A stretch of 52,503 bases of DNA, taken from assembly GCA_020850535.1 (NCBI GenBank), contig JADZEM010000130.1, forward strand, positions 1-52,503. Reading direction: 5' to 3'. The first letter of the stretch is position 1. Each line of letters begins with the position of its first letter. The position numbers and the translations under genes were made by a program. Shown one piece after another: positions 1 through 52,503 of the stretch. Under the pieces are notes generated by a model that did not search any database, was not told the DNA's origin, and was given only the letters and a program-made list of their open reading frames with translations. The stretch comes from Chloroflexota bacterium. Its GTDB lineage: Bacteria > Chloroflexota > UBA6077 > JACCZL01.

Positions 1-14
1 ACTGGTAGCAGCAT

Positions 15-230
15 CAGGGCGATTGCATGTTCATTGGTGTCCCCGAAGCATCATGGAACGGGCGGTCGGGGACTGAAGTCCCCGCCTACAGTCACACCGT
101 CGCTGCGCGACGGCCGTCGGGAACGGCAGGCACTGGTGCGACCGGGGCGTCGCGCAGCGACTGCAGGATCGTAGGCGGGGCTTTCAAGCCCCGACGCCGC
201 CGCACGACGACATCAACATGCGATCCCCAG
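15..230 (+). repeat. Full-length palindromic repeat, copy 1
   Basis: About 216 bp. It opens with CAGGGCGATTGCATGTT and closes with AACATGCGATCCCCAGGG, so the ends are imperfect inverted repeats. Inside, a left arm (about 65-113) and a right arm (about 148-194) are near reverse complements. Each arm contains its own small hairpin (GGGGACTGAAGTCCCC on the left, GGGGCTTTCAAGCCCC on the right) and a GTCGCTGCGCGACG-type block. Further copies lie at 12291, 32217, 32446, 52173 and 52402. No transposase gene is present. Open reading frames across it are by-products of the repeat and differ between copies. Confidence 0.9.
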
Positions 231-512
231 GGTTGGCATGGTACGCATGGCGCATTCTTGCGTCCATGTTACTTAGAAGACCGCACATTTGCCACGACCT
301 TGCGCTATGGTACGGGGGCAGGAATGGGCAGCACGGCGCTGTGCAGCGGGCGCGCCGACGGTCGCACGGGGGCGCAGCGAGGACGCCCGGCATGGGTTGG
401 ATCGGCGCGGCGTGGGGTGGCCGAGCAATCCCCCATCTGACGGAGCCCCGAATCGGCACTCTTGACCACTGATTCGCGTTTACTTGACTGGACACTCTTC
501 TTCGGAGCGAAT
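231..512. other. Intergenic region upstream of the pilin operon
   Basis: No credible gene is seen between the repeat and the first TadE gene. The short open frames here run through the repeat and have no recognisable domain. The promoter of the pilin operon should lie here, but no convincing pair of -35 and -10 boxes could be picked out: TTGACC at 462-467 has no good partner. Confidence 0.5.
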
Positions 513-1043
513 ATGCGGCAACGGGTGCAGGCGGCTGCGAGGGGTTGGGCGGGACTTCAGATCCGGGGGCTGGTTGCCCGGATCGGGCGCCCCCACCTGC
601 GCTCGCACCGCTCCGGGCAGGCCCTCGTCGAGACGGCGATCACCACGCTGCTGTCGGTGGTCACGGTTGTCGTGGTGCTCCAGTTGTCGATGGTTGTTGC
701 ACAGGCGATCAGTGCAGCACACGTAGCCCGGCAGACATCGCGCTGGCTCGCCGTCCGGATCGACACGATCGATTCCGCCGTTTCAACCCAGGCCACGGCG
801 TTCGCGGCGAATCTGCCAGGGGTGAGCAACGGCGGCATCACGTCGGTGACGGTCAGCCCCTCGTGCGCGTCGCTGACCGGCGGGAAATGCGCGTCACGCT
901 CCAGCGGCGACGCGGTCACCGTGTCGGTGACCGCGAACCTATCGCATGTGATGTTTCTGCCGACAACTATAGGAGTCGCCCCACTCCAGTTCCGGCTTCC
1001 CAGCACGATGCCGGCCATCGCCTACACGGTGCTGCTCGAATGA
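513..1043 (+). CDS. TadE-family pilus assembly protein (first paralogue)
   Basis: Small (176 aa) TadE-like pseudopilin of the Flp/Tad pilus system. After a basic N-terminus it has the TadE signature GQALVETAI followed by a hydrophobic segment (about residues 28-60) that would anchor it in the membrane, then an outward domain with the pattern SC-x2-LT-x-GKC. ATG 513 is preferred to an upstream in-frame start at 462 because GGAG (504-507) sits 5 nt before it. It overlaps the next gene in ATGA (1040-1043), so the two are translationally coupled. The next protein is a clear paralogue with the same Cys pair and the same MFLPT block near the C-terminus. No Tad ATPase or secretin genes are in the window. 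The exact role (minor pilin or secreted adhesin) is inferred. Confidence 0.85.
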   Translation: MRQRVQAAARGWAGLQIRGLVARIGRPHLRSHRSGQALVETAITTLLSVVTVVVVLQLSMVVAQAISAAHVARQTSRWLAVRIDTIDSAVSTQATAFAANLPGVSNGGITSVTVSPSCASLTGGKCASRSSGDAVTVSVTANLSHVMFLPTTIGVAPLQFRLPSTMPAIAYTVLLE

Positions 1044-1540
1044 TCCGACGACATTCACTCCGCTCACACTTCAGCTTCGGTCGCCGCTGGCGGCTGTGCC
1101 GACGTGCACAGCGTGGCCAGTCCCTCGTCGAGATGGCGGTGTTCCTGCCGTTGATCGCCTTCTTCGGGCTGGCTTGCGTGCAGTTCGCGGTCGTGTTTAT
1201 CGCCTACATCAACGTGATCAATACCACGCGCGACGCCGCTCGATGGATCGCCGTCCATCCGCACGTCATCGATTCGACCAACCTTGCCACGGTGCAAGGT
1301 CGCCTTCCCGCTGCCCTCAACGCCGCTGCCCTCACGATGACAGTCTCACCCACGTGTACGGCGCTCACCAGTGGAAAGTGCTCGGGCCGCACTGGCGGAA
1401 CGCAGTTGTCCGTCACCTCTTCGTACAACATCGCGTCGCACATGTTCCTGCCGACCAGCTTTGGGTTTGGCAGCATGGTCATCCGGATGCCTACGTCGCT
1501 GCCGAACTACACCATCGTCATGCAGGTGGAGCCAACTTGA
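1040..1540 (+). CDS. TadE-family pilus assembly protein (second paralogue)
   Basis: 166-aa tandem paralogue of the preceding protein. It carries GQSLVEMAVF, the TadE signature with the conserved Glu, then a membrane segment (about residues 30-58). The outer domain has the same spacing of motifs as its neighbour: TVSPTC, GKC and MFLPTSFG. The two cysteines in the shared SPxC-x8-C arrangement probably form a disulfide, which is an inference. The start codon overlaps the previous stop (ATGA) and the stop lies one base before the next ATG, so this is the middle gene of a tightly packed three-gene operon. I considered a merged longer frame starting at 545, but its first 165 residues are antisense-like shadow of the first TadE gene. 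Confidence 0.85.
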   Translation: MIRRHSLRSHFSFGRRWRLCRRAQRGQSLVEMAVFLPLIAFFGLACVQFAVVFIAYINVINTTRDAARWIAVHPHVIDSTNLATVQGRLPAALNAAALTMTVSPTCTALTSGKCSGRTGGTQLSVTSSYNIASHMFLPTSFGFGSMVIRMPTSLPNYTIVMQVEPT

Positions 1541-1541
1541 C

Positions 1542-3323
1542 ATGCGAAAGCGACTGATCGATCACGTCTCGCGTTGGCGACATCCCTGGGCCGTCTGGTC
1601 GGTACGACGCGGGCCAGGGCAGGTCGCCGTGTACATGGCGCTGCTGCTGGCGTCGTTGATGGGGCTGGCAGGCGCCGGCGTTGACTTCAGCCTGGCCGTA
1701 GTCGAAAGCTCGAAGCTCCAGCACGCGCTGGACGCGGCCGCCCTCGCTGGCGCGCGCGCGCTCGTCACATCGTCTGGCAGCACCGCGACGCTGCGGAATG
1801 CCGATGGCGAGGCTGCGGCGGCAGCCTACCTGACACTCAACGGCTACACCAGCGGTCAGAATGGCGCCACGTTCGACTACGAGTTCTCGGCGTCGGAGGC
1901 GGGCGGCCACAACGACACCCTCCGCATCAACGCCGTCGTCGTGAAGAGCACCTACTTCTGGCGCGTCATCGGGATTCAGTCCACCACGCTGAGGCAGGGG
2001 GCGACGGCCGCAGCCGCCGGCAACATGATCGACGTGATGCTGAGCCTCGACCTCAGCAAGTCGATGGACATGGGCGGCTCGGACCTGACCAACCTCCAGG
2101 CCGCGACGAAGGCGTTCATCAGCCAGATGAAGATCGATGCCACCAACCCGCGCAGCACCCAGCTTGGCATTGCACGGTGGGCCGGCGTCAAATGCTCCTG
2201 GCGACGCGGCGTCGCGCCGACGCTGACGCCAACGCTGACCCCCACCCCGACCCGCACACCGACGCCCAACCCCGGCGCAACCCGCACGCCGACACCTCGG
2301 CCCGGTTCCACGGCCACGCCGACCCGGACCCCGACCCCTGCGCCGACGTCCACCCCAACGCCGCTTCCCGACGTCAACTTCGGCGCAGACGGCGATACCA
2401 ACATCGACTTCGGCATCGGCCCGCCAAACACCGGCGCGTTCAACACCCGCAGCGAGTACGTCGCTCCCTGCACCGACGATTCGACCGTCGTCACCAACCT
2501 GACCCAGAACGTCGCGACGCTGAACAAGATCGCCGACAACTCTGGCGCAGGGACGTGCCCGACCGGCATGTCGGGCTACGCCTGCCCGCTGCAGTCGTGG
2601 GCCTATCCGATCTCGCAGGTACCGGTCATCGCGGGGACGCCCGTCGCCGCGACCGGGCTCCAGAACAACAACAGCACCAGTTACAACTGGAGCGGCGCAA
2701 CAGGAACGCGCCTGCCGGCGGCTATCGACGTGGTCAGCAACGGCACGTACTACGCCTGGAGCGATGCCAACGGCGGCCGGAACGGCAATGGCGGCGCAGG
2801 CCTCGCCCGTAAGGTGCTGGTCATCATGACGGACGGCTTCAGCCAGAGCCCCTTCAACGTCTCATCGGGCGTGGACATCCCGAGTACGCTCAACGTGACC
2901 ACCTGGGACGCCGATGCCATCGCCAAGGCGAACGCGCTGAAGGCCGGACCAGATGGAAACATTGCAACCCCTGAGGATAATGTCGAGATCTTCGTGGTCG
3001 GGTTCTTCTGCACCCCGTACAGCACGTCCGCCGGTCAGACGAGCTGGTGCCGCAGCCGGGCGGCTGCCACTGGTACGGTCGCAGCGAACACTCACCCGTG
3101 CCCGGGCGCAACCGGAGCACTGCTGCCGGCGCCGGGCCTGAACACCTTCTCGTACGCCTCAAACTCGGTGAGCCCAGGGGTGGATGAGATCCTGAACTCC
3201 ATCGCCTCGTCCAGCCCTGGCACCTGCGACCACTACTTCCCCATCGCAAAATCTGAGGGGGAGTCGTTGCCACAGCTCTTCAGAGTCGTCGCCGGCGCCA
3301 TCACCCGCGGCAAGCTGCAGTAG
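1542..3323 (+). CDS. TadG-like pilus protein with interrupted von Willebrand factor A domain
   Basis: 593-aa membrane-anchored protein. Residues about 26-50 form the TadE/G-type N-terminal anchor (GQVAVYMALLLAS), followed by a helical stretch with AALAGA as in TadG proteins. A vWA domain starts near residue 162, with a MIDAS-type D-x-S-x-S at D170/S172/S174 and the later Asp in VIMTDGF near residue 430. Between these halves lies a Pro/Thr-rich repeat (residues about 226-276, largely TPTP and PTRTP units), then a Gly/Asn-rich, Cys-containing region. TadG proteins are thought to tether the pilus to the cell envelope; the vWA domain suggests metal-dependent adhesion. It starts one base after the stop of the second TadE gene and ends just before a strong terminator hairpin. 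Confidence 0.8.
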   Translation: MRKRLIDHVSRWRHPWAVWSVRRGPGQVAVYMALLLASLMGLAGAGVDFSLAVVESSKLQHALDAAALAGARALVTSSGSTATLRNADGEAAAAAYLTLNGYTSGQNGATFDYEFSASEAGGHNDTLRINAVVVKSTYFWRVIGIQSTTLRQGATAAAAGNMIDVMLSLDLSKSMDMGGSDLTNLQAATKAFISQMKIDATNPRSTQLGIARWAGVKCSWRRGVAPTLTPTLTPTPTRTPTPNPGATRTPTPRPGSTATPTRTPTPAPTSTPTPLPDVNFGADGDTNIDFGIGPPNTGAFNTRSEYVAPCTDDSTVVTNLTQNVATLNKIADNSGAGTCPTGMSGYACPLQSWAYPISQVPVIAGTPVAATGLQNNNSTSYNWSGATGTRLPAAIDVVSNGTYYAWSDANGGRNGNGGAGLARKVLVIMTDGFSQSPFNVSSGVDIPSTLNVTTWDADAIAKANALKAGPDGNIATPEDNVEIFVVGFFCTPYSTSAGQTSWCRSRAAATGTVAANTHPCPGATGALLPAPGLNTFSYASNSVSPGVDEILNSIASSSPGTCDHYFPIAKSEGESLPQLFRVVAGAITRGKLQ

Positions 3324-3344
3324 ACCGCCCACGCGTGACAATCC

Positions 3345-3383
3345 GCAGCGAGGCAGCCGACCTCAACTCGGCTGCCTCGCTGC
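3345..3383. terminator. Bidirectional terminator hairpin
   Basis: Perfect 16-bp stem (GCAGCGAGGCAGCCGA against TCGGCTGCCTCGCTGC) with a 7-nt loop, placed exactly between the convergent pilin operon and the peptidase gene. No long T tract follows on either strand. Confidence 0.8.
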
Positions 3384-3392
3384 TGTGCGTCG

Positions 3393-4619
3393 CTACGGGA
3401 TGTCGCGCTCGGTCCATTCCAGTGGGTTGACGTTCGCGCCGCCAACCCACAGCTCCCAGTGCAGGTGCGGCCCCGTCGAGAGGCCGGTGCTCCCGACCTT
3501 CCCGAACGCCTGTCCCCGCTGGACCATGTCCCCTACCTTCACATCGACAGCGGAGAGGTGGGCGTAGGTCGTGTAGACCCCCAGGCCGTGATCGAGGATG
3601 ACCATGTTGCCGCGCAGCCGAACCTGCTCGACCTTGTAGACGCGGCCTCTGGCTGGCGCCACGACTGGCCGCCCTGTCGGCGCGCCGATGTCCGCCCCCT
3701 GGTGCGGCCCCACCACCGGCCCGCCGTTGAACGAGCGGATCGTGGCAAACTCGGTGATGATCGGGCCGGCGACGGGGATCAGGAAACGGCCCTCCCAGAG
3801 CTTCTCCGGGCTGACGGGCTTGTAATACTCGGCGAGGCGGCGGTCCTCCTCGGCGCGGACCTCACCGCCCAGCAGCTCGGCCAGCGAGGCCGGTACGTCG
3901 ACGTTCTCACGCGGGAACTGCTCGGCAGCCACCTGGACCGGCTCAGAGACGTGCGTCTCGTTGCCGGCCTGGTCGCGCCCGTCGATGCGGACCGGAACCG
4001 TCGTCGTGTCGGCGGTCGGCGAGAACCCGACGATGGACCAGCCGAAGCCGTTGCCGACCTGGATCGGCAGCTCATGCTCCCCGAGGTGGGCATCGACAGA
4101 GGCCGGCTCGTTGGTGCGGATGCGTACGAGCCAGGTGTGGCCCTGGAGCACCTGGCGGGGCTGCGAATCGACGGTGAGCGCGGGCGGCGTGTTGTCCGTC
4201 TGCAACGACACCGAGGCCGTCGTGCGGTTCTTGCGCCAGGAGCGGTCTTCGGCCACCATCACGAGCTGCTGCTGACCGTCGGGCAGCGCGGTCGTGTCGA
4301 CCACCAGTTGCTCGCCGTCCGGTACCGGCAGGGCGCGGTCGTTGACGCGGACCTCAACGGGCACAGCCCGGCCGGCCGGCTCGATGCGCACCCGCACGGG
4401 GACGGTTGCCCGAACCGGCCCGGTTGGCCCTTCCAGCACGACCGTCGGCGGGGTCACGTTCGTCAACCACCACCAGGAGTAGGCAGCAGCACCCGTCCAC
4501 CAGGCGCCGCCGGCGACGATCAGAACGAGGAACAGACTGGCCAGCAGGATGAGCGGGAGCGTTAGCCCTCGCTGGCCGTCTCGCCCAGCGTCGACTCGTC
4601 GTCGAGGCCGATACCCCAC
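3393..4619 (-). CDS. M23/LytM-family metallopeptidase with N-terminal anchor and Ig-like region
   Basis: 408 aa. It has a membrane segment near the N-terminus (LPLILLASLFLVLIV, about residues 20-40), then two beta-rich stretches resembling bacterial Ig-like domains, and a C-terminal LytM domain. The zinc ligands are visible as H-x3-D (HQGAD, near residue 305) and H-x-H (HLHWE, near residue 385). Enzymes of this family cleave peptidoglycan cross-links or activate amidases; the presence of all ligands suggests an active enzyme. The start is GTG with GGAG 9 nt upstream, and it lies inside the end of the RAM-domain gene (58-bp overlap), so translation is probably coupled. It faces the pilin operon across a shared terminator. 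Confidence 0.88.
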   Translation of the reverse strand: MGYRPRRRVDAGRDGQRGLTLPLILLASLFLVLIVAGGAWWTGAAAYSWWWLTNVTPPTVVLEGPTGPVRATVPVRVRIEPAGRAVPVEVRVNDRALPVPDGEQLVVDTTALPDGQQQLVMVAEDRSWRKNRTTASVSLQTDNTPPALTVDSQPRQVLQGHTWLVRIRTNEPASVDAHLGEHELPIQVGNGFGWSIVGFSPTADTTTVPVRIDGRDQAGNETHVSEPVQVAAEQFPRENVDVPASLAELLGGEVRAEEDRRLAEYYKPVSPEKLWEGRFLIPVAGPIITEFATIRSFNGGPVVGPHQGADIGAPTGRPVVAPARGRVYKVEQVRLRGNMVILDHGLGVYTTYAHLSAVDVKVGDMVQRGQAFGKVGSTGLSTGPHLHWELWVGGANVNPLEWTERDIP

Positions 4620-4876
4620 ATGCGCTCCAGGTCACGCCGGGAATAGCACTGGAAGGCCATCAGCGTGGTAGTACTGGTGATCGTAGACAGCCCCGCAAGC
4701 CGTGTCGGGACAACCTCGGCCATCTGCTCGTACTCACGCACGCGAACTATCGCGACGAGATCGTACGCGCCGGCCACCGAGTAGACCTCTGACACCTCTG
4801 GCAGTTGCAGGAGGGCTTCGGCCGTCTCGGCGATGCGTCCGCGCTCGGTAGTGATCAGGACAACGGCAGCGATCAT
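4562..4876 (-). CDS. Stand-alone RAM (AsnC/Lrp ligand-binding) domain protein
   Basis: 104 aa, matching in length and pattern the C-terminal RAM domain of Lrp/AsnC regulators (start MIAAVVLITTERG, then LPEVSEVYSVAGAYDLVAIVRV), but with no DNA-binding helix-turn-helix. Such stand-alone domains bind amino acids and oligomerise; some act as partners of full Lrp proteins. The start is the ATG at 4876; longer in-frame extensions upstream are low-complexity Arg-rich shadow. It overlaps the downstream peptidase gene by 58 bp. Ligand and partner cannot be read from the sequence. Confidence 0.85.
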   Translation of the reverse strand: MIAAVVLITTERGRIAETAEALLQLPEVSEVYSVAGAYDLVAIVRVREYEQMAEVVPTRLAGLSTITSTTTLMAFQCYSRRDLERMWGIGLDDESTLGETASEG

Positions 4877-5052
4877 CGGGCCGATTGTAGCACGAGGCCA
4901 GATCCCGACGCTGCCGCCCATGTTCGCCGGAATGGACCGTACCCGGCCGCATTGTGATGGCCCTGGAGCGGGTGCTAGCATCTGCTTCGAGGCCAGGATC
5001 AAACGCCAGTCGACGGCGCCTGAGGGTTCTCGAAACACTGGGCGGCAACAGC

Positions 5053-5964
5053 ATGGAGTACATGGCGCGGGCGCTTCAGCTAGCCTCCCGCGCGCTCGGT
5101 CGGTGCAGTCCCAACCCGGCCGTTGGGGCGGTGCTCGTCCGCGACGGTGAGGTCGTTGGCGAAGGGGCCACGCAGCCAGCCGGCCAGGCCCATGCCGAGA
5201 TCGTCGCGTTGCGTGCCGCTGGGCCGCGCGCCGCCGGCAGCACGCTCTACGTGACCCTGGAGCCGTGCGCCCACTACGGCAGGACGCCCCCCTGCGCGGA
5301 CGCGCTGGTCGAGGCCGGCATCGCGCGGGCGCACGTCGCGATGCTCGATCCAAGCCCCTGGGTTGACGGCGGCGGCAACGCTGTGCTCGAACGGGCCGGC
5401 ATCAGCGTCCAGGTCGGGGCGCACGAACAGGACGCCCGCCGCCTGAACGAAGCGTACCTGACCTGGCTCCAGCACGGCCGGCCGCTGGTGACCGGTATCT
5501 ACGCGCTGGCGCTGGACGGCACGTCGCAGCCACTCGACGAGGCCACCCTCGGCGCGGCAGCGTTCAGCGAGCTTGCAACGATTCGGCAGCAGGCAGCGCG
5601 CACCTCCACCGATCCGCTCACGCTCCTGGCTGGCGATCCTGACCTTGCTGGCGTAGCCGCGGACGGCGTCATCAGCCTGAACGTCGAGGCCGCGCCGGCC
5701 GAGCTTGACAGCCTCCTGGAGCACGGGCTGCTCGACCGCCTGATCGTGTTTCTGACGCCGGCCTTCGGCCGCCGGGCGGCCGGGTCGTTGGCACAGGCCG
5801 ACGTGCCGATCGCGTCGGCCGGCCAGCCTGCTGCGCTCGCCGGCACGTGCTCGGACCGGGGCGCGCTCCTGGCGGTCTCGACGGAGCGGCTCGGCGACAC
5901 CGTCATGGTGACCGGCTATCCCCATTCCAGTGGATCGCCGCTGGTCAACGGTGCTGCTTCGTGA
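5053..5964 (+). CDS. ribD: RibD-type riboflavin biosynthesis deaminase with degenerate reductase domain
   Basis: 303 aa from ATG 5053. The N-terminal half (about residues 1-140) is a convincing diaminohydroxyphosphoribosylaminopyrimidine deaminase: zinc motif HAE, then PCAHYGRTPPC, then DPSPWVDGGG. The C-terminal half should reduce the ribosyl group with NADPH, but it is shorter than usual (about 160 rather than about 215 residues). It lacks the usual W-I-x-G block, and the VEGG motif reads VEAA. The reductase step may therefore be weak, or done by another protein; this is inference. First gene of the riboflavin operon. No FMN riboswitch was recognised upstream. A longer in-frame start at 4954 is possible but has no better ribosome site. 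Confidence 0.88.
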   Translation: MEYMARALQLASRALGRCSPNPAVGAVLVRDGEVVGEGATQPAGQAHAEIVALRAAGPRAAGSTLYVTLEPCAHYGRTPPCADALVEAGIARAHVAMLDPSPWVDGGGNAVLERAGISVQVGAHEQDARRLNEAYLTWLQHGRPLVTGIYALALDGTSQPLDEATLGAAAFSELATIRQQAARTSTDPLTLLAGDPDLAGVAADGVISLNVEAAPAELDSLLEHGLLDRLIVFLTPAFGRRAAGSLAQADVPIASAGQPAALAGTCSDRGALLAVSTERLGDTVMVTGYPHSSGSPLVNGAAS

Positions 5965-6056
5965 GCGCCCCGTCGGTCGCGCCGCGTTGCGCCCCCCTTC
6001 TACCCTCCGCCGCGGCCTGCGCCCGTCCCCGGGCGCGACGAATGGGAGCCTGATCG

Positions 6057-6671
6057 ATGTTTACCGGCCTTGTCGAAGAGATGGGCACTGTGCGCGAGCT
6101 GGTCCAGTCGCCCGACGGTACGCGCCTGTCGGTTGCCAGCGTTGAGGCGCGCCAGGGCCTCGCCCTTGGCGACAGCGTCTGCGTGGACGGCACTTGCCTC
6201 ACCATCATCGACCTCGACCCCGAAGGCTTCTGGATCGGGCTGTCACCCGAGACGCTCATCAAGACCAACCTTGGCGAGCGGAAGGTCGGCGACCGCGTCA
6301 ACCTGGAGCGCTCGCTGCTGGTCGGCGGGCGGCTCGGTGGGCACTACGTCCAGGGTCATGTCGACGGCGTTGGACAAGTCGTCGAGATGCAACCAGACGG
6401 CGACTCGCTGCGCGTCTGGTTCACCGCGCCCGACGAGTTGATGCCGTACATCGTAAAGAAGGGGTACATTTGTCTAGACGGCGTGAGCCTGACCATCACC
6501 GACAAAGTGGACGGTCGATTCGGCATCGCGCTCGTCGCCTACACCCAGAGCAAGATCACGCTGCCGAGCAAGGGCGTCGGCAGTACCGTCAATCTTGAAG
6601 TCGACGTCTTCGCCAAGTACGTCGAGAGCCTGTTGGAGGGTCGAGTTGAGCGCGACGGATCCCGGTCATGA
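6057..6671 (+). CDS. ribE: Riboflavin synthase, alpha subunit
   Basis: 204 aa, the normal family length. It converts two molecules of 6,7-dimethyl-8-ribityllumazine to riboflavin plus the pyrimidinedione. It begins with the family signature MFTGLVEE and contains two lumazine-binding repeats, visible as the matched blocks CVDGTCLTI and CLDGVSLTI, with [11 protein letters not shown] between. The ATG at 6057 lies 93 nt after ribD. The end overlaps the extended frame of ribBA, whose chosen start at 6688 leaves a 16-nt gap. Confidence 0.96.
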
Positions 6672-6687
6672 GGCCGGCGGACCTATC

Positions 6688-7971
6688 ATGAACGGGTCGC
6701 AGCACGACGCGTCCTTCTGCTCGGTCCCCGAAGCGATTGAGGAGTTTCGGCGGGGCCGGATGGTCCTGATCGTGGACGACGAGGACCGTGAGAACGAGGG
6801 CGACATCGCCATCGCGGCGCAGTTCGCCACGCCGGAAGTCATCAACTTCATGGCGTTCCACGGGCGCGGCCTCGTCTGCATGCCGATGCTCCAGGAGCGG
6901 CTCGACCAGCTTGAGATCCCGCTGATGGTCGCCCGGAACAGTGTCAGCATGGAGACGGCCTTCACCGTCTCGGTGGACGCGCGCAAGGGCGTCTCGACGG
7001 GCATCTCGGCCTACGACCGGTATCTGACGGTCCAGGCGCTGATCGACGCGAGATCCACCGCCAACGATATCGTGCGGCCGGGCCACCTGTTCCCGCTGCG
7101 GTACACCGAAGGTGGCGTCTTGCGCCGTGCGGGCCACACCGAGGCCTCGGTTGACCTCTCGAAGCTGGCTGGCCTGTACCCCGCCGCCGTGATCTGCGAG
7201 GTCATGAACGCCGACGGCACGATGGCCCGCCTGCCGGACCTGATCCAGTTCGCGAAGGAACACAGGATCAAGATGTTCACGGTGGCGCAGCTGGTGGAGT
7301 ACCGCCGCCGCACCGAGAACCTCGTCCATCGTGTGGCCGACGCCGAGGTGCCCACCGAGTTCGGGACGTTCAGCTGCATCGCCTTCGAGTCGGTGGTGAC
7401 CAGCCAGCATCACCTGGCGCTCGTCAAAGGCGACCTGACCGGCGACCCGCCTCCGCTCGTGCGGATGCACTCCGAGTGCCTGACGGGCGACGTGTTCGGC
7501 TCGCAGCGCTGTGACTGCGGCGATCAGTTGAAGCGCTCGCTCCAGATGATCGGCGAGGAAGGCCGGGGCGTCGTCGTGTACATGCGGCACCACGAAGGGC
7601 GCGGCATCGGCATCGTCAACAAGCTGCGCGCCTACCGCCTCCAGGAAGACGAAGGCCTGGACACCGTCGAGGCGAACCTCCACCTGGGGTTCCCGCCGGA
7701 CCCGCGCGATTACGGCATCGGCGCGCAGATCCTCGTCGATCTGGGGCTGCGGCGGATCCGCCTGCTGACCAACAACCCGAGCAAACGGGCCGGCATCCAG
7801 GGCTTCGGCCTGGAGGTGGCGGAGCGGGTGCCGGTGGTCACCAGCCCGAACGATGTGAACCGACGCTACCTGGAGACCAAGCAGACGAAGATGGGGCACT
7901 TGCTCGATCTCGACGTTGCGCCCGGGGCGGAGGGCGACAGCCGGCGCCAGCCCGTCTCGGTTGAGGAGTGA
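6688..7971 (+). CDS. ribBA: Bifunctional 3,4-dihydroxy-2-butanone-4-phosphate synthase / GTP cyclohydrolase II
   Basis: 427 aa from ATG 6688. The N-terminal half (RibB) makes the four-carbon unit of riboflavin from ribulose 5-phosphate: [10 protein letters not shown] supplies the acidic metal-binding residues, and [11 protein letters not shown] the later active-site block. The C-terminal half (RibA) opens the imidazole ring of GTP: zinc ligands are seen as C-x10-C-x-C (ECLTGD...RCDCGD), with the active-site block [12 protein letters not shown]. Both halves look complete. A longer in-frame start at 6595 would overlap ribE by 77 bp and adds only non-conserved residues. The stop overlaps the ribosome site of ribH. 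Confidence 0.95.
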
Positions 7972-7973
7972 GG

Positions 7974-8444
7974 ATGGCGCAGACGCTGGAAGGCGACCTC
8001 GACGGACACGGCCTGAAGATCGCGGTGGTCGTCGCGCGGTTCAACTCGATTGTCACGAACTACCTGCTGGCCGGCGCTGAAGAGGCGCTGCGCCGGCATG
8101 GCGTGGCCGACAACGACATCGAGATCGCCCATGTTCCCGGATCGTTCGAGATCCCGCTGGTGGCGAAGCGGCTGGCGCAGACCGGCCGCTACGACGCGGT
8201 GATCTGCATCGGCGCGGTGATCCGTGGCGAGACGGACCACTACGACCACGTCGCCGGATCGGTCACGTCGGGCGTCGCGCGCGTCGGGCTGGATACGGGC
8301 GTCCCGACGATCTTCGGCGTCCTGACGACGGACACGGTGGAGCAGGCGCTCAACCGCTCAGGCCTCAAGGCCGGCAACAACGGCTATGAGGCTGCCGTCG
8401 CAGCCATCGAGATGGCGTCGCTCCTGAAGAAGATCCCGGAGTAG
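7974..8444 (+). CDS. ribH: 6,7-dimethyl-8-ribityllumazine synthase
   Basis: 156 aa from ATG 7974. GAGGAG (7963-7968), inside the ribBA tail, ends 5 nt before the ATG; an in-frame GTG at 7968 sits within that ribosome site and is less likely. Motifs of the family are present: VVARFN near the N-terminus, [23 protein letters not shown] with the catalytic His, and GNNGYEAA near the end. It condenses the RibB and RibD products and usually forms a 60-subunit capsid or a pentamer. Last gene of the riboflavin operon, so the operon contains every committed step apart from the uncertain RibD reductase and the phosphatase. Confidence 0.96.
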
Positions 8445-8495
8445 CGCTCCGGGAGTCCCTCACGCGCAGCCCGGATCCCTGGGCGGGAGCGGGAA

Positions 8496-8530
8496 GTCGC
8501 TCCGGTACCGGGGCCAGCGCGCGGAGCGAC
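8496..8530. terminator. Possible terminator between ribH and plsY
   Basis: A 9-bp inverted repeat (GTCGCTCCG and CGGAGCGAC) with a 17-nt spacer lies between these convergent genes. No T tract is present, so its function is uncertain. Confidence 0.4.
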
Positions 8531-8560
8531 AGGGCCAGGCCGTGGGCGTGTCGCCTTCGT

Positions 8561-9217
8561 CTACGTCGGCAGCTTGTCGCGGCTGCCGCGCGAGAGCTTG
8601 CGCTCGGTGCCGCTCAGCAGCCGCTGGATGTTGTCGCGGTGCGCCCAGAAGAGAAAGGCCGGCAGCGCCGTGCCGTAGAGCAGGTACGGCGTGGGTCCGT
8701 CGAAGAACAGGGCCTGGACGATCACGGTTGCACCCGAGACAGCCGTGCCAACCAGCGAGCCAAGCGACATGTAGCGCGTCAGGACGACCATCGCAACGCC
8801 GCAGACGAGAGCGATGGCGAACGCCTCAGGTGAGAGCACCAGCAGCCCGCCGCCGCCCGTCACGATGCCGCGCCCGCCCTTGAAGCCGAGCAGCGGCGAG
8901 AACGTGTGTCCGAGGACGGCGAATGCTGCCGCCATGACCTGTGCCCAGCTCACATCTCCCCAGGGACGGCCGCCGACCACCCACCCGACAATCAAGACCG
9001 CCAGCGTGCCCTTGAGAATATCGCCGAGGAGCACGACAATCGCCCAACGGATGCCCAACGTCCGCAGAGCGTTGGTCATGCCGATACGCTTGCTGCCAAC
9101 CTTTGTCAGATCGACGCCGAGGCACCGCCCCACGATGGCGCCTGTTGGGATCATTCCCAGGAGGTAACCGACGACGGCTCCGATGACCATCTGGAGCGCC
9201 ACGCCGTCCACGGACAT
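8561..9217 (-). CDS. plsY: PlsY-type acyl-phosphate:glycerol-3-phosphate acyltransferase
   Basis: 218 aa, a polytopic membrane protein of normal PlsY length with about five to six hydrophobic segments. It transfers an acyl group from acyl phosphate to glycerol 3-phosphate to make lysophosphatidate. Three family motifs are visible: motif 1 is divergent (GSKRIGMTNALRTLG instead of the usual GSGN-x-GATN), motif 2 is GHTFSPLLGFKGGRG, and motif 3 is HRDNIQRLLSGTE. ATG 9217 was chosen because the hydrophobic N-terminus follows directly. Much longer in-frame starts run through Arg/Ser-rich shadow of gpsA. It diverges from gpsA, whose product supplies its substrate. Confidence 0.9.
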   Translation of the reverse strand: MSVDGVALQMVIGAVVGYLLGMIPTGAIVGRCLGVDLTKVGSKRIGMTNALRTLGIRWAIVVLLGDILKGTLAVLIVGWVVGGRPWGDVSWAQVMAAAFAVLGHTFSPLLGFKGGRGIVTGGGGLLVLSPEAFAIALVCGVAMVVLTRYMSLGSLVGTAVSGATVIVQALFFDGPTPYLLYGTALPAFLFWAHRDNIQRLLSGTERKLSRGSRDKLPT

Positions 9218-9346
9218 ATCCAGGTCCCCTCGCGTTCCGCCGGCCGCCCCTGACGGAGCCAACCGGCCGGATTGATCCCGCTCCCCCCGACCGTCCGCCA
9301 TTATAACGATGGGGGCGGGCGCACCCCGGTGGCGTCTCGGCTTCGG

Positions 9347-9374
9347 AACGATGCGCGTATAACGATGCGCGTAT
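9347..9374 (+). repeat. 14-bp perfect tandem duplication in the plsY-gpsA intergenic region
   Basis: AACGATGCGCGTAT occurs twice head to tail (9347-9360 and 9361-9374), 36 nt upstream of the gpsA start. It probably arose by slippage. Whether it duplicates a regulatory box is unknown. Confidence 0.9.
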
Positions 9375-9410
9375 GCTGGGCACGGGCCAGGTATCCGGAG
9401 GGTGGAGCAG

Positions 9411-10427
9411 GTGGCGACGGTAGCAGTCCTCAACGCCGGCGGGTGGGGCACGGCGCTCGCCATCGTGCTGGCGCGCAACGGACACCGGGTCAGCCTCTGG
9501 GCGCGTCGGCCGGAGCAGGCCGCGCTGCTGGCTTCCAGCCGCCTGAACGAGACGTATCTCCCGGGCGTGCCGCTGCCGGACGGCATTTTGCCGACCGCCG
9601 ACCTGGCTGAGGCGGTGGCGGGCTGCGACGCCGCCGTGCTGGTCCCGATCTCGGCCGGGCTGCGGGAGCTTGCACATCGGCTCGGGCCGCTGCTGCCAGA
9701 CGCCGCCCAGGTCGTCCACGGTACGAAGGGGCTGGAGCGGGACAGCCTGCTGCGACTCTCCCAGGTGGTCGAGAGCGAGCTGCGGCCGGCCCACCGTGGC
9801 CGGGTCGCCGCGCTCTCCGGCCCCACCCACGCCGAGGAGGTCGGGCGCGGCATCCCGACGGCCGCCGTTGTCGCGTGCGCCGACCGTGCGGCTGCCGAGT
9901 CGCTCCAGGCCATCTTGACCAGCCAGGCATTCCGCATCTACACCAACACCGACGTCGTCGGGGTGGAGCTGTGCGGCGCGCTCAAGAATGTCGTGGCGCT
10001 GGCGACCGGCGTCGGGGACGGGCTGGGCGGCGGCGACAACGGCCGCGCGGCCCTGATGACGCGGAGCCTCGCCGAGATCGGGCGGCTGGTCGTGGCGGCG
10101 GGCGGGCGAGCGGAGACCGTGGCCGGCCTGGCCGGGGTGGGCGACCTCGTCGCCACCTGCACGAGCCGCCACAGCCGCAACCGCCGCGCCGGGGAGTCGA
10201 TCGGGAAGGGGATGCCGCTTGAGGCCGTACTGGCGCAATCAGCCCAGGTGGTGGAGGGTGTTCCGGCCACCCGGGCGGCCCTGGCCCTGGCCCGGCGCTA
10301 CGGCGTCAGCATGCCGATTGTCGAGCAGGCAAACGCCGTGTTGTTCGAGGGACGCGACCCGCGCGCCGCGATGGCCGAGCTGATGGCCCGAGATCCGACC
10401 GCCGAAGGCTGGGGTGGCGTACCATGA
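9411..10427 (+). CDS. gpsA: NAD(P)-dependent glycerol-3-phosphate dehydrogenase
   Basis: 338 aa. It reduces dihydroxyacetone phosphate to sn-glycerol 3-phosphate for phospholipid synthesis. The N-terminal Rossmann block reads LNAGGWGTALA, where most relatives have GAGSWGTALA, so the first Gly is Asn. The catalytic region GALKNVVALATG with its Lys, and GVGDLVATCTSRHSRN, are normal. GTG 9411 is preferred: GGAGG (9397-9401) ends 9 nt before it. A GTG at 9402 is also in frame. It diverges from plsY, forming a lipid-precursor pair. Confidence 0.92.
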   Translation: MATVAVLNAGGWGTALAIVLARNGHRVSLWARRPEQAALLASSRLNETYLPGVPLPDGILPTADLAEAVAGCDAAVLVPISAGLRELAHRLGPLLPDAAQVVHGTKGLERDSLLRLSQVVESELRPAHRGRVAALSGPTHAEEVGRGIPTAAVVACADRAAAESLQAILTSQAFRIYTNTDVVGVELCGALKNVVALATGVGDGLGGGDNGRAALMTRSLAEIGRLVVAAGGRAETVAGLAGVGDLVATCTSRHSRNRRAGESIGKGMPLEAVLAQSAQVVEGVPATRAALALARRYGVSMPIVEQANAVLFEGRDPRAAMAELMARDPTAEGWGGVP

Positions 10428-10539
10428 GGGCAGCATCGTCCACACTGACTGCCGAAACCGTTCACGCTGCAACGTTTGTACTGTGCCATCCGTTGGTACG
10501 CTTGTCGCATCTCGCGGCGAAGCTCGAGGAGCGCTACGG

Positions 10540-11259
10540 GTGACGAGCCAGCACCTCTCAAGAACGAACGAGCCGGAACGGGTCGCTCGCGCGCTCCGTG
10601 ACGTCCCCCTGTTCGCCACCGTGCCGGAGCCGTACTTCGGCGAGATCGCGGCGCGCATTCGGCTGCGCCACTACAGCAGCGGCGAGGCAATCTTTCACCA
10701 GCATGACATCGGCGAGGGGCTGTATCTGGTCGCACGGGGGGCGGTGCGCCTCTTCCTCCGCTCGGAGGACGGCCAGGAGCTGACCATCGCCCGCTTCGAG
10801 CCGGGCGAGTTCTTCGGTGAGCTGGCCGCCATCGACCAGGAGCCGCGCTCAGCCACCGCCGTCGCCGGCGAGCCGACCGATCTGCTGGTGCTGCACCGTG
10901 GCGACTTCCTCTCGTATCTCCGGGCGCGGCCAGAAGCGGCGGTCTTCTGCCTGCGGGTGCTGGCGCGGCGACTGCGCCAGGCCGATGCACAGCTTGGCGA
11001 TGCCACCTTCCTGACCCTGCCCGCGCGGCTCGCCAAGACGCTGGTTGACCTCGGACGTACCTACGGCCAGCAGCTGCCAGACGGCGCGGTGCGGGTCACC
11101 CTGCGCCTCACCCAGTCCGAGCTGGCGTCGATGGTTGGCGGCTCCCGGCCCACAGTCAATCAACTGCTGCAACGTTTCCGTCGTCTCGGCTGGATCGATA
11201 TCGATGGCCGCACGCTCATTTTGCGTCAAGAGGAACGACTCCGGCGCCTCGCTGACTAG
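10540..11259 (+). CDS. Crp/Fnr-family transcriptional regulator
   Basis: 239 aa from GTG 10540, with GAGGAG 8 nt upstream. An N-terminal cyclic-nucleotide-binding fold (about residues 20-130) contains GEGLYLVARGAVRLF and the phosphate-cassette-like GEFFGELAAIDQEPRSATA. The latter has the Glu and Arg-Ser residues that bind cyclic nucleotide in Crp, so nucleotide binding is plausible. The C-terminal helix-turn-helix is LTQSELASMVGGSRPTV. No Cys cluster is seen, so it is not an Fnr-type oxygen sensor. An in-frame start at 10414 would overlap the end of gpsA and adds unconserved residues. Targets are unknown. Confidence 0.92.
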   Translation: MTSQHLSRTNEPERVARALRDVPLFATVPEPYFGEIAARIRLRHYSSGEAIFHQHDIGEGLYLVARGAVRLFLRSEDGQELTIARFEPGEFFGELAAIDQEPRSATAVAGEPTDLLVLHRGDFLSYLRARPEAAVFCLRVLARRLRQADAQLGDATFLTLPARLAKTLVDLGRTYGQQLPDGAVRVTLRLTQSELASMVGGSRPTVNQLLQRFRRLGWIDIDGRTLILRQEERLRRLAD

Positions 11260-11311
11260 CACGTCGCGCATCACCGCACGCAAAGCATTCAGACCGGGCG
11301 AAAGCACCGGC

Positions 11312-11320
11312 TGCTACAAT
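11312..11320 (+). promoter_or_regulatory. Candidate extended -10 promoter for the NYN gene
   Basis: TGCTACAAT fits an extended -10 (TGn plus TACAAT) 29 nt before the ATG at 11350. No good -35 box is seen at 17 nt, which extended -10 promoters can do without. Confidence 0.4.
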
Positions 11321-11349
11321 TCCAGCCGTAACGCTGATGAGGGCAGGCT

Positions 11350-12264
11350 ATGAACGAAGTCGCCGCATTTGTCGACCTGGAGAACATCCGCTATTCGATG
11401 CTTAACCGGTGGCATCAGGAGCCGGATCCTCTCGCATGGCGCGATAAGGCGCGGGCGTATGGGCTGATCGGCATTGCGCGGGCCTACGCTGACTACGAGC
11501 AGCATCCGCCCCAGCTTCGTCAGCGGCTCAACGTCGCAGGCTTCGAGGCCGAGCACTACCCGGTCAAGCGCTATCGCGACCGAGACGGCACCGAGCGCAT
11601 CCGCAGCATCGCGGACTTGCACATGGTCATCGACATTGTCGATACCGCCCTCGGCCGCCCGAACATCGACACGTTTCTCTTCTTCACCGGCGATGGCGAC
11701 TTTATCCGCGTCGTGGCGATGCTGCGGAATCGACTTGGCAAGCGGGTCGTCATCTGCGGTGTGCCCGAGACGACCAGCCGCGACCTCGTCATCGCGGCCG
11801 GCGAGGAAGACCCGCTCGAAGTCTCCGAAGTCGTCTCCTCGCCGGAGGTTGACGCTGCGCTGATCGCGCGGATCGAGGAGTACGAGCGCAGCCTGTACGG
11901 CGGCTTCCTGCCTACGCAGGGCAACCTCATCGCGTGGCTCAAGCAGCGGCTGGAGGTTGGCCTCCTCCCGAGCGAGCAGATCGACGGCAAGATCCTCGAG
12001 TTCATCCGGCAGGGCATCCTCTACAAGCAGCTTGAGACCAGCTCGCGCGGCAAGACGCTGACCACCACGCGGTTGCGGCGCGACCATCCCATCGTCGAGC
12101 GGATCATCGGCAAAATGCTGCTCGAACCGGGCGGCGAGCCGATGGCGCCCGAGGACGATGACGATGACCTTGACGACGAGGATGACGTGCCCGGACTGGC
12201 GTTCGAGCGGCCGATGCCGCGCGTCCTCGGGGCGCACCCCTGGCCGCCAGACCTGCGCGACTGA
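11350..12264 (+). CDS. NYN-domain (LabA/DUF88-like) PIN-fold protein
   Basis: 304 aa. The N-terminal part (about residues 1-155) is a NYN domain, a PIN-like ribonuclease fold: FVDLENIR carries the first Asp, SIADLHMVIDI the second acidic cluster, and FFTGDGDFIRVV the third. These residues coordinate metal in PIN nucleases, so RNA cleavage is plausible but unproven. A C-terminal part (about 175-260) looks like a winged-helix or OST-HTH-type RNA-binding module (LPTQGNLIAWLKQRL...ILEFIRQGIL). It ends with a very acidic tail (DDDDDLDDEDD). GAGGGCAGG lies just upstream of the ATG. Transcribed alone, between a Crp-type regulator and a repeat copy. Confidence 0.88.
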   Translation: MNEVAAFVDLENIRYSMLNRWHQEPDPLAWRDKARAYGLIGIARAYADYEQHPPQLRQRLNVAGFEAEHYPVKRYRDRDGTERIRSIADLHMVIDIVDTALGRPNIDTFLFFTGDGDFIRVVAMLRNRLGKRVVICGVPETTSRDLVIAAGEEDPLEVSEVVSSPEVDAALIARIEEYERSLYGGFLPTQGNLIAWLKQRLEVGLLPSEQIDGKILEFIRQGILYKQLETSSRGKTLTTTRLRRDHPIVERIIGKMLLEPGGEPMAPEDDDDDLDDEDDVPGLAFERPMPRVLGAHPWPPDLRD

Positions 12265-12290
12265 CCGTCTCCGGCTGACCTCCGCGTCGG

Positions 12291-12507
12291 CAGGGCGATT
12301 GCCTGTTCATTGGTGTCCCCGGAGCATCATGGAACGGGCGGTCGGGGACTGAAGTCCCCGCCTACAGTCACACCGTCGCTGCGCGACGGACGCCGGGAAC
12401 GGCAGGCACTGGTGCGACTGGCGCGTCGCGCAGCGACTGCATGCGTGTAGGCGGGGCTTTCAAGCCCCGACGCGGCGGCACGACGACATCAACATGCGAT
12501 CGCCCTG
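12291..12507 (+). repeat. Full-length palindromic repeat, copy 2
   Basis: 217 bp and the cleanest copy: it opens with CAGGGCGATTGCCTGTT and closes with AACATGCGATCGCCCTG, which are near-perfect terminal inverted repeats. The internal arms match copy 1, except that TGCAGGATC in the right arm reads TGCATGCGT. It lies 27 bp after the stop of the NYN gene. Confidence 0.93.
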
Positions 12508-12595
12508 TCCGCGTCGGCCACGATGTTGCCGCCGACGCCAGCCGGCGGCTACACTTGCAGGGCATCGGAGCCGTGGAAACACGGTGCCGGCTCAT

Positions 12596-12672
12596 GGTGG
12601 GCGTAGCGTAGCGGTTAACGCGCCAGGTTGTGGCCCTGGAGATCGAGGGTTCGAATCCCTTCGCTCACCCCA
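12596..12672 (+). tRNA. tRNA-His (anticodon GTG)
   Basis: A full cloverleaf can be drawn. Acceptor GTGGGCG pairs with CGCTCAC. The anticodon stem CCAGG/CCTGG holds the loop TTGTGGC, so the anticodon is GTG. The T arm is GAGGGTTCGAATCCCTT. An extra G at 12596 can pair with discriminator C 12669, the identity element of tRNA-His. CCA (12670-12672) is encoded. Confidence 0.96.
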
Positions 12673-12709
12673 AGCAGCCATTGCTGCTCCCACTCGGTGT
12701 ACTGCTCAC

Positions 12710-12786
12710 GCGCCCGTAGCTCAGTGGACTAGAGCACGTGGCTTCGGACCACGGGGTCGGGGGTTCGAATCCCTCCGGGCGTGCCA
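12710..12786 (+). tRNA. tRNA-Arg (anticodon TCG)
   Basis: Acceptor GCGCCCG pairs with CGGGCGT. The anticodon stem CGTGG/CCACG holds the loop CTTCGGA, so the anticodon is TCG, reading CGA. The T arm is GGGGGTTCGAATCCCTC. CCA is encoded at 12784-12786. It lies 37 nt after tRNA-His and is probably co-transcribed. Confidence 0.96.
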
Positions 12787-12795
12787 CCAGCCTCT

Positions 12796-12839
12796 CGGCG
12801 CTCGCCATTCGTCAAGCCTGACGAGGCGAGCGCCGTTTG
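12796..12839 (+). terminator. Rho-independent-type terminator after the tRNA pair
   Basis: An 11-bp stem (CGGCGCTCGCC and GGCGAGCGCCG) enclosing a second small hairpin (CGTCA-AGCC-TGACG), followed by TTTGCGTT. It starts 9 nt after the tRNA-Arg CCA. Confidence 0.75.
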
Positions 12840-13105
12840 CGTTCTGCCCCGTGGCCAGATGTCATCCTGCCGACAGTTCGGCCAGCGCCCGCCGAAAATG
12901 ACGACCGGCCCAGAACCGCCGGCCGTAGTCAGAGTAGGTGCGCGCACACCACCGAGAAACGGCGCCAGCGTCCTCGCCACCCGAGCGCCGTCGTCCCGAT
13001 CAGGCGACGGCGTCGGAGTAGCGGCGGAGACCACCGGCGAGACCAACAAGTGAACGGTCAGGGCATCGCGCCCGAGCCGCACAGACGAAAGCACGGAGCA
13101 ACACG

Positions 13106-13210
13106 ATGACCCGCGAACTGCACGACGACACCTTCATCACCCTCGAGCCTGAGACCGACCTCGACGGCGATCAGCTCTCCAACCAGTCGATCAACGATCC
13201 GGACGACTAG
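13106..13210 (+). CDS. Acidic 34-aa micro-protein with C-terminal NDPDD (twin 1)
   Basis: Encodes 34 residues starting MTRELHDDTFITLEPE and ending DQLSNQSINDPDD. GGAG at 13095-13098 is 7 nt before the ATG, a good ribosome site. A second small gene 181 nt downstream ends in the same pattern, LSNQ-x2-NDPDD, directly before its stop. In the shared LSNQ block three of four codons differ only at the third base, as expected if the peptide rather than the DNA is conserved. There is no Cys, no signal peptide and no membrane segment; the peptide is strongly acidic. A hairpin (13225-13247) follows. The function is unknown: a signalling peptide, a protein-interaction tag or a modified-peptide precursor are all possible, but no modifying enzyme is nearby. 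Confidence 0.7.
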   Translation: MTRELHDDTFITLEPETDLDGDQLSNQSINDPDD

Positions 13211-13224
13211 GCCGCCAGCAGGCC

Positions 13225-13247
13225 TGTCGGGTGTGTCAGCCCCGACA
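13225..13247 (+). terminator. Hairpin after micro-protein gene 1
   Basis: TGTCGGG and CCCGACA form a 7-bp stem with a 9-nt loop, 14 nt after the stop codon. No T tract follows, so it may be a weak terminator or an RNA-stabilising element. Confidence 0.35.
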
Positions 13248-13288
13248 TCCGGGCCGTTCGGATGCTGACAGAGCGGCGCTTCAGGGGG

Positions 13289-13298
13289 TGGTACAGTG
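13289..13298 (+). promoter_or_regulatory. Candidate extended -10 box upstream of micro-protein gene 2
   Basis: TGGTACAGTG, an extended -10-like sequence. The identical 10-mer occurs upstream of the PP2C gene at 22501-22510. No matching -35 at normal spacing. Confidence 0.3.
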
Positions 13299-13391
13299 TC
13301 GATGTGGCGAGGACGCCAGCCCGCGCAGGGCGAGCTTTCCGCCACTGACACTGACCGAAACGCATGACAACACTTCTGGGGGAGGATGGAC

Positions 13392-13475
13392 ATGTACGAA
13401 GACAGCTACGTCGACGAGGGCGGCGACATCAGCGAGGATCTGTCGAACCAACCGGAGAACGATCCGGACGACTAG
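13392..13475 (+). CDS. Acidic 27-aa micro-protein with C-terminal NDPDD (twin 2)
   Basis: Encodes 27 residues, MYEDSYVDEGG...SEDLSNQPENDPDD. The purine-rich GGGGGAGG (13378-13385) is 6 nt before ATG 13392, an excellent ribosome site; an in-frame ATG at 13386 abuts it and is unlikely to be used. The last eleven residues share nine positions with the peptide at 13106. The upstream halves are both acidic but not alignable residue by residue. The gene is followed by two hairpins, at 13484-13501 and 13528-13563. No family is recognised. Confidence 0.7.
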   Translation: MYEDSYVDEGGDISEDLSNQPENDPDD

Positions 13476-13483
13476 ATCCGCCG

Positions 13484-13563
13484 GGCCGGCCACCGCCGGC
13501 CTGGCACCCAGATTCTCAAGACATCGACACAAGGCCCGGGGGCTGTCCCTCCCGGGCTTTGTG
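13484..13563 (+). terminator. Double hairpin terminator after micro-protein gene 2
   Basis: First hairpin GGCCGGC-CACC-GCCGGCC (13484-13501). The second is larger: CACAAGGCCCGGG (13528-13540) pairs with CCCGGGCTTTGTG (13551-13563) with one G-T pair and a 10-nt loop. The second resembles a terminator with the T-run inside the descending arm. It ends about 176 bp before the next gene. Confidence 0.65.
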
Positions 13564-13739
13564 CTGTCCGGCGGCCGGGCCGGAGCGCACAAGCTCGGCA
13601 GATGCACCCGGCCCCGCCGAAAATCGTCCCTCGGCATGAACCCTGCAACCGCACCTCTCCAGCATCCCCGCTCGAACCCCTCGAACCCGAGGACCGCACG
13701 CGCGCATGAGGGGATTCGAGCGCTGTTGGAGGTTCACAG

Positions 13740-15377
13740 ATGCCACCGCAGAATCAGCGAACGTCGACGGGGCGCGGGACGAGCAACGCCCGCGCCAGCG
13801 TCCGGCAGATCGAGAAAGGCTGGTCCGTGCACGACGTCGTCGAGCGGGCCATCGGCAACGTCACGGACGTGGACACCGCCCGTGAGATGCTGGTGATCGA
13901 CGGGCGGCCGGCCGGCTTCAACGCCTTCGAGGTGCCGTTTGCGTTGATCGCGCGGACGGAAGGCAACGATGTCTTCCTGTCCCAGATGCTTGACGCGCAG
14001 GCCTCGGCGAACGACGACGTCCCCCACTTCGTCGAGCCGCCACGCACCACGAGCACGACGCCAGCCCACACGAGCACGTCATCGCCCCTGTCGACGCCGG
14101 CCACACCGTCCACCGTCCCGACGACGTCATCCGCCGACCCGACGAGGCCATCCGTGGGCGCGACCACTGTGGGCGCGACCACTGTGGGCGCGACCACTGT
14201 GGGCGCGACCACTGTGGGCGCGACCATGGCAGGCGTGGGGCCGACCGCGTCTTCAGTCGGCTCGGCGACCTCGGCCTCGGACGTCTCAAGCTCGACCGCC
14301 GACGCCGCCCGGCCACGCGCGACAACCATTCCACACGCCGCGACGGCCCCGACCGATCCACGCATCACGCCGATGTATCCGGACGAGTACCACGAGCCGG
14401 AGAGTCGCTGGACCGCCACCACGATGACGCTCAGCGGACTGGCCGTCGGCGGGCTGGCGGCAGCCGCCTATCTGCTGCGGCAGAAGCTGCGCCGCAAGTC
14501 GCGGATGGAGCGCTTCGCGGACGCCGCCAACGCCTGGGCAGGCGTCGCCGCCGACTTCGCACGGGATCGGAACCCTGCCTGGTGGGGCGGCCTCGCGGCG
14601 ACGGTCGTGCCGCTGGCGGCCTATTACGCGTGGCCCGAGAAGGAGACGCCAACACGGTCGGTCCGGCAGGCAGCAACGGCGTCAGAGCAGTTGGCCGACA
14701 TGCTGGATCGCGGCCTCACGGATCTCGCGACGTGGCTGCCGATGGCGGGCGCGGCGACATCCGACTCCGTGAGCACCGGCATGCGGCGGCTCCAGGACTC
14801 CGTGACGCAGATGGAGATGCCCGAGAACTGGAACCGGCCGTCGCAGTGGTCCGTGCCAACCGAGGCGGCGCTCTCCGGGGCGCTGATCGCCGTCAGCGGG
14901 CTGGCGATCTATCTCGCGCGGCGAGGGGCACACACGGCACGGTCGGCCCGCATCGCCGACGTGATGACGCGCCGCCCGCGCACCATCCACCCGAACGCCA
15001 CGGTGGCGGACGCTGCCGCCCTGATGCGCCAGCTCGACGTGGGCGGACTGCCCGTCTGCGACGGCTCGCGCCTGATCGGCATGGTCACCGACCGCGATAT
15101 CGCGATTCGCTCGGCGGCGGACGGGCACGACCCGCACCTGACGCCGGTCCGCGACATTATGTCCAGCGGCGTGGCCTGGGCCACCGAGGATGACCCGGTG
15201 GAGGAGGCCGCCCGGATCATGCGCGAGCATCGCATCCGGCGGCTGCCGATCGTGGACGAGCGGCACAGCCTCGTCGGCGTCGTCTCGCTGGGCGATCTGG
15301 CCGTGGATGTGAACGACCGCGACCTGTCGGGCAAGGCGCTGGAGGAGATCTCCGCGCCGTCGAAGCCGGAACGCTAG
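13740..15377 (+). CDS. Membrane protein with tandem CBS domains
   Basis: 545 aa. Residues about 1-95 form a small N-terminal domain (IEKGWSVHDVVERAIGNVTDVDTAREMLVIDGRPAGFNAFEVP) that looks like a PRC-barrel or stress-type adaptor; I cannot assign it firmly. Then come a Ser/Thr/Pro-rich linker with five VGAT[TM] repeats, hydrophobic segments at about 226-245, 281-297 and 376-396, and a C-terminal CBS pair (about 405-520) with VMTRRPRTI, MVTDRDIAIR and HRIRRLPIVDE. CBS pairs sense adenosyl nucleotides, so the protein may couple energy state to a membrane process. It follows the micro-protein genes by 264 bp and has no operon partner. Confidence 0.8.
   Translation: MPPQNQRTSTGRGTSNARASVRQIEKGWSVHDVVERAIGNVTDVDTAREMLVIDGRPAGFNAFEVPFALIARTEGNDVFLSQMLDAQASANDDVPHFVEPPRTTSTTPAHTSTSSPLSTPATPSTVPTTSSADPTRPSVGATTVGATTVGATTVGATTVGATMAGVGPTASSVGSATSASDVSSSTADAARPRATTIPHAATAPTDPRITPMYPDEYHEPESRWTATTMTLSGLAVGGLAAAAYLLRQKLRRKSRMERFADAANAWAGVAADFARDRNPAWWGGLAATVVPLAAYYAWPEKETPTRSVRQAATASEQLADMLDRGLTDLATWLPMAGAATSDSVSTGMRRLQDSVTQMEMPENWNRPSQWSVPTEAALSGALIAVSGLAIYLARRGAHTARSARIADVMTRRPRTIHPNATVADAAALMRQLDVGGLPVCDGSRLIGMVTDRDIAIRSAADGHDPHLTPVRDIMSSGVAWATEDDPVEEAARIMREHRIRRLPIVDERHSLVGVVSLGDLAVDVNDRDLSGKALEEISAPSKPER
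14154..14226 (+). repeat. 15-bp tandem repeat inside the CBS gene
   Basis: GTGGGCGCGACCACT occurs four times without change (14154-14213) and a fifth time as GTGGGCGCGACCA. It is in frame and gives VGATT repeats in the linker, so copy-number change would not shift the frame. Confidence 0.95.
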
Positions 15378-15401
15378 CAGCTACAGGTCAGACGGGACAG
15401 G

Positions 15402-15460
15402 CAGGGCGATTGCATGGTCGTTGATGTTCCCGCAACACTACGAAACGCGGAGTCGCCCTG
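15402..15460 (+). repeat. Short (59-bp) relative of the palindromic repeat, relic A
   Basis: Begins CAGGGCGATTGCATGGT and ends AGTCGCCCTG; the outer 8 bp (CAGGGCGA and TCGCCCTG) are perfect inverted repeats. Its interior (GTTCCCGCAACACTACG) aligns with the left flank of the full-length copies (GTCCCCGAAGCATCATG), but the palindromic core is absent. It lies between the convergent CBS and fumC genes. Confidence 0.75.
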
Positions 15461-15511
15461 GGGATGGGGTACAGCGGCAGGTCGTCCACCCCTGCACCCC
15501 GTCCCCTCGAA

Positions 15512-16939
<1,428 letters not shown>

Positions 16940-17075
16940 CACGATTCCTCCCGTACTAGCTGCCCCTCGCGCAACGGCATCCGCGGCCCATTGCACGGGG
17001 ATCGTTCGCTCATCAGGTATGGAAGGAGTGTAGCGCGGAACGGGCGTGCCTCACCCGTCCCGCTGCACGATGGCC

Positions 17076-17996
17076 TTACCGGTCTCGGAGGCGGGCGTCG
17101 AGGGCGTCGCGCACACCGTCTCCCACGAGGCTGAACCCGAGCACCGTCAGGGTGATCGCCAGCCCGGGGAAGAGCGCCACCCAGGGCGCCGTCTCCAGCA
17201 CCGAGCTGCCGTCGTTGATCATCGAGCCCCAGGTGGGCGTCGGCGGCGGCGGCCCCAGCCCCAGGAAGCTCAAGGTCGCCTCGGCCAGGATCGCCGTCGA
17301 GATGTACAGCGTCGCCATCACCAGCACCGACGACAGCGCGTTCGGCAGGATGTGCCGCAGGAGGATGCGCCGCGTGTCCGCGCCGATGGCCCGCGACGCC
17401 AGCACAAAGTCGCGGCTGCCGATGGAGAGCACCTCGGCTTCCATCATGCGGGTGAAGCGCGGCATCGTGGAGATGCCGACGGCGATCATGACGTTGCTCA
17501 GGCCCGAGCCGAGCGTCGCCACCACCGACAGCGCCAGCAGCAGCGTCGGGAAGGCCAGCATGGCGTCCGTGAAGCCCATGATCGCCGCGCCGACCTTGCC
17601 ACGGTAGTAGCCGGCGATCAGGCCCTGCGCGCAGCCCAGCACGCTGCCGATGGCCACCGAGACGACGCCGACGGCCAGGGCGAGCGGCGCGCCCTGGAGC
17701 ACCCGGAACAGCACATCGCGGCCGAAGCCGTCCGTGCCGAAGGGCTGCGTCAGGCTGGGGGCGCGCAGCCGCTGCCCGAGGTTGCTGCGGTTGGTGGTGG
17801 CCGGCGTCCCGAACAGCCCGATGAGCGTTGCCACCAGGAAGAGGCCCACGAGCGCCAGCCCGATCATGGCGGAGGTGCGGCGGCGGAACCGTCTGGCCGT
17901 GTCTCGCCAGAACGTACGCGGCGGCCCGAGCCGGGCCGGCGCCGCCGCTGCTGCCGCTGGGGAGACCGTCGCGGAGCGTTCAGAGGTCGCTGCCAT
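17076..17996 (-). CDS. ABC transporter permease, DppC/OppC type
   Basis: 306 aa. N-terminal hydrophilic tail, one membrane segment (MIGLALVGLFLVATLIGLF), then the five-helix permease core with the EAA-type loop (SRAIGADTRRILLRHILPN) that docks on the ATPase subunits. Part of a peptide, nickel or oligosaccharide importer together with the DppB-type permease (its start overlaps that gene's stop at 17996) and the lipoprotein at 19084. The two ATPase genes that usually follow are not here, so ATPases encoded elsewhere must serve it. Confidence 0.92.
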   Translation of the reverse strand: MAATSERSATVSPAAAAAAPARLGPPRTFWRDTARRFRRRTSAMIGLALVGLFLVATLIGLFGTPATTNRSNLGQRLRAPSLTQPFGTDGFGRDVLFRVLQGAPLALAVGVVSVAIGSVLGCAQGLIAGYYRGKVGAAIMGFTDAMLAFPTLLLALSVVATLGSGLSNVMIAVGISTMPRFTRMMEAEVLSIGSRDFVLASRAIGADTRRILLRHILPNALSSVLVMATLYISTAILAEATLSFLGLGPPPPTPTWGSMINDGSSVLETAPWVALFPGLAITLTVLGFSLVGDGVRDALDARLRDR

Positions 17997-18937
17997 CAGG
18001 TGCCTCGCCGAATGCGCGGATCGGCCAGCCCGTAGAGGGTGTCCGTCACGAAGTTGACCAGGATCACGCCCATCAGGAAGACGCTGATGAGCGCCTGCGA
18101 GAGCGGATAGTCACGCGAGAGAATCGAGTCGACCAGCAGCTTGCCCAGGCCCGGCCGCCCGAACACGATCTCGGCCACGGCGGCGCCGCCGAGCAATTGT
18201 CCAAAGAACAGGCCGAGGACGGCGAGGATCGGGACGAGCGCGTTGCGGTACGCATGGACCTGAAGAATCACGGCCTCGGACAGGCCCTTCGCGCGGGCCG
18301 TTCGCATGTAGTCCTCGTCCAGCACGGCCAGCAGCGAGGCGCGCGTCGTGCGAGCCACCAGCGCGGCCGACTGGAACCCGAGCGCCACCGACGGCAGGAC
18401 GAGGTAGTAGCCCAGGATGGCGACGCCTCGCCCTTCGCCGGCCCCCTGGACCGGGAACCAGCCGAGCCAGTAGGCAAACAGGTAGATCATCAGCAGGGCC
18501 ATCAGGAAGCCCGGCATCGCCACCCCGAGCAGGGAGATCACCATAGCCGAGAAGTCGGCCCAGGTGTTCCGCTTGAGCGCGGCGATGGTCCCGAGCGGGA
18601 TGCCGATGATGCAGGTGACCACCATCGAGGCCAGCGCCAGCGCCACCGTGTACGGCCACGCTGCCCCGATGATGACGCTGACATCCTGGCGCTTCGCCAG
18701 CGACATGCCGAAGTCGCCGGTCAGAGTGTTCTTCACGAAGACGAGATACTGCACGGGCAGCGGTCGGTCGAGCCCGTACTGGGCGCGCAGGATCGCCACC
18801 AGCTCCGGGGTGCGGTAGTCGCCCAGCATGATCTCGACGGGGTCGCCAGGGGTCAGACGCAGGCTCAGGAAGACCAGCGTCAGCGCCCCGAAGACGGTCA
18901 GCACCGCCCGCACCAGGCGGCTCAGCACAAACGTCAT
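17996..18937 (-). CDS. ABC transporter permease, DppB/OppB type
   Basis: 313 aa. Typical DppB start (MTFVLSRLVRAVLTVFGALTLVFLSLRLTPGDP), including the conserved PGDP after the first helix. Six hydrophobic segments follow, with the EAA loop EDYMRTARAKGLSEAVI. It pairs with the DppC-type permease, with overlapping stop and start codons. It lies 146 bp downstream of the substrate-binding lipoprotein gene, on the same strand. The substrate is unknown; the family carries oligopeptides, nickel or sugars. Confidence 0.93.
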   Translation of the reverse strand: MTFVLSRLVRAVLTVFGALTLVFLSLRLTPGDPVEIMLGDYRTPELVAILRAQYGLDRPLPVQYLVFVKNTLTGDFGMSLAKRQDVSVIIGAAWPYTVALALASMVVTCIIGIPLGTIAALKRNTWADFSAMVISLLGVAMPGFLMALLMIYLFAYWLGWFPVQGAGEGRGVAILGYYLVLPSVALGFQSAALVARTTRASLLAVLDEDYMRTARAKGLSEAVILQVHAYRNALVPILAVLGLFFGQLLGGAAVAEIVFGRPGLGKLLVDSILSRDYPLSQALISVFLMGVILVNFVTDTLYGLADPRIRRGT

Positions 18938-19083
18938 GCCGCCACCTCACTGGTAGCCGGCCCCGCAGATCCGGCGGGACAACGGATGGCACGGCGTGCC
19001 CGCACCGAGGCCGGCACGCCGCTTGATGGGTGATGCAAGCAGAGCGGAGGGCGTGAGTGTTTCACCATGATTTTGGGGATCGC

Positions 19084-20880
19084 TCAGACGGCCGGCACGT
19101 CGATATCCCACCAGGGGTGCCGCTCCTGCCAGCCAGCGCCGGTCAGGCCGGTGACCTTCTTGTTGGCCAGGATGCCTTCCGAGCAGGCGATGATGAACGC
19201 GGCCGGCGAGTCCTGCGAGAGCTTCCGCTGCAAGTCGCCGTACGCCTGCGCCCGCTTCGCCGGGTCTGGCTCGGTCCGGGTGACGGTGATGAGGTCGTCG
19301 GCGTCCTTGTACCCCGAGAAGTTCGACGGCGACGAGGACAGGAAGTACGGGGTGGTGAACTGGTCCGGATCGATCCGGCCGATGTACGTGCCCCACACGT
19401 CGAAGTCGCGCGGGCCGGTCTTCTGGGCCACCACGGCGTTCTCGGCCAGCTCGGGCGTGACCTTGACGCCGATGTCGTTCCAGTACGAGGCGACGGCCTC
19501 GGTGACGCGGCGGCAGATCAGCAGCGCCGAGTAGCTCAGGAGGTTGAACGACCAGTTGGCCGGGACGTTCGCCTCCTTGAGCAGCTGCTTGGCCTTGTCC
19601 GGGTTGTACTCAAAGCGCGGCACGTCCTCGGTGTAGCCGAAGCTGAACGGCGGCAGGTAGCTGTGAATCGGCTGGGCCAGCCCGCCGAACAGGTCGCGCG
19701 CGATGGCCTCGTTGTCGATGGCGTAGCGCAACGCCTGGCGCACCCGCACGTCGTCGAACGGCTTGCGGGCCATGTTGAACCAGAACATGAACGGCGATTG
19801 CCCGAGGTTCGACTTGAGGAAGACGGTGTTCGGGTCCGGGTTCTTCGCCGCCTGGGCCATCAGGTCCGGGTCGGACAGGTAGTACGCGTCAAGCTCGCCC
19901 TTGGCGACGGCCAGCATCGCGGCGCGGTCGTCCACCTTGAAGCGGTAGAGGATCTCGTCGATCTTCGGCTTCGGCCCCCAGTAGTCGGGGTTCCTGACCA
20001 GCGAGAGGCTGGTGCCGGCCTGATAGTTGTTCCAGATGAACGGCCCCGAGCCAACCGGGCCGGTCTTCCAGCGGTCGCCAAGCTCCTGGTGCGCCTTCGG
20101 GGAGATCACGAAGCCCGGTCGGAACCCGAGCGACGCCGACACAAACGACGGCACCGGCCGGTCGAACGCCACCTTGATGGTGTACGGATCGAGCACGTCG
20201 ATGGTGGTGCCGCTGAACTCGGCACGGAACGGCGAGGCCGTCTTTGGATCCTTGATCCGCTCCCAGTTGTACTTCACGTCCTCTGCCGTCAGGTCGCCGT
20301 AGCCTTTGTGGAACTTGACGCCCTTGCGGAGGTGGAAGATCCAGGTGCGCGCGCCGTCCTGCACTTCCCAGCCCTCGGCCAGCTCCGGCGTGATGGCGTT
20401 GCCCAGCGGCGGATCGTACGGATACCGGCCGATCAGGTTGAAGATCGTCTCGGCGATCTGGAAGTCCACCTGCTGGTTCATGATGGCCGGGTCCATCGTG
20501 GCGATATCCCCGAGCACGGCCAGCTTGTAGACCTTCTTCGCGCCGCTGGCGGCAACGGCCGGCGCGGGCGCGGCGCTCGACGCGGCGGCCGGCGACGGCG
20601 AAGGACTCGCGGCCGCCACCGGGCTGGCCGCGGCCGCCGGGCTGGCAGCCGGACTCGCGGCCGGGCTGGCGCCAGCGGCCGGGACCGCCGTCGGCGGAAC
20701 CTGGGTCGCGACGGCCGGCTTGGCCGTCTCGGCGGCCGGCTTGGCCGTCGGCTGGGCGGCCGGTGCGCTCTGGCAGGCTGCGGCCAGGGCGGCGGTCGAT
20801 GCGCCAACAAACAGTCCGATGAAGCACCGGCGGCTGACCAGCGATCCGCCCTGCGGCGTGGAGCGATGCGCGTGTGGCAT
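19084..20880 (-). CDS. ABC transporter substrate-binding lipoprotein, family 5
   Basis: 598 aa from ATG 20880. It has a lipoprotein signal peptide with two basic residues (SRRCFIGLFVGAST) and lipobox LAAAC. A long Ala/Pro-rich linker (about residues 40-125) separates the lipid anchor from the binding domain, as is common in Gram-positive-like and Chloroflexota lipoproteins. The SBP_bac_5 domain follows: GDIATMDPAIMNQ, TWIFHLRKGVKFHKG, GSGPFIWNNYQAG and RQALRYAIDNEAI. It delivers peptides or related solutes to the DppB/DppC permeases encoded directly downstream. A longer frame to 21240 exists but runs through the promoter region. Confidence 0.93.
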   Translation of the reverse strand: MPHAHRSTPQGGSLVSRRCFIGLFVGASTAALAAACQSAPAAQPTAKPAAETAKPAVATQVPPTAVPAAGASPAASPAASPAAAASPVAAASPSPSPAAASSAAPAPAVAASGAKKVYKLAVLGDIATMDPAIMNQQVDFQIAETIFNLIGRYPYDPPLGNAITPELAEGWEVQDGARTWIFHLRKGVKFHKGYGDLTAEDVKYNWERIKDPKTASPFRAEFSGTTIDVLDPYTIKVAFDRPVPSFVSASLGFRPGFVISPKAHQELGDRWKTGPVGSGPFIWNNYQAGTSLSLVRNPDYWGPKPKIDEILYRFKVDDRAAMLAVAKGELDAYYLSDPDLMAQAAKNPDPNTVFLKSNLGQSPFMFWFNMARKPFDDVRVRQALRYAIDNEAIARDLFGGLAQPIHSYLPPFSFGYTEDVPRFEYNPDKAKQLLKEANVPANWSFNLLSYSALLICRRVTEAVASYWNDIGVKVTPELAENAVVAQKTGPRDFDVWGTYIGRIDPDQFTTPYFLSSSPSNFSGYKDADDLITVTRTEPDPAKRAQAYGDLQRKLSQDSPAAFIIACSEGILANKKVTGLTGAGWQERHPWWDIDVPAV

Positions 20881-21082
20881 AGATGTTGACCTCTCGTCGG
20901 GGTAGGGCCGCCCAGGCGACCCGGCAGCAAGCGACGACAGCCGGACGAATCGCACAGCCGCCGTGGGCTGTACGGAACGGACCAGCGCGCCCACCCGCAC
21001 GAGGCAACGGAGCCGATCGACGCAACGGGGGCACTCAGGCCTGACAACGACAATGCCCCCGGACCACCGACGGCACGACGCT

Positions 21083-21111
21083 GATATAGCAAGTATCCCG
21101 GTCGAACGCAA
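21083..21111 (-). promoter_or_regulatory. Candidate promoter for the ABC importer operon
   Basis: Read on the minus strand: TTGCGT, 17 nt, TATATC, about 200 nt before the lipoprotein start. Spacing is ideal; the boxes match consensus at 3 and 4 positions. It would leave a long leader. Confidence 0.35.
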
Positions 21112-21293
21112 CCGAGTGGCAACCCGCTCAAACGTTACGGGTGCACAATCTTCAGCGTATTTTTTCGGGGAATAGTGCCGATGCCACGGACGTTTCACTT
21201 GGTGAACCGACACGGGCAGGACGCACAATGACGGGCACACGGACCCGAGCGCAGGCTGCCGACATCGGTGCAGCGGAGAGAAGAAAGACGACC

Positions 21294-22289
21294 ATGGCTG
21301 ACGAGAAGACTGGCGTCCTCTGGGACGCGATCATTATCGGTTCTGGGCCGGCTGGCTGGACGGCCGCGATCTATGCCGCCCGGGCGACCCTCAAGACCCT
21401 CGTGTTCACCGGCCTGGAGCGCGGCGGCCTGCCCGGTGGTCAGCTCATGCTGACCACCGAGGTCGAGAACTATCCCGGCTTCCGCAACGGCATCATGGGG
21501 CCGGAGCTGATGGAGGAGATGCGCGAGCAGGCCGTCCGCTTCGGCACGCAGCTGGTCGAGGACGACGTGGCGAGCGTCGACTTCTCCCGCCGGCCGTTCA
21601 CGCTGACCGCCGAGGATGGCCAGGAGTACAAGGGCCGCGCCGTCATCATCGCGACCGGGGCGTCGGCGCTCTGGCTGGGCCTGGACAGCGAGAAGCGGCT
21701 CCAGGGACGTGGCGTCTCGGCCTGCGCCACCTGCGACGGCTTCTTCTTCAAGGGGAAGGATGTCGTGGTGGTCGGCGGCGGCGACACCGCGATGGAGGAG
21801 GCCAGCTTCCTCACCAACTACGCCACCAGAGTGACGGTGGTGCATCGTCGGAACGAGCTGCGGGCCTCGAAGATCATGCAGGAGCGGGCGTTTCGCAACT
21901 CGAAGATCGAGTTCGTGTGGGACAGCGCCGTGGTTGACGTGCTGGGCGAGCACGGTGTGGAAGGCGTGCGGCTGAAGAACCTCAAGTCCGGCGACGAGTC
22001 GGAGCTGAAGACGGACGGCCTGTTCATCGCCATCGGCCACAAGCCGAATACGGAACTGTTCGCCGGCAAGCTCGACATGGACCCGAACGGCTACATCATT
22101 CAGCACGACCGCACCGAGACCAACATCCCCGGCGTCTTCGCGGCGGGCGACGTCTCGGACACGCGCTACCGCCAGGCGGTCACGGCGGCCGGCGACGGCT
22201 GCCGCGCAGCCCTCGACGCCGAGCACTTCCTGACCGGCGAGGTGGCGCTCGACTGGGGCCACGCCGAGGCCGAAGCCGCCAAGGCGTAG
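21294..22289 (+). CDS. trxB: Thioredoxin-disulfide reductase
   Basis: 331 aa. It reduces thioredoxin with NADPH through FAD and a redox-active disulfide. The FAD-binding GSGPAGWTAAIYAARA is at the N-terminus, the active-site pair is ACATCDGFF (C-x2-C), the NADPH site is VVGGGDTAMEEA, and the second FAD block is GVFAAGDV. ATG 21294 is chosen because the conserved sequence starts soon after; ATG 21228 is in frame and would add 22 residues. It diverges from the ABC importer gene over about 400 bp that probably carries both promoters. Confidence 0.94.
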   Translation: MADEKTGVLWDAIIIGSGPAGWTAAIYAARATLKTLVFTGLERGGLPGGQLMLTTEVENYPGFRNGIMGPELMEEMREQAVRFGTQLVEDDVASVDFSRRPFTLTAEDGQEYKGRAVIIATGASALWLGLDSEKRLQGRGVSACATCDGFFFKGKDVVVVGGGDTAMEEASFLTNYATRVTVVHRRNELRASKIMQERAFRNSKIEFVWDSAVVDVLGEHGVEGVRLKNLKSGDESELKTDGLFIAIGHKPNTELFAGKLDMDPNGYIIQHDRTETNIPGVFAAGDVSDTRYRQAVTAAGDGCRAALDAEHFLTGEVALDWGHAEAEAAKA

Positions 22290-22291
22290 GC

Positions 22292-22335
22292 CCGCCACGG
22301 CGTCAGTCCGCCACGGCGTCAGTCCGCCACGGCGC
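22292..22335 (+). repeat. 16-bp tandem repeat after trxB
   Basis: CCGCCACGGCGTCAGT occurs twice in full and a third time in part, starting 3 nt after the trxB stop. Confidence 0.9.
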
Positions 22336-22380
22336 AGGCGCGCCCCACCCGTCTCAAGACTGCTGCGGGCCGCTCTTCAG

Positions 22381-22411
22381 CGCCCCCGCTCCGATCACCG
22401 GAGCGGGGGCG
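22381..22411 (+). terminator. Terminator-like hairpin after trxB
   Basis: Perfect 13-bp GC-rich stem (CGCCCCCGCTCCG against CGGAGCGGGGGCG) with a 5-nt loop. It is followed by TTGCACGTT, so the T tract is poor. Confidence 0.65.
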
Positions 22412-22500
22412 TTGCACGTTGCCGGACGCGCACCGTGCTGGCGCGTTGCCTGACGAACTCAGAAACTGTTCGCTTGCGAGCATCCTCTGACGAGGGCGCA

Positions 22501-22510
22501 TGGTACAGTG
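22501..22510 (+). promoter_or_regulatory. Candidate extended -10 box upstream of the PP2C gene
   Basis: TGGTACAGTG, 140 nt before the start at 22650 and identical to the box at 13289. No good -35 at normal spacing. Confidence 0.3.
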
Positions 22511-22649
22511 AGATTGCAGCGTCAAGCGCCAGAACGAGAGCGGTGGTCGTGAGTCAGGCCAACGATGGGATCGGTTCGTCCTGCCAGCGCGTCCGAGCGA
22601 GCAGGACCGTCGCCGGTAGCTACCTTCGGATTCGGGTGAGCCGCGCATC

Positions 22650-24431
22650 ATGACTGACGCCCCCCGAGCACATCCGCCCGGCTCTCACGGGTTTCCCGAG
22701 TCGGACGCGCCGACCGGGCAGCTCAGGCCACCGCAGCGCCTCGCCATCGAAGTGTTCGGCGAGACGAACCCTGGCCGGGTCCGCCCCGGCAACGAAGACA
22801 ACCTGACCTGGGAAGACCCTGCCGCCAGCGAGGCGCGCACGCACGGGACGCTGCTGGTCGTCTCGGATGGCATGGGGGGGCACGCGGCCGGCGAGGTCGC
22901 CAGCGAGATCGCCGTGCGGACGGTCCGCGGCCGCTTCTACCAGAGTCGCTCGCTGCCGGTCGGCGACGCGATCCGCGAGGCGATCACCGTCGCCAACGAT
23001 GCGATCTACCAGGCGGCGCAGCGTCACCGCGAACAGGCCGGCATGGGCTGCACCGTGGTGGCGATGGTGGTGCACGACGGCGATCTGACCGTCGGGCACG
23101 TTGGCGACAGTCGCGGCTACCTGATTCGCGGCGGACGAGCCACGCAGTTGACGCTTGACCACTCCTGGGTAGCGATGCAGGTGAAGGAAGGCATCCTCAC
23201 GCCCGAGCAGGCCGAGCATCACCCGAACCGCAGCGTCCTGCTGCGCGCGCTCGGACGGCAGCCGGGCGTTGAGGCTGACGTCTCGCAGGTGCAGCTCCAG
23301 GCCGGCGACATCCTGCTGCTGTGCTCGGACGGATTGACCGGCATGGTCTCCGACGCCGAGATTGCCGAACAAGCCGTCCGCGTCCCGGCTCGCGAGCTGC
23401 CACACCAGTTGATCGAGCTGGCGAACGCCCGCGGCGCGCCCGACAACGTGACGGTGCTGATCGGGCACATCGTGCCTGCCGATGGCGCGGCGGCAACTCC
23501 CGTGCTGGACGACCGCACCACCACGCTGTTGGCCGGCCCAGCCGGCTCGCGGCTCCAGAGCCCGGACGCTGCTCCTGGCAACATGCCGACGGACCGCCTG
23601 CGTCCGCGAGGACCGGCGGCCCCGGCGGACCAGACCGTTCCGCTCGGCGTCCCAGCACCAGCTGCCGGTGGCGCAGCCGGCCCGGGCGCGACAGCCGGCG
23701 GATCGCCGCGCGGCCGGCCGGTGGTCAGGGCACGCTCGACGAGCGTGCAGACGGCCGGCGGACTGTCGGAGTTGAGTCGTGGACGCGGGCGCTGGATCGC
23801 TGGAGCGCTGGCCGCCTTTGGGCTGGCGGCCGGGCTGATCCTGATCTCCCTGTTCCAGCTCACCCGAGACAGCAGCCCGCCCACGGCGGCCTCGACGAGC
23901 GCCGCTGCCCAGGCCACTGCAGCCCCGCCCGCGGCGGCCCAGCCCACCGCCGTGCCCACGGTGCCGCCGCCGATCTCGTCGCAGCTACCGGCAGCCCAGG
24001 CAACCGTGACCACGCCCCCACAGCCCGGCATCCCGACCATCAGCGCGATGCTGCCAACCCCACCGGCAAGCGTGGCCACGCCAGCGCCCTCGCCCAATGC
24101 AGTCGGCAGCCCGGCCCCACCCCTCCAGATCCTGCCGCCGTCGCTGGCGACCGCGCAGACGATCCTGACGCCCGTCCTTCCGTCGATTCCAGGGAAGCCG
24201 CGCACCGGCGAAGCGCCCTCGACATCGGCGGACGCGCCGAACGCTGGCGCCACCAGCCCAGACAGCGGCGCACCCGCGACGGTCACGCCGGCCGATGAAG
24301 GCGCCCCTGCCGAGGCCACCCCGGCCGACGCGCCACGCACGTCCGAGCTGTGCGCGCGGCTGATCCAGGTATCCCGCGAGGCCGCCACACGAGCCGGGTG
24401 CCGCCCGAGCGACAACGAGAGTGGGCACTAA
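22650..24431 (+). CDS. PP2C-type serine/threonine phosphatase with C-terminal membrane anchor
   Basis: 593 aa. Residues about 28-275 form a PP2C (PPM) domain with all metal-binding motifs: RPGNEDN, VVSDGMGGHA, VGDSRGYLIR, LCSDGLTG and APDNVTV. It should dephosphorylate Ser/Thr residues set by Hanks-type kinases; none is in the window. After a Pro/Ala-rich linker there is one membrane helix (about 381-402) and then an outside Pro/Ala/Thr-rich tail of about 190 residues with a terminal Cys pair (ELCARL and AGCRP). This layout (cytosolic phosphatase, helix, outer tail) mirrors PASTA-kinase partner phosphatases. The outer tail has no domain I recognise. Confidence 0.9.
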   Translation: MTDAPRAHPPGSHGFPESDAPTGQLRPPQRLAIEVFGETNPGRVRPGNEDNLTWEDPAASEARTHGTLLVVSDGMGGHAAGEVASEIAVRTVRGRFYQSRSLPVGDAIREAITVANDAIYQAAQRHREQAGMGCTVVAMVVHDGDLTVGHVGDSRGYLIRGGRATQLTLDHSWVAMQVKEGILTPEQAEHHPNRSVLLRALGRQPGVEADVSQVQLQAGDILLLCSDGLTGMVSDAEIAEQAVRVPARELPHQLIELANARGAPDNVTVLIGHIVPADGAAATPVLDDRTTTLLAGPAGSRLQSPDAAPGNMPTDRLRPRGPAAPADQTVPLGVPAPAAGGAAGPGATAGGSPRGRPVVRARSTSVQTAGGLSELSRGRGRWIAGALAAFGLAAGLILISLFQLTRDSSPPTAASTSAAAQATAAPPAAAQPTAVPTVPPPISSQLPAAQATVTTPPQPGIPTISAMLPTPPASVATPAPSPNAVGSPAPPLQILPPSLATAQTILTPVLPSIPGKPRTGEAPSTSADAPNAGATSPDSGAPATVTPADEGAPAEATPADAPRTSELCARLIQVSREAATRAGCRPSDNESGH

Positions 24432-24537
24432 CCCGCCGGTTATTCTGAGCAGACCGACCCTTGCGGCGGGCTCAGGGCAGGGCCTGCGAGCGCAGCGAAG
24501 AATCTCAGGTGCTGGCCGTCAATCCTCACGTCAACAG

Positions 24538-24713
24538 GTGAGATGCCACTCTGTCATCGGCCGGCAGCGTCTGCCTGTCAGCGTTCGCGTCAGCGGGTGA
24601 GATGCCACCCTGTCATCGGCCGGCAGCATCTGCCGGTCAGCGTTCGCGTCAGCGGGTGAGATGCCACCCTGTCATCGGCCGGCGCGTCTGCCTGTCAGCG
24701 TTCGCGTCAGCGG
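24538..24713 (+). repeat. 59-bp tandem repeat, three copies
   Basis: Units begin GTGAGATGCCAC at 24538, 24597 and 24656, each containing CTGTCATCGGCCGGC and ending GCGTTCGCGTCAGCGG. The third is one base shorter. A decayed fourth unit can be seen just before. No gene covers it. Confidence 0.92.
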
Positions 24714-24718
24714 GTGAG

Positions 24719-24760
24719 GTCCTTCGCTTCGCTCAGGATGACAACTGCAACTTGCACGCT
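24719..24760 (+). repeat. Dispersed repeat fragment (left of the enolase-superfamily gene)
   Basis: Contains CGCTTCGCTCAGGATGACA followed by a TGCAACTTGCA block. A very similar sequence, in the same orientation, lies at 26380-26417, so the gene at 24986 is bracketed by them. Confidence 0.7.
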
Positions 24761-24776
24761 TTCACCCCATCACTCC

Positions 24777-24928
24777 CACGATCCACGATCCACGATCCAC
24801 GATCCACGATCCACGATCCACGATCCACGATCCACGATCCACGATCCACGATCCACGACCCACGACCCACGACCCACGACCCACGACCCACGACCCACGA
24901 CCCACGACCCACGACCCACGACCCACGA
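24777..24928 (+). repeat. 7-bp microrepeat array with a sharp variant switch
   Basis: Eleven perfect copies of CACGATC (24777-24853) are followed by ten perfect copies of CACGACC (24854-24923) and a partial unit. There is no mixing between the two blocks. It lies 58 bp upstream of the next gene's start. An open frame across it (STIHDPR repeats) exists only because 7 bp repeated three times keeps one frame. Confidence 0.97.
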
Positions 24929-24985
24929 GTTTGACGCCGCGCGCGTCTCCCGCTACCGTTCCTCGATCCGACGAAGGGGTACGGG

Positions 24986-26164
24986 ATGAAGATCACTGGC
25001 GTGCGGACGCGCCTCTACGAGTTCACCGCCGCGCGAGCGCTCGGCGATGCCAACCTGCCAACCGGCAGCAACAAGGCCAACGGGCTGGCCGTCTTTCTCG
25101 ACACGGACGAGGGCCTGACCGGCTGCATCACCGGCAGTCCGGCCGCGCGCGGATCGATCCACAGCCTCGCTGAGAACTTGCTCGTCGGGCAGGATCCACG
25201 CGGCGTGCGCGGCCTCTGGAAGCGGATGGTCGATGCCGTCTTCAAGGGTGGCAATCGCGGGGCGATCACCAGCGCGATCTCGGCCCTCGATATCTGCCTC
25301 TGGGACTTGAAGGCCAAGATCAACAGCGAGCCGCTCTGGCGGACGCTCGGGGCGTCGGTGCCGAAGGTCAAGGCGTACGCCAGCGGCATCGACATGAACC
25401 TGACCGATGTCGAGATCACGGCGTTCTACAGCAGCCTCGCGGCGCGCGGCGTCCACGCCGGCAAGCTGAAGGTCGGCGTGGACCACGATGCTGACGAGCG
25501 CCGGCTGGCCCTGATGGAGGAGGCGCTCGCCACGTCGAAGAAGCGCCCGTTGCTGATGATCGACTCCAACGAGTACTGGTCTCCGAAGCAGGCGATCCGA
25601 CGCATCAGCCAGCTTGAGGAGCGGTTCGACCTGACGTGGGTCGAGGAGCCGGCCCGCCGCTGGGACTACCGGGGCCTGCGACAGGTCTCACGGGCAATCA
25701 AGGCGGCGGTGGCGACCGGCGAGAACCTCCACGAGATCGGCGACTTCATGGCCCTGATCGACCAGGAAGCCGTAGACATCGTGCAGGTCGGCTCGAACAC
25801 CTCGGGGATCACCGGCGCGATGTACGTCGCGGACGTGGCCTACGGTTTCGAGCTGCCGGTGGCCGTGATGAACTGCCCTGGCAACTTCATGGCCCACGTC
25901 GCAGCCGCCCTGCCAAACCACAGCATGATGGAAGTGGTGGAGGCCGGCCGCGAGGTCTGCTTCACGGTCGATCAGCGGATCGAGGACGGCTACATCGTCC
26001 TTGGCGAGACGCCGGGCATCGGCATGGTCTTCGACGAGGAGAAGCTGAAGGCGCTGGAGGTCGAGTCGCTGACGCCGGGCGTCACGCTTGGCAGTTGGGG
26101 CCGTCGGCGCGGCGGCGGCCTGTTCGTGGTGCCGCCGGAGGAGCAGGACGACCTGCACCTGTAG
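24986..26164 (+). CDS. Mandelate racemase/muconate-lactonizing (enolase superfamily) enzyme
   Basis: 392 aa. N-terminal capping domain (MKITGVRTRLYEF...NGLAVFLDTDEGLTG) and C-terminal TIM-like barrel. The catalytic K-x-K is GKLKVG (about K160/K162); metal ligands are D193 in MIDSNEYW, the Glu of WVEEP near 220, and the Glu of GENL near 246. This layout fits acid-sugar dehydratases or racemases that abstract the proton next to a carboxylate. The substrate cannot be assigned, but hydroxyacid dehydrogenases and a split transketolase nearby suggest a sugar-acid route. It stands alone on the plus strand between repeat clusters, so it may have been acquired. Confidence 0.9.
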   Translation: MKITGVRTRLYEFTAARALGDANLPTGSNKANGLAVFLDTDEGLTGCITGSPAARGSIHSLAENLLVGQDPRGVRGLWKRMVDAVFKGGNRGAITSAISALDICLWDLKAKINSEPLWRTLGASVPKVKAYASGIDMNLTDVEITAFYSSLAARGVHAGKLKVGVDHDADERRLALMEEALATSKKRPLLMIDSNEYWSPKQAIRRISQLEERFDLTWVEEPARRWDYRGLRQVSRAIKAAVATGENLHEIGDFMALIDQEAVDIVQVGSNTSGITGAMYVADVAYGFELPVAVMNCPGNFMAHVAAALPNHSMMEVVEAGREVCFTVDQRIEDGYIVLGETPGIGMVFDEEKLKALEVESLTPGVTLGSWGRRRGGGLFVVPPEEQDDLHL

Positions 26165-26206
26165 CCACTCGTCAGCCGACAATCGCAGGGGTGCTGAGGG
26201 CTCGCC

Positions 26207-26323
26207 GTCATCCCGACCGGAGCGACGAAGGAGCGCAACACACCCGTCATCCCGACCGGAGCGAGGAACGAGCGCAACACACCCGTCATCCCGACCGGAG
26301 CGGCGAAGGAGCGGAGTGGAGGG
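26207..26323 (+). repeat. 39-bp tandem repeat, three copies
   Basis: GTCATCCCGACCGGAGCG begins each unit, at 26207, 26246 and 26285, followed by variants of ACGAAGGAGCGCAACACACCC. The last unit runs into GGAGTGGAGGGATCCTC. This is the style of widespread intergenic repeats whose translations read like PVGMTG; no gene is implied. Confidence 0.92.
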
Positions 26324-26379
26324 ATCCTCCTCAAGCATGCAGACGGCTCACGGGGAAGATCCTTCGACGACGCTCGTTC

Positions 26380-26417
26380 CTCGCTTCGCTCAGAATGACA
26401 TTGCATCTTGCAAGATT
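26380..26417 (+). repeat. Dispersed repeat fragment (right of the enolase-superfamily gene)
   Basis: CGCTTCGCTCAGAATGACA plus TTGCATCTTGCA matches the fragment at 24719 with few changes and the same orientation. Confidence 0.7.
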
Positions 26418-26501
26418 TGCACAGGACGCCTGCTCATCTGTCCCTGAAGCCGTGTGCCGACGAACCCGGACCGGCAGAGGGAGGCCAGCGTTTGCGCGAA
26501 C

Positions 26502-28685
26502 CTACGCCTCCAGCACGATCACCTCGAAGGTGTCCAGGCGCGGCAGCGTCAGGCGCGTGCGGTCGCCATCCCGGGTGAGCGACAGGTCCACACCCGCGAC
26601 CAGCGCCCGGGCGCCTGTCGGCTGCGACCCGCCAACGGCCAGTGACAGCCCTATCTCGAAGATCGGCAGCGGATCGTGGAACGAGCGGTCCTGGTGGCCC
26701 GAATGGTTGATCAGGTGGACGACCTGCTCGCCACTCGGCCGCCTCGAGACCACGACCTCCACCTGCGGCGGCGACTGCGCCTCGACCTGTCGGCCGCCCG
26801 CGACCGTCGCCACAGCCTGCGCCAGCAGTGCCCGATGCTCTGGCAGGCTGTGGTCGAAGAACAGGAGATCGACGGGCCAGGTGAAGTACGCCGTCCGCCC
26901 CTTGCCGTACGCGTAGTGGAGCAGGCCAGGGTGCTCGGTCTCATAGTCGAAGTAGATGACCTCAGGCGGGCCGTTGCGCGACCGCGGCACCAGCGTCAGC
27001 GACGGCTCGGCTCCCGCGCGTGGCTCGACGGTCAGGAACGCCCGATCCAGCATGACGAGGTCGGTGTCATCGAAGCCGGGGATGTCCGCGCGCCGCGTGA
27101 TCCGCAAGTACGACGAGCGCATCGGCCGTTCGATGCCGCCGGCATCGGCCACGCCGATAGTGGACGCGCCAGACCGCTTGCTCATCACCCGGGCCGCCCC
27201 GAGCGAGGCCAGCGGCATCTCGCCGCGCACCTGCCCGTCAGGCGTGTAGCGGCCCGTCTCGTAGGTCGCGACGAGCCCGCCGCCGCTCTCCACGAATGCG
27301 TCGAGCACGGCCACCTGGGCGTCGTCCAGCACGGCGACGTTCGGCAGCACCAGCACGTCGTACTGGGCCAGCCGTCCATCGCCGGCCGCCGCCACGAGCT
27401 GGCTGTCCGGCAGGATGTCGAACGGGATCTGGCTCTCCAGGAGCGCCCGGTAGGCGCCGCGCCGCGCGTTCAGCACCGACGCCAGCCCCTCGCCGCCGCC
27501 CAGCATGACGGCCACATCGCGGGCATCGCCGCCGGAACCGGCGCGCTCCTCGGAGCGCACCGACGAGATGATGGCGACCTTCGCAGCAGAGCGCAGCCCC
27601 GCGTACACGTCCTGGTGGTCGCGGTGGAAACTCAACAGCCGCTTGACGATCCCGAAGTTCTTGCGATCTGGCTGGTTCTGAGTCGTCCCCAGCACGTAGG
27701 CCCAGAGGTTGACGCCCTGTGACATCGTCTGGCTCAGGTGGAGGCCCAACAGGCCCGGCTGTTCGGCGCTGAAGCGGTACGGCATGTCCAGGAACATCAC
27801 CGAGTTGATGACGGCTGGCGTCTGCGGATGGGCCGTCCGCACCTCCCGCCCGAACTCGCCGGCCCAGAAGCGCCAGAGTGGCAGCGCCCGGTCCACGGCG
27901 TTGTTGACCTCGTGGGTCAGGATGTGGGCGTTCTGGCGCAGGATCATCCCGGCCTCGGGGTTCTTCGCCGTGATGTGCTCTCGCATCCGGCCGGACAGGT
28001 CGCGCAGCACCTCGCGCGACCATTCGCGCCAGCGGATGTAGGCCGGATCGGCCCAGCTCTCCGTCCGGGGCAGCGTCATGCCGGTCTGGTCCGGGAAGCG
28101 GGTCCGGCAGTGGATGCACTGGCAGATGCCGTGATGGACGCCGGCGTAGTCCCGCAGCTGGAAGTTGAACATGTTGAAGTAGAAGCCGCTCACGTCGTAG
28201 CGGTCGAGGATCTCCGAGAGGATCTCGAAGGCATGGTGCTGGTAGTACGGCGAGTTCGGGCAGCAGGAGTAGAAGTCGTTGTAGACCTGAGACCGGCCGG
28301 CCGGCGAGACGTAGAACCAGTCCGGGTGCTGCTCGTAGACCGAGCGGTGCAGCTTCGAGAAGTCGCAGCGGGCCAGCAGGCGCAGGCCGCGCGCCTGGGC
28401 CGCCGCCAGCGCGTCGCCGATCAGGTCGCCGCTCGGGCGGTCCACGAGCCAGCGGCTGGGCCGCGCGAACGGCAGCGCGGACGGATAGAACGACACCAGG
28501 CCGGCCGTGTTGAGCAGCCACGCGCTCGCGCCGAAGTCGCGCACGTCGTCGGCCACCGCGTCGACATCCATGCCGGCGTCGGTCTCACGGATGTTCGTCT
28601 GAAAGATGCGGAATGGCCGGGTGTACCACGGCCCCGGCCGGGCGGGGTCATCCTGCGGCGTCGCAGTCGGCGTGCCGACGGTCAT
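26502..28685 (-). CDS. GHL6-like hypothetical glycoside hydrolase with beta-galactosidase-type C-terminal half
   Basis: 727 aa. The N-terminal half (about residues 25-330) resembles the TIM-barrel hypothetical glycosyl hydrolase group GHL6: FRIFQTNIRETDAGMD, LLARCDFSKLH, VSGFYFNMFNF, and a Cys-rich CQCIHCRTRF loop. The middle part (about 365-480) looks like the flavodoxin-like trimerisation domain of GH42 beta-galactosidases (FDILPDSQLV, YDVLVLPNVAVL, GGGLVATYETG). A beta-rich C-terminus follows. No signal peptide is seen, so it is probably cytosolic. The start is ATG 28685. Substrate and catalytic acids are not assigned. It and the next dehydrogenase gene run in the same direction with a 63-bp gap. 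Confidence 0.72.
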   Translation of the reverse strand: MTVGTPTATPQDDPARPGPWYTRPFRIFQTNIRETDAGMDVDAVADDVRDFGASAWLLNTAGLVSFYPSALPFARPSRWLVDRPSGDLIGDALAAAQARGLRLLARCDFSKLHRSVYEQHPDWFYVSPAGRSQVYNDFYSCCPNSPYYQHHAFEILSEILDRYDVSGFYFNMFNFQLRDYAGVHHGICQCIHCRTRFPDQTGMTLPRTESWADPAYIRWREWSREVLRDLSGRMREHITAKNPEAGMILRQNAHILTHEVNNAVDRALPLWRFWAGEFGREVRTAHPQTPAVINSVMFLDMPYRFSAEQPGLLGLHLSQTMSQGVNLWAYVLGTTQNQPDRKNFGIVKRLLSFHRDHQDVYAGLRSAAKVAIISSVRSEERAGSGGDARDVAVMLGGGEGLASVLNARRGAYRALLESQIPFDILPDSQLVAAAGDGRLAQYDVLVLPNVAVLDDAQVAVLDAFVESGGGLVATYETGRYTPDGQVRGEMPLASLGAARVMSKRSGASTIGVADAGGIERPMRSSYLRITRRADIPGFDDTDLVMLDRAFLTVEPRAGAEPSLTLVPRSRNGPPEVIYFDYETEHPGLLHYAYGKGRTAYFTWPVDLLFFDHSLPEHRALLAQAVATVAGGRQVEAQSPPQVEVVVSRRPSGEQVVHLINHSGHQDRSFHDPLPIFEIGLSLAVGGSQPTGARALVAGVDLSLTRDGDRTRLTLPRLDTFEVIVLEA

Positions 28686-28748
28686 GAGCGGTCCTCCGAA
28701 GACCGGCGGGCCTGCGACGATGCCAGGCCGCGCCGGTCGGGGCTGTCC

Positions 28749-29723
28749 TCAGCGGGTGTAGATGTCGGCGGGCAGCAGGCGATTCAGCAGCGGCTCGCCG
28801 GCCCGGAAGCGACGGATGTTCTCGGAGATCGTGTCGAACGAGCGGCCCGTCCGATCCGGCACCTGGGGCGTCGTGTGCGGGGTGATCAGGACGTTCGGCA
28901 GATCCCAGAGCGGGCTGTCGGCTGGCAGCGGCTCCCGCGCGAACACGTCGAGGCCGGCCCCGGCGATCTTACCGGCGCGGAGCGTCTCGATCAGCGCGGC
29001 CTCGTCTACGACCGGGCCGCGCGCCATGTTCACCAGGACGGCCGATGGTTTCATCAGATCCAGCTCGCGTCGCCCGATCAGGCGGTAGGTGGCGTCCGAG
29101 AGCGGCGTCGCCAGCACCACGAAGTCGCTCTCGCGGAGCAGCGCATCGAGCGTCTCGCCGCGCGCCGCCGAGTAGAGCCGATCGACGCCCGGCACGTCCT
29201 CGTCGGACCGCCGATACCCGAGCACCCGCATGCCCAGCGCCTTCGTGCGAACGGCCAGCTCGCGGCCGGTGTTGCCCAGCCCGACGATCCCGACCGTGCG
29301 CCCGTAGAGGCCGCGCAGCTTCTCCATGCCGGGGAAGCCCCACTGATGCTCCCGCTGGGCCGCCAGAAATGATGGGTACTGGAAGGCGAACAGCAGCATG
29401 AAGAGGATGGCGTGCTCGGCCAGCACCGGCCCGGAGCGCCCGGCCGAGCTGGTGACGATCAGCTCGCGCTCGAAGACCCAGGGTCGGGCCGACTTGTTCA
29501 GCCCGGCGTGGTCGCAGTGGACCCAGCGCAGACGCGGCGCGTCGGCGTAGCGGTCGTCCAGGTCGCCGGAGAGGATCGCCACGTCGGCCCGCACGAGCGT
29601 CCGCGCGATCTCGGCGTCGTCGCGCGTCTGCACGATCTCGGCGGGGTGCAGCGCCTCGCGCAGTCGTGCGAGGTAGGTGTCCGACCAGCCGACCGTGACG
29701 AGCGCCACCTCGATCTCTGGCAT
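28749..29723 (-). CDS. D-isomer-specific 2-hydroxyacid dehydrogenase (first of three)
   Basis: 324 aa. The NAD-binding domain starts at GIVGLGNTGRELA. Catalytic residues of the family are seen as Arg in NMARGPVVDE, Glu in AREPLPADSPLWDLPN, and His in ITPHTTPQ. It reduces 2-keto acids to D-2-hydroxyacids, or the reverse. The N-terminal catalytic domain is weakly conserved (RLRWVHCDHAGLN), nearer to glyoxylate/hydroxypyruvate-type members than to SerA. It lies upstream of the GHL6-like gene on the same strand (63-bp gap), perhaps one unit. Confidence 0.92.
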   Translation of the reverse strand: MPEIEVALVTVGWSDTYLARLREALHPAEIVQTRDDAEIARTLVRADVAILSGDLDDRYADAPRLRWVHCDHAGLNKSARPWVFERELIVTSSAGRSGPVLAEHAILFMLLFAFQYPSFLAAQREHQWGFPGMEKLRGLYGRTVGIVGLGNTGRELAVRTKALGMRVLGYRRSDEDVPGVDRLYSAARGETLDALLRESDFVVLATPLSDATYRLIGRRELDLMKPSAVLVNMARGPVVDEAALIETLRAGKIAGAGLDVFAREPLPADSPLWDLPNVLITPHTTPQVPDRTGRSFDTISENIRRFRAGEPLLNRLLPADIYTR

Positions 29724-29804
29724 CAGGTTCTCTCCCTCAAGCGATATCAGTGACCTCGGTGGCGAGGGTACACGGTCAGGCAGCCAGGGCGCCGTGCGTG
29801 TGGA

Positions 29805-31524
29805 CTATCGGTCCAGCCAGACCGCCGTGCCGCTGGTCACCACGTTCTGGTACGGATCCCCGAAGTCCTTGACGGCCTTCGCGAACGCCCACGCGCCGTT
29901 GCGCCGCCAGGTGAATCCCAGGTACGCCTCGTCGTGCACCATCTTCTGGATCTGAGCGTAGGTGGCGATGCGCTTCGCCGTGTCGAACGTCGAGCGCCCG
30001 TCCACGATCAGCTTGTCGATCTCCGGATTGTTCAGGCCGGCCCAGGCGCTGGTGCCGTTGGTCGCCAGATAGGCGCTCATCGTCAGGTCCGTGTCGGCGC
30101 GCGGCGTCCCCGTCTGGAACGCCGCGAACTCGTAGTCGCCGGCCAGCGTCTTCTGGACCCAGGCCACCCGCTCGGACGGCTGGAGCGTCAGCCGAATGCC
30201 GATCTTCTCCAACATCTGCTGATAGAGCTGGGCATTCTGGTTGTCCTCAGGCCGCGAGATGAAGTCCAGCGTCACGTCGATGCCGCTGGCAAAGCCGGCC
30301 TCGTTCATCAGCTGCTTCGCCCGGTCAACATCGAGCTTGTAGGCCGGCAGCGACTCGTCGTAGCCGATCTGGCCGGGGGCCAGCAGGTAGCCGTTCGGCT
30401 GGCCCAGCCCGAAGCCCAACGCCTTCGCCATGCCCTCGCGGTCGATGGCGTACATGGCCGCCTGCCTGACCTTCTTCATCTGATCGCCCGAGAACTTCTT
30501 GCCGGGCCGGGCGTTGAAGGCAAGGCAGTAGATGGTAGCCTGCCAGGGCGCTTCCTGGTACACCAGGCTGGCGTCGCCCTTGATCGTCGCGACGTCCTTG
30601 CCGAGGACGGTCGGCAGCACGTCGAGGCCGCCGCTCCGGAGCGCGATCAGCGCGGCGGCCGGATCGGCCTGGAACCGCAGCTCGACGGCGTCAGGGTACG
30701 GCAGCGGCTTCCCGTCCGCCCCCATCATCCAGTAGCCGTCGAACCGCTCGTAGCGAACGCTCTGGCCGGCCTTCCAGTCCACCTGCTTGAACGGCCCGGT
30801 CCCCACAGCCTGCCGGGCCACGCCCTCATCGCCCACCTTGTCGTGGTGCGCCTTCGACATGATCGAGACGTATCGGCCGTCGGAAGCCAGCGCCACCAGG
30901 AGCGTCGGGCTGGGCGACTTCAGCTTGAGCCGGACGGTCAGCGGATCCACCACGTCGACCGCCTCGATCGTCGCCAACTGCGCCTTCGCGCCCGACTTGG
31001 GGTGCGTCATCGCGCGGTCGAGATTCCACTTGATCGCCGAGGCATCCAGGTCAGAGCCGTCGTGGAACTTGACGCCCCGGCGCAGCTTCAGTAGCACGTT
31101 GAGCGGATCGCTGATGTCCCACGACTCCGCGAGGTGCGGCTTGACCTCGAACGCGCCAGACTGCACGTTGCGGTCGAGCCGAGTCAGAAAATCGTAGACG
31201 AGCGGCGAGTCCGGGTTGCCCGTCTGGCTGGTCTGCACGTCCATCGTGGACCAGTCGTTCTGCGAGTTGACGATCAGCGAGCCGCCGCGCTTGACCGTGC
31301 CCGAGGGCTTCGGAGCGGCAGCAACGGGCGCGGCCTGGGTCGGGGCGGCAGCCGCTGGGGACGGCGATGCGGCCGGCGACGCGCCCGCAACCGGCGACGC
31401 GCCCGGGGACGCCGCCGCTGCTGGCGAGGCTCCCGCGGCCGGCGATGGCGCGGCCGGCGGAGTCGGGACGACGATCTGTGGCGGGGCGGTCGGCTTGGGG
31501 GCCTCGGCCGGCTTCGACGTGGCG
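29805..31524 (-). pseudogene. ABC substrate-binding protein, family 5, lacking its 5' end
   Basis: The mature SBP_bac_5 domain is intact to its end (LLKLRRGVKFHDG, GTGPFKQVDWKAGQ, RQAAMYAIDREGMA). In the same frame, conserved sequence continues upstream of the first available ATG (31244): KRGGSLIVNSQNDWST, then an Ala/Pro-rich linker back to about 31520, just like the linker after the lipobox in the protein at 19084. There the frame runs into antisense of a GntR gene. No ATG, GTG or TTG exists in frame upstream of 31244, and there is no signal peptide. The gene is therefore most likely broken by a deletion (or an assembly join). No permease genes adjoin it. Confidence 0.75.
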
Positions 31525-32152
31525 GCCGGGGGATCGGCTTCCCGCCGAGCGGCAGCTCGTCCAACAGCTTGGCGTCGGGCGGACCTCGATGCGCGAGGCG
31601 TTGCGCGTGCTGCTCTCGCTCGGGCTGATCGAGGTCCGAGGGGGCCGTGGCACGTTCGTGGCCCAGAGCGACGAGCCGTTCCTCAATCAGGCGTTGATGG
31701 TCAGCACGCTGATCGGCGGGCGCACGGCGAACGAGCTGTACGAGGTGCGCTCGATTGTCGAGCCGCACATCGCGCGGCTGGCGGCCGAGCGCGCCACGCC
31801 CGACGACCTTGCCGAGATGCGGCGCTGCCTGGAGCGGCAGGAGGCCGCGCTCGACTCCATCGACGAGTTCCTGAAGGCGGATGTGGCCTTCCACCTCGCC
31901 GTGGCGCGCGCCACCCAGAATCGCGTCTTCTACCAGATCCTGCGGGCGCTGCGGTCGCTGATGATGACCCGGCTCGCCACCACCCTCTCAGCCCGGCCGA
32001 GCAACGCCAGCCTCAGGTACCGCGAGCACGCCGCCGTCTTCGAGGCCATCGAGCAGCGCGACGGCGAGGGCGCTTCGCTGGCGATGGCCGTCCACATGCG
32101 GGCCTTCCGGCACCTGATCCTCTCCGAGGACCGTCCAACCCGCTCGGAGTGA
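31520..32152 (+). pseudogene. FadR/GntR-family regulator lacking its N-terminus
   Basis: Homology to GntR regulators begins abruptly at RPGDRLPAERQL (from about 31523) and continues through GVGRTSMREALRVLLSLGLIEVRGGRGTFV and a full FadR/FCD-type ligand domain (RSIVEPHIARLAAE, DVAFHLAVARAT, HAAVFEAIEQRD), ending at 32152. The first 25-30 residues that normally precede RPGDRLP (first helix of the winged helix-turn-helix) are missing; the frame continues instead into antisense of the binding-protein linker. An in-frame ATG at 31367 could still give a fusion protein, so expression is possible but a normal repressor is not. It pairs with the truncated gene at 29805. Confidence 0.7.
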
Positions 32153-32216
32153 GCGCGCGCCGTCCAGCCGCCTGTCAGTCGCGAACTACGAGGTCGGGCC
32201 ACTGCCGACGCTACCC

Positions 32217-32432
32217 CAGGGCGACTGCATGTTCATTGGTGTACCCGGAGCATCATGGAACGGGCGGTCGGGGACTGAAGTCCCCGCCTACAGTCACGCC
32301 GTCGCTGCGCGACGGTCGCCGGGAACGGCAGGCACTGGTGCGACTGGAGCGTCGCGCAGCGACTGCAGGATCGTAGGCGGGGCTTTCAAGCCCCGACGCG
32401 GCGGCACGACGACATCAACATGCAATCGCCCG
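32217..32432 (+). repeat. Full-length palindromic repeat, copy 3
   Basis: Opens CAGGGCGACTGCATGTT and closes AACATGCAATCGCCCG, with both inner arms intact. It is followed at once by copy 4; the join (32429-32448) is itself a perfect 7-bp hairpin, CCCGGAC-TGATTC-GTCCGGG. Confidence 0.93.
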
Positions 32433-32445
32433 GACTGATTCGTCC

Positions 32446-32624
32446 GGGCCATTGCATGTTCATTGGTGTCCCCGAAGCATCATGGAACGAGCGGTCGGGG
32501 ACTGAAGTCCCCGCCTACAGTCACGCCGTCGCTGCGCGACGGCCGCCGGGAACGGCAGGCACTGGTGCGACTGGCGCGTCGCGCAGCGACTGCAGGATCG
32601 TAGGCGGGGCTTTCAAGCCCCGAC
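32446..32624 (+). repeat. Palindromic repeat, copy 4, truncated at its right end
   Basis: Starts GGGCCATTGCATGTT and runs through both arms, but stops at CCCCGACG instead of continuing to the right terminus. Beyond it is the dehydrogenase coding sequence. Its last bases encode the C-terminal residues and the stop codon (TGA, plus-strand 32613-32615) of that gene. Confidence 0.92.
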
Positions 32625-33638
32625 GAGGTTGGTCGGCTGGCCCGCCAGGAACGCTCGGATGTTGCCGACCGTCGTGTCAAGGATCCGCCGCACGGCCTCG
32701 TGGCTGTTGAACGCGATGTGCGGTGTCAGCACGACGTTCTCGCGCCGCTGGAGCAGGTGCAGCCGCATGGCGGCCTTCAACTGCTCCTCGGCGCCGGTGT
32801 CCGTCGCCAACAACTGCTCTTCACGGTTGACCATATCCTCGCCCTCGAACACGTCCAGGCCGGCCCCGCCGAGGATGCCGGCGTCGAGCGCCCAGAGCAG
32901 CCCGTCGGTGTCCACCAGCTGCCCGCGCGCCGTGTTGATCAGCAAGGCTCCCCGCTTGACCTTCGCCAGCCGCTCGCGGTCGAGCAGGTGGCGTGCGCCA
33001 GCGCTGTACGGCAGGTGGAGGCTGATCACGTCCGATGTCGCGAGGAGCGTGTCGAGATCGACGTACTCGAAGCCGAGCACGTCGGCGATCAGGCGATTCT
33101 GGCGCAGGTCGCTCGCCACGACCTCCATCCCGAAGCCCTTCGCCATCCGGATGACGTGCAGGCCGATGCTGCCGGCCCCGATGATGCCCAGCCGCTTGCC
33201 CTGGAGGTCGAAGCCGCGCAGCCCCTCCAGGCTGTAGTTGCCGGCCACCGTCCGGACATAGGCCCGGTGCACGTTCCGCGAGAGCGACAGGATCAGCGCC
33301 ATCGTGTGCTCGGCCACGGTGTTCTCGCCGTAGTAGGGCACGTTGGCGACCTGAATCCCGCGCGCCTTCGCCGCCGCGAGATCGACATGATCGAAACCGG
33401 TCGAGCGGGTCGCCACAAAACGCAAGTCGGGCATGGCGGCCATCACGTCGGCGGTGACGCGTGACATGATGAACACCGACACGATGTCGGCGTCAGCGGT
33501 GGGGCCGACACGGCCCGGCAGGAGCAAGTCGCTGGTGGCGCGCACCTCGACCTCCGGTAGCTGCTCCCGCAGGTACGGCTCCTCCCACCCCTCGAGATCG
33601 AAGAACACGGCAACGGGCTTCTCGGACACGGCCTTCAC
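32613..33638 (-). CDS. D-isomer-specific 2-hydroxyacid dehydrogenase (second of three), D-lactate-dehydrogenase-like
   Basis: 341 aa. NAD-binding GIIGAGSIGLHVIRMAKG; catalytic Arg in NTARGQLVDT, Glu in FEGEDM and His in LTPHIAFNS. The insertion MVNREEQLLATDTGAEEQ before the His block is typical of D-lactate dehydrogenase-type members. The C-terminus is unusual: the last residues (VGA) and the stop are read from the adjoining repeat (copy 4), so the native end has been replaced or trimmed. It diverges from the split transketolase operon. Confidence 0.92.
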   Translation of the reverse strand: MKAVSEKPVAVFFDLEGWEEPYLREQLPEVEVRATSDLLLPGRVGPTADADIVSVFIMSRVTADVMAAMPDLRFVATRSTGFDHVDLAAAKARGIQVANVPYYGENTVAEHTMALILSLSRNVHRAYVRTVAGNYSLEGLRGFDLQGKRLGIIGAGSIGLHVIRMAKGFGMEVVASDLRQNRLIADVLGFEYVDLDTLLATSDVISLHLPYSAGARHLLDRERLAKVKRGALLINTARGQLVDTDGLLWALDAGILGGAGLDVFEGEDMVNREEQLLATDTGAEEQLKAAMRLHLLQRRENVVLTPHIAFNSHEAVRRILDTTVGNIRAFLAGQPTNLVGA

Positions 33639-33850
33639 CTCTCAGCCGGCGACCGCATCCCGGCGACCGCCCCTCTCGCACATGGAATGATCGTGCCGGT
33701 TCGGCCGGGCGTCGGGCAACGTTGACGGCGACCCGACCCGTGCCCCTGGCACATCATCCGGGCCACAATCCCCCTGCCGCGGAGTTTCGCAAGTACACGG
33801 AGGGTTCGGCCTGTGCCTGCCGCCACCACCCCGCCCGTCGAGGTGCACCG
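33639..33850. other. Divergent intergenic region of the dehydrogenase and transketolase genes
   Basis: About 210 bp that should carry promoters in both directions. No convincing -35/-10 pair or operator palindrome was found by eye. Confidence 0.4.
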
Positions 33851-34753
33851 TTGAGCGCCATCGACGCACACCAGTCGCCGACGACTGACCCGACGCCGAC
33901 CGTCGCCAGACTGCGCGAGCGCGCCCTTGCCGTGCGCCGCCGCGTGATCCAGATGGTGCAGGCTCTCGGCCACGGCTACCTCGGGCAGGGGCTCGGCGTG
34001 GCCGACATCCTGACCGCCGTCTACTTCCACGAGCTTGCTCGGGATGAGGCGCAGCCCATCGACGCCTGGCTGGCTGACCCAGACCGCGGCCGCTTCGTGC
34101 TATCGGTCGGCCACTACGCCATCGCGCTGTTCGGCGTGCTGGCCGAGCTTGGCGCATACACGGACGAGGAGCTGGCGACCTACGGCCAGGACGGCAGCGA
34201 CGTGGAGCAGAACGCCACCGAGTTCGCGAAGGGCTTCGAGGTCACTGGCGGCTCGCTCGGGCAGGGACTGTCGCAGGCCATCGGCATGGCGCTCGGCGCC
34301 CGGTTGCGGACGCTCGAAGGCCGCAAGGCGTATCGAGTGTACGCCCTCGTGTCTGATGGCGAGCTGCAAGAGGGACAGGTCTGGGAGGCGATCATGTCGG
34401 CTGCCCACTACCGCCTCGACAACCTTGTGGCGATCTTCGACCTGAACCAGATCCAGGCGGATGGCCCGCCCGCCACCGTCATGGGCATCGAGCCGGTCCA
34501 CGAGAAGCTGCGCGCCTTCGGCTGGAACGTCAGCCGGGTGGACGGCAACGATCTGGCGGCCCTGCTGGCGGCCTTCGCAGAGGCGCGGACCGTCCAGGGT
34601 CAGCCGAGCGCCATCGTCTGCGATACCCTGCCGGGCCGAGGCGTCCCGAGCATCGAGCAGCGCGAGAAGGTCCACTACGTCCGCCCGCGCGACCCGCGCG
34701 AGCTGGATGGGTTGATCGAGGAGCTGGAGACGGAGGCGGCGGCATGGCGATGA
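33851..34753 (+). CDS. Transketolase-like protein, N-terminal (thiamine diphosphate-binding) subunit
   Basis: 300 aa from TTG 33851, with GAGG 7 nt upstream; a TTG at 33722 is also in frame but adds unconserved residues. It corresponds to the first third to half of transketolase: GHGYLGQGLGVADIL, LSVGHYAIALFGVL, TGGSLGQGLSQAIGMALG, and the thiamine-diphosphate motif SDGELQEGQVWEAI...DLNQIQ, where the usual first Gly is Ser. It works with the next gene as a heterodimer. Split transketolases occur in sugar-catabolism clusters such as the apulose-phosphate route as well as in central metabolism; the substrate here is unknown. Confidence 0.92.
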   Translation: MSAIDAHQSPTTDPTPTVARLRERALAVRRRVIQMVQALGHGYLGQGLGVADILTAVYFHELARDEAQPIDAWLADPDRGRFVLSVGHYAIALFGVLAELGAYTDEELATYGQDGSDVEQNATEFAKGFEVTGGSLGQGLSQAIGMALGARLRTLEGRKAYRVYALVSDGELQEGQVWEAIMSAAHYRLDNLVAIFDLNQIQADGPPATVMGIEPVHEKLRAFGWNVSRVDGNDLAALLAAFAEARTVQGQPSAIVCDTLPGRGVPSIEQREKVHYVRPRDPRELDGLIEELETEAAAWR

Positions 34754-35745
34754 TCGACGCGGCGATGATGGGCGCGGTGGCCGCCGAGGCCCAGGCCGTC
34801 GATGCGCCGTTTGGCCGGGCGCTGCTGGCGCTCGGGAAGGCGCGCGCCGATGTGGTCGGCATGTCCGCCGACCTCTCCAAGTACACCGATATCCTGCCGT
34901 TTGCCGAGGCGTTCCCCGAGCGCTTCTACCAGGCCGGCATGGCCGAAGCGAACATGATGGGCATCGCGGCGGGGCTGGCGCGCGTCGGCTACACGCCGTT
35001 CGTCACCACCTACGGCGTCTTCGCCAGCCGGCGGGCGTTCGATCAGGTGGCGATGGCGATCGCGCTGGGCCGCCAGAACGTCAAGATCTTCGCCTTTCTG
35101 CCGGGCCTGACGACCCCCGGCGGCCCGACCCACCAGGCCATCGAAGACGTGGCCCTGATGCGAAGCCTGCCGAACATGGTGGTGATCGATCCGGCCGACG
35201 CCCGCGAGCTTGGGCAGGTCGTGCAGGCCGTCGCCGACCATGACGGGCCGGCCTACGTGCGCGGCCCGCGCGGCGTCGTGCAGATCGTCCTGCCCCAGGG
35301 CTACCAGTTCGAGATTGGCAAAGCCCGGCTGCTGCGCGATGGGGCGGATGTCGGCCTGATCTCGACCGGCATCATGACGGAGCGGGCGTTGCAGGCGGCT
35401 GACGTCCTGGCGGCGCGCGGCGTCCAGGCCAGCGTGCTGCACGCCAGCAGCCTGAAGCCGTTCGACGCCGAGGCCGTCAGAGCGCTGGCGGCCCGCGTGC
35501 CGGCCCTGGTCAGCGTGGAGAATGGGACCGTCCTCGGCGGGCTGGGGAGCGCCGTCTCTGAGGCGCTGGCGGCGGCCGGCAGCGGCGTGCCGCTCACCAC
35601 GCTGGGCGTGCAGGATCTCTTCCCGGTGGCCGGCTCGCTCGACTTCCTGCTCGAGCGGTACGGGCTGACCCCGGCCGCCATCGCGGAACAGGCCGAGGCG
35701 GCCGTTCGCCGGACTTCTGACACGCAGTCTGCTACGGAGGGCTGA
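34744..35745 (+). CDS. Transketolase-like protein, C-terminal subunit
   Basis: 333 aa. It carries the pyrimidine-binding domain (FYQAGMAEANMMGIAAGLARVG with the catalytic Glu, then FVTTYGVFASRRAFDQVA) and the C-terminal transketolase fold (GADVGLISTGIMTERAL, LVSVENGTVLGGLGSAV). It overlaps the N-terminal subunit gene by 10 bp and ends 4 nt before the alcohol dehydrogenase gene, so the three form one operon. Together with the N-terminal subunit it makes a complete transfer enzyme. Confidence 0.93.
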   Translation: MAMIDAAMMGAVAAEAQAVDAPFGRALLALGKARADVVGMSADLSKYTDILPFAEAFPERFYQAGMAEANMMGIAAGLARVGYTPFVTTYGVFASRRAFDQVAMAIALGRQNVKIFAFLPGLTTPGGPTHQAIEDVALMRSLPNMVVIDPADARELGQVVQAVADHDGPAYVRGPRGVVQIVLPQGYQFEIGKARLLRDGADVGLISTGIMTERALQAADVLAARGVQASVLHASSLKPFDAEAVRALAARVPALVSVENGTVLGGLGSAVSEALAAAGSGVPLTTLGVQDLFPVAGSLDFLLERYGLTPAAIAEQAEAAVRRTSDTQSATEG

Positions 35746-35749
35746 CACC

Positions 35750-36760
35750 ATGCGCGCACTGGTCTACCTGGGGCCGGATCAGCTGGAGCTGGAGAACCGG
35801 CCGACGCCCACGCCCAGGGAGGGCGAAGCGCTGATCCGGATCCGCTACGCCGGGATCTGTGGGACGGACCTGCATCTGTGGCACGGCGAGATGTCGACGG
35901 TCAATCCGCCGGTCGTCGTCGGGCACGAGCTGGTGGGCGAGGTCGTGACGGACACCACGGGCCGCTATTCGGCCGGGCAGCGCGTCGCCGTCGAGCCGCT
36001 GCTGGTCTGCGGGAGCTGTCTGGCCTGCCGCTCCGGCGCATCGCACGTCTGTCGCACGCTGCGGGTCCAGGGCGTTCACGCCGACGGCGGCGCAGCGGAG
36101 CTGCTCTGCACGCCGACGACGCGGCTGCATGCGATCCCAGACGGCCTGTCCTGGGAGGAGGCTGGCTGCACCGAGCCGGTCTCGGTGGCCGTTCACATGG
36201 TGCGGCGCGCCGGCATCGAGCTGGGCGACACCGTCCTGGTGCTGGGCGGCGGCCCCATCGGCTTCCTGGTGGCGAACGTGGCGAAGGCGGCGGGTGCGCG
36301 CCGCGTGCTGATCTCGGAGGTCAGCAAGCCGCGCCTTTCGCTGGCCGAGCAGGCCGGCATCGAGACCATCGACGCCAGCCTGCACGACCCTGTCGCCGTG
36401 ATCCGCGAGATCACGAACGGCGAGGGCGCGGATGTGGTGGTCGAGGCTGTCGGCCACCCGGCAACGGTCGCCCAGATGATCCCGGCCGCCCGCGTTCAGG
36501 GGCGCATCCTGGTCGGCGGGATCGGCGGAGTCCAGCCGCCGACCGACCTTGCGAACGTGGTGTTCAAAGAGCTGACCCTGATCGGCTCGCGCGTCTACTC
36601 CTCGCGCGACATGGCGACGGCCGTGCACCTGCTCGGCACGGGGGCCATCAACGTCAAGGGGCTGGTGACGCGGACGGTCCCGCTGGAGCACGCGGTCACC
36701 GATGGCTACGAGCGGCTGCGAGACTCCCGCGACGAGATGAAGATCCTGCTCGCACCGTAA
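35750..36760 (+). CDS. Zinc-dependent alcohol/polyol dehydrogenase (MDR family)
   Basis: 336 aa. The catalytic zinc site is GICGTDLHLWHG and GHELVGEV; the structural zinc site VCGSCLACRSGASHVC has all four Cys; the NAD(P) fold is VLVLGGGPIGFLVA. It is close to sorbitol, threonine or galactitol-phosphate dehydrogenases. GGAGGG precedes the ATG. As the third gene of the split-transketolase operon it probably oxidises a polyol or reduces a ketose that enters or leaves the transketolase step. The operon ends at a strong hairpin at 36789. Confidence 0.92.
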   Translation: MRALVYLGPDQLELENRPTPTPREGEALIRIRYAGICGTDLHLWHGEMSTVNPPVVVGHELVGEVVTDTTGRYSAGQRVAVEPLLVCGSCLACRSGASHVCRTLRVQGVHADGGAAELLCTPTTRLHAIPDGLSWEEAGCTEPVSVAVHMVRRAGIELGDTVLVLGGGPIGFLVANVAKAAGARRVLISEVSKPRLSLAEQAGIETIDASLHDPVAVIREITNGEGADVVVEAVGHPATVAQMIPAARVQGRILVGGIGGVQPPTDLANVVFKELTLIGSRVYSSRDMATAVHLLGTGAINVKGLVTRTVPLEHAVTDGYERLRDSRDEMKILLAP

Positions 36761-36788
36761 GAAACGGTCTCAAGAAGGCGCGAATGTG

Positions 36789-36849
36789 GCGCGGGGGCCT
36801 GTCTCCTGCCCGTCATGCTTTGAAACGGGCGGGGGACAGGCCCCCGCGC
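36789..36849. terminator. Large bidirectional hairpin between convergent genes
   Basis: A 24-bp continuous stem including two G-T pairs (GCGCGGGGGCCTGTC against GACAGGCCCCCGCGC plus the inner GCCCG/CGGGC) with a 13-nt loop TCATGCTTTGAAA. It separates the alcohol dehydrogenase gene from the GGDEF-EAL gene. Confidence 0.8.
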
Positions 36850-36882
36850 TGCGGCAGCCGTCAGCGTGAGGCAGGTTCTCAG

Positions 36883-39756
36883 TCAGGGGCGCACCAGGTT
36901 CCCGCGCCGGCTTGACAGCAGGATCGGGCGGCGGGGCAGGTCGGCGGCGGCGAACGATCCGTCCATCAGCAGCTGATTGAACTCGTCGGCCGGCACCGGT
37001 TTCGACCACAGGTAGCCCTGCCCCAGCTCGCACCCCATCCGCATCAGGTGCAGCCGCTGGTCCGCCGTCTCGATGCCCTCGGCCACCAGCTCCAGGTCGA
37101 GCGCCCGACCCAGCTCCACAATGGCGCTGGTAAGCGCCACGTCGGTCACGCCGCGCGCCAGATCCTTCACGAAGGCGCGGTCGATCTTCAGCACGTCGAT
37201 AGGGAAGCGTCGCAGGTAGGCCAACGACGAGTAGCCGGTCCCGAAATCGTCGATGGCGAGCCGAACGCCCAGCCGCTTGATCGCCTGGAGCCGGCTGATG
37301 GCCGACTCGATGTCCTGCATCAGCATGCTCTCGGTGATCTCGAGCACCAGCGAGTCAGGGGCGATTCCGGTCTCCTGCAGCATCGCCTGCACCTGCTCGA
37401 TCAGGCGCGGATCGTGGAGCTGGCGAGCCGACAGGTTCACGTTGACCTTGAAGCGCGAACCAAACGGCAGCTCCTGCTGCCAGGTGCGTGCCTGCTGGCA
37501 GGCTGTTGCCAGAACCTTCAGCCCGATGGGAACGATGAGCCCCGTCTCCTCGGCCAGCGGGATGAACTCGGCCGGCGAGACCGTGCCACGCACGGGGTGA
37601 CGCCAGCGAATCAGCGCCTCCGCGCCGATGATCTGGCCGGTCGCGATCGCGACGGTCGGCTGGTAGAACACGTCGAACTCGTCCTGATCGACGGCCCGCT
37701 GGAGGTCAGCCTTCAAGGCCAGCCGCTGCACCGCCGCCTCGTGCATGTCGGGGCGGAACGATGCCCAGCCGGCCTTGCCACGGGTCTTCACCATGTACAT
37801 CGCCACGTCGGCGTTGCGGAGCAGCTCGTTCGCGCCGTCGCCGGGCCGCCCGGCCGCGATGCCGATGCTGGCGTTCATCAGCAGCTCGTGCCCCTCGACC
37901 GGGATCGGCACACGCAGGGCGCTCTGGATCCGCTCGGCGATCTCCTCCGCTTCAGCCATGGACGTCGGCTGTTCGAGCAGGATCGCGAACTCGTCGCCGC
38001 CGAGCCGTGCGATGGTGTCGGCGGTCCGTACGACCGTCTGCAGCCGACCAGCCAGCGTCACCAGGAGATGGTCGCCGGCGGCGTGCCCGAGGCTGTCGTT
38101 CACCGTCTTGAAGTCATCCAGGTCCAGGAACAGGACGATCAGGTCGCCGCCGCCACGCTCCTGCCGTGCCAGGGCGTGGGCCACGCGGTTGTGGAACAGC
38201 GCCCGATTCGAGAGCCCGGTGAGCGGGTCGTGGAACGCCTGGTGCGTCAACTGCCGTTCCAGGGCCTTGCGCTCGCCGATGTCGCGGATGGTCAGGACGA
38301 TGCCGTTGACGTTCGGGTCTGCCAGAAGATTCGTGGCGATGACCTCGGCATGCAGCCAGCCGCCGTCACGACGGCGCAGCCGCCACTCCGTCGCCGTTGC
38401 GGTCGGATCGTGGCCTGCGTTCTCAGCCAAGAGCACCTGGGCATGGCCGGCATCGTCAGGGTGGACCCAGGCCAGGAAGCGTGCCCCGAGCGAATCCTCT
38501 GGGGCAAAGCCAAACATCGTAGCGACCGACGGCGTCTGATACCTGATCGCCGTGTCCGCGTCCACCACCAGGATCGCGTCCGACGCATGCTGCACGAGCG
38601 ACCGGAAGCGCGCCTCCACGCGCCGCCCCTCGATCTCGGCCAGCAGCTCTCCGTTCTCGCGGACGGCCAGCACCTGACGGACGACCACAAGCGCCGTCAG
38701 GGCCATCGCGCCGATGACGAGGTTGTACAGCTCCGTCCCCGCATCGGTGAACGAGACGACCAGCAGCAGGCCGTAGCCGGCAGCGATGGCGGCATACGGC
38801 AGCCATGCCATCGGCCGGCCGGCGGCATGCGCCGTGGGTTCGACGATGATCTCTGCCCGACCCCGGTATTGCAGTTGCGCGGCAGCCACGATCAGCAGCT
38901 CCGAGGTGAGCCAGGCGACGTCGAGCAGGTCGCCGCCGGTGTACTTCCTCTCCGGGAAGAGCTCAGCCAGGAACAGGTCAGCCACCAGGATCAGACCGAC
39001 GCTGAGCGCGAGCAGCTCCATGACCCGTTGCGACGAGCCCTGGTAGCCGCGCAGCAGCAGCGTGATGACGCCGAACAGGAGCACCAGGCATCCGACGACG
39101 TAGGCGTACGCCAGGATACTGGCCGCGAGGTCGTCACCCTCGGCGACCATCTGCGGAAGTACAAAGTGCAGGAGTACCATCGCCGAGCCGACGAGGACGA
39201 TGCACACGTCGAGCCAGTAGCGTGCTCGCTCACCCCGCGTGCGGAACGCCAGTGGAAAGCTCACCAGGCCGGCCATCATGAGCGGGAAACTGCCGAGGTA
39301 GGCAACATCGGCCAGCGATGGGCTGGGCGACACGCGAAGCAGCGACTCGTAGTAGCCCCAGAGGGCGTTTCCCATGCCGTAGCTGACCGAACCGATGCCG
39401 ATGAAGCGCCAGGCGCGGCGCGTCATGTGGTCCAGGTCGCCCGTTACCGATATCCGCCACGCCAGCCCTGCGCCCACCAGGTTGAGCGGCACGTCGACGA
39501 ATCCGCCGACGAGCAGCATGTACGACTCGCCGCCCCAGCGGCCAAACTGCCACACGATGAACAGCAGGCAATAGACGACGCAAGCGGCGGTGAGCCAGTC
39601 ACCCCAGTCATGCAGGCCACCGAGGCAGCGTGCGACGGCGCCGGCCGCGGCGCACGCGCGGGAGCGCTGCAGCCCGGCGAATGACGGGCAGGCACCGCCC
39701 GACGACTCCTCGCCCGGGCCGGAACGCTGGCGCGCCGTGCACGATTCACGAAACAT
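36883..39756 (-). CDS. Membrane-bound PAS-GGDEF-EAL protein (cyclic di-GMP turnover)
   Basis: 957 aa. The N-terminal 350 residues hold about nine hydrophobic segments (a MASE-like sensor region). A PAS domain follows (about 405-520, SDAILVVDADTAIRYQTPS), then GGDEF (about 525-685) with intact RLGGDEFA and an inhibitory-site R-x2-D (RTAD) five residues before it, then EAL (about 700-945). The EAL domain has GAEALIRWRHP, ITESML, DDFGTGYSSL, KIDRAFV and AEGIET, the residues expected in an active phosphodiesterase. Both activities are therefore possible. The start codon is uncertain; the first 50 residues are Arg/Ala-rich and a later start is possible. Confidence 0.92.
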   Translation of the reverse strand: MFRESCTARQRSGPGEESSGGACPSFAGLQRSRACAAAGAVARCLGGLHDWGDWLTAACVVYCLLFIVWQFGRWGGESYMLLVGGFVDVPLNLVGAGLAWRISVTGDLDHMTRRAWRFIGIGSVSYGMGNALWGYYESLLRVSPSPSLADVAYLGSFPLMMAGLVSFPLAFRTRGERARYWLDVCIVLVGSAMVLLHFVLPQMVAEGDDLAASILAYAYVVGCLVLLFGVITLLLRGYQGSSQRVMELLALSVGLILVADLFLAELFPERKYTGGDLLDVAWLTSELLIVAAAQLQYRGRAEIIVEPTAHAAGRPMAWLPYAAIAAGYGLLLVVSFTDAGTELYNLVIGAMALTALVVVRQVLAVRENGELLAEIEGRRVEARFRSLVQHASDAILVVDADTAIRYQTPSVATMFGFAPEDSLGARFLAWVHPDDAGHAQVLLAENAGHDPTATATEWRLRRRDGGWLHAEVIATNLLADPNVNGIVLTIRDIGERKALERQLTHQAFHDPLTGLSNRALFHNRVAHALARQERGGGDLIVLFLDLDDFKTVNDSLGHAAGDHLLVTLAGRLQTVVRTADTIARLGGDEFAILLEQPTSMAEAEEIAERIQSALRVPIPVEGHELLMNASIGIAAGRPGDGANELLRNADVAMYMVKTRGKAGWASFRPDMHEAAVQRLALKADLQRAVDQDEFDVFYQPTVAIATGQIIGAEALIRWRHPVRGTVSPAEFIPLAEETGLIVPIGLKVLATACQQARTWQQELPFGSRFKVNVNLSARQLHDPRLIEQVQAMLQETGIAPDSLVLEITESMLMQDIESAISRLQAIKRLGVRLAIDDFGTGYSSLAYLRRFPIDVLKIDRAFVKDLARGVTDVALTSAIVELGRALDLELVAEGIETADQRLHLMRMGCELGQGYLWSKPVPADEFNQLLMDGSFAAADLPRRPILLSSRRGNLVRP

Positions 39757-39858
39757 CTGTCTAGGAAACGCGACACGATGCGACCGTCTGATCGGTCAGA
39801 TGGCCTATTTCGGCCAGCGCGCCCGAAGTCCAGGTGGTTCCCCGAAAGCCTGTGACCG

Positions 39859-40848
39859 CTACGCCTTCACGGCTGCCTCGACCGCCGCGTACGGCTGCAC
39901 GACGTTGATCGGCGTCTCGCCGCGCAGCACCCGTCCGAAGTTGGCGTAGCACGCCTCGGACTTCTTGACCATCGAGTCGCGATTCGCCGTCGCCATGTGC
40001 GGCGTCACCACCACGTTGTCGAGCGTCAGGAGCGGATTGTCGGCCGGCGTCGGCTCAACCTCGAACACATCCAGGCCGGCCGCCTGAATCCGCCCTGAGC
40101 GCAGGGCCGCGTAGAGGGCCACCTCGTCGATGACGCCACCCCGCGAAGTGTTGATCAGGATGGCGCTCGACTTCATCATCGCCAGCTCGGACGCGCCGAT
40201 CAGGTGCTTGGAGCCGTCTCCCAGGAAGACGTGCAGCGTGATGGCGTCCGCCGTCTGCAGCAGCTCCTCGAATGGCAAGTACCGTACGCCAAGCGCCTGC
40301 TCGACTTCGGCTGGCTGGCGCACGACGTCGTGGTAGACCGCGTCGACGTCGAACCCACGCAGCCGCTTCGCAACCTCCCGCCCGATGCGCCCGAGCCCCA
40401 GAATGCCGACCCGCTTGTGCTCGAGCATCAGCGCGGTGTGGCGCAAGTCGTTGTGAATCCAGCGGCCCTGCTTGAGGGCGTTGTGGGCCTCGGTCAGGTG
40501 CTTGTAGATGGCCAGCATCAGCAGGATCACGTGCTCTGACACACCCGTGATCGTCCCCTCGGGGGTGATGGCGACGGGGATGCCGCGCGCGTTGGCCGCT
40601 GCGACGTCGATCTTCTCGTAGCCGACGCCCGGCATCTGGATCAGCTTCACGTCGGGCGCCATTGCGATCTGCTCGGCGGAGATCGCGCCCGTGACGATGA
40701 AGTCGGCCTCGGCGAACTTGGCGCGAACCTCGTCCGCCGTGTCCGCCTTTTCGAGCCAGACGTTCTCGAAGCCATCAGGCTCGACGCTCAGCGTCACCTC
40801 GCGGTGCGCCTGGGGCGGCGTCCCCATGTAGAGCACGGTGTACGCCAT
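39859..40848 (-). CDS. D-isomer-specific 2-hydroxyacid dehydrogenase (third of three)
   Basis: 329 aa. NAD-binding GILGLGRIGREVAKRL; catalytic Arg in NTSRGGVIDEVAL, Glu in FEVEPTPADNPLL and His in VTPHMATAN. This member is nearer to phosphoglycerate dehydrogenase-type sequences (GYEKIDVAAANARGIPVA). It differs too much from the two at 28749 and 32613 to be a recent duplicate. It stands between two signalling genes on the same strand, with no metabolic neighbour. Confidence 0.92.
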   Translation of the reverse strand: MAYTVLYMGTPPQAHREVTLSVEPDGFENVWLEKADTADEVRAKFAEADFIVTGAISAEQIAMAPDVKLIQMPGVGYEKIDVAAANARGIPVAITPEGTITGVSEHVILLMLAIYKHLTEAHNALKQGRWIHNDLRHTALMLEHKRVGILGLGRIGREVAKRLRGFDVDAVYHDVVRQPAEVEQALGVRYLPFEELLQTADAITLHVFLGDGSKHLIGASELAMMKSSAILINTSRGGVIDEVALYAALRSGRIQAAGLDVFEVEPTPADNPLLTLDNVVVTPHMATANRDSMVKKSEACYANFGRVLRGETPINVVQPYAAVEAAVKA

Positions 40849-40930
40849 CGCTCCCTCCCGTTCCTCAAGAGCCTTGTTCGCTCAGGGTGTCGGGCGGGAC
40901 GATAGCAGGCCGCTGGGTGCGCCTGCTGGC

Positions 40931-41629
40931 TCAGGTGGCGGCGCGCACGATGCCGAGGCGGGTCGCCTTGACGGCGGCCTGGGTGCGGTCCGCGACTTCG
41001 AGCTTGGCGATCACGTGCTCGACGTGCGTCTTGACCGTGCTGACGCTCAGCACCAGATCCCGAGCGATCTCACGATTCGTCTTGCCGGCGGCCAGCAAGG
41101 TCAGCACCTCGACCTCGCGGTCGGACAGGTTGTGCGTCGAGCCAGCCGGCGTCGACTCAGGCTGCGCCCCGCGGTCCCGCCCGAGCCGCTGCAGCAACTC
41201 GGCCACCATCCCGGCGTTCAGCAGCGACTCGCCGGCCAGCACCTGACGGATCGCGTTGACGATCTCCGGCCGCCCCGAGTCTTTGAGCAAGTACCCCGAT
41301 GCCCCGACCTTCAGCGCTTCGAGCACGTACTCCGGGTCTTCCTGCATCGTCAGCATGATGACGCTGGTGCGCGGGCAGGTCTTGACGATCTCGGCAGTCG
41401 CCGAGAGGCCGTCCATCTTGGGCATCCGCACGTCCATCAGCACCAGGTCGGGGCCAAGCTCCTGGCAGAGCTGCAACGCTTCCAGGCCGTCTCGCGCCTC
41501 ACCGACGATGGCGATCCCACGCTCGCCCTGCAGCGCGCCGACCAGTCCGAGCCGCGCCAGCTCGTGGTCGTCGACGATCAGCAGCCGCGCCACCGAGCGG
41601 CTGGTCCGCCCGCCTGACTCACGCGACAT
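40931..41629 (-). CDS. NarL/LuxR-family response regulator
   Basis: 232 aa from ATG 41629. Receiver domain: LLIVDDHELARLG with the acidic pair, VLMDVRMPKMDG with the phosphorylated Asp, and GASGYLLKDSG with the Lys. After a linker there is a LuxR-type helix-turn-helix, LSDREVEVLTLLAAGKTNREIARDL...TVKTHVEHVIAKL. The start overlaps the kinase gene end by 11 bp, so the kinase at 41619 is its partner. Targets are unknown. Confidence 0.94.
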   Translation of the reverse strand: MSRESGGRTSRSVARLLIVDDHELARLGLVGALQGERGIAIVGEARDGLEALQLCQELGPDLVLMDVRMPKMDGLSATAEIVKTCPRTSVIMLTMQEDPEYVLEALKVGASGYLLKDSGRPEIVNAIRQVLAGESLLNAGMVAELLQRLGRDRGAQPESTPAGSTHNLSDREVEVLTLLAAGKTNREIARDLVLSVSTVKTHVEHVIAKLEVADRTQAAVKATRLGIVRAAT

Positions 41630-44600
41630 AGTTGCTCGACTCCACCGCTGGCGTCTCACCGGCCGGTGGCAGCGCTACCACGCCGAGCGGAATCCGCACG
41701 GCGACGCGGGTTCCGCGCCCTGGCTGGCTCTCGACGGTACACGTCCCGCCGACCAGCGCGGCGCGCTCGCGCATCCCGACCAGGCCCAGTCGCTGCCCTG
41801 GGCTCGCCTCGGTGGGAGGCGCCCCCACCACGAACCCCGCTCCCCGGTCGGCCACCTCCAGATCGACGTATCCATCCTGCCGCTGGAGCGACACGGTAGC
41901 CACCAGCGTCTCGGCGTGTTTACGCACGTTGGTCAACGCCTCCTGCGTGATTCGGAAGAGGACCGTCTCGATAGGACCGGGCAGGCGCGCTGGTCCCAGC
42001 CCGGCATGATACTCAATACTCCAGCCGTCGCTGTTCAGCTCCTGGATGTGCAGGCGCAACGCTCGCTCCAGGCCAAAGTCGTCAAGCGTCGTCGGGCGCA
42101 GGCCGGCGATCGCCTGACGCGCCTCGCGCACCACGCGGCGCGCCAGCTCCAGACTCCGCTCGAGCTGCTGGCGGGTCTCCTGAGAACGTGGGCGGTACTG
42201 CGACGCGAACGTCTGCAGGCTCATGTGGGTGGCTGCCGCGACCTGGGCCAGCCCGTCGTGCAGGTCGTAGGCAACGCGCCGGCGCTCCTCTTCCTGCGCG
42301 ATCAGCAACTTACGCAGCGCATCCTGGAGGCGCAGCTCGCGGTCTCCGACCTCGCGGTAGAGGCGGGCGTTGTCCAATGCGCTCACGGCGTGCGCGGCCA
42401 GGCTGGCGAGCGCGTCCTGCGTGACCACCGCCCGGTGCTCCGCACCGTAGATCTCCAGCACGCCGAGCGCCCGCCCACGCGCCCGCAGCACCACGAACTG
42501 CCCGACGACCATGCCCGTCTCGGGGCAGGCCGGCACCGCCAGAACGGACGGAGACGACGCCTCTTCGAGCGCGGCCAGCCGAGCCTGCCGCAGCGAGTCG
42601 CAGCGGCGGATGTGCTCCGTCAAGAGCGGGTCGCCATCCTGGCCGAGCAGCCGCACGTCGCCGAGGCCGTCGTCCAGGAACACCAGCGCCGCATCGAGCC
42701 GGGCGATCCTCACGCAGCTCTCGACCAGCCGCTGACCGATCTCCTCCTCAACCAGCGTTGAGCCCAGGTCTCGGCTGGCCTCGTGCAGCACCAGCAGGCT
42801 TTCCAGGCTGTGCCGCAGCGTCGATTCGGAAACGGTCAGGTCGTGGACAAGCCGTCGCTCACGGGTCACGTCCACCAGCACGGCGACGGCTCCATGAATC
42901 TCACCCTCCGGCGACCGCAACGGCGCAGCCGAGCCGACGACGGCACGCCCCTCGCCGCCGGCCAACCCGAGCCTCAGCTCCTGCCCGCTGACCACCTTGC
43001 CGCCCAGCGCCCGGCTCACCAGCGCCCGGCACGGCCCGAGCAGGCGTGCATCCAGCAGCTGTGACGGATGCAGCACCGTGCCTGTCGCACCGGCCGATGT
43101 GCCCGTCACAGACGGCGCCGGGCTGAGCATGTCGGTCGCCTGCTCGTTCGCCAGGATCAGGATCCCGTCGCCGTCGAAGACGAGCACGCCGCACGGCATG
43201 TGCTGCACGATGCCCGTCACCTCGGCGGCTCGCTCCTCACGCGCCCGCGCTTCGCGCTCATGCAAGAGCATACGGGCGCGCGTCTCGTCCGAGCGCAGAC
43301 GGTCCGTCAGATCCCGCGCGATGGAGATCAGCAACTGCCGGCCGCTCAAATCGGCGCCGAACAGCGCGACCTCGACCGGGAACAACGTGCCATCGCTGCG
43401 CCGGTGGCTGGCCTCGAAGCGCATACCTTCCTGCATGGCCTGGGCGATCTCCTCGCCCCGCAGCACGTGCTCCGGGCCACCCAGCAGGTCGTTCATCGGC
43501 CGGCCGATCAGCTCCTCGCGCGCGAGCCCGTAGCCATGCTCGGCGGCCGGGTTCGCCTCGACGATCCGCCCGTCCTCGTCCACGAACAGCACGAGATCGT
43601 GCATCTGTTCGGCCAGCAAGCGGTATCGTTGCAGCAGACCGAGCGTCTCCTGGGTCTCCGCTGAACGACGGTTCAGCGCATCACGCACGGCGTCCAGCTC
43701 GGCGACGAGCTGCGCCACCTCCAGCGTGGACGAACGCCGCAGCGCGGGACCGTGCTCGTCGTCGCGGATCGAGCGGAGCGCACGCAACACCGCCACCAGC
43801 GGCGCGGAGATGCGCCGGGCCACCAGGATACCGACCAGCATCGCCGCCACGAACGCCGCCAGTGCAAACAGGCCGATCCGCACAAACTGGCCGTACAGGG
43901 CGGCGCGCGCAACGTCGACCGGCTGGTACGCCTCCACAACCCAGCCTTGCTTCAGCGGCAGTGCAGCGGCATACACCGGCTCACCGGTGGCATCCGTCAT
44001 CCGGCGGGTGGACACGCGCCCGTCGAGGGCGTCGCGCGCGGCCAGGCTGGAGGCCGGCAGATCGGCGAGGATCTGCTCCGGATTCGGCGCCGTGAGAAGA
44101 CGTCCGAAGCCATCGTACAGGCGCACGTTGCCGCGCGCCGCGCCCCGTACGCCATCGACCATCGCGTTGAGCCGCTCCAGCGAGAGCCAGCCCTTGAGAG
44201 CACCGCCGGTCGCTCCGTGACGGTCGCTGAACGGGACGACTATCGGGACCACTGCCCGGCCCGTCACGTTGCCGCGAATCGCCTGCCCGAGCGCGGGCTT
44301 GCCCGTCTTCAGCGCTTCCTGAACGCCGGGCGCGCGCGGATCGTCCTGGCTCAGCATACGCGGGTCATCGATCGTGTGCGCCCAGGTCACGCCCTGTCGG
44401 TCAACAATGCTGGCGGAGGAGAGCGCTTGATCGAGGCGTACCGCCTGCGCCAGACGCTCGTGCATCTGCCCGTTGTCGCGGAGGTCAACGTCCTCCGCAA
44501 ATCCCGGGCTGGCGGCGATCATTTCGAGCGTGAGAATGGTCTGATCGATGCGCTGCTCCGCGAGCGCTCCGACCACGCGCGCCAGTTCCAGGTTCTGGTC

Positions 44601-44831
44601 ATTGACCGACCGTTCCAGGTCATCAAGGAGCACCAGCGCGTGCAGGATCGTCGGGATGGCCACGGCGAGCGCGGCGACGGTCCCGAGCAGCAGTCCGAGC
44701 TGGATGCGCAACGGCAGGAACGGCCTGGGAACACGCAGCCACCGGCGGTCGGGCCGATGTGCGGCGGACGGTCCCTGGCCATCGCCGGGCGCGTAGCCCG
44801 GGGGTGACTGGGAGGTTCTTGGAGCACTCAC
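41619..44831 (-). CDS. Multidomain sensor histidine kinase (HisKA_3 type)
   Basis: About 1070 aa if started at GTG 44831; the true start is uncertain, because the frame stays open to 45248 across the promoter region and part of the PadR gene. Domains in order: membrane helix (about 42-65), extracytoplasmic sensor (66-310, dCache-like), second helix (about 315-338), HAMP, PAS (about 404-520), a second PAS (about 530-650), GAF (about 680-830), HisKA_3 with the phosphorylated His in YDLHDGLAQ near residue 858, and a C-terminal ATPase domain (ITQEALTNVRKHAE, LGLVGMRERAALVGG). It phosphorylates the NarL-type regulator that overlaps its 3' end. The number of sensor modules suggests several input signals. 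Confidence 0.88.
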   Translation of the reverse strand: MSAPRTSQSPPGYAPGDGQGPSAAHRPDRRWLRVPRPFLPLRIQLGLLLGTVAALAVAIPTILHALVLLDDLERSVNDQNLELARVVGALAEQRIDQTILTLEMIAASPGFAEDVDLRDNGQMHERLAQAVRLDQALSSASIVDRQGVTWAHTIDDPRMLSQDDPRAPGVQEALKTGKPALGQAIRGNVTGRAVVPIVVPFSDRHGATGGALKGWLSLERLNAMVDGVRGAARGNVRLYDGFGRLLTAPNPEQILADLPASSLAARDALDGRVSTRRMTDATGEPVYAAALPLKQGWVVEAYQPVDVARAALYGQFVRIGLFALAAFVAAMLVGILVARRISAPLVAVLRALRSIRDDEHGPALRRSSTLEVAQLVAELDAVRDALNRRSAETQETLGLLQRYRLLAEQMHDLVLFVDEDGRIVEANPAAEHGYGLAREELIGRPMNDLLGGPEHVLRGEEIAQAMQEGMRFEASHRRSDGTLFPVEVALFGADLSGRQLLISIARDLTDRLRSDETRARMLLHEREARAREERAAEVTGIVQHMPCGVLVFDGDGILILANEQATDMLSPAPSVTGTSAGATGTVLHPSQLLDARLLGPCRALVSRALGGKVVSGQELRLGLAGGEGRAVVGSAAPLRSPEGEIHGAVAVLVDVTRERRLVHDLTVSESTLRHSLESLLVLHEASRDLGSTLVEEEIGQRLVESCVRIARLDAALVFLDDGLGDVRLLGQDGDPLLTEHIRRCDSLRQARLAALEEASSPSVLAVPACPETGMVVGQFVVLRARGRALGVLEIYGAEHRAVVTQDALASLAAHAVSALDNARLYREVGDRELRLQDALRKLLIAQEEERRRVAYDLHDGLAQVAAATHMSLQTFASQYRPRSQETRQQLERSLELARRVVREARQAIAGLRPTTLDDFGLERALRLHIQELNSDGWSIEYHAGLGPARLPGPIETVLFRITQEALTNVRKHAETLVATVSLQRQDGYVDLEVADRGAGFVVGAPPTEASPGQRLGLVGMRERAALVGGTCTVESQPGRGTRVAVRIPLGVVALPPAGETPAVESSNYVA

Positions 44832-45027
44832 AGCGAAGCGACGGTCCTCACCGGCCAGCCGAGGCTGACGAGTTGAGCGCGCCACGTCCCCCGCCAGGGG
44901 CGCGGCTTGCGCGTCTAGAACGAGATGGACCCGGCCAATGGCCCGGGGTACGGTCGCATTCGTTTGGGAGCGAGCCGATGCCCGTGACCACTGAGGGTAG
45001 ACACACCCCCTCCCCTTGATGGCACGA

Positions 45028-45038
45028 TGTAGCCTACA
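45028..45038. promoter_or_regulatory. Candidate PadR operator
   Basis: TGTAGCCTACA is a TGTA-n3-TACA dyad of the kind bound by PadR proteins, 42 nt before the padR-like start and in the shared region with the kinase gene. A single site, so support is limited. Confidence 0.3.
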
Positions 45039-45079
45039 CCATTGTGGGTGTGGCGGCACGACCGCCATCGGGAGTGCGT

Positions 45080-45643
45080 ATGCCGCGACGAAGCCACCAG
45101 CTAGGGGCGGCCGATCACGCCCTGCTCGGCCTGTTACGCCTGGGCGCCCGTCACGGGTACGAGCTGGCGTCGTACTTTCAGGCTGACGGCACCCTCGGGC
45201 CGGTCTGCACGCTGGGCGTCTCGCGCCTGTACGCCCTGCTGCACACACTCGAAGAGCTGGGGCTGGTGCACGCCGAGTCCTCCGTGGTCAGCGGCGGACC
45301 ACCCCGCAAGGTCTTCAGCCTGACGGAGGCCGGCGCGACGGCGTTCGCTGCCTGGCTCGACCAGCCGATCCGCCGCCTCCGGCAGATCCGGCAGGATTTC
45401 CTCCTGAAGCTGTTCTTCTCGCAGAAGCTTCCGGAGCACGATACGGCCGGCCTGATCGACCGGCAGCTTGCCGTGAGCCGCGCCGTAGCTGACGAGCTGG
45501 CCGCGGCGGCCGCCGCCGAGCCGGCCGGCAGCTTCGCCCTGCTGGTGTACGAGTCACGGCTGGCGCTGGCACGCGCCACCACGACGTGGCTCGAAACGGA
45601 GCGGGCGCGGGCGGGCGAGCAGGTCACAGCACCGCCCGCCTGA
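45080..45643 (+). CDS. PadR-family transcriptional regulator
   Basis: 187 aa from ATG 45080, with GGGAG 5 nt upstream. The N-terminal winged helix (ALLGLLRLGARHGYELASYFQ...VSRLYALLHTLEELGLVHAE...RKVFSLTEAG) is the PadR pattern. The C-terminal part (about 95-180) is the helical Vir-type dimerisation domain. PadR repressors respond to phenolic acids or drugs and often control a divergent or adjacent gene. Here the divergent neighbour is the large histidine kinase; no efflux pump or decarboxylase adjoins. Confidence 0.9.
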   Translation: MPRRSHQLGAADHALLGLLRLGARHGYELASYFQADGTLGPVCTLGVSRLYALLHTLEELGLVHAESSVVSGGPPRKVFSLTEAGATAFAAWLDQPIRRLRQIRQDFLLKLFFSQKLPEHDTAGLIDRQLAVSRAVADELAAAAAAEPAGSFALLVYESRLALARATTTWLETERARAGEQVTAPPA

Positions 45644-45671
45644 GCCGTCACGACACGGCGTCCTGACGCCT

Positions 45672-45734
45672 GGGCAATCGCGTGTTCGCCGGTTTCCCAG
45701 GACGTCGTAAGACGCGCCCAACGCGCAATCGCCC
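45672..45734 (+). repeat. Short (63-bp) relative of the palindromic repeat, relic B
   Basis: Left end GGGCAATCGCGTGTT and right end AACGCGCAATCGCCC are 15-bp inverted repeats with three mismatches. The interior aligns with the left part of full copies (GTTC..GGT.TCCC..GA), and the palindromic core is missing. It lies 28 bp after the padR-like gene. Confidence 0.75.
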
Positions 45735-45840
45735 CGGACCTCACGCCCCTTTTCGGCCGTGGACAGGGTACTCAAAGGTAAAATAGGTTTCTGACTCCAG
45801 GTCTGACCGTCAGTCGAGCGTCGTGAGGAGACCGCCCACT

Positions 45841-47085
45841 ATGTCCGTCCCGATGCGCACCAGTTCGCCCTACCCGATGATCTCGGTCGCCGAGGCGACG
45901 GACGAGATCCAGTCGCGGGTTGCTCCGCTCCCGCCGATTGTCGTGGGGTTCCGCGAGGCGCTCGGCTACGTGCTGGCGGAGGATGCCATCGCGCCGATGG
46001 ATCTGCCGCCGGCCGAGCGGTCAGCGGTGGACGGATACGCGCTGGTGGCGCAGCCAGGGCCGCTCTCGTTACGGGTGCTCCGCGAGCTGACGGCCGGCCA
46101 GAGCGCTGACCTCCACCTGGACCGGGAGACGGCGGTCAGGATCATGACGGGCGGCGTGATCCCGCCGGGCGCTGACGCCGTGGTGATGGTCGAAGAGACC
46201 GAGGAGCGGGACGGGGTCGTCACGGTCAGGTCGACGCCAAAGGTCGGCGACAACATCCAGGGCGCGGGCATCGACGTCCACCAGGGCCAGGCAGTCCTCG
46301 TCGCGGGCCGCCGGCTGGGGCCGCCCGAGATCGGGATGCTCGCGACCATCGGTCAGACGCGGGTCAAGGTGCATCCGAAGCCACGGGTCGCCGTGATGGC
46401 GACGGGCGACGAGGTCGTGGAGCCGGAAGAGGAGCCGCCTGTCGGATACGTCCGCGACAGCAACCGCTATGCCGTGATCGCCGCTGCCACCGAGGCCGGC
46501 GGTGAGGTCGTCTGGTCGCGCCACGTGCCGGATGACCCGGCCGCGCTGGCCGACGCCATGCGTGACGCGCTCTCGGTAGCCGACGTGCTGATCACGTCTG
46601 GCGGCGTCTCGATGGGCACGCGAGACCACATCAAGCCGCTCCTGGCCGAACTGGGAGATGTCCATTTCGGACGGATCGCCTTCAAGCCCGGCAAGCCGCT
46701 GACGTTTGCGTCGTTCCAGCGGCCGGGCCGCGTAGCCTACGCGTTCGGCCTGCCGGGCTTCCCGGTCTCGTCGCTGGTGACGTTCGAGGTCTTCGTGCGG
46801 CCGGCCCTGCGCCGCCTCCAGGGGTATGCCAACGTCCAGCGGCCACGGGTGCGGGTGACACTGGCGCACGACATCCAACCCGACGCCGGCCGCCTGGAGT
46901 ACCACCGTGCGACGGTCCGCTGGCAGGACGGCACACTGCTGGCAACCTCGACCGGCAAGCAGACCTCCAGCCGGCTGATCACGATGGTCGGCGCAAACGC
47001 GCTGCTCGAAGTGCCGTCTGGAACGGCGCTGCTGCCAGCCGGCACGGAGCTGCCGGCCCTGTTGACGGGCGACCTCCAGAGTTAG
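45841..47085 (+). CDS. moeA: Molybdopterin molybdotransferase
   Basis: 414 aa, the normal MoeA length. It inserts molybdate into adenylated molybdopterin, or acts in the related Glp role. Motifs: AERSAVDGYAL, TGGVIPPGADAVVMVEET, VAVMATGDEVVEP, and SGGVSMGTRDHIKPLL, with GLPGFPVSSLVTFE near the end. ATG 45841 is chosen, with GAGGAG 10 nt upstream; a GTG at 45823 is in frame. No other molybdenum cofactor gene is in the window. A TAAAAT-like -10 sequence lies about 60 nt upstream, without a clear -35. Confidence 0.94.
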   Translation: MSVPMRTSSPYPMISVAEATDEIQSRVAPLPPIVVGFREALGYVLAEDAIAPMDLPPAERSAVDGYALVAQPGPLSLRVLRELTAGQSADLHLDRETAVRIMTGGVIPPGADAVVMVEETEERDGVVTVRSTPKVGDNIQGAGIDVHQGQAVLVAGRRLGPPEIGMLATIGQTRVKVHPKPRVAVMATGDEVVEPEEEPPVGYVRDSNRYAVIAAATEAGGEVVWSRHVPDDPAALADAMRDALSVADVLITSGGVSMGTRDHIKPLLAELGDVHFGRIAFKPGKPLTFASFQRPGRVAYAFGLPGFPVSSLVTFEVFVRPALRRLQGYANVQRPRVRVTLAHDIQPDAGRLEYHRATVRWQDGTLLATSTGKQTSSRLITMVGANALLEVPSGTALLPAGTELPALLTGDLQS

Positions 47086-47106
47086 GAGACCATCTTCACA
47101 GGCTGT

Positions 47107-47139
47107 CCGCCCCGCTCCGTTCGCTGATGAACGGGCGGC
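47107..47139. terminator. Possible terminator after moeA
   Basis: CCGCC...CGTTC pairs with GAACGGGCGG around a 6-nt loop, with a bulge on the left arm. It lies between convergent genes. No T tract. Confidence 0.35.
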
Positions 47140-47149
47140 GAGCCCTGCG

Positions 47150-47908
47150 CTACAGCGTCGGGACGAACGCGACCGGATCGCCGTGGTTGACGCCCTCGTC
47201 ACGGCCCGCGTCGGCCTGCACCACGCGGGCGTCGCGCTCGCTGAGCTGCACGACCCGCACGATCACCGACTCGCCGTGGCCGCTCGGCGTGCCGATGGCC
47301 AGCAGCGCGCCGAGATCGACGGGCTGCTGACCGACCCGAGCAATCACCAGCTCGGTCGGCGCGATCGACCGCACGAACCCGAAGTCTGGCGTTGCCAGGC
47401 CGCGCACATGCGGCGCCGCGAGCAGCCGCGTCCGCAGCGCGTCCTCGCGCGGACGCAGCGCCTCCGTCAGCGCCCACTCGGGCACGCGCCGCGCCTGCGC
47501 CACGAAGCCGCTCGGCTCCAGCGCTACGGACATCACGGCTTCGGCCAGGGCGTCTCGCGAGCCGCCAAGCCGTGTGCCGTCCGACAGGATGACGTGGTGC
47601 GCGGTCAGGAGCGCCAGCAGCCCGAGCGCCTCCGGGCGAGGCAGTAGCTGCGGAAAGGCATTTGCCAGCAGGGTGGCCAACCCATAGCCCGGCGGTGGAT
47701 CGTCTCGGACGTAGGCCACCAGCGGCGGCTCAGCGGCCGGCAGATAGACGAACTTCCGCGAGGCCGCGCGTCCATGCTCCGCATAGAGGGTCCGGCCCTC
47801 GGCGTCCGTGCCGCACCGCTCAACCCCGACGGGCGCCGGCCGGTCCGCCGCCAGCCGGTACGCGATCCGCTCCACAACGAGCCGGTGCGGCGCGTGTGCC
47901 TCACTCAT
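47150..47908 (-). CDS. Conserved-looking protein of unknown function (252 aa)
   Basis: I do not recognise this protein. It has no signal peptide or membrane helix. Codon use and length look genuine, and the start ATG 47908 lies 55 bp after the end of the O-antigen-ligase-like gene on the same strand. The N-terminal half has a mixed alpha/beta pattern (VVERIAYRLAADRP, RKFVYLPAAEPPLVAYV); the last 65 residues are beta-rich (TELVIARVGQQPVDLGALLAIGTP, ESVIVRVVQLSERD), perhaps a small beta-barrel. It converges on moeA. The role is unknown. Confidence 0.65.
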   Translation of the reverse strand: MSEAHAPHRLVVERIAYRLAADRPAPVGVERCGTDAEGRTLYAEHGRAASRKFVYLPAAEPPLVAYVRDDPPPGYGLATLLANAFPQLLPRPEALGLLALLTAHHVILSDGTRLGGSRDALAEAVMSVALEPSGFVAQARRVPEWALTEALRPREDALRTRLLAAPHVRGLATPDFGFVRSIAPTELVIARVGQQPVDLGALLAIGTPSGHGESVIVRVVQLSERDARVVQADAGRDEGVNHGDPVAFVPTL

Positions 47909-47963
47909 GCTGTTGTCGCCGCTCCCCGATGATCTGACCGCACACCCTGTAGCTTGCCACGGA

Positions 47964-50366
47964 CTAGCTTGTCACGGATTGAATCAGCGCGTTCAGGTCG
48001 TCAAGCTCCCAGGCCGGCGCGAGCCGGCGGGCGGCCCGCGCCGACGCCAGCGCCTCGCCGCGCTGCCCCAGCTCCCGCTGGAGCATCGCCACGTCTCGCT
48101 GATACTCCCAGTTCCGCATCTGGTTGCGAGCGGCCCGTTGCATCCGCACCAGCGCGGCCGGCAGGTTGCCAGCCGCCCGCTCCATCCGCGCCAACCCGGC
48201 ATCAGCGGGGGCCGAGCGCGGGTCAAGCTGGAGCCCCTGCTCGTAGAGGGCACGGGCGGCTTCCGGGTTGCCCAGAGCCAGCTCGGCATCCGCCATCCGC
48301 GCGAGACGCTCGGCGCTCGGACGGCTCAGTTGCTGGGCCTGTCGGAAGCGCTGTAGGGCAAGCGCCGGCCGCCCCCAACGGGTCAGCGCCACTCCGGACT
48401 GATCGTAGAAGCTGACTCTGCTCGGCCCGGCCGCGATGGCCAGGTCGAACGCCTCGACGGCGCGCCCGTAGGCGTCAGCCTGCTCGGTTGGATCGCGGCT
48501 GGCCTCGGCGCGCAGCATCCACTGACGCCCGAGATAGGCGTGCGGGTACGGATCGAGCGGATTCAGCTGAACGGCCCGTTCGAGCGTGACCTTCGCGGCG
48601 TCGAACAGGGCGGCGCGGCTCGACGGCGTCATCTCGAAGAGGTCTTCGTAGCGCGAGATCGTCACCGGCGACGAGAGCGTGGACGAGCGCGCGAGATCCA
48701 GGAACGTATCCCCGAGCGCCAGCAACGGGACGTCCAGCCAGGGGGTCGAGCGGGCGGCCAGGAGATCCTGCTGCGAGGCCGAGCCGGGCGCCTCGCCGGC
48801 CCGCAGCGCCAGCGCACGGGTATGGTAGAGATCGGCCAGGAAGGGAGCCGTCACCCAGGGGAGCGTCGCCAGCGCGACGGCTCCCGCCGCCAGCATAGCG
48901 GTCGCTCGGAGGCGCACGGCCGGGGTCAGCCCTGAGGCCGGTTGACCGCTGCGCTCGTTGCGCTTGCGCCGCGAGACGGCACGGGCCACGGCGACGGCGG
49001 CCGGCGAGCTCCACGGCAGCAGCGGCGCGACGGTCAGGCCAGCCAGCATCCAGAACAGCGCGCCGGTGACCGACGAGTCGAAGGCGAACTGGTTGGCGAC
49101 GAGGTTAGCGGCCAGCGCGCCCAGCAGTCCGGCCGGCTGCCAGCGGCCGACGCCGCGCTCGGTGGCGGCCGCCAGCAGGCCCGCACGCGCCACCCCGACG
49201 AGCGTCGCCAGCAACGCCACCAGCCCGACGAGGCCGGTGGTCAACAGCGTGTCCAGCCAGAGGTTGTGCGCGCGGTCGAAGCGCTGATCCTCGAAGCGGT
49301 TCGCCAGGGCGACCGGGTACTTCGCTTCGAGCGCCGTCATCTGCGTCTCCGGGCCGAACCCCAGGACGATGCGCGGCCCCGCCAGCGCACCCACGGCGTC
49401 CTGCCAGATGAGCACCCGCTGGCGCGCGGAGGTGTCCTCGCCATCGCCGGTGTCTGGACGCGGGGCCAGCGCGAAGAGCGTGGCCGCCAGCACCAGGAGC
49501 GCGCAGGTCGCAACGCCGCCGACCAGCACCAGCCGACGCTGGCTCGGCCAGAACACGACGGCCAGCGTCACCAGCAGGCCAGCGCCCAGGGCCAGCAGGC
49601 CGCCGCGCACGTGCGTCAGCACCACGACGACGGCCTGGGCCGTCAGGAGCGCCGAGAGGCCGGCGAGATGGACGCGCGGATCGGTGTACCAGACAGCCTC
49701 GCGTTTCGGGCGGCGAGACGGCCGCGGCACAGCGTCTGCGGCCTCGGCAGCACAGACCAGCGTCAGCGGCAGCAGCATCGTCAGGTAGGTGGCGAGGGCT
49801 GTGGACGAGCCGAGCGTGCTCGCCACGCCGAGCGGTTGATGCAGCCAGTTCACCGGGTCGAGGTGCGCCGCCTGGACGAACGCGTACAGGCAGACGGGGA
49901 TGCTCGCCAGCGTCCAGACCAGCAACAGGCCTCGACGGCGCTCGGCGTCGCGGCCCGCGATGGTCGCGGTAACCCCGAGCACCAGCCAGGCCAGGACCGT
50001 CGCCAGTCCGACCTGCCGGTCCCACGATCCGAGCAGGCTGACCAGCGGCGAGATCGACGCGGCCGTCGATACGGCGGTGGACAGGGCCAGCCCCGCCACA
50101 CCGAGGATCGGCAGTTGCAGCGGGCCGCTCCAGACCTTCGCGAGCGCATTCCGCCACCCGAACGGCCCCGGCGACCCACCGAGTTTCGCGCCCTCCCACC
50201 CGAGCCAACCAAACAGCATCGCCAGCGCCAGGACGCGCAGGAGCAGCACCTTGGTGGACTCGAAGCCGAGCGCGCCAAGCGTGTGGAACACCAGCGGCGT
50301 CAGCAGGCCGGCGAGCTGGCAGGCGGCCAGACTCCACGATTGCTCGGCGCGGGCGGCGGAAGACAC
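47964..50366 (-). CDS. O-antigen ligase (Wzy_C)-like membrane protein with C-terminal TPR repeats
   Basis: 800 aa. About 12 hydrophobic segments fill residues 10-510, with the O-antigen ligase/polymerase pattern RAHNLWLDTLLTTGLVGLV in a long outer loop near residue 370 and a Gly/Leu-rich helix before it. Residues about 580-795 are helical tetratricopeptide-like repeats (LNPLDPYPHAYLGRQWMLRA, ARALYEQGLQLDPRSAPADAGLARMERAAG). Proteins of this build polymerise or attach envelope polysaccharide, or glycosylate pilins. Which glycan is handled cannot be told. It starts 4 nt after the small membrane protein gene, in a glpK-led cluster. Confidence 0.85.
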   Translation of the reverse strand: MSSAARAEQSWSLAACQLAGLLTPLVFHTLGALGFESTKVLLLRVLALAMLFGWLGWEGAKLGGSPGPFGWRNALAKVWSGPLQLPILGVAGLALSTAVSTAASISPLVSLLGSWDRQVGLATVLAWLVLGVTATIAGRDAERRRGLLLVWTLASIPVCLYAFVQAAHLDPVNWLHQPLGVASTLGSSTALATYLTMLLPLTLVCAAEAADAVPRPSRRPKREAVWYTDPRVHLAGLSALLTAQAVVVVLTHVRGGLLALGAGLLVTLAVVFWPSQRRLVLVGGVATCALLVLAATLFALAPRPDTGDGEDTSARQRVLIWQDAVGALAGPRIVLGFGPETQMTALEAKYPVALANRFEDQRFDRAHNLWLDTLLTTGLVGLVALLATLVGVARAGLLAAATERGVGRWQPAGLLGALAANLVANQFAFDSSVTGALFWMLAGLTVAPLLPWSSPAAVAVARAVSRRKRNERSGQPASGLTPAVRLRATAMLAAGAVALATLPWVTAPFLADLYHTRALALRAGEAPGSASQQDLLAARSTPWLDVPLLALGDTFLDLARSSTLSSPVTISRYEDLFEMTPSSRAALFDAAKVTLERAVQLNPLDPYPHAYLGRQWMLRAEASRDPTEQADAYGRAVEAFDLAIAAGPSRVSFYDQSGVALTRWGRPALALQRFRQAQQLSRPSAERLARMADAELALGNPEAARALYEQGLQLDPRSAPADAGLARMERAAGNLPAALVRMQRAARNQMRNWEYQRDVAMLQRELGQRGEALASARAARRLAPAWELDDLNALIQSVTS

Positions 50367-50370
50367 GCGG

Positions 50371-50583
50371 CTACAGACCTCGTCCGCCGCAGCCGGGCGG
50401 CGCGCTCACGGCCGGCCCGACGACGCCACGGCCCGTCGGCGTCGTGTCGTTGAAGCGGGTGTCGTCGCACGACCACGGCACGGACGGCGCGCGGTTAACT
50501 GCCCACCCGGCGCCGAGAATGAGCACCACGAGCAGGACACCGAGCCCCACCCCGATACCTGCCGCGGTGACGACCGACCGCAT
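50371..50583 (-). CDS. Small single-span membrane protein
   Basis: 70 aa: one N-terminal hydrophobic helix (about residues 5-29, VTAAGIGVGLGVLLVVLILG) and a short outer tail with two Cys (SCDDTRF and PGCGG). Its ATG directly follows the glpK stop, with GGGGTAGG in the glpK tail serving as ribosome site, and it ends 4 nt before the ligase-like gene. That tight packing is the main argument that it is real. No family is recognised; it may be an accessory of the polysaccharide enzyme. Confidence 0.6.
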   Translation of the reverse strand: MRSVVTAAGIGVGLGVLLVVLILGAGWAVNRAPSVPWSCDDTRFNDTTPTGRGVVGPAVSAPPGCGGRGL

Positions 50584-50584
50584 C

Positions 50585-52102
50585 CTACCCCGTGGCCCAG
50601 TTGCGTGCGCGATCCACGGCCCGGTGCCACGCCGACATCAGCTCGCCGCGTCGGTCAGCGGACATCGACGGCGCATACCGATGGGCTGGCTGCCACTGCT
50701 GCCCGATGGCCTGGGCGTCCTTCCAGTAGCCGACGCCCAGACCAGCCAGGTAGGCCGCGCCGCGCGCCGTCGTCTCCTGCACGTCCGCCACCTCAAGCGG
50801 GATGCCGAGCAGATCGGACTGGAATTGCATCAGGAAGCGGTTCGCCGTGCCGCCACCGTCCACCCGCAGCACGGGCACATCGACGCCGCCTTCGTCGCGC
50901 ATGCCGGCCAGCACGTCAGCCGTCTGGAACGCAATCGCTTCGAGCGTCGCCCGGACCAGATGCTCTTTGCGGGTCGCCCCCGTCAGCCCGACGATGGCCC
51001 CGCGCGCGTACATGTCCCAGTACGGCGCGCCCAGCCCGGCAAAGGCCGGCACGAAGTAGACGCCGCCCGTGTCCGGCACCGCGTTCGCGAGCGCTTCCGT
51101 CTCGGCGGCATCGGCGATCAGCCCGAGGCCGTCGCGCAGCCACTGAACCGCCGCGCCCGTCACAAAGACCGACCCCTCCAGGGCGTACGTCCAGCGCTCG
51201 CCAAGCTGCCACGCGACGGTCGTCAGCAGCCCCAGTCGCGAGCTCGGGGCGCGCTCGCCGGTGTTGAGCAACAGGAACGAGCCGGTGCCGTAGGTGTTCT
51301 TCGACATGCCGGGGCTGAAGCAAGCCTGCCCGAACAGGGCCGACTGCTGATCTCCTGCAACGCCCGCGACCGGCACCGGCACACCGCCGAACGTCTCGAG
51401 GGCCGCGCCCGCGACCTCCCCGAAGACGCCGCTCGACGGGCGAACCTCGGGCAGCAGGGCGCGCGGCACCCCGACCGCGTCGAGCAGGATGCTGTCCCAC
51501 TGATGCTCGTAGATGTTGAAGAGCATCGTTCGGGAGGCGTTTGTCGCGTCGGTGGCGTGGACGCGGCCATCGGTCAGCCGCCAGAGCAGCCAGGAATCGA
51601 CCGTCCCGAACGCCAGCTCACCGGCCTCGGCGCGTTCGCGGCTGCCCGGCACGTTCTCCAGCAGCCAGGCGATCTTCGTCGCCGAGAAGTAGGCGTCGAT
51701 CAGCAGGCCAGTCCGCTCGCGGACGATGGGCTCCAGCCCGGACTGCTTCAGCCGCTGGCAGATCGCGGCGCTGCGGCGATCCTGCCAGACGATGGCTTTG
51801 TGGATCGGCTGGCCGGTCTTGCGATCCCAGATCAGCGTCGTTTCGCGCTGGTTGGTGATCCCGATGGCCGCGAGATCGGCCCCGCTGATGCCCGCCGACG
51901 CCATCGCCTGACTGGCGACGCGCATGGTGCTGGTGAAGATCTCCTCGGGGTCGTGCTCGACCCAGCCGGGCCGCGGAAAGTACTGGTGGGTCTCGCTGTC
52001 GGCCATCGCGACCGGCGCTCCTCGCCGGTCGAACACCAACGCCGCCGACCCCGTGGTGCCCTGATCGAGTGCCAGGATGTATCCACGCCCGCCGTCGCTC
52101 AC
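50585..52102 (-). CDS. glpK: Glycerol kinase
   Basis: 505 aa, the usual length. It phosphorylates glycerol to sn-glycerol 3-phosphate. The N-terminal [18 protein letters not shown] is the FGGY phosphate-binding block, followed by [48 protein letters not shown], and the C-terminal ADP-binding [19 protein letters not shown]. The start is GTG 52102 with GGAGGG 6-7 nt upstream. It heads a three-gene minus-strand cluster with a small membrane protein and an O-antigen-ligase-like protein. Together with gpsA and plsY it adds a second source of glycerol 3-phosphate. Confidence 0.95.
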
Positions 52103-52172
52103 ACCACGCCCTCCTGCTGAGGGAGTATAGACCGCCCCCAGGCCGGCCTCCTATGAATCGGGCTTCGGACGC

Positions 52173-52389
52173 AGGGCGATCGCATGTTGGGTGTGTCGTG
52201 CCGCCGCGTCGGGGCTTGAAAGCCCCGCCTACCATCCTGCAGTCGCTGCGCGACGCCCCGGTCTCACCAGACGACGCCGTTTCCGGTGTCCGTCGCGCAG
52301 CGACGGCGTGACGGTAGGCGGGGACTTCAGTCCCCGACCGCCCGTTCCACGATGCTTCGGGGACACCAATGAACAGGCCATCGCCCTGA
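52173..52389 (-). repeat. Full-length palindromic repeat, copy 5 (inverted)
   Basis: Same element as copy 1 but in the opposite orientation. Its outer flank, read on the minus strand, is ACTGGTAGCAGCAT, the same as bases 1-14 of the window directly before copy 1, so the two copies share flanking DNA as well. Confidence 0.93.
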
Positions 52390-52401
52390 TGCTGCTACCA
52401 G

Positions 52402-52503
52402 TGCAATCGTATGTTGAGCGCGTCGTGCCGCCGCGTCGGGGCTTGAAAGCCCCGCCTACGATCCTGCAGTCGCTGCGCGACGCGCCAGTCGCACCAGTGC
52501 CGG
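52402..52503 (-). repeat. Palindromic repeat, copy 6 (inverted, cut by the window end)
   Basis: Starts GTGCAATCGTATGTT and enters the first arm with GGGGCTTGAAAGCCCC and GTCGCTGCGCGACG. It continues past the end of the window. It is separated from copy 5 by about 12 bp, forming a tandem pair like copies 3 and 4. Confidence 0.88.

Follow-up and report, generated by a model that had tools for sequence, protein, structure and literature searches.

In the window, the 52,503-nucleotide stretch of Chloroflexota DNA analysed here, two short genes on the same strand, ORF1 and ORF2 (products p1 and p2), occupy the spacer between a tRNA-Arg gene and a gene for a PRC-like/CBS-domain protein (Table 1). 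Their coordinates, lengths (34 and 27 aa) and separation (181 nt), reported in a preliminary description of the locus, were verified, and both proteins finish with LSNQ-x2-NDPDD immediately before the stop codon. The ribosome sites proposed for them were also found: CGGAG, at suitable spacing, before ORF1 and GGGGGAGG before ORF2. An alternative ATG at 13386 would extend ORF2 to 29 aa; the start at 13392 is preferred because of its spacing behind GGGGGAGG. Both products are, as described, strongly acidic (11 D+E vs 0–1 K+R) and free of Cys. Further out lie genes for G3P dehydrogenase and a Crp-type regulator, together with riboflavin genes. The CBS domains of the downstream protein are certain, its PRC-like label comes from sub-threshold Pfam matches, and its linker (14155–14228) carries an in-frame tandem repeat, GTGGGCGCGACCACT, in about five copies (VGATT).

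Table 1. Twin genes, hairpins and syntenic anchors (positions in the window).
Feature	Position	Strand	Remarks
NYN-domain protein	11350..12264	+	Upstream syntenic anchor; 86–87% identical orthologues in sister genera
tRNA-His(GTG)	12597..12672	+	Syntenic anchor
tRNA-Arg(TCG)	12710..12786	+	Syntenic anchor
ORF1 (p1), acidic microprotein gene	13106..13210	+	MTRELHDDTFITLEPETDLDGDQLSNQSINDPDD; four-member profile match E 5e-16
ORF2 (p2), acidic microprotein gene	13392..13475	+	MYEDSYVDEGGDISEDLSNQPENDPDD; four-member profile match E 3e-11
First hairpin after ORF2	13480..13505	+	11 bp; fold of 13472–13565
Second hairpin after ORF2	13528..13563	+	15 bp; terminator-like, without a proper U-tract; fold z −5.0 for 13472–13565
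PRC-like/CBS-domain protein	13740..15377	+	Downstream syntenic anchor
Fumarase (Lyase_1/FumaraseC_C)	15512..16996	−	Outer syntenic anchor

The twins differ at three synonymous positions within LSNQ (CTC TCC AAC CAG vs CTG TCG AAC CAA), so the description of third-position changes under fixed residues was accurate. When an equal number of substitutions is placed at random in the 11-codon ends, the observed protein identity is matched with p ~0.004. The final 18 nt (AAC GAT CCG GAC GAC TAG) are identical; thus NDPDD itself has no synonymous divergence in the twins, which, taken alone, are weak evidence that selection acts on the protein. The 7.65 Mb genome has the DNA word for NDPDD-stop at two sites only, both in the twin locus; the word was absent from a reversed control and from the other 28 genomes of the class.

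Two paralogues elsewhere in the same genome extend this evidence. A two-sequence profile, searched over 400 genomes of the phylum, gave one further own-genome match, p3 (MRTLFELDSDIEIVNDPMDGMDDLSNQPINDADD, on C172; E 0.57), which has a GGAGGT ribosome site upstream. Once p3 had joined the profile, p4 (MRDLRELDSDIEITNDPLESDDLSNQSSDDGND, on C191) was matched at E 4e-7; its gene is preceded by an AAGGAG ribosome site and a promoter-like pair, TTGACG-17-TATGCT. With the four-member profile every copy scored 3e-11 or better, and no other own-genome match fell below E 2; since members match their own profile by construction, the E value of p4 before inclusion is the independent figure. The genes of p3 and p4 are compact units of ribosome site, 33–34 codons and strong hairpin, and their DNA similarity begins at the ribosome site and ends with the ORF. 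They differ by one whole-codon indel and keep ELDSDIEI-x-NDP, the N-terminal half being conserved as strongly as LSNQ. Protein identity between them exceeds that expected from random placement of equal substitutions (p 0.006–0.011); Nei-Gojobori estimates for the whole pair (0.25 vs 0.23) give no synonymous excess, with the TCG/AGC serine switch there scored as nonsynonymous. Protein-level constraint, proposed from the twins, is upheld by the random-placement result and the paralogues, but not by the NDPDD part, which is identical in DNA.

LSNQ, present in all four own-genome copies, is their best-conserved block and is encoded by CTC/CTG, TCC/TCG/AGC, AAC and CAG/CAA. The paralogues end in NDADD and DDGND, so the C-terminal NDPDD signature is a property of the twins and not of the whole family; the notion of NDPDD as a general conserved C-terminus fails likewise for the sister-genus counterparts described below, which end in PDEDD and DPDE. 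What is shared more widely is LSNQ among the copies of one genome and, between genera, a tail that is short, acidic and rich in Asn/Asp. A DLSNQ/ELSNQ pattern found, beyond the known copies in the own genome, two frame accidents only. An NQxxN[DE]P[DE][DE]stop pattern, which demands Pro and is blind to p3 and p4, gave 18 matches in a contig scan, none of which contains LSNQ or lies in a comparable ORF.

Genes of this kind are scarce. We scanned 692 kb of the own genome for ATG ORFs of 22–50 codons that follow an SD-like site, have a D+E content of 22% or more and carry a net charge no higher than −6. Five turned up, p1–p4 among them, against one in the reversed control; because the criteria were set with the family already known, and some of the scanned DNA was selected for containing it, the relevant background is about one non-family ORF in 692 kb. 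In 436 kb of G002, a genome of a sister genus, the same scan returned the syntenic gene only. The fifth own-genome ORF of the scan (L205 5402, + strand, C106; MAALVEEVWSCIGQVDSIDEMEMLADLDASRDEDGD) has no family signature.

The order NYN gene, tRNA-His, tRNA-Arg, spacer, CBS gene, fumarase is the same in G001 and G002, two genomes of the same bacterial family that represent two sister genera. Between tRNA-Arg and the CBS gene each of them has a single SD-preceded acidic ORF (MAMRRWLETVQPEAEAEVLEEEVYGGNSINDPNPSGNPDEDD and MTRWTLLDTVEPLEGFGTEGEEGMEGEGGDINDPNPSGGDPDE), with divergent products of 42–43 aa and tails ...SINDPNPSGNPDEDD and ...EGGDINDPNPSGGDPDE. The two sister genes resemble each other: INDPNPSG is common to both, and of the five nucleotide differences in their last block, four leave the residue unchanged (p 0.009). 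Each has a five-residue word in common with one of the twins, SINDP in the case of p1 (alignment-score shuffle p 0.0015) and EGGDI in that of p2 (p 0.003); these p values are uncorrected for the 15 pairs tested. Sequence homology of the sister genes with p3/p4 was not significant, and the family link thus runs through position and the twins; profile searches from either group failed to join the sister genes with p1–p4, and it took inspection of the syntenic spacer to reveal the sister-genus copies. We take these ORFs as counterparts at an ancestral locus, in which case they have diverged fast compared with the neighbouring NYN protein. The homologues of the twins sought after the preliminary description comprise two own-genome paralogues and two syntenic sister-genus counterparts, with the frame kept and synonymous-biased change.

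The copy between tRNA-Arg and the PRC-like/CBS gene is ancestral-looking and present in three genera, and to that extent the suggested association with tRNA-adjacent loci is borne out; it does not extend to p3 and p4, which have no tRNA within the stretches examined. Other PRC-like/CBS homologues (C146 in the own genome, C50 in G002 and C69 in G008) have no adjoining acidic ORF. A search for a syntenic p3 in the sister genera matched only the ferritin gene (G002), with no comparable acidic ORF within 1.5 kb of it. The neighbours of p3 are a 189-aa protein without a confident family, an FAD monooxygenase, ferritin and a cupin; those of p4 are two glycosyltransferase-type membrane proteins, ZnuA and an amidohydrolase. 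The scanned neighbours of p1/p2, p3 and p4 include no common partner, no RiPP-type modification enzyme and no dedicated peptide transporter. The 189-aa protein (L067 905–1474, − strand, C172) has two internal repeats of the SADELKTKLES/SSDELKSRLDS type and one Pfam match only, below threshold.

The earlier statement that no described family covers these peptides agrees with the database searches: p1–p4 had no Pfam or NCBIfam match even at E 10, Pfam likewise had no match for the two sister genes at E 1, and PHROGs returned no more than two weak single-member matches, the better at E 0.023, which we attribute to chance. No relatives were found in viral contigs or, with one query, in plasmids, and profile searches of ~400 phylum genomes yielded no convincing relatives; the weak out-of-family matches were inspected in part, and those inspected proved to be either unrelated frames or segments from within long proteins. 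Rfam gave only tRNAs above threshold near the twin locus. A DNA search of 60 relatives produced recurrent matches to ORF1 (query 53–124), most of which we take to be the CTP synthase gene pyrG; its resemblance to MTRELHDDTFITLEPETDLDG was taken as chance. At the DNA level the ORF1 start (13102–13173) is ~73% identical to a stretch inside pyrG, likewise judged chance because the own-genome pyrG is no closer. Within the sequences searched, this rapidly evolving family is limited to one bacterial family, and profile searches alone undercount small proteins that evolve so fast.

ORF1 and ORF2 are very probably genuine protein-coding small genes that had been overlooked. That they are chance ORFs or a decaying DNA repeat with no protein product, as their small size and the identical 18-nt end of p1 and p2 might suggest, is highly improbable and already disfavoured by the four copies, the whole-codon indel, the synonymous changes, the SD sites, the ORF-bounded similarity and the syntenic counterparts. 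Paralogy and synteny here identify genes of 27–43 codons as real independently of expression data or a database family. Orphan intergenic smORF families (GMSC, PMC11364881; sORFdb, PMC11796252) are alike in being short and domain-free, with their own ribosome site, protein-level constraint and narrow spread; the present family differs by its extreme acidity, four paralogues in one genome and a syntenic anchor in three genera. Its members may well sit, unnamed, in small-ORF catalogues, of which GMSC holds 965 million non-redundant smORFs (PMC11364881).

Translation, disorder, a partner and a mode of action are inferences here. The products carry ~10 net negative charges and few basic residues, lack Cys and any hydrophobic stretch and show, by eye, no hydrophobic export signal. 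In a single-sequence AlphaFold model of p1 (mean pLDDT 68) the N-terminus forms two short strands and the tail is modelled with low confidence; together with composition, this one model suggests that the products may be disordered, with the N-terminus of p1 perhaps partly ordered. The best overall reading, to which we give a probability of about 0.4, is that they are fast-evolving, lineage-restricted, cytosolic and largely disordered acidic binding microproteins. In this genome the copy at the ancestral-looking locus is duplicated in place, as p1 and p2, with the p3 and p4 copies elsewhere. A short N-terminal motif (M-R-x-L-x-E-L-D or M-T-R-W-x-L-L-D-T-V, up to E/D-P) would dock on a partner, a basic surface of which would be covered by the mostly disordered, acidic tail, rich in Asn/Asp/Pro, in the manner of a nucleic-acid-mimic or charge-competition type regulator. 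Given coding, this specific binding mode has somewhat less than an even chance. Ocr/Gam-type nucleic-acid mimics and the acidic tail of the RNA polymerase delta subunit likewise combine high negative charge with a small soluble protein; the p1–p4 family is much shorter, has no demonstrated sequence relation to them and no phage or polymerase context, and a nucleic-acid-mimic role is common to no known relative. A fuller proposal is doubtful: an undescribed family of acidic regulatory microproteins would evolve so fast that different genera have no more than position, length and charge in common, the N-terminal docking word and the acidic Asn/Asp tail would bind a conserved cellular target, and each paralogue would tune that target under a different promoter. 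Recognition of the C-terminus by a protease, receptor or modifying enzyme, raised in the preliminary description, is a guess. If translated, the family could readily be used to find out what extremely acidic bacterial microproteins bind.

One alternative is that the products are precursors of a ribosomally made, modified peptide (RiPP): an ELDSDIEI-type N-terminal leader would precede an LSNQ..NDPDD or INDPNPSG core, whose Asp, Asn or Ser would be modified by an enzyme encoded elsewhere. The genes share with such precursors their length, multiple copies, separate ribosome sites and, between p3 and p4, a conserved N-terminal half, and the LFELD word of p3 is reminiscent of the FxLD box in lanthipeptide leaders, a lead only. 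They differ in having no peptide modification enzyme or transporter beside the loci scanned, no Cys, no match to NCBIfam precursor models or Pfam at E 10, and, where a variable core would be expected, the conserved LSNQ. We consider this identity unlikely.

The downstream hairpins invite another explanation, that the ORFs are leaders whose translation steers a terminator-like hairpin ahead of a downstream gene, as in attenuation by, for example, Asp/Asn-tRNA supply. One long GC-rich hairpin (13–15 bp; fold z −3.6 to −6.0) stands 18–53 nt past the stop codon in five of the six units, all but p1. In addition, p2, p4 and the two sister copies each have a co-directional gene behind them, and the ends of the ORFs are rich in Asp/Asn. 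Of the hairpins described after each of the twins, those after ORF2 are very strong and those after ORF1 only weak (z −1.7), so that p1 and p2 may share one transcript. U-tracts are weak in all units save the G002 gene (T5), and a terminator scan made no call at the second ORF2 hairpin. Pairing of the hairpin arm with the preceding ORF, as an antiterminator would require, was no better than in shuffles in four of five units (p2 alone p 0.015), which argues against attenuation. A short ORF before a strong hairpin, sometimes ahead of a co-directional gene, is the point of likeness to attenuator leader peptides; conservation of the amino-acid pattern over the full length is the point of difference, and the mechanism leaves the conserved L, S, Q and N-terminal half unexplained, while the downstream genes are unrelated. 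Attenuation is accordingly quite improbable.

Minimal metal-binding peptides are a very unlikely third alternative, in which TDLDGDQLSNQ (p1) and DPMDGMDDLSNQ (p3) would act like the Asp-rich calcium loops of thrombospondin type 3 repeats or EF-hands: the DxDGD spacing of p1 and the high Asp content fit, whereas the Gly/Asp spacing of such loops is missing from p2, p4 and the sister genes, and Pfam gave no match at E 10.

Apart from the genes, the window contains five near-complete copies of an imperfectly palindromic interspersed repeat of ~210 bp with core GGGGACTGAAGTCCCCGCCTACA (15–224, 12281–12500, 32217–32426, 32440–32628 and 52179–52388). The repeat is MITE-like; the sampled own-genome DNA has many copies, often near contig ends, and none was found in 436 kb of G002.
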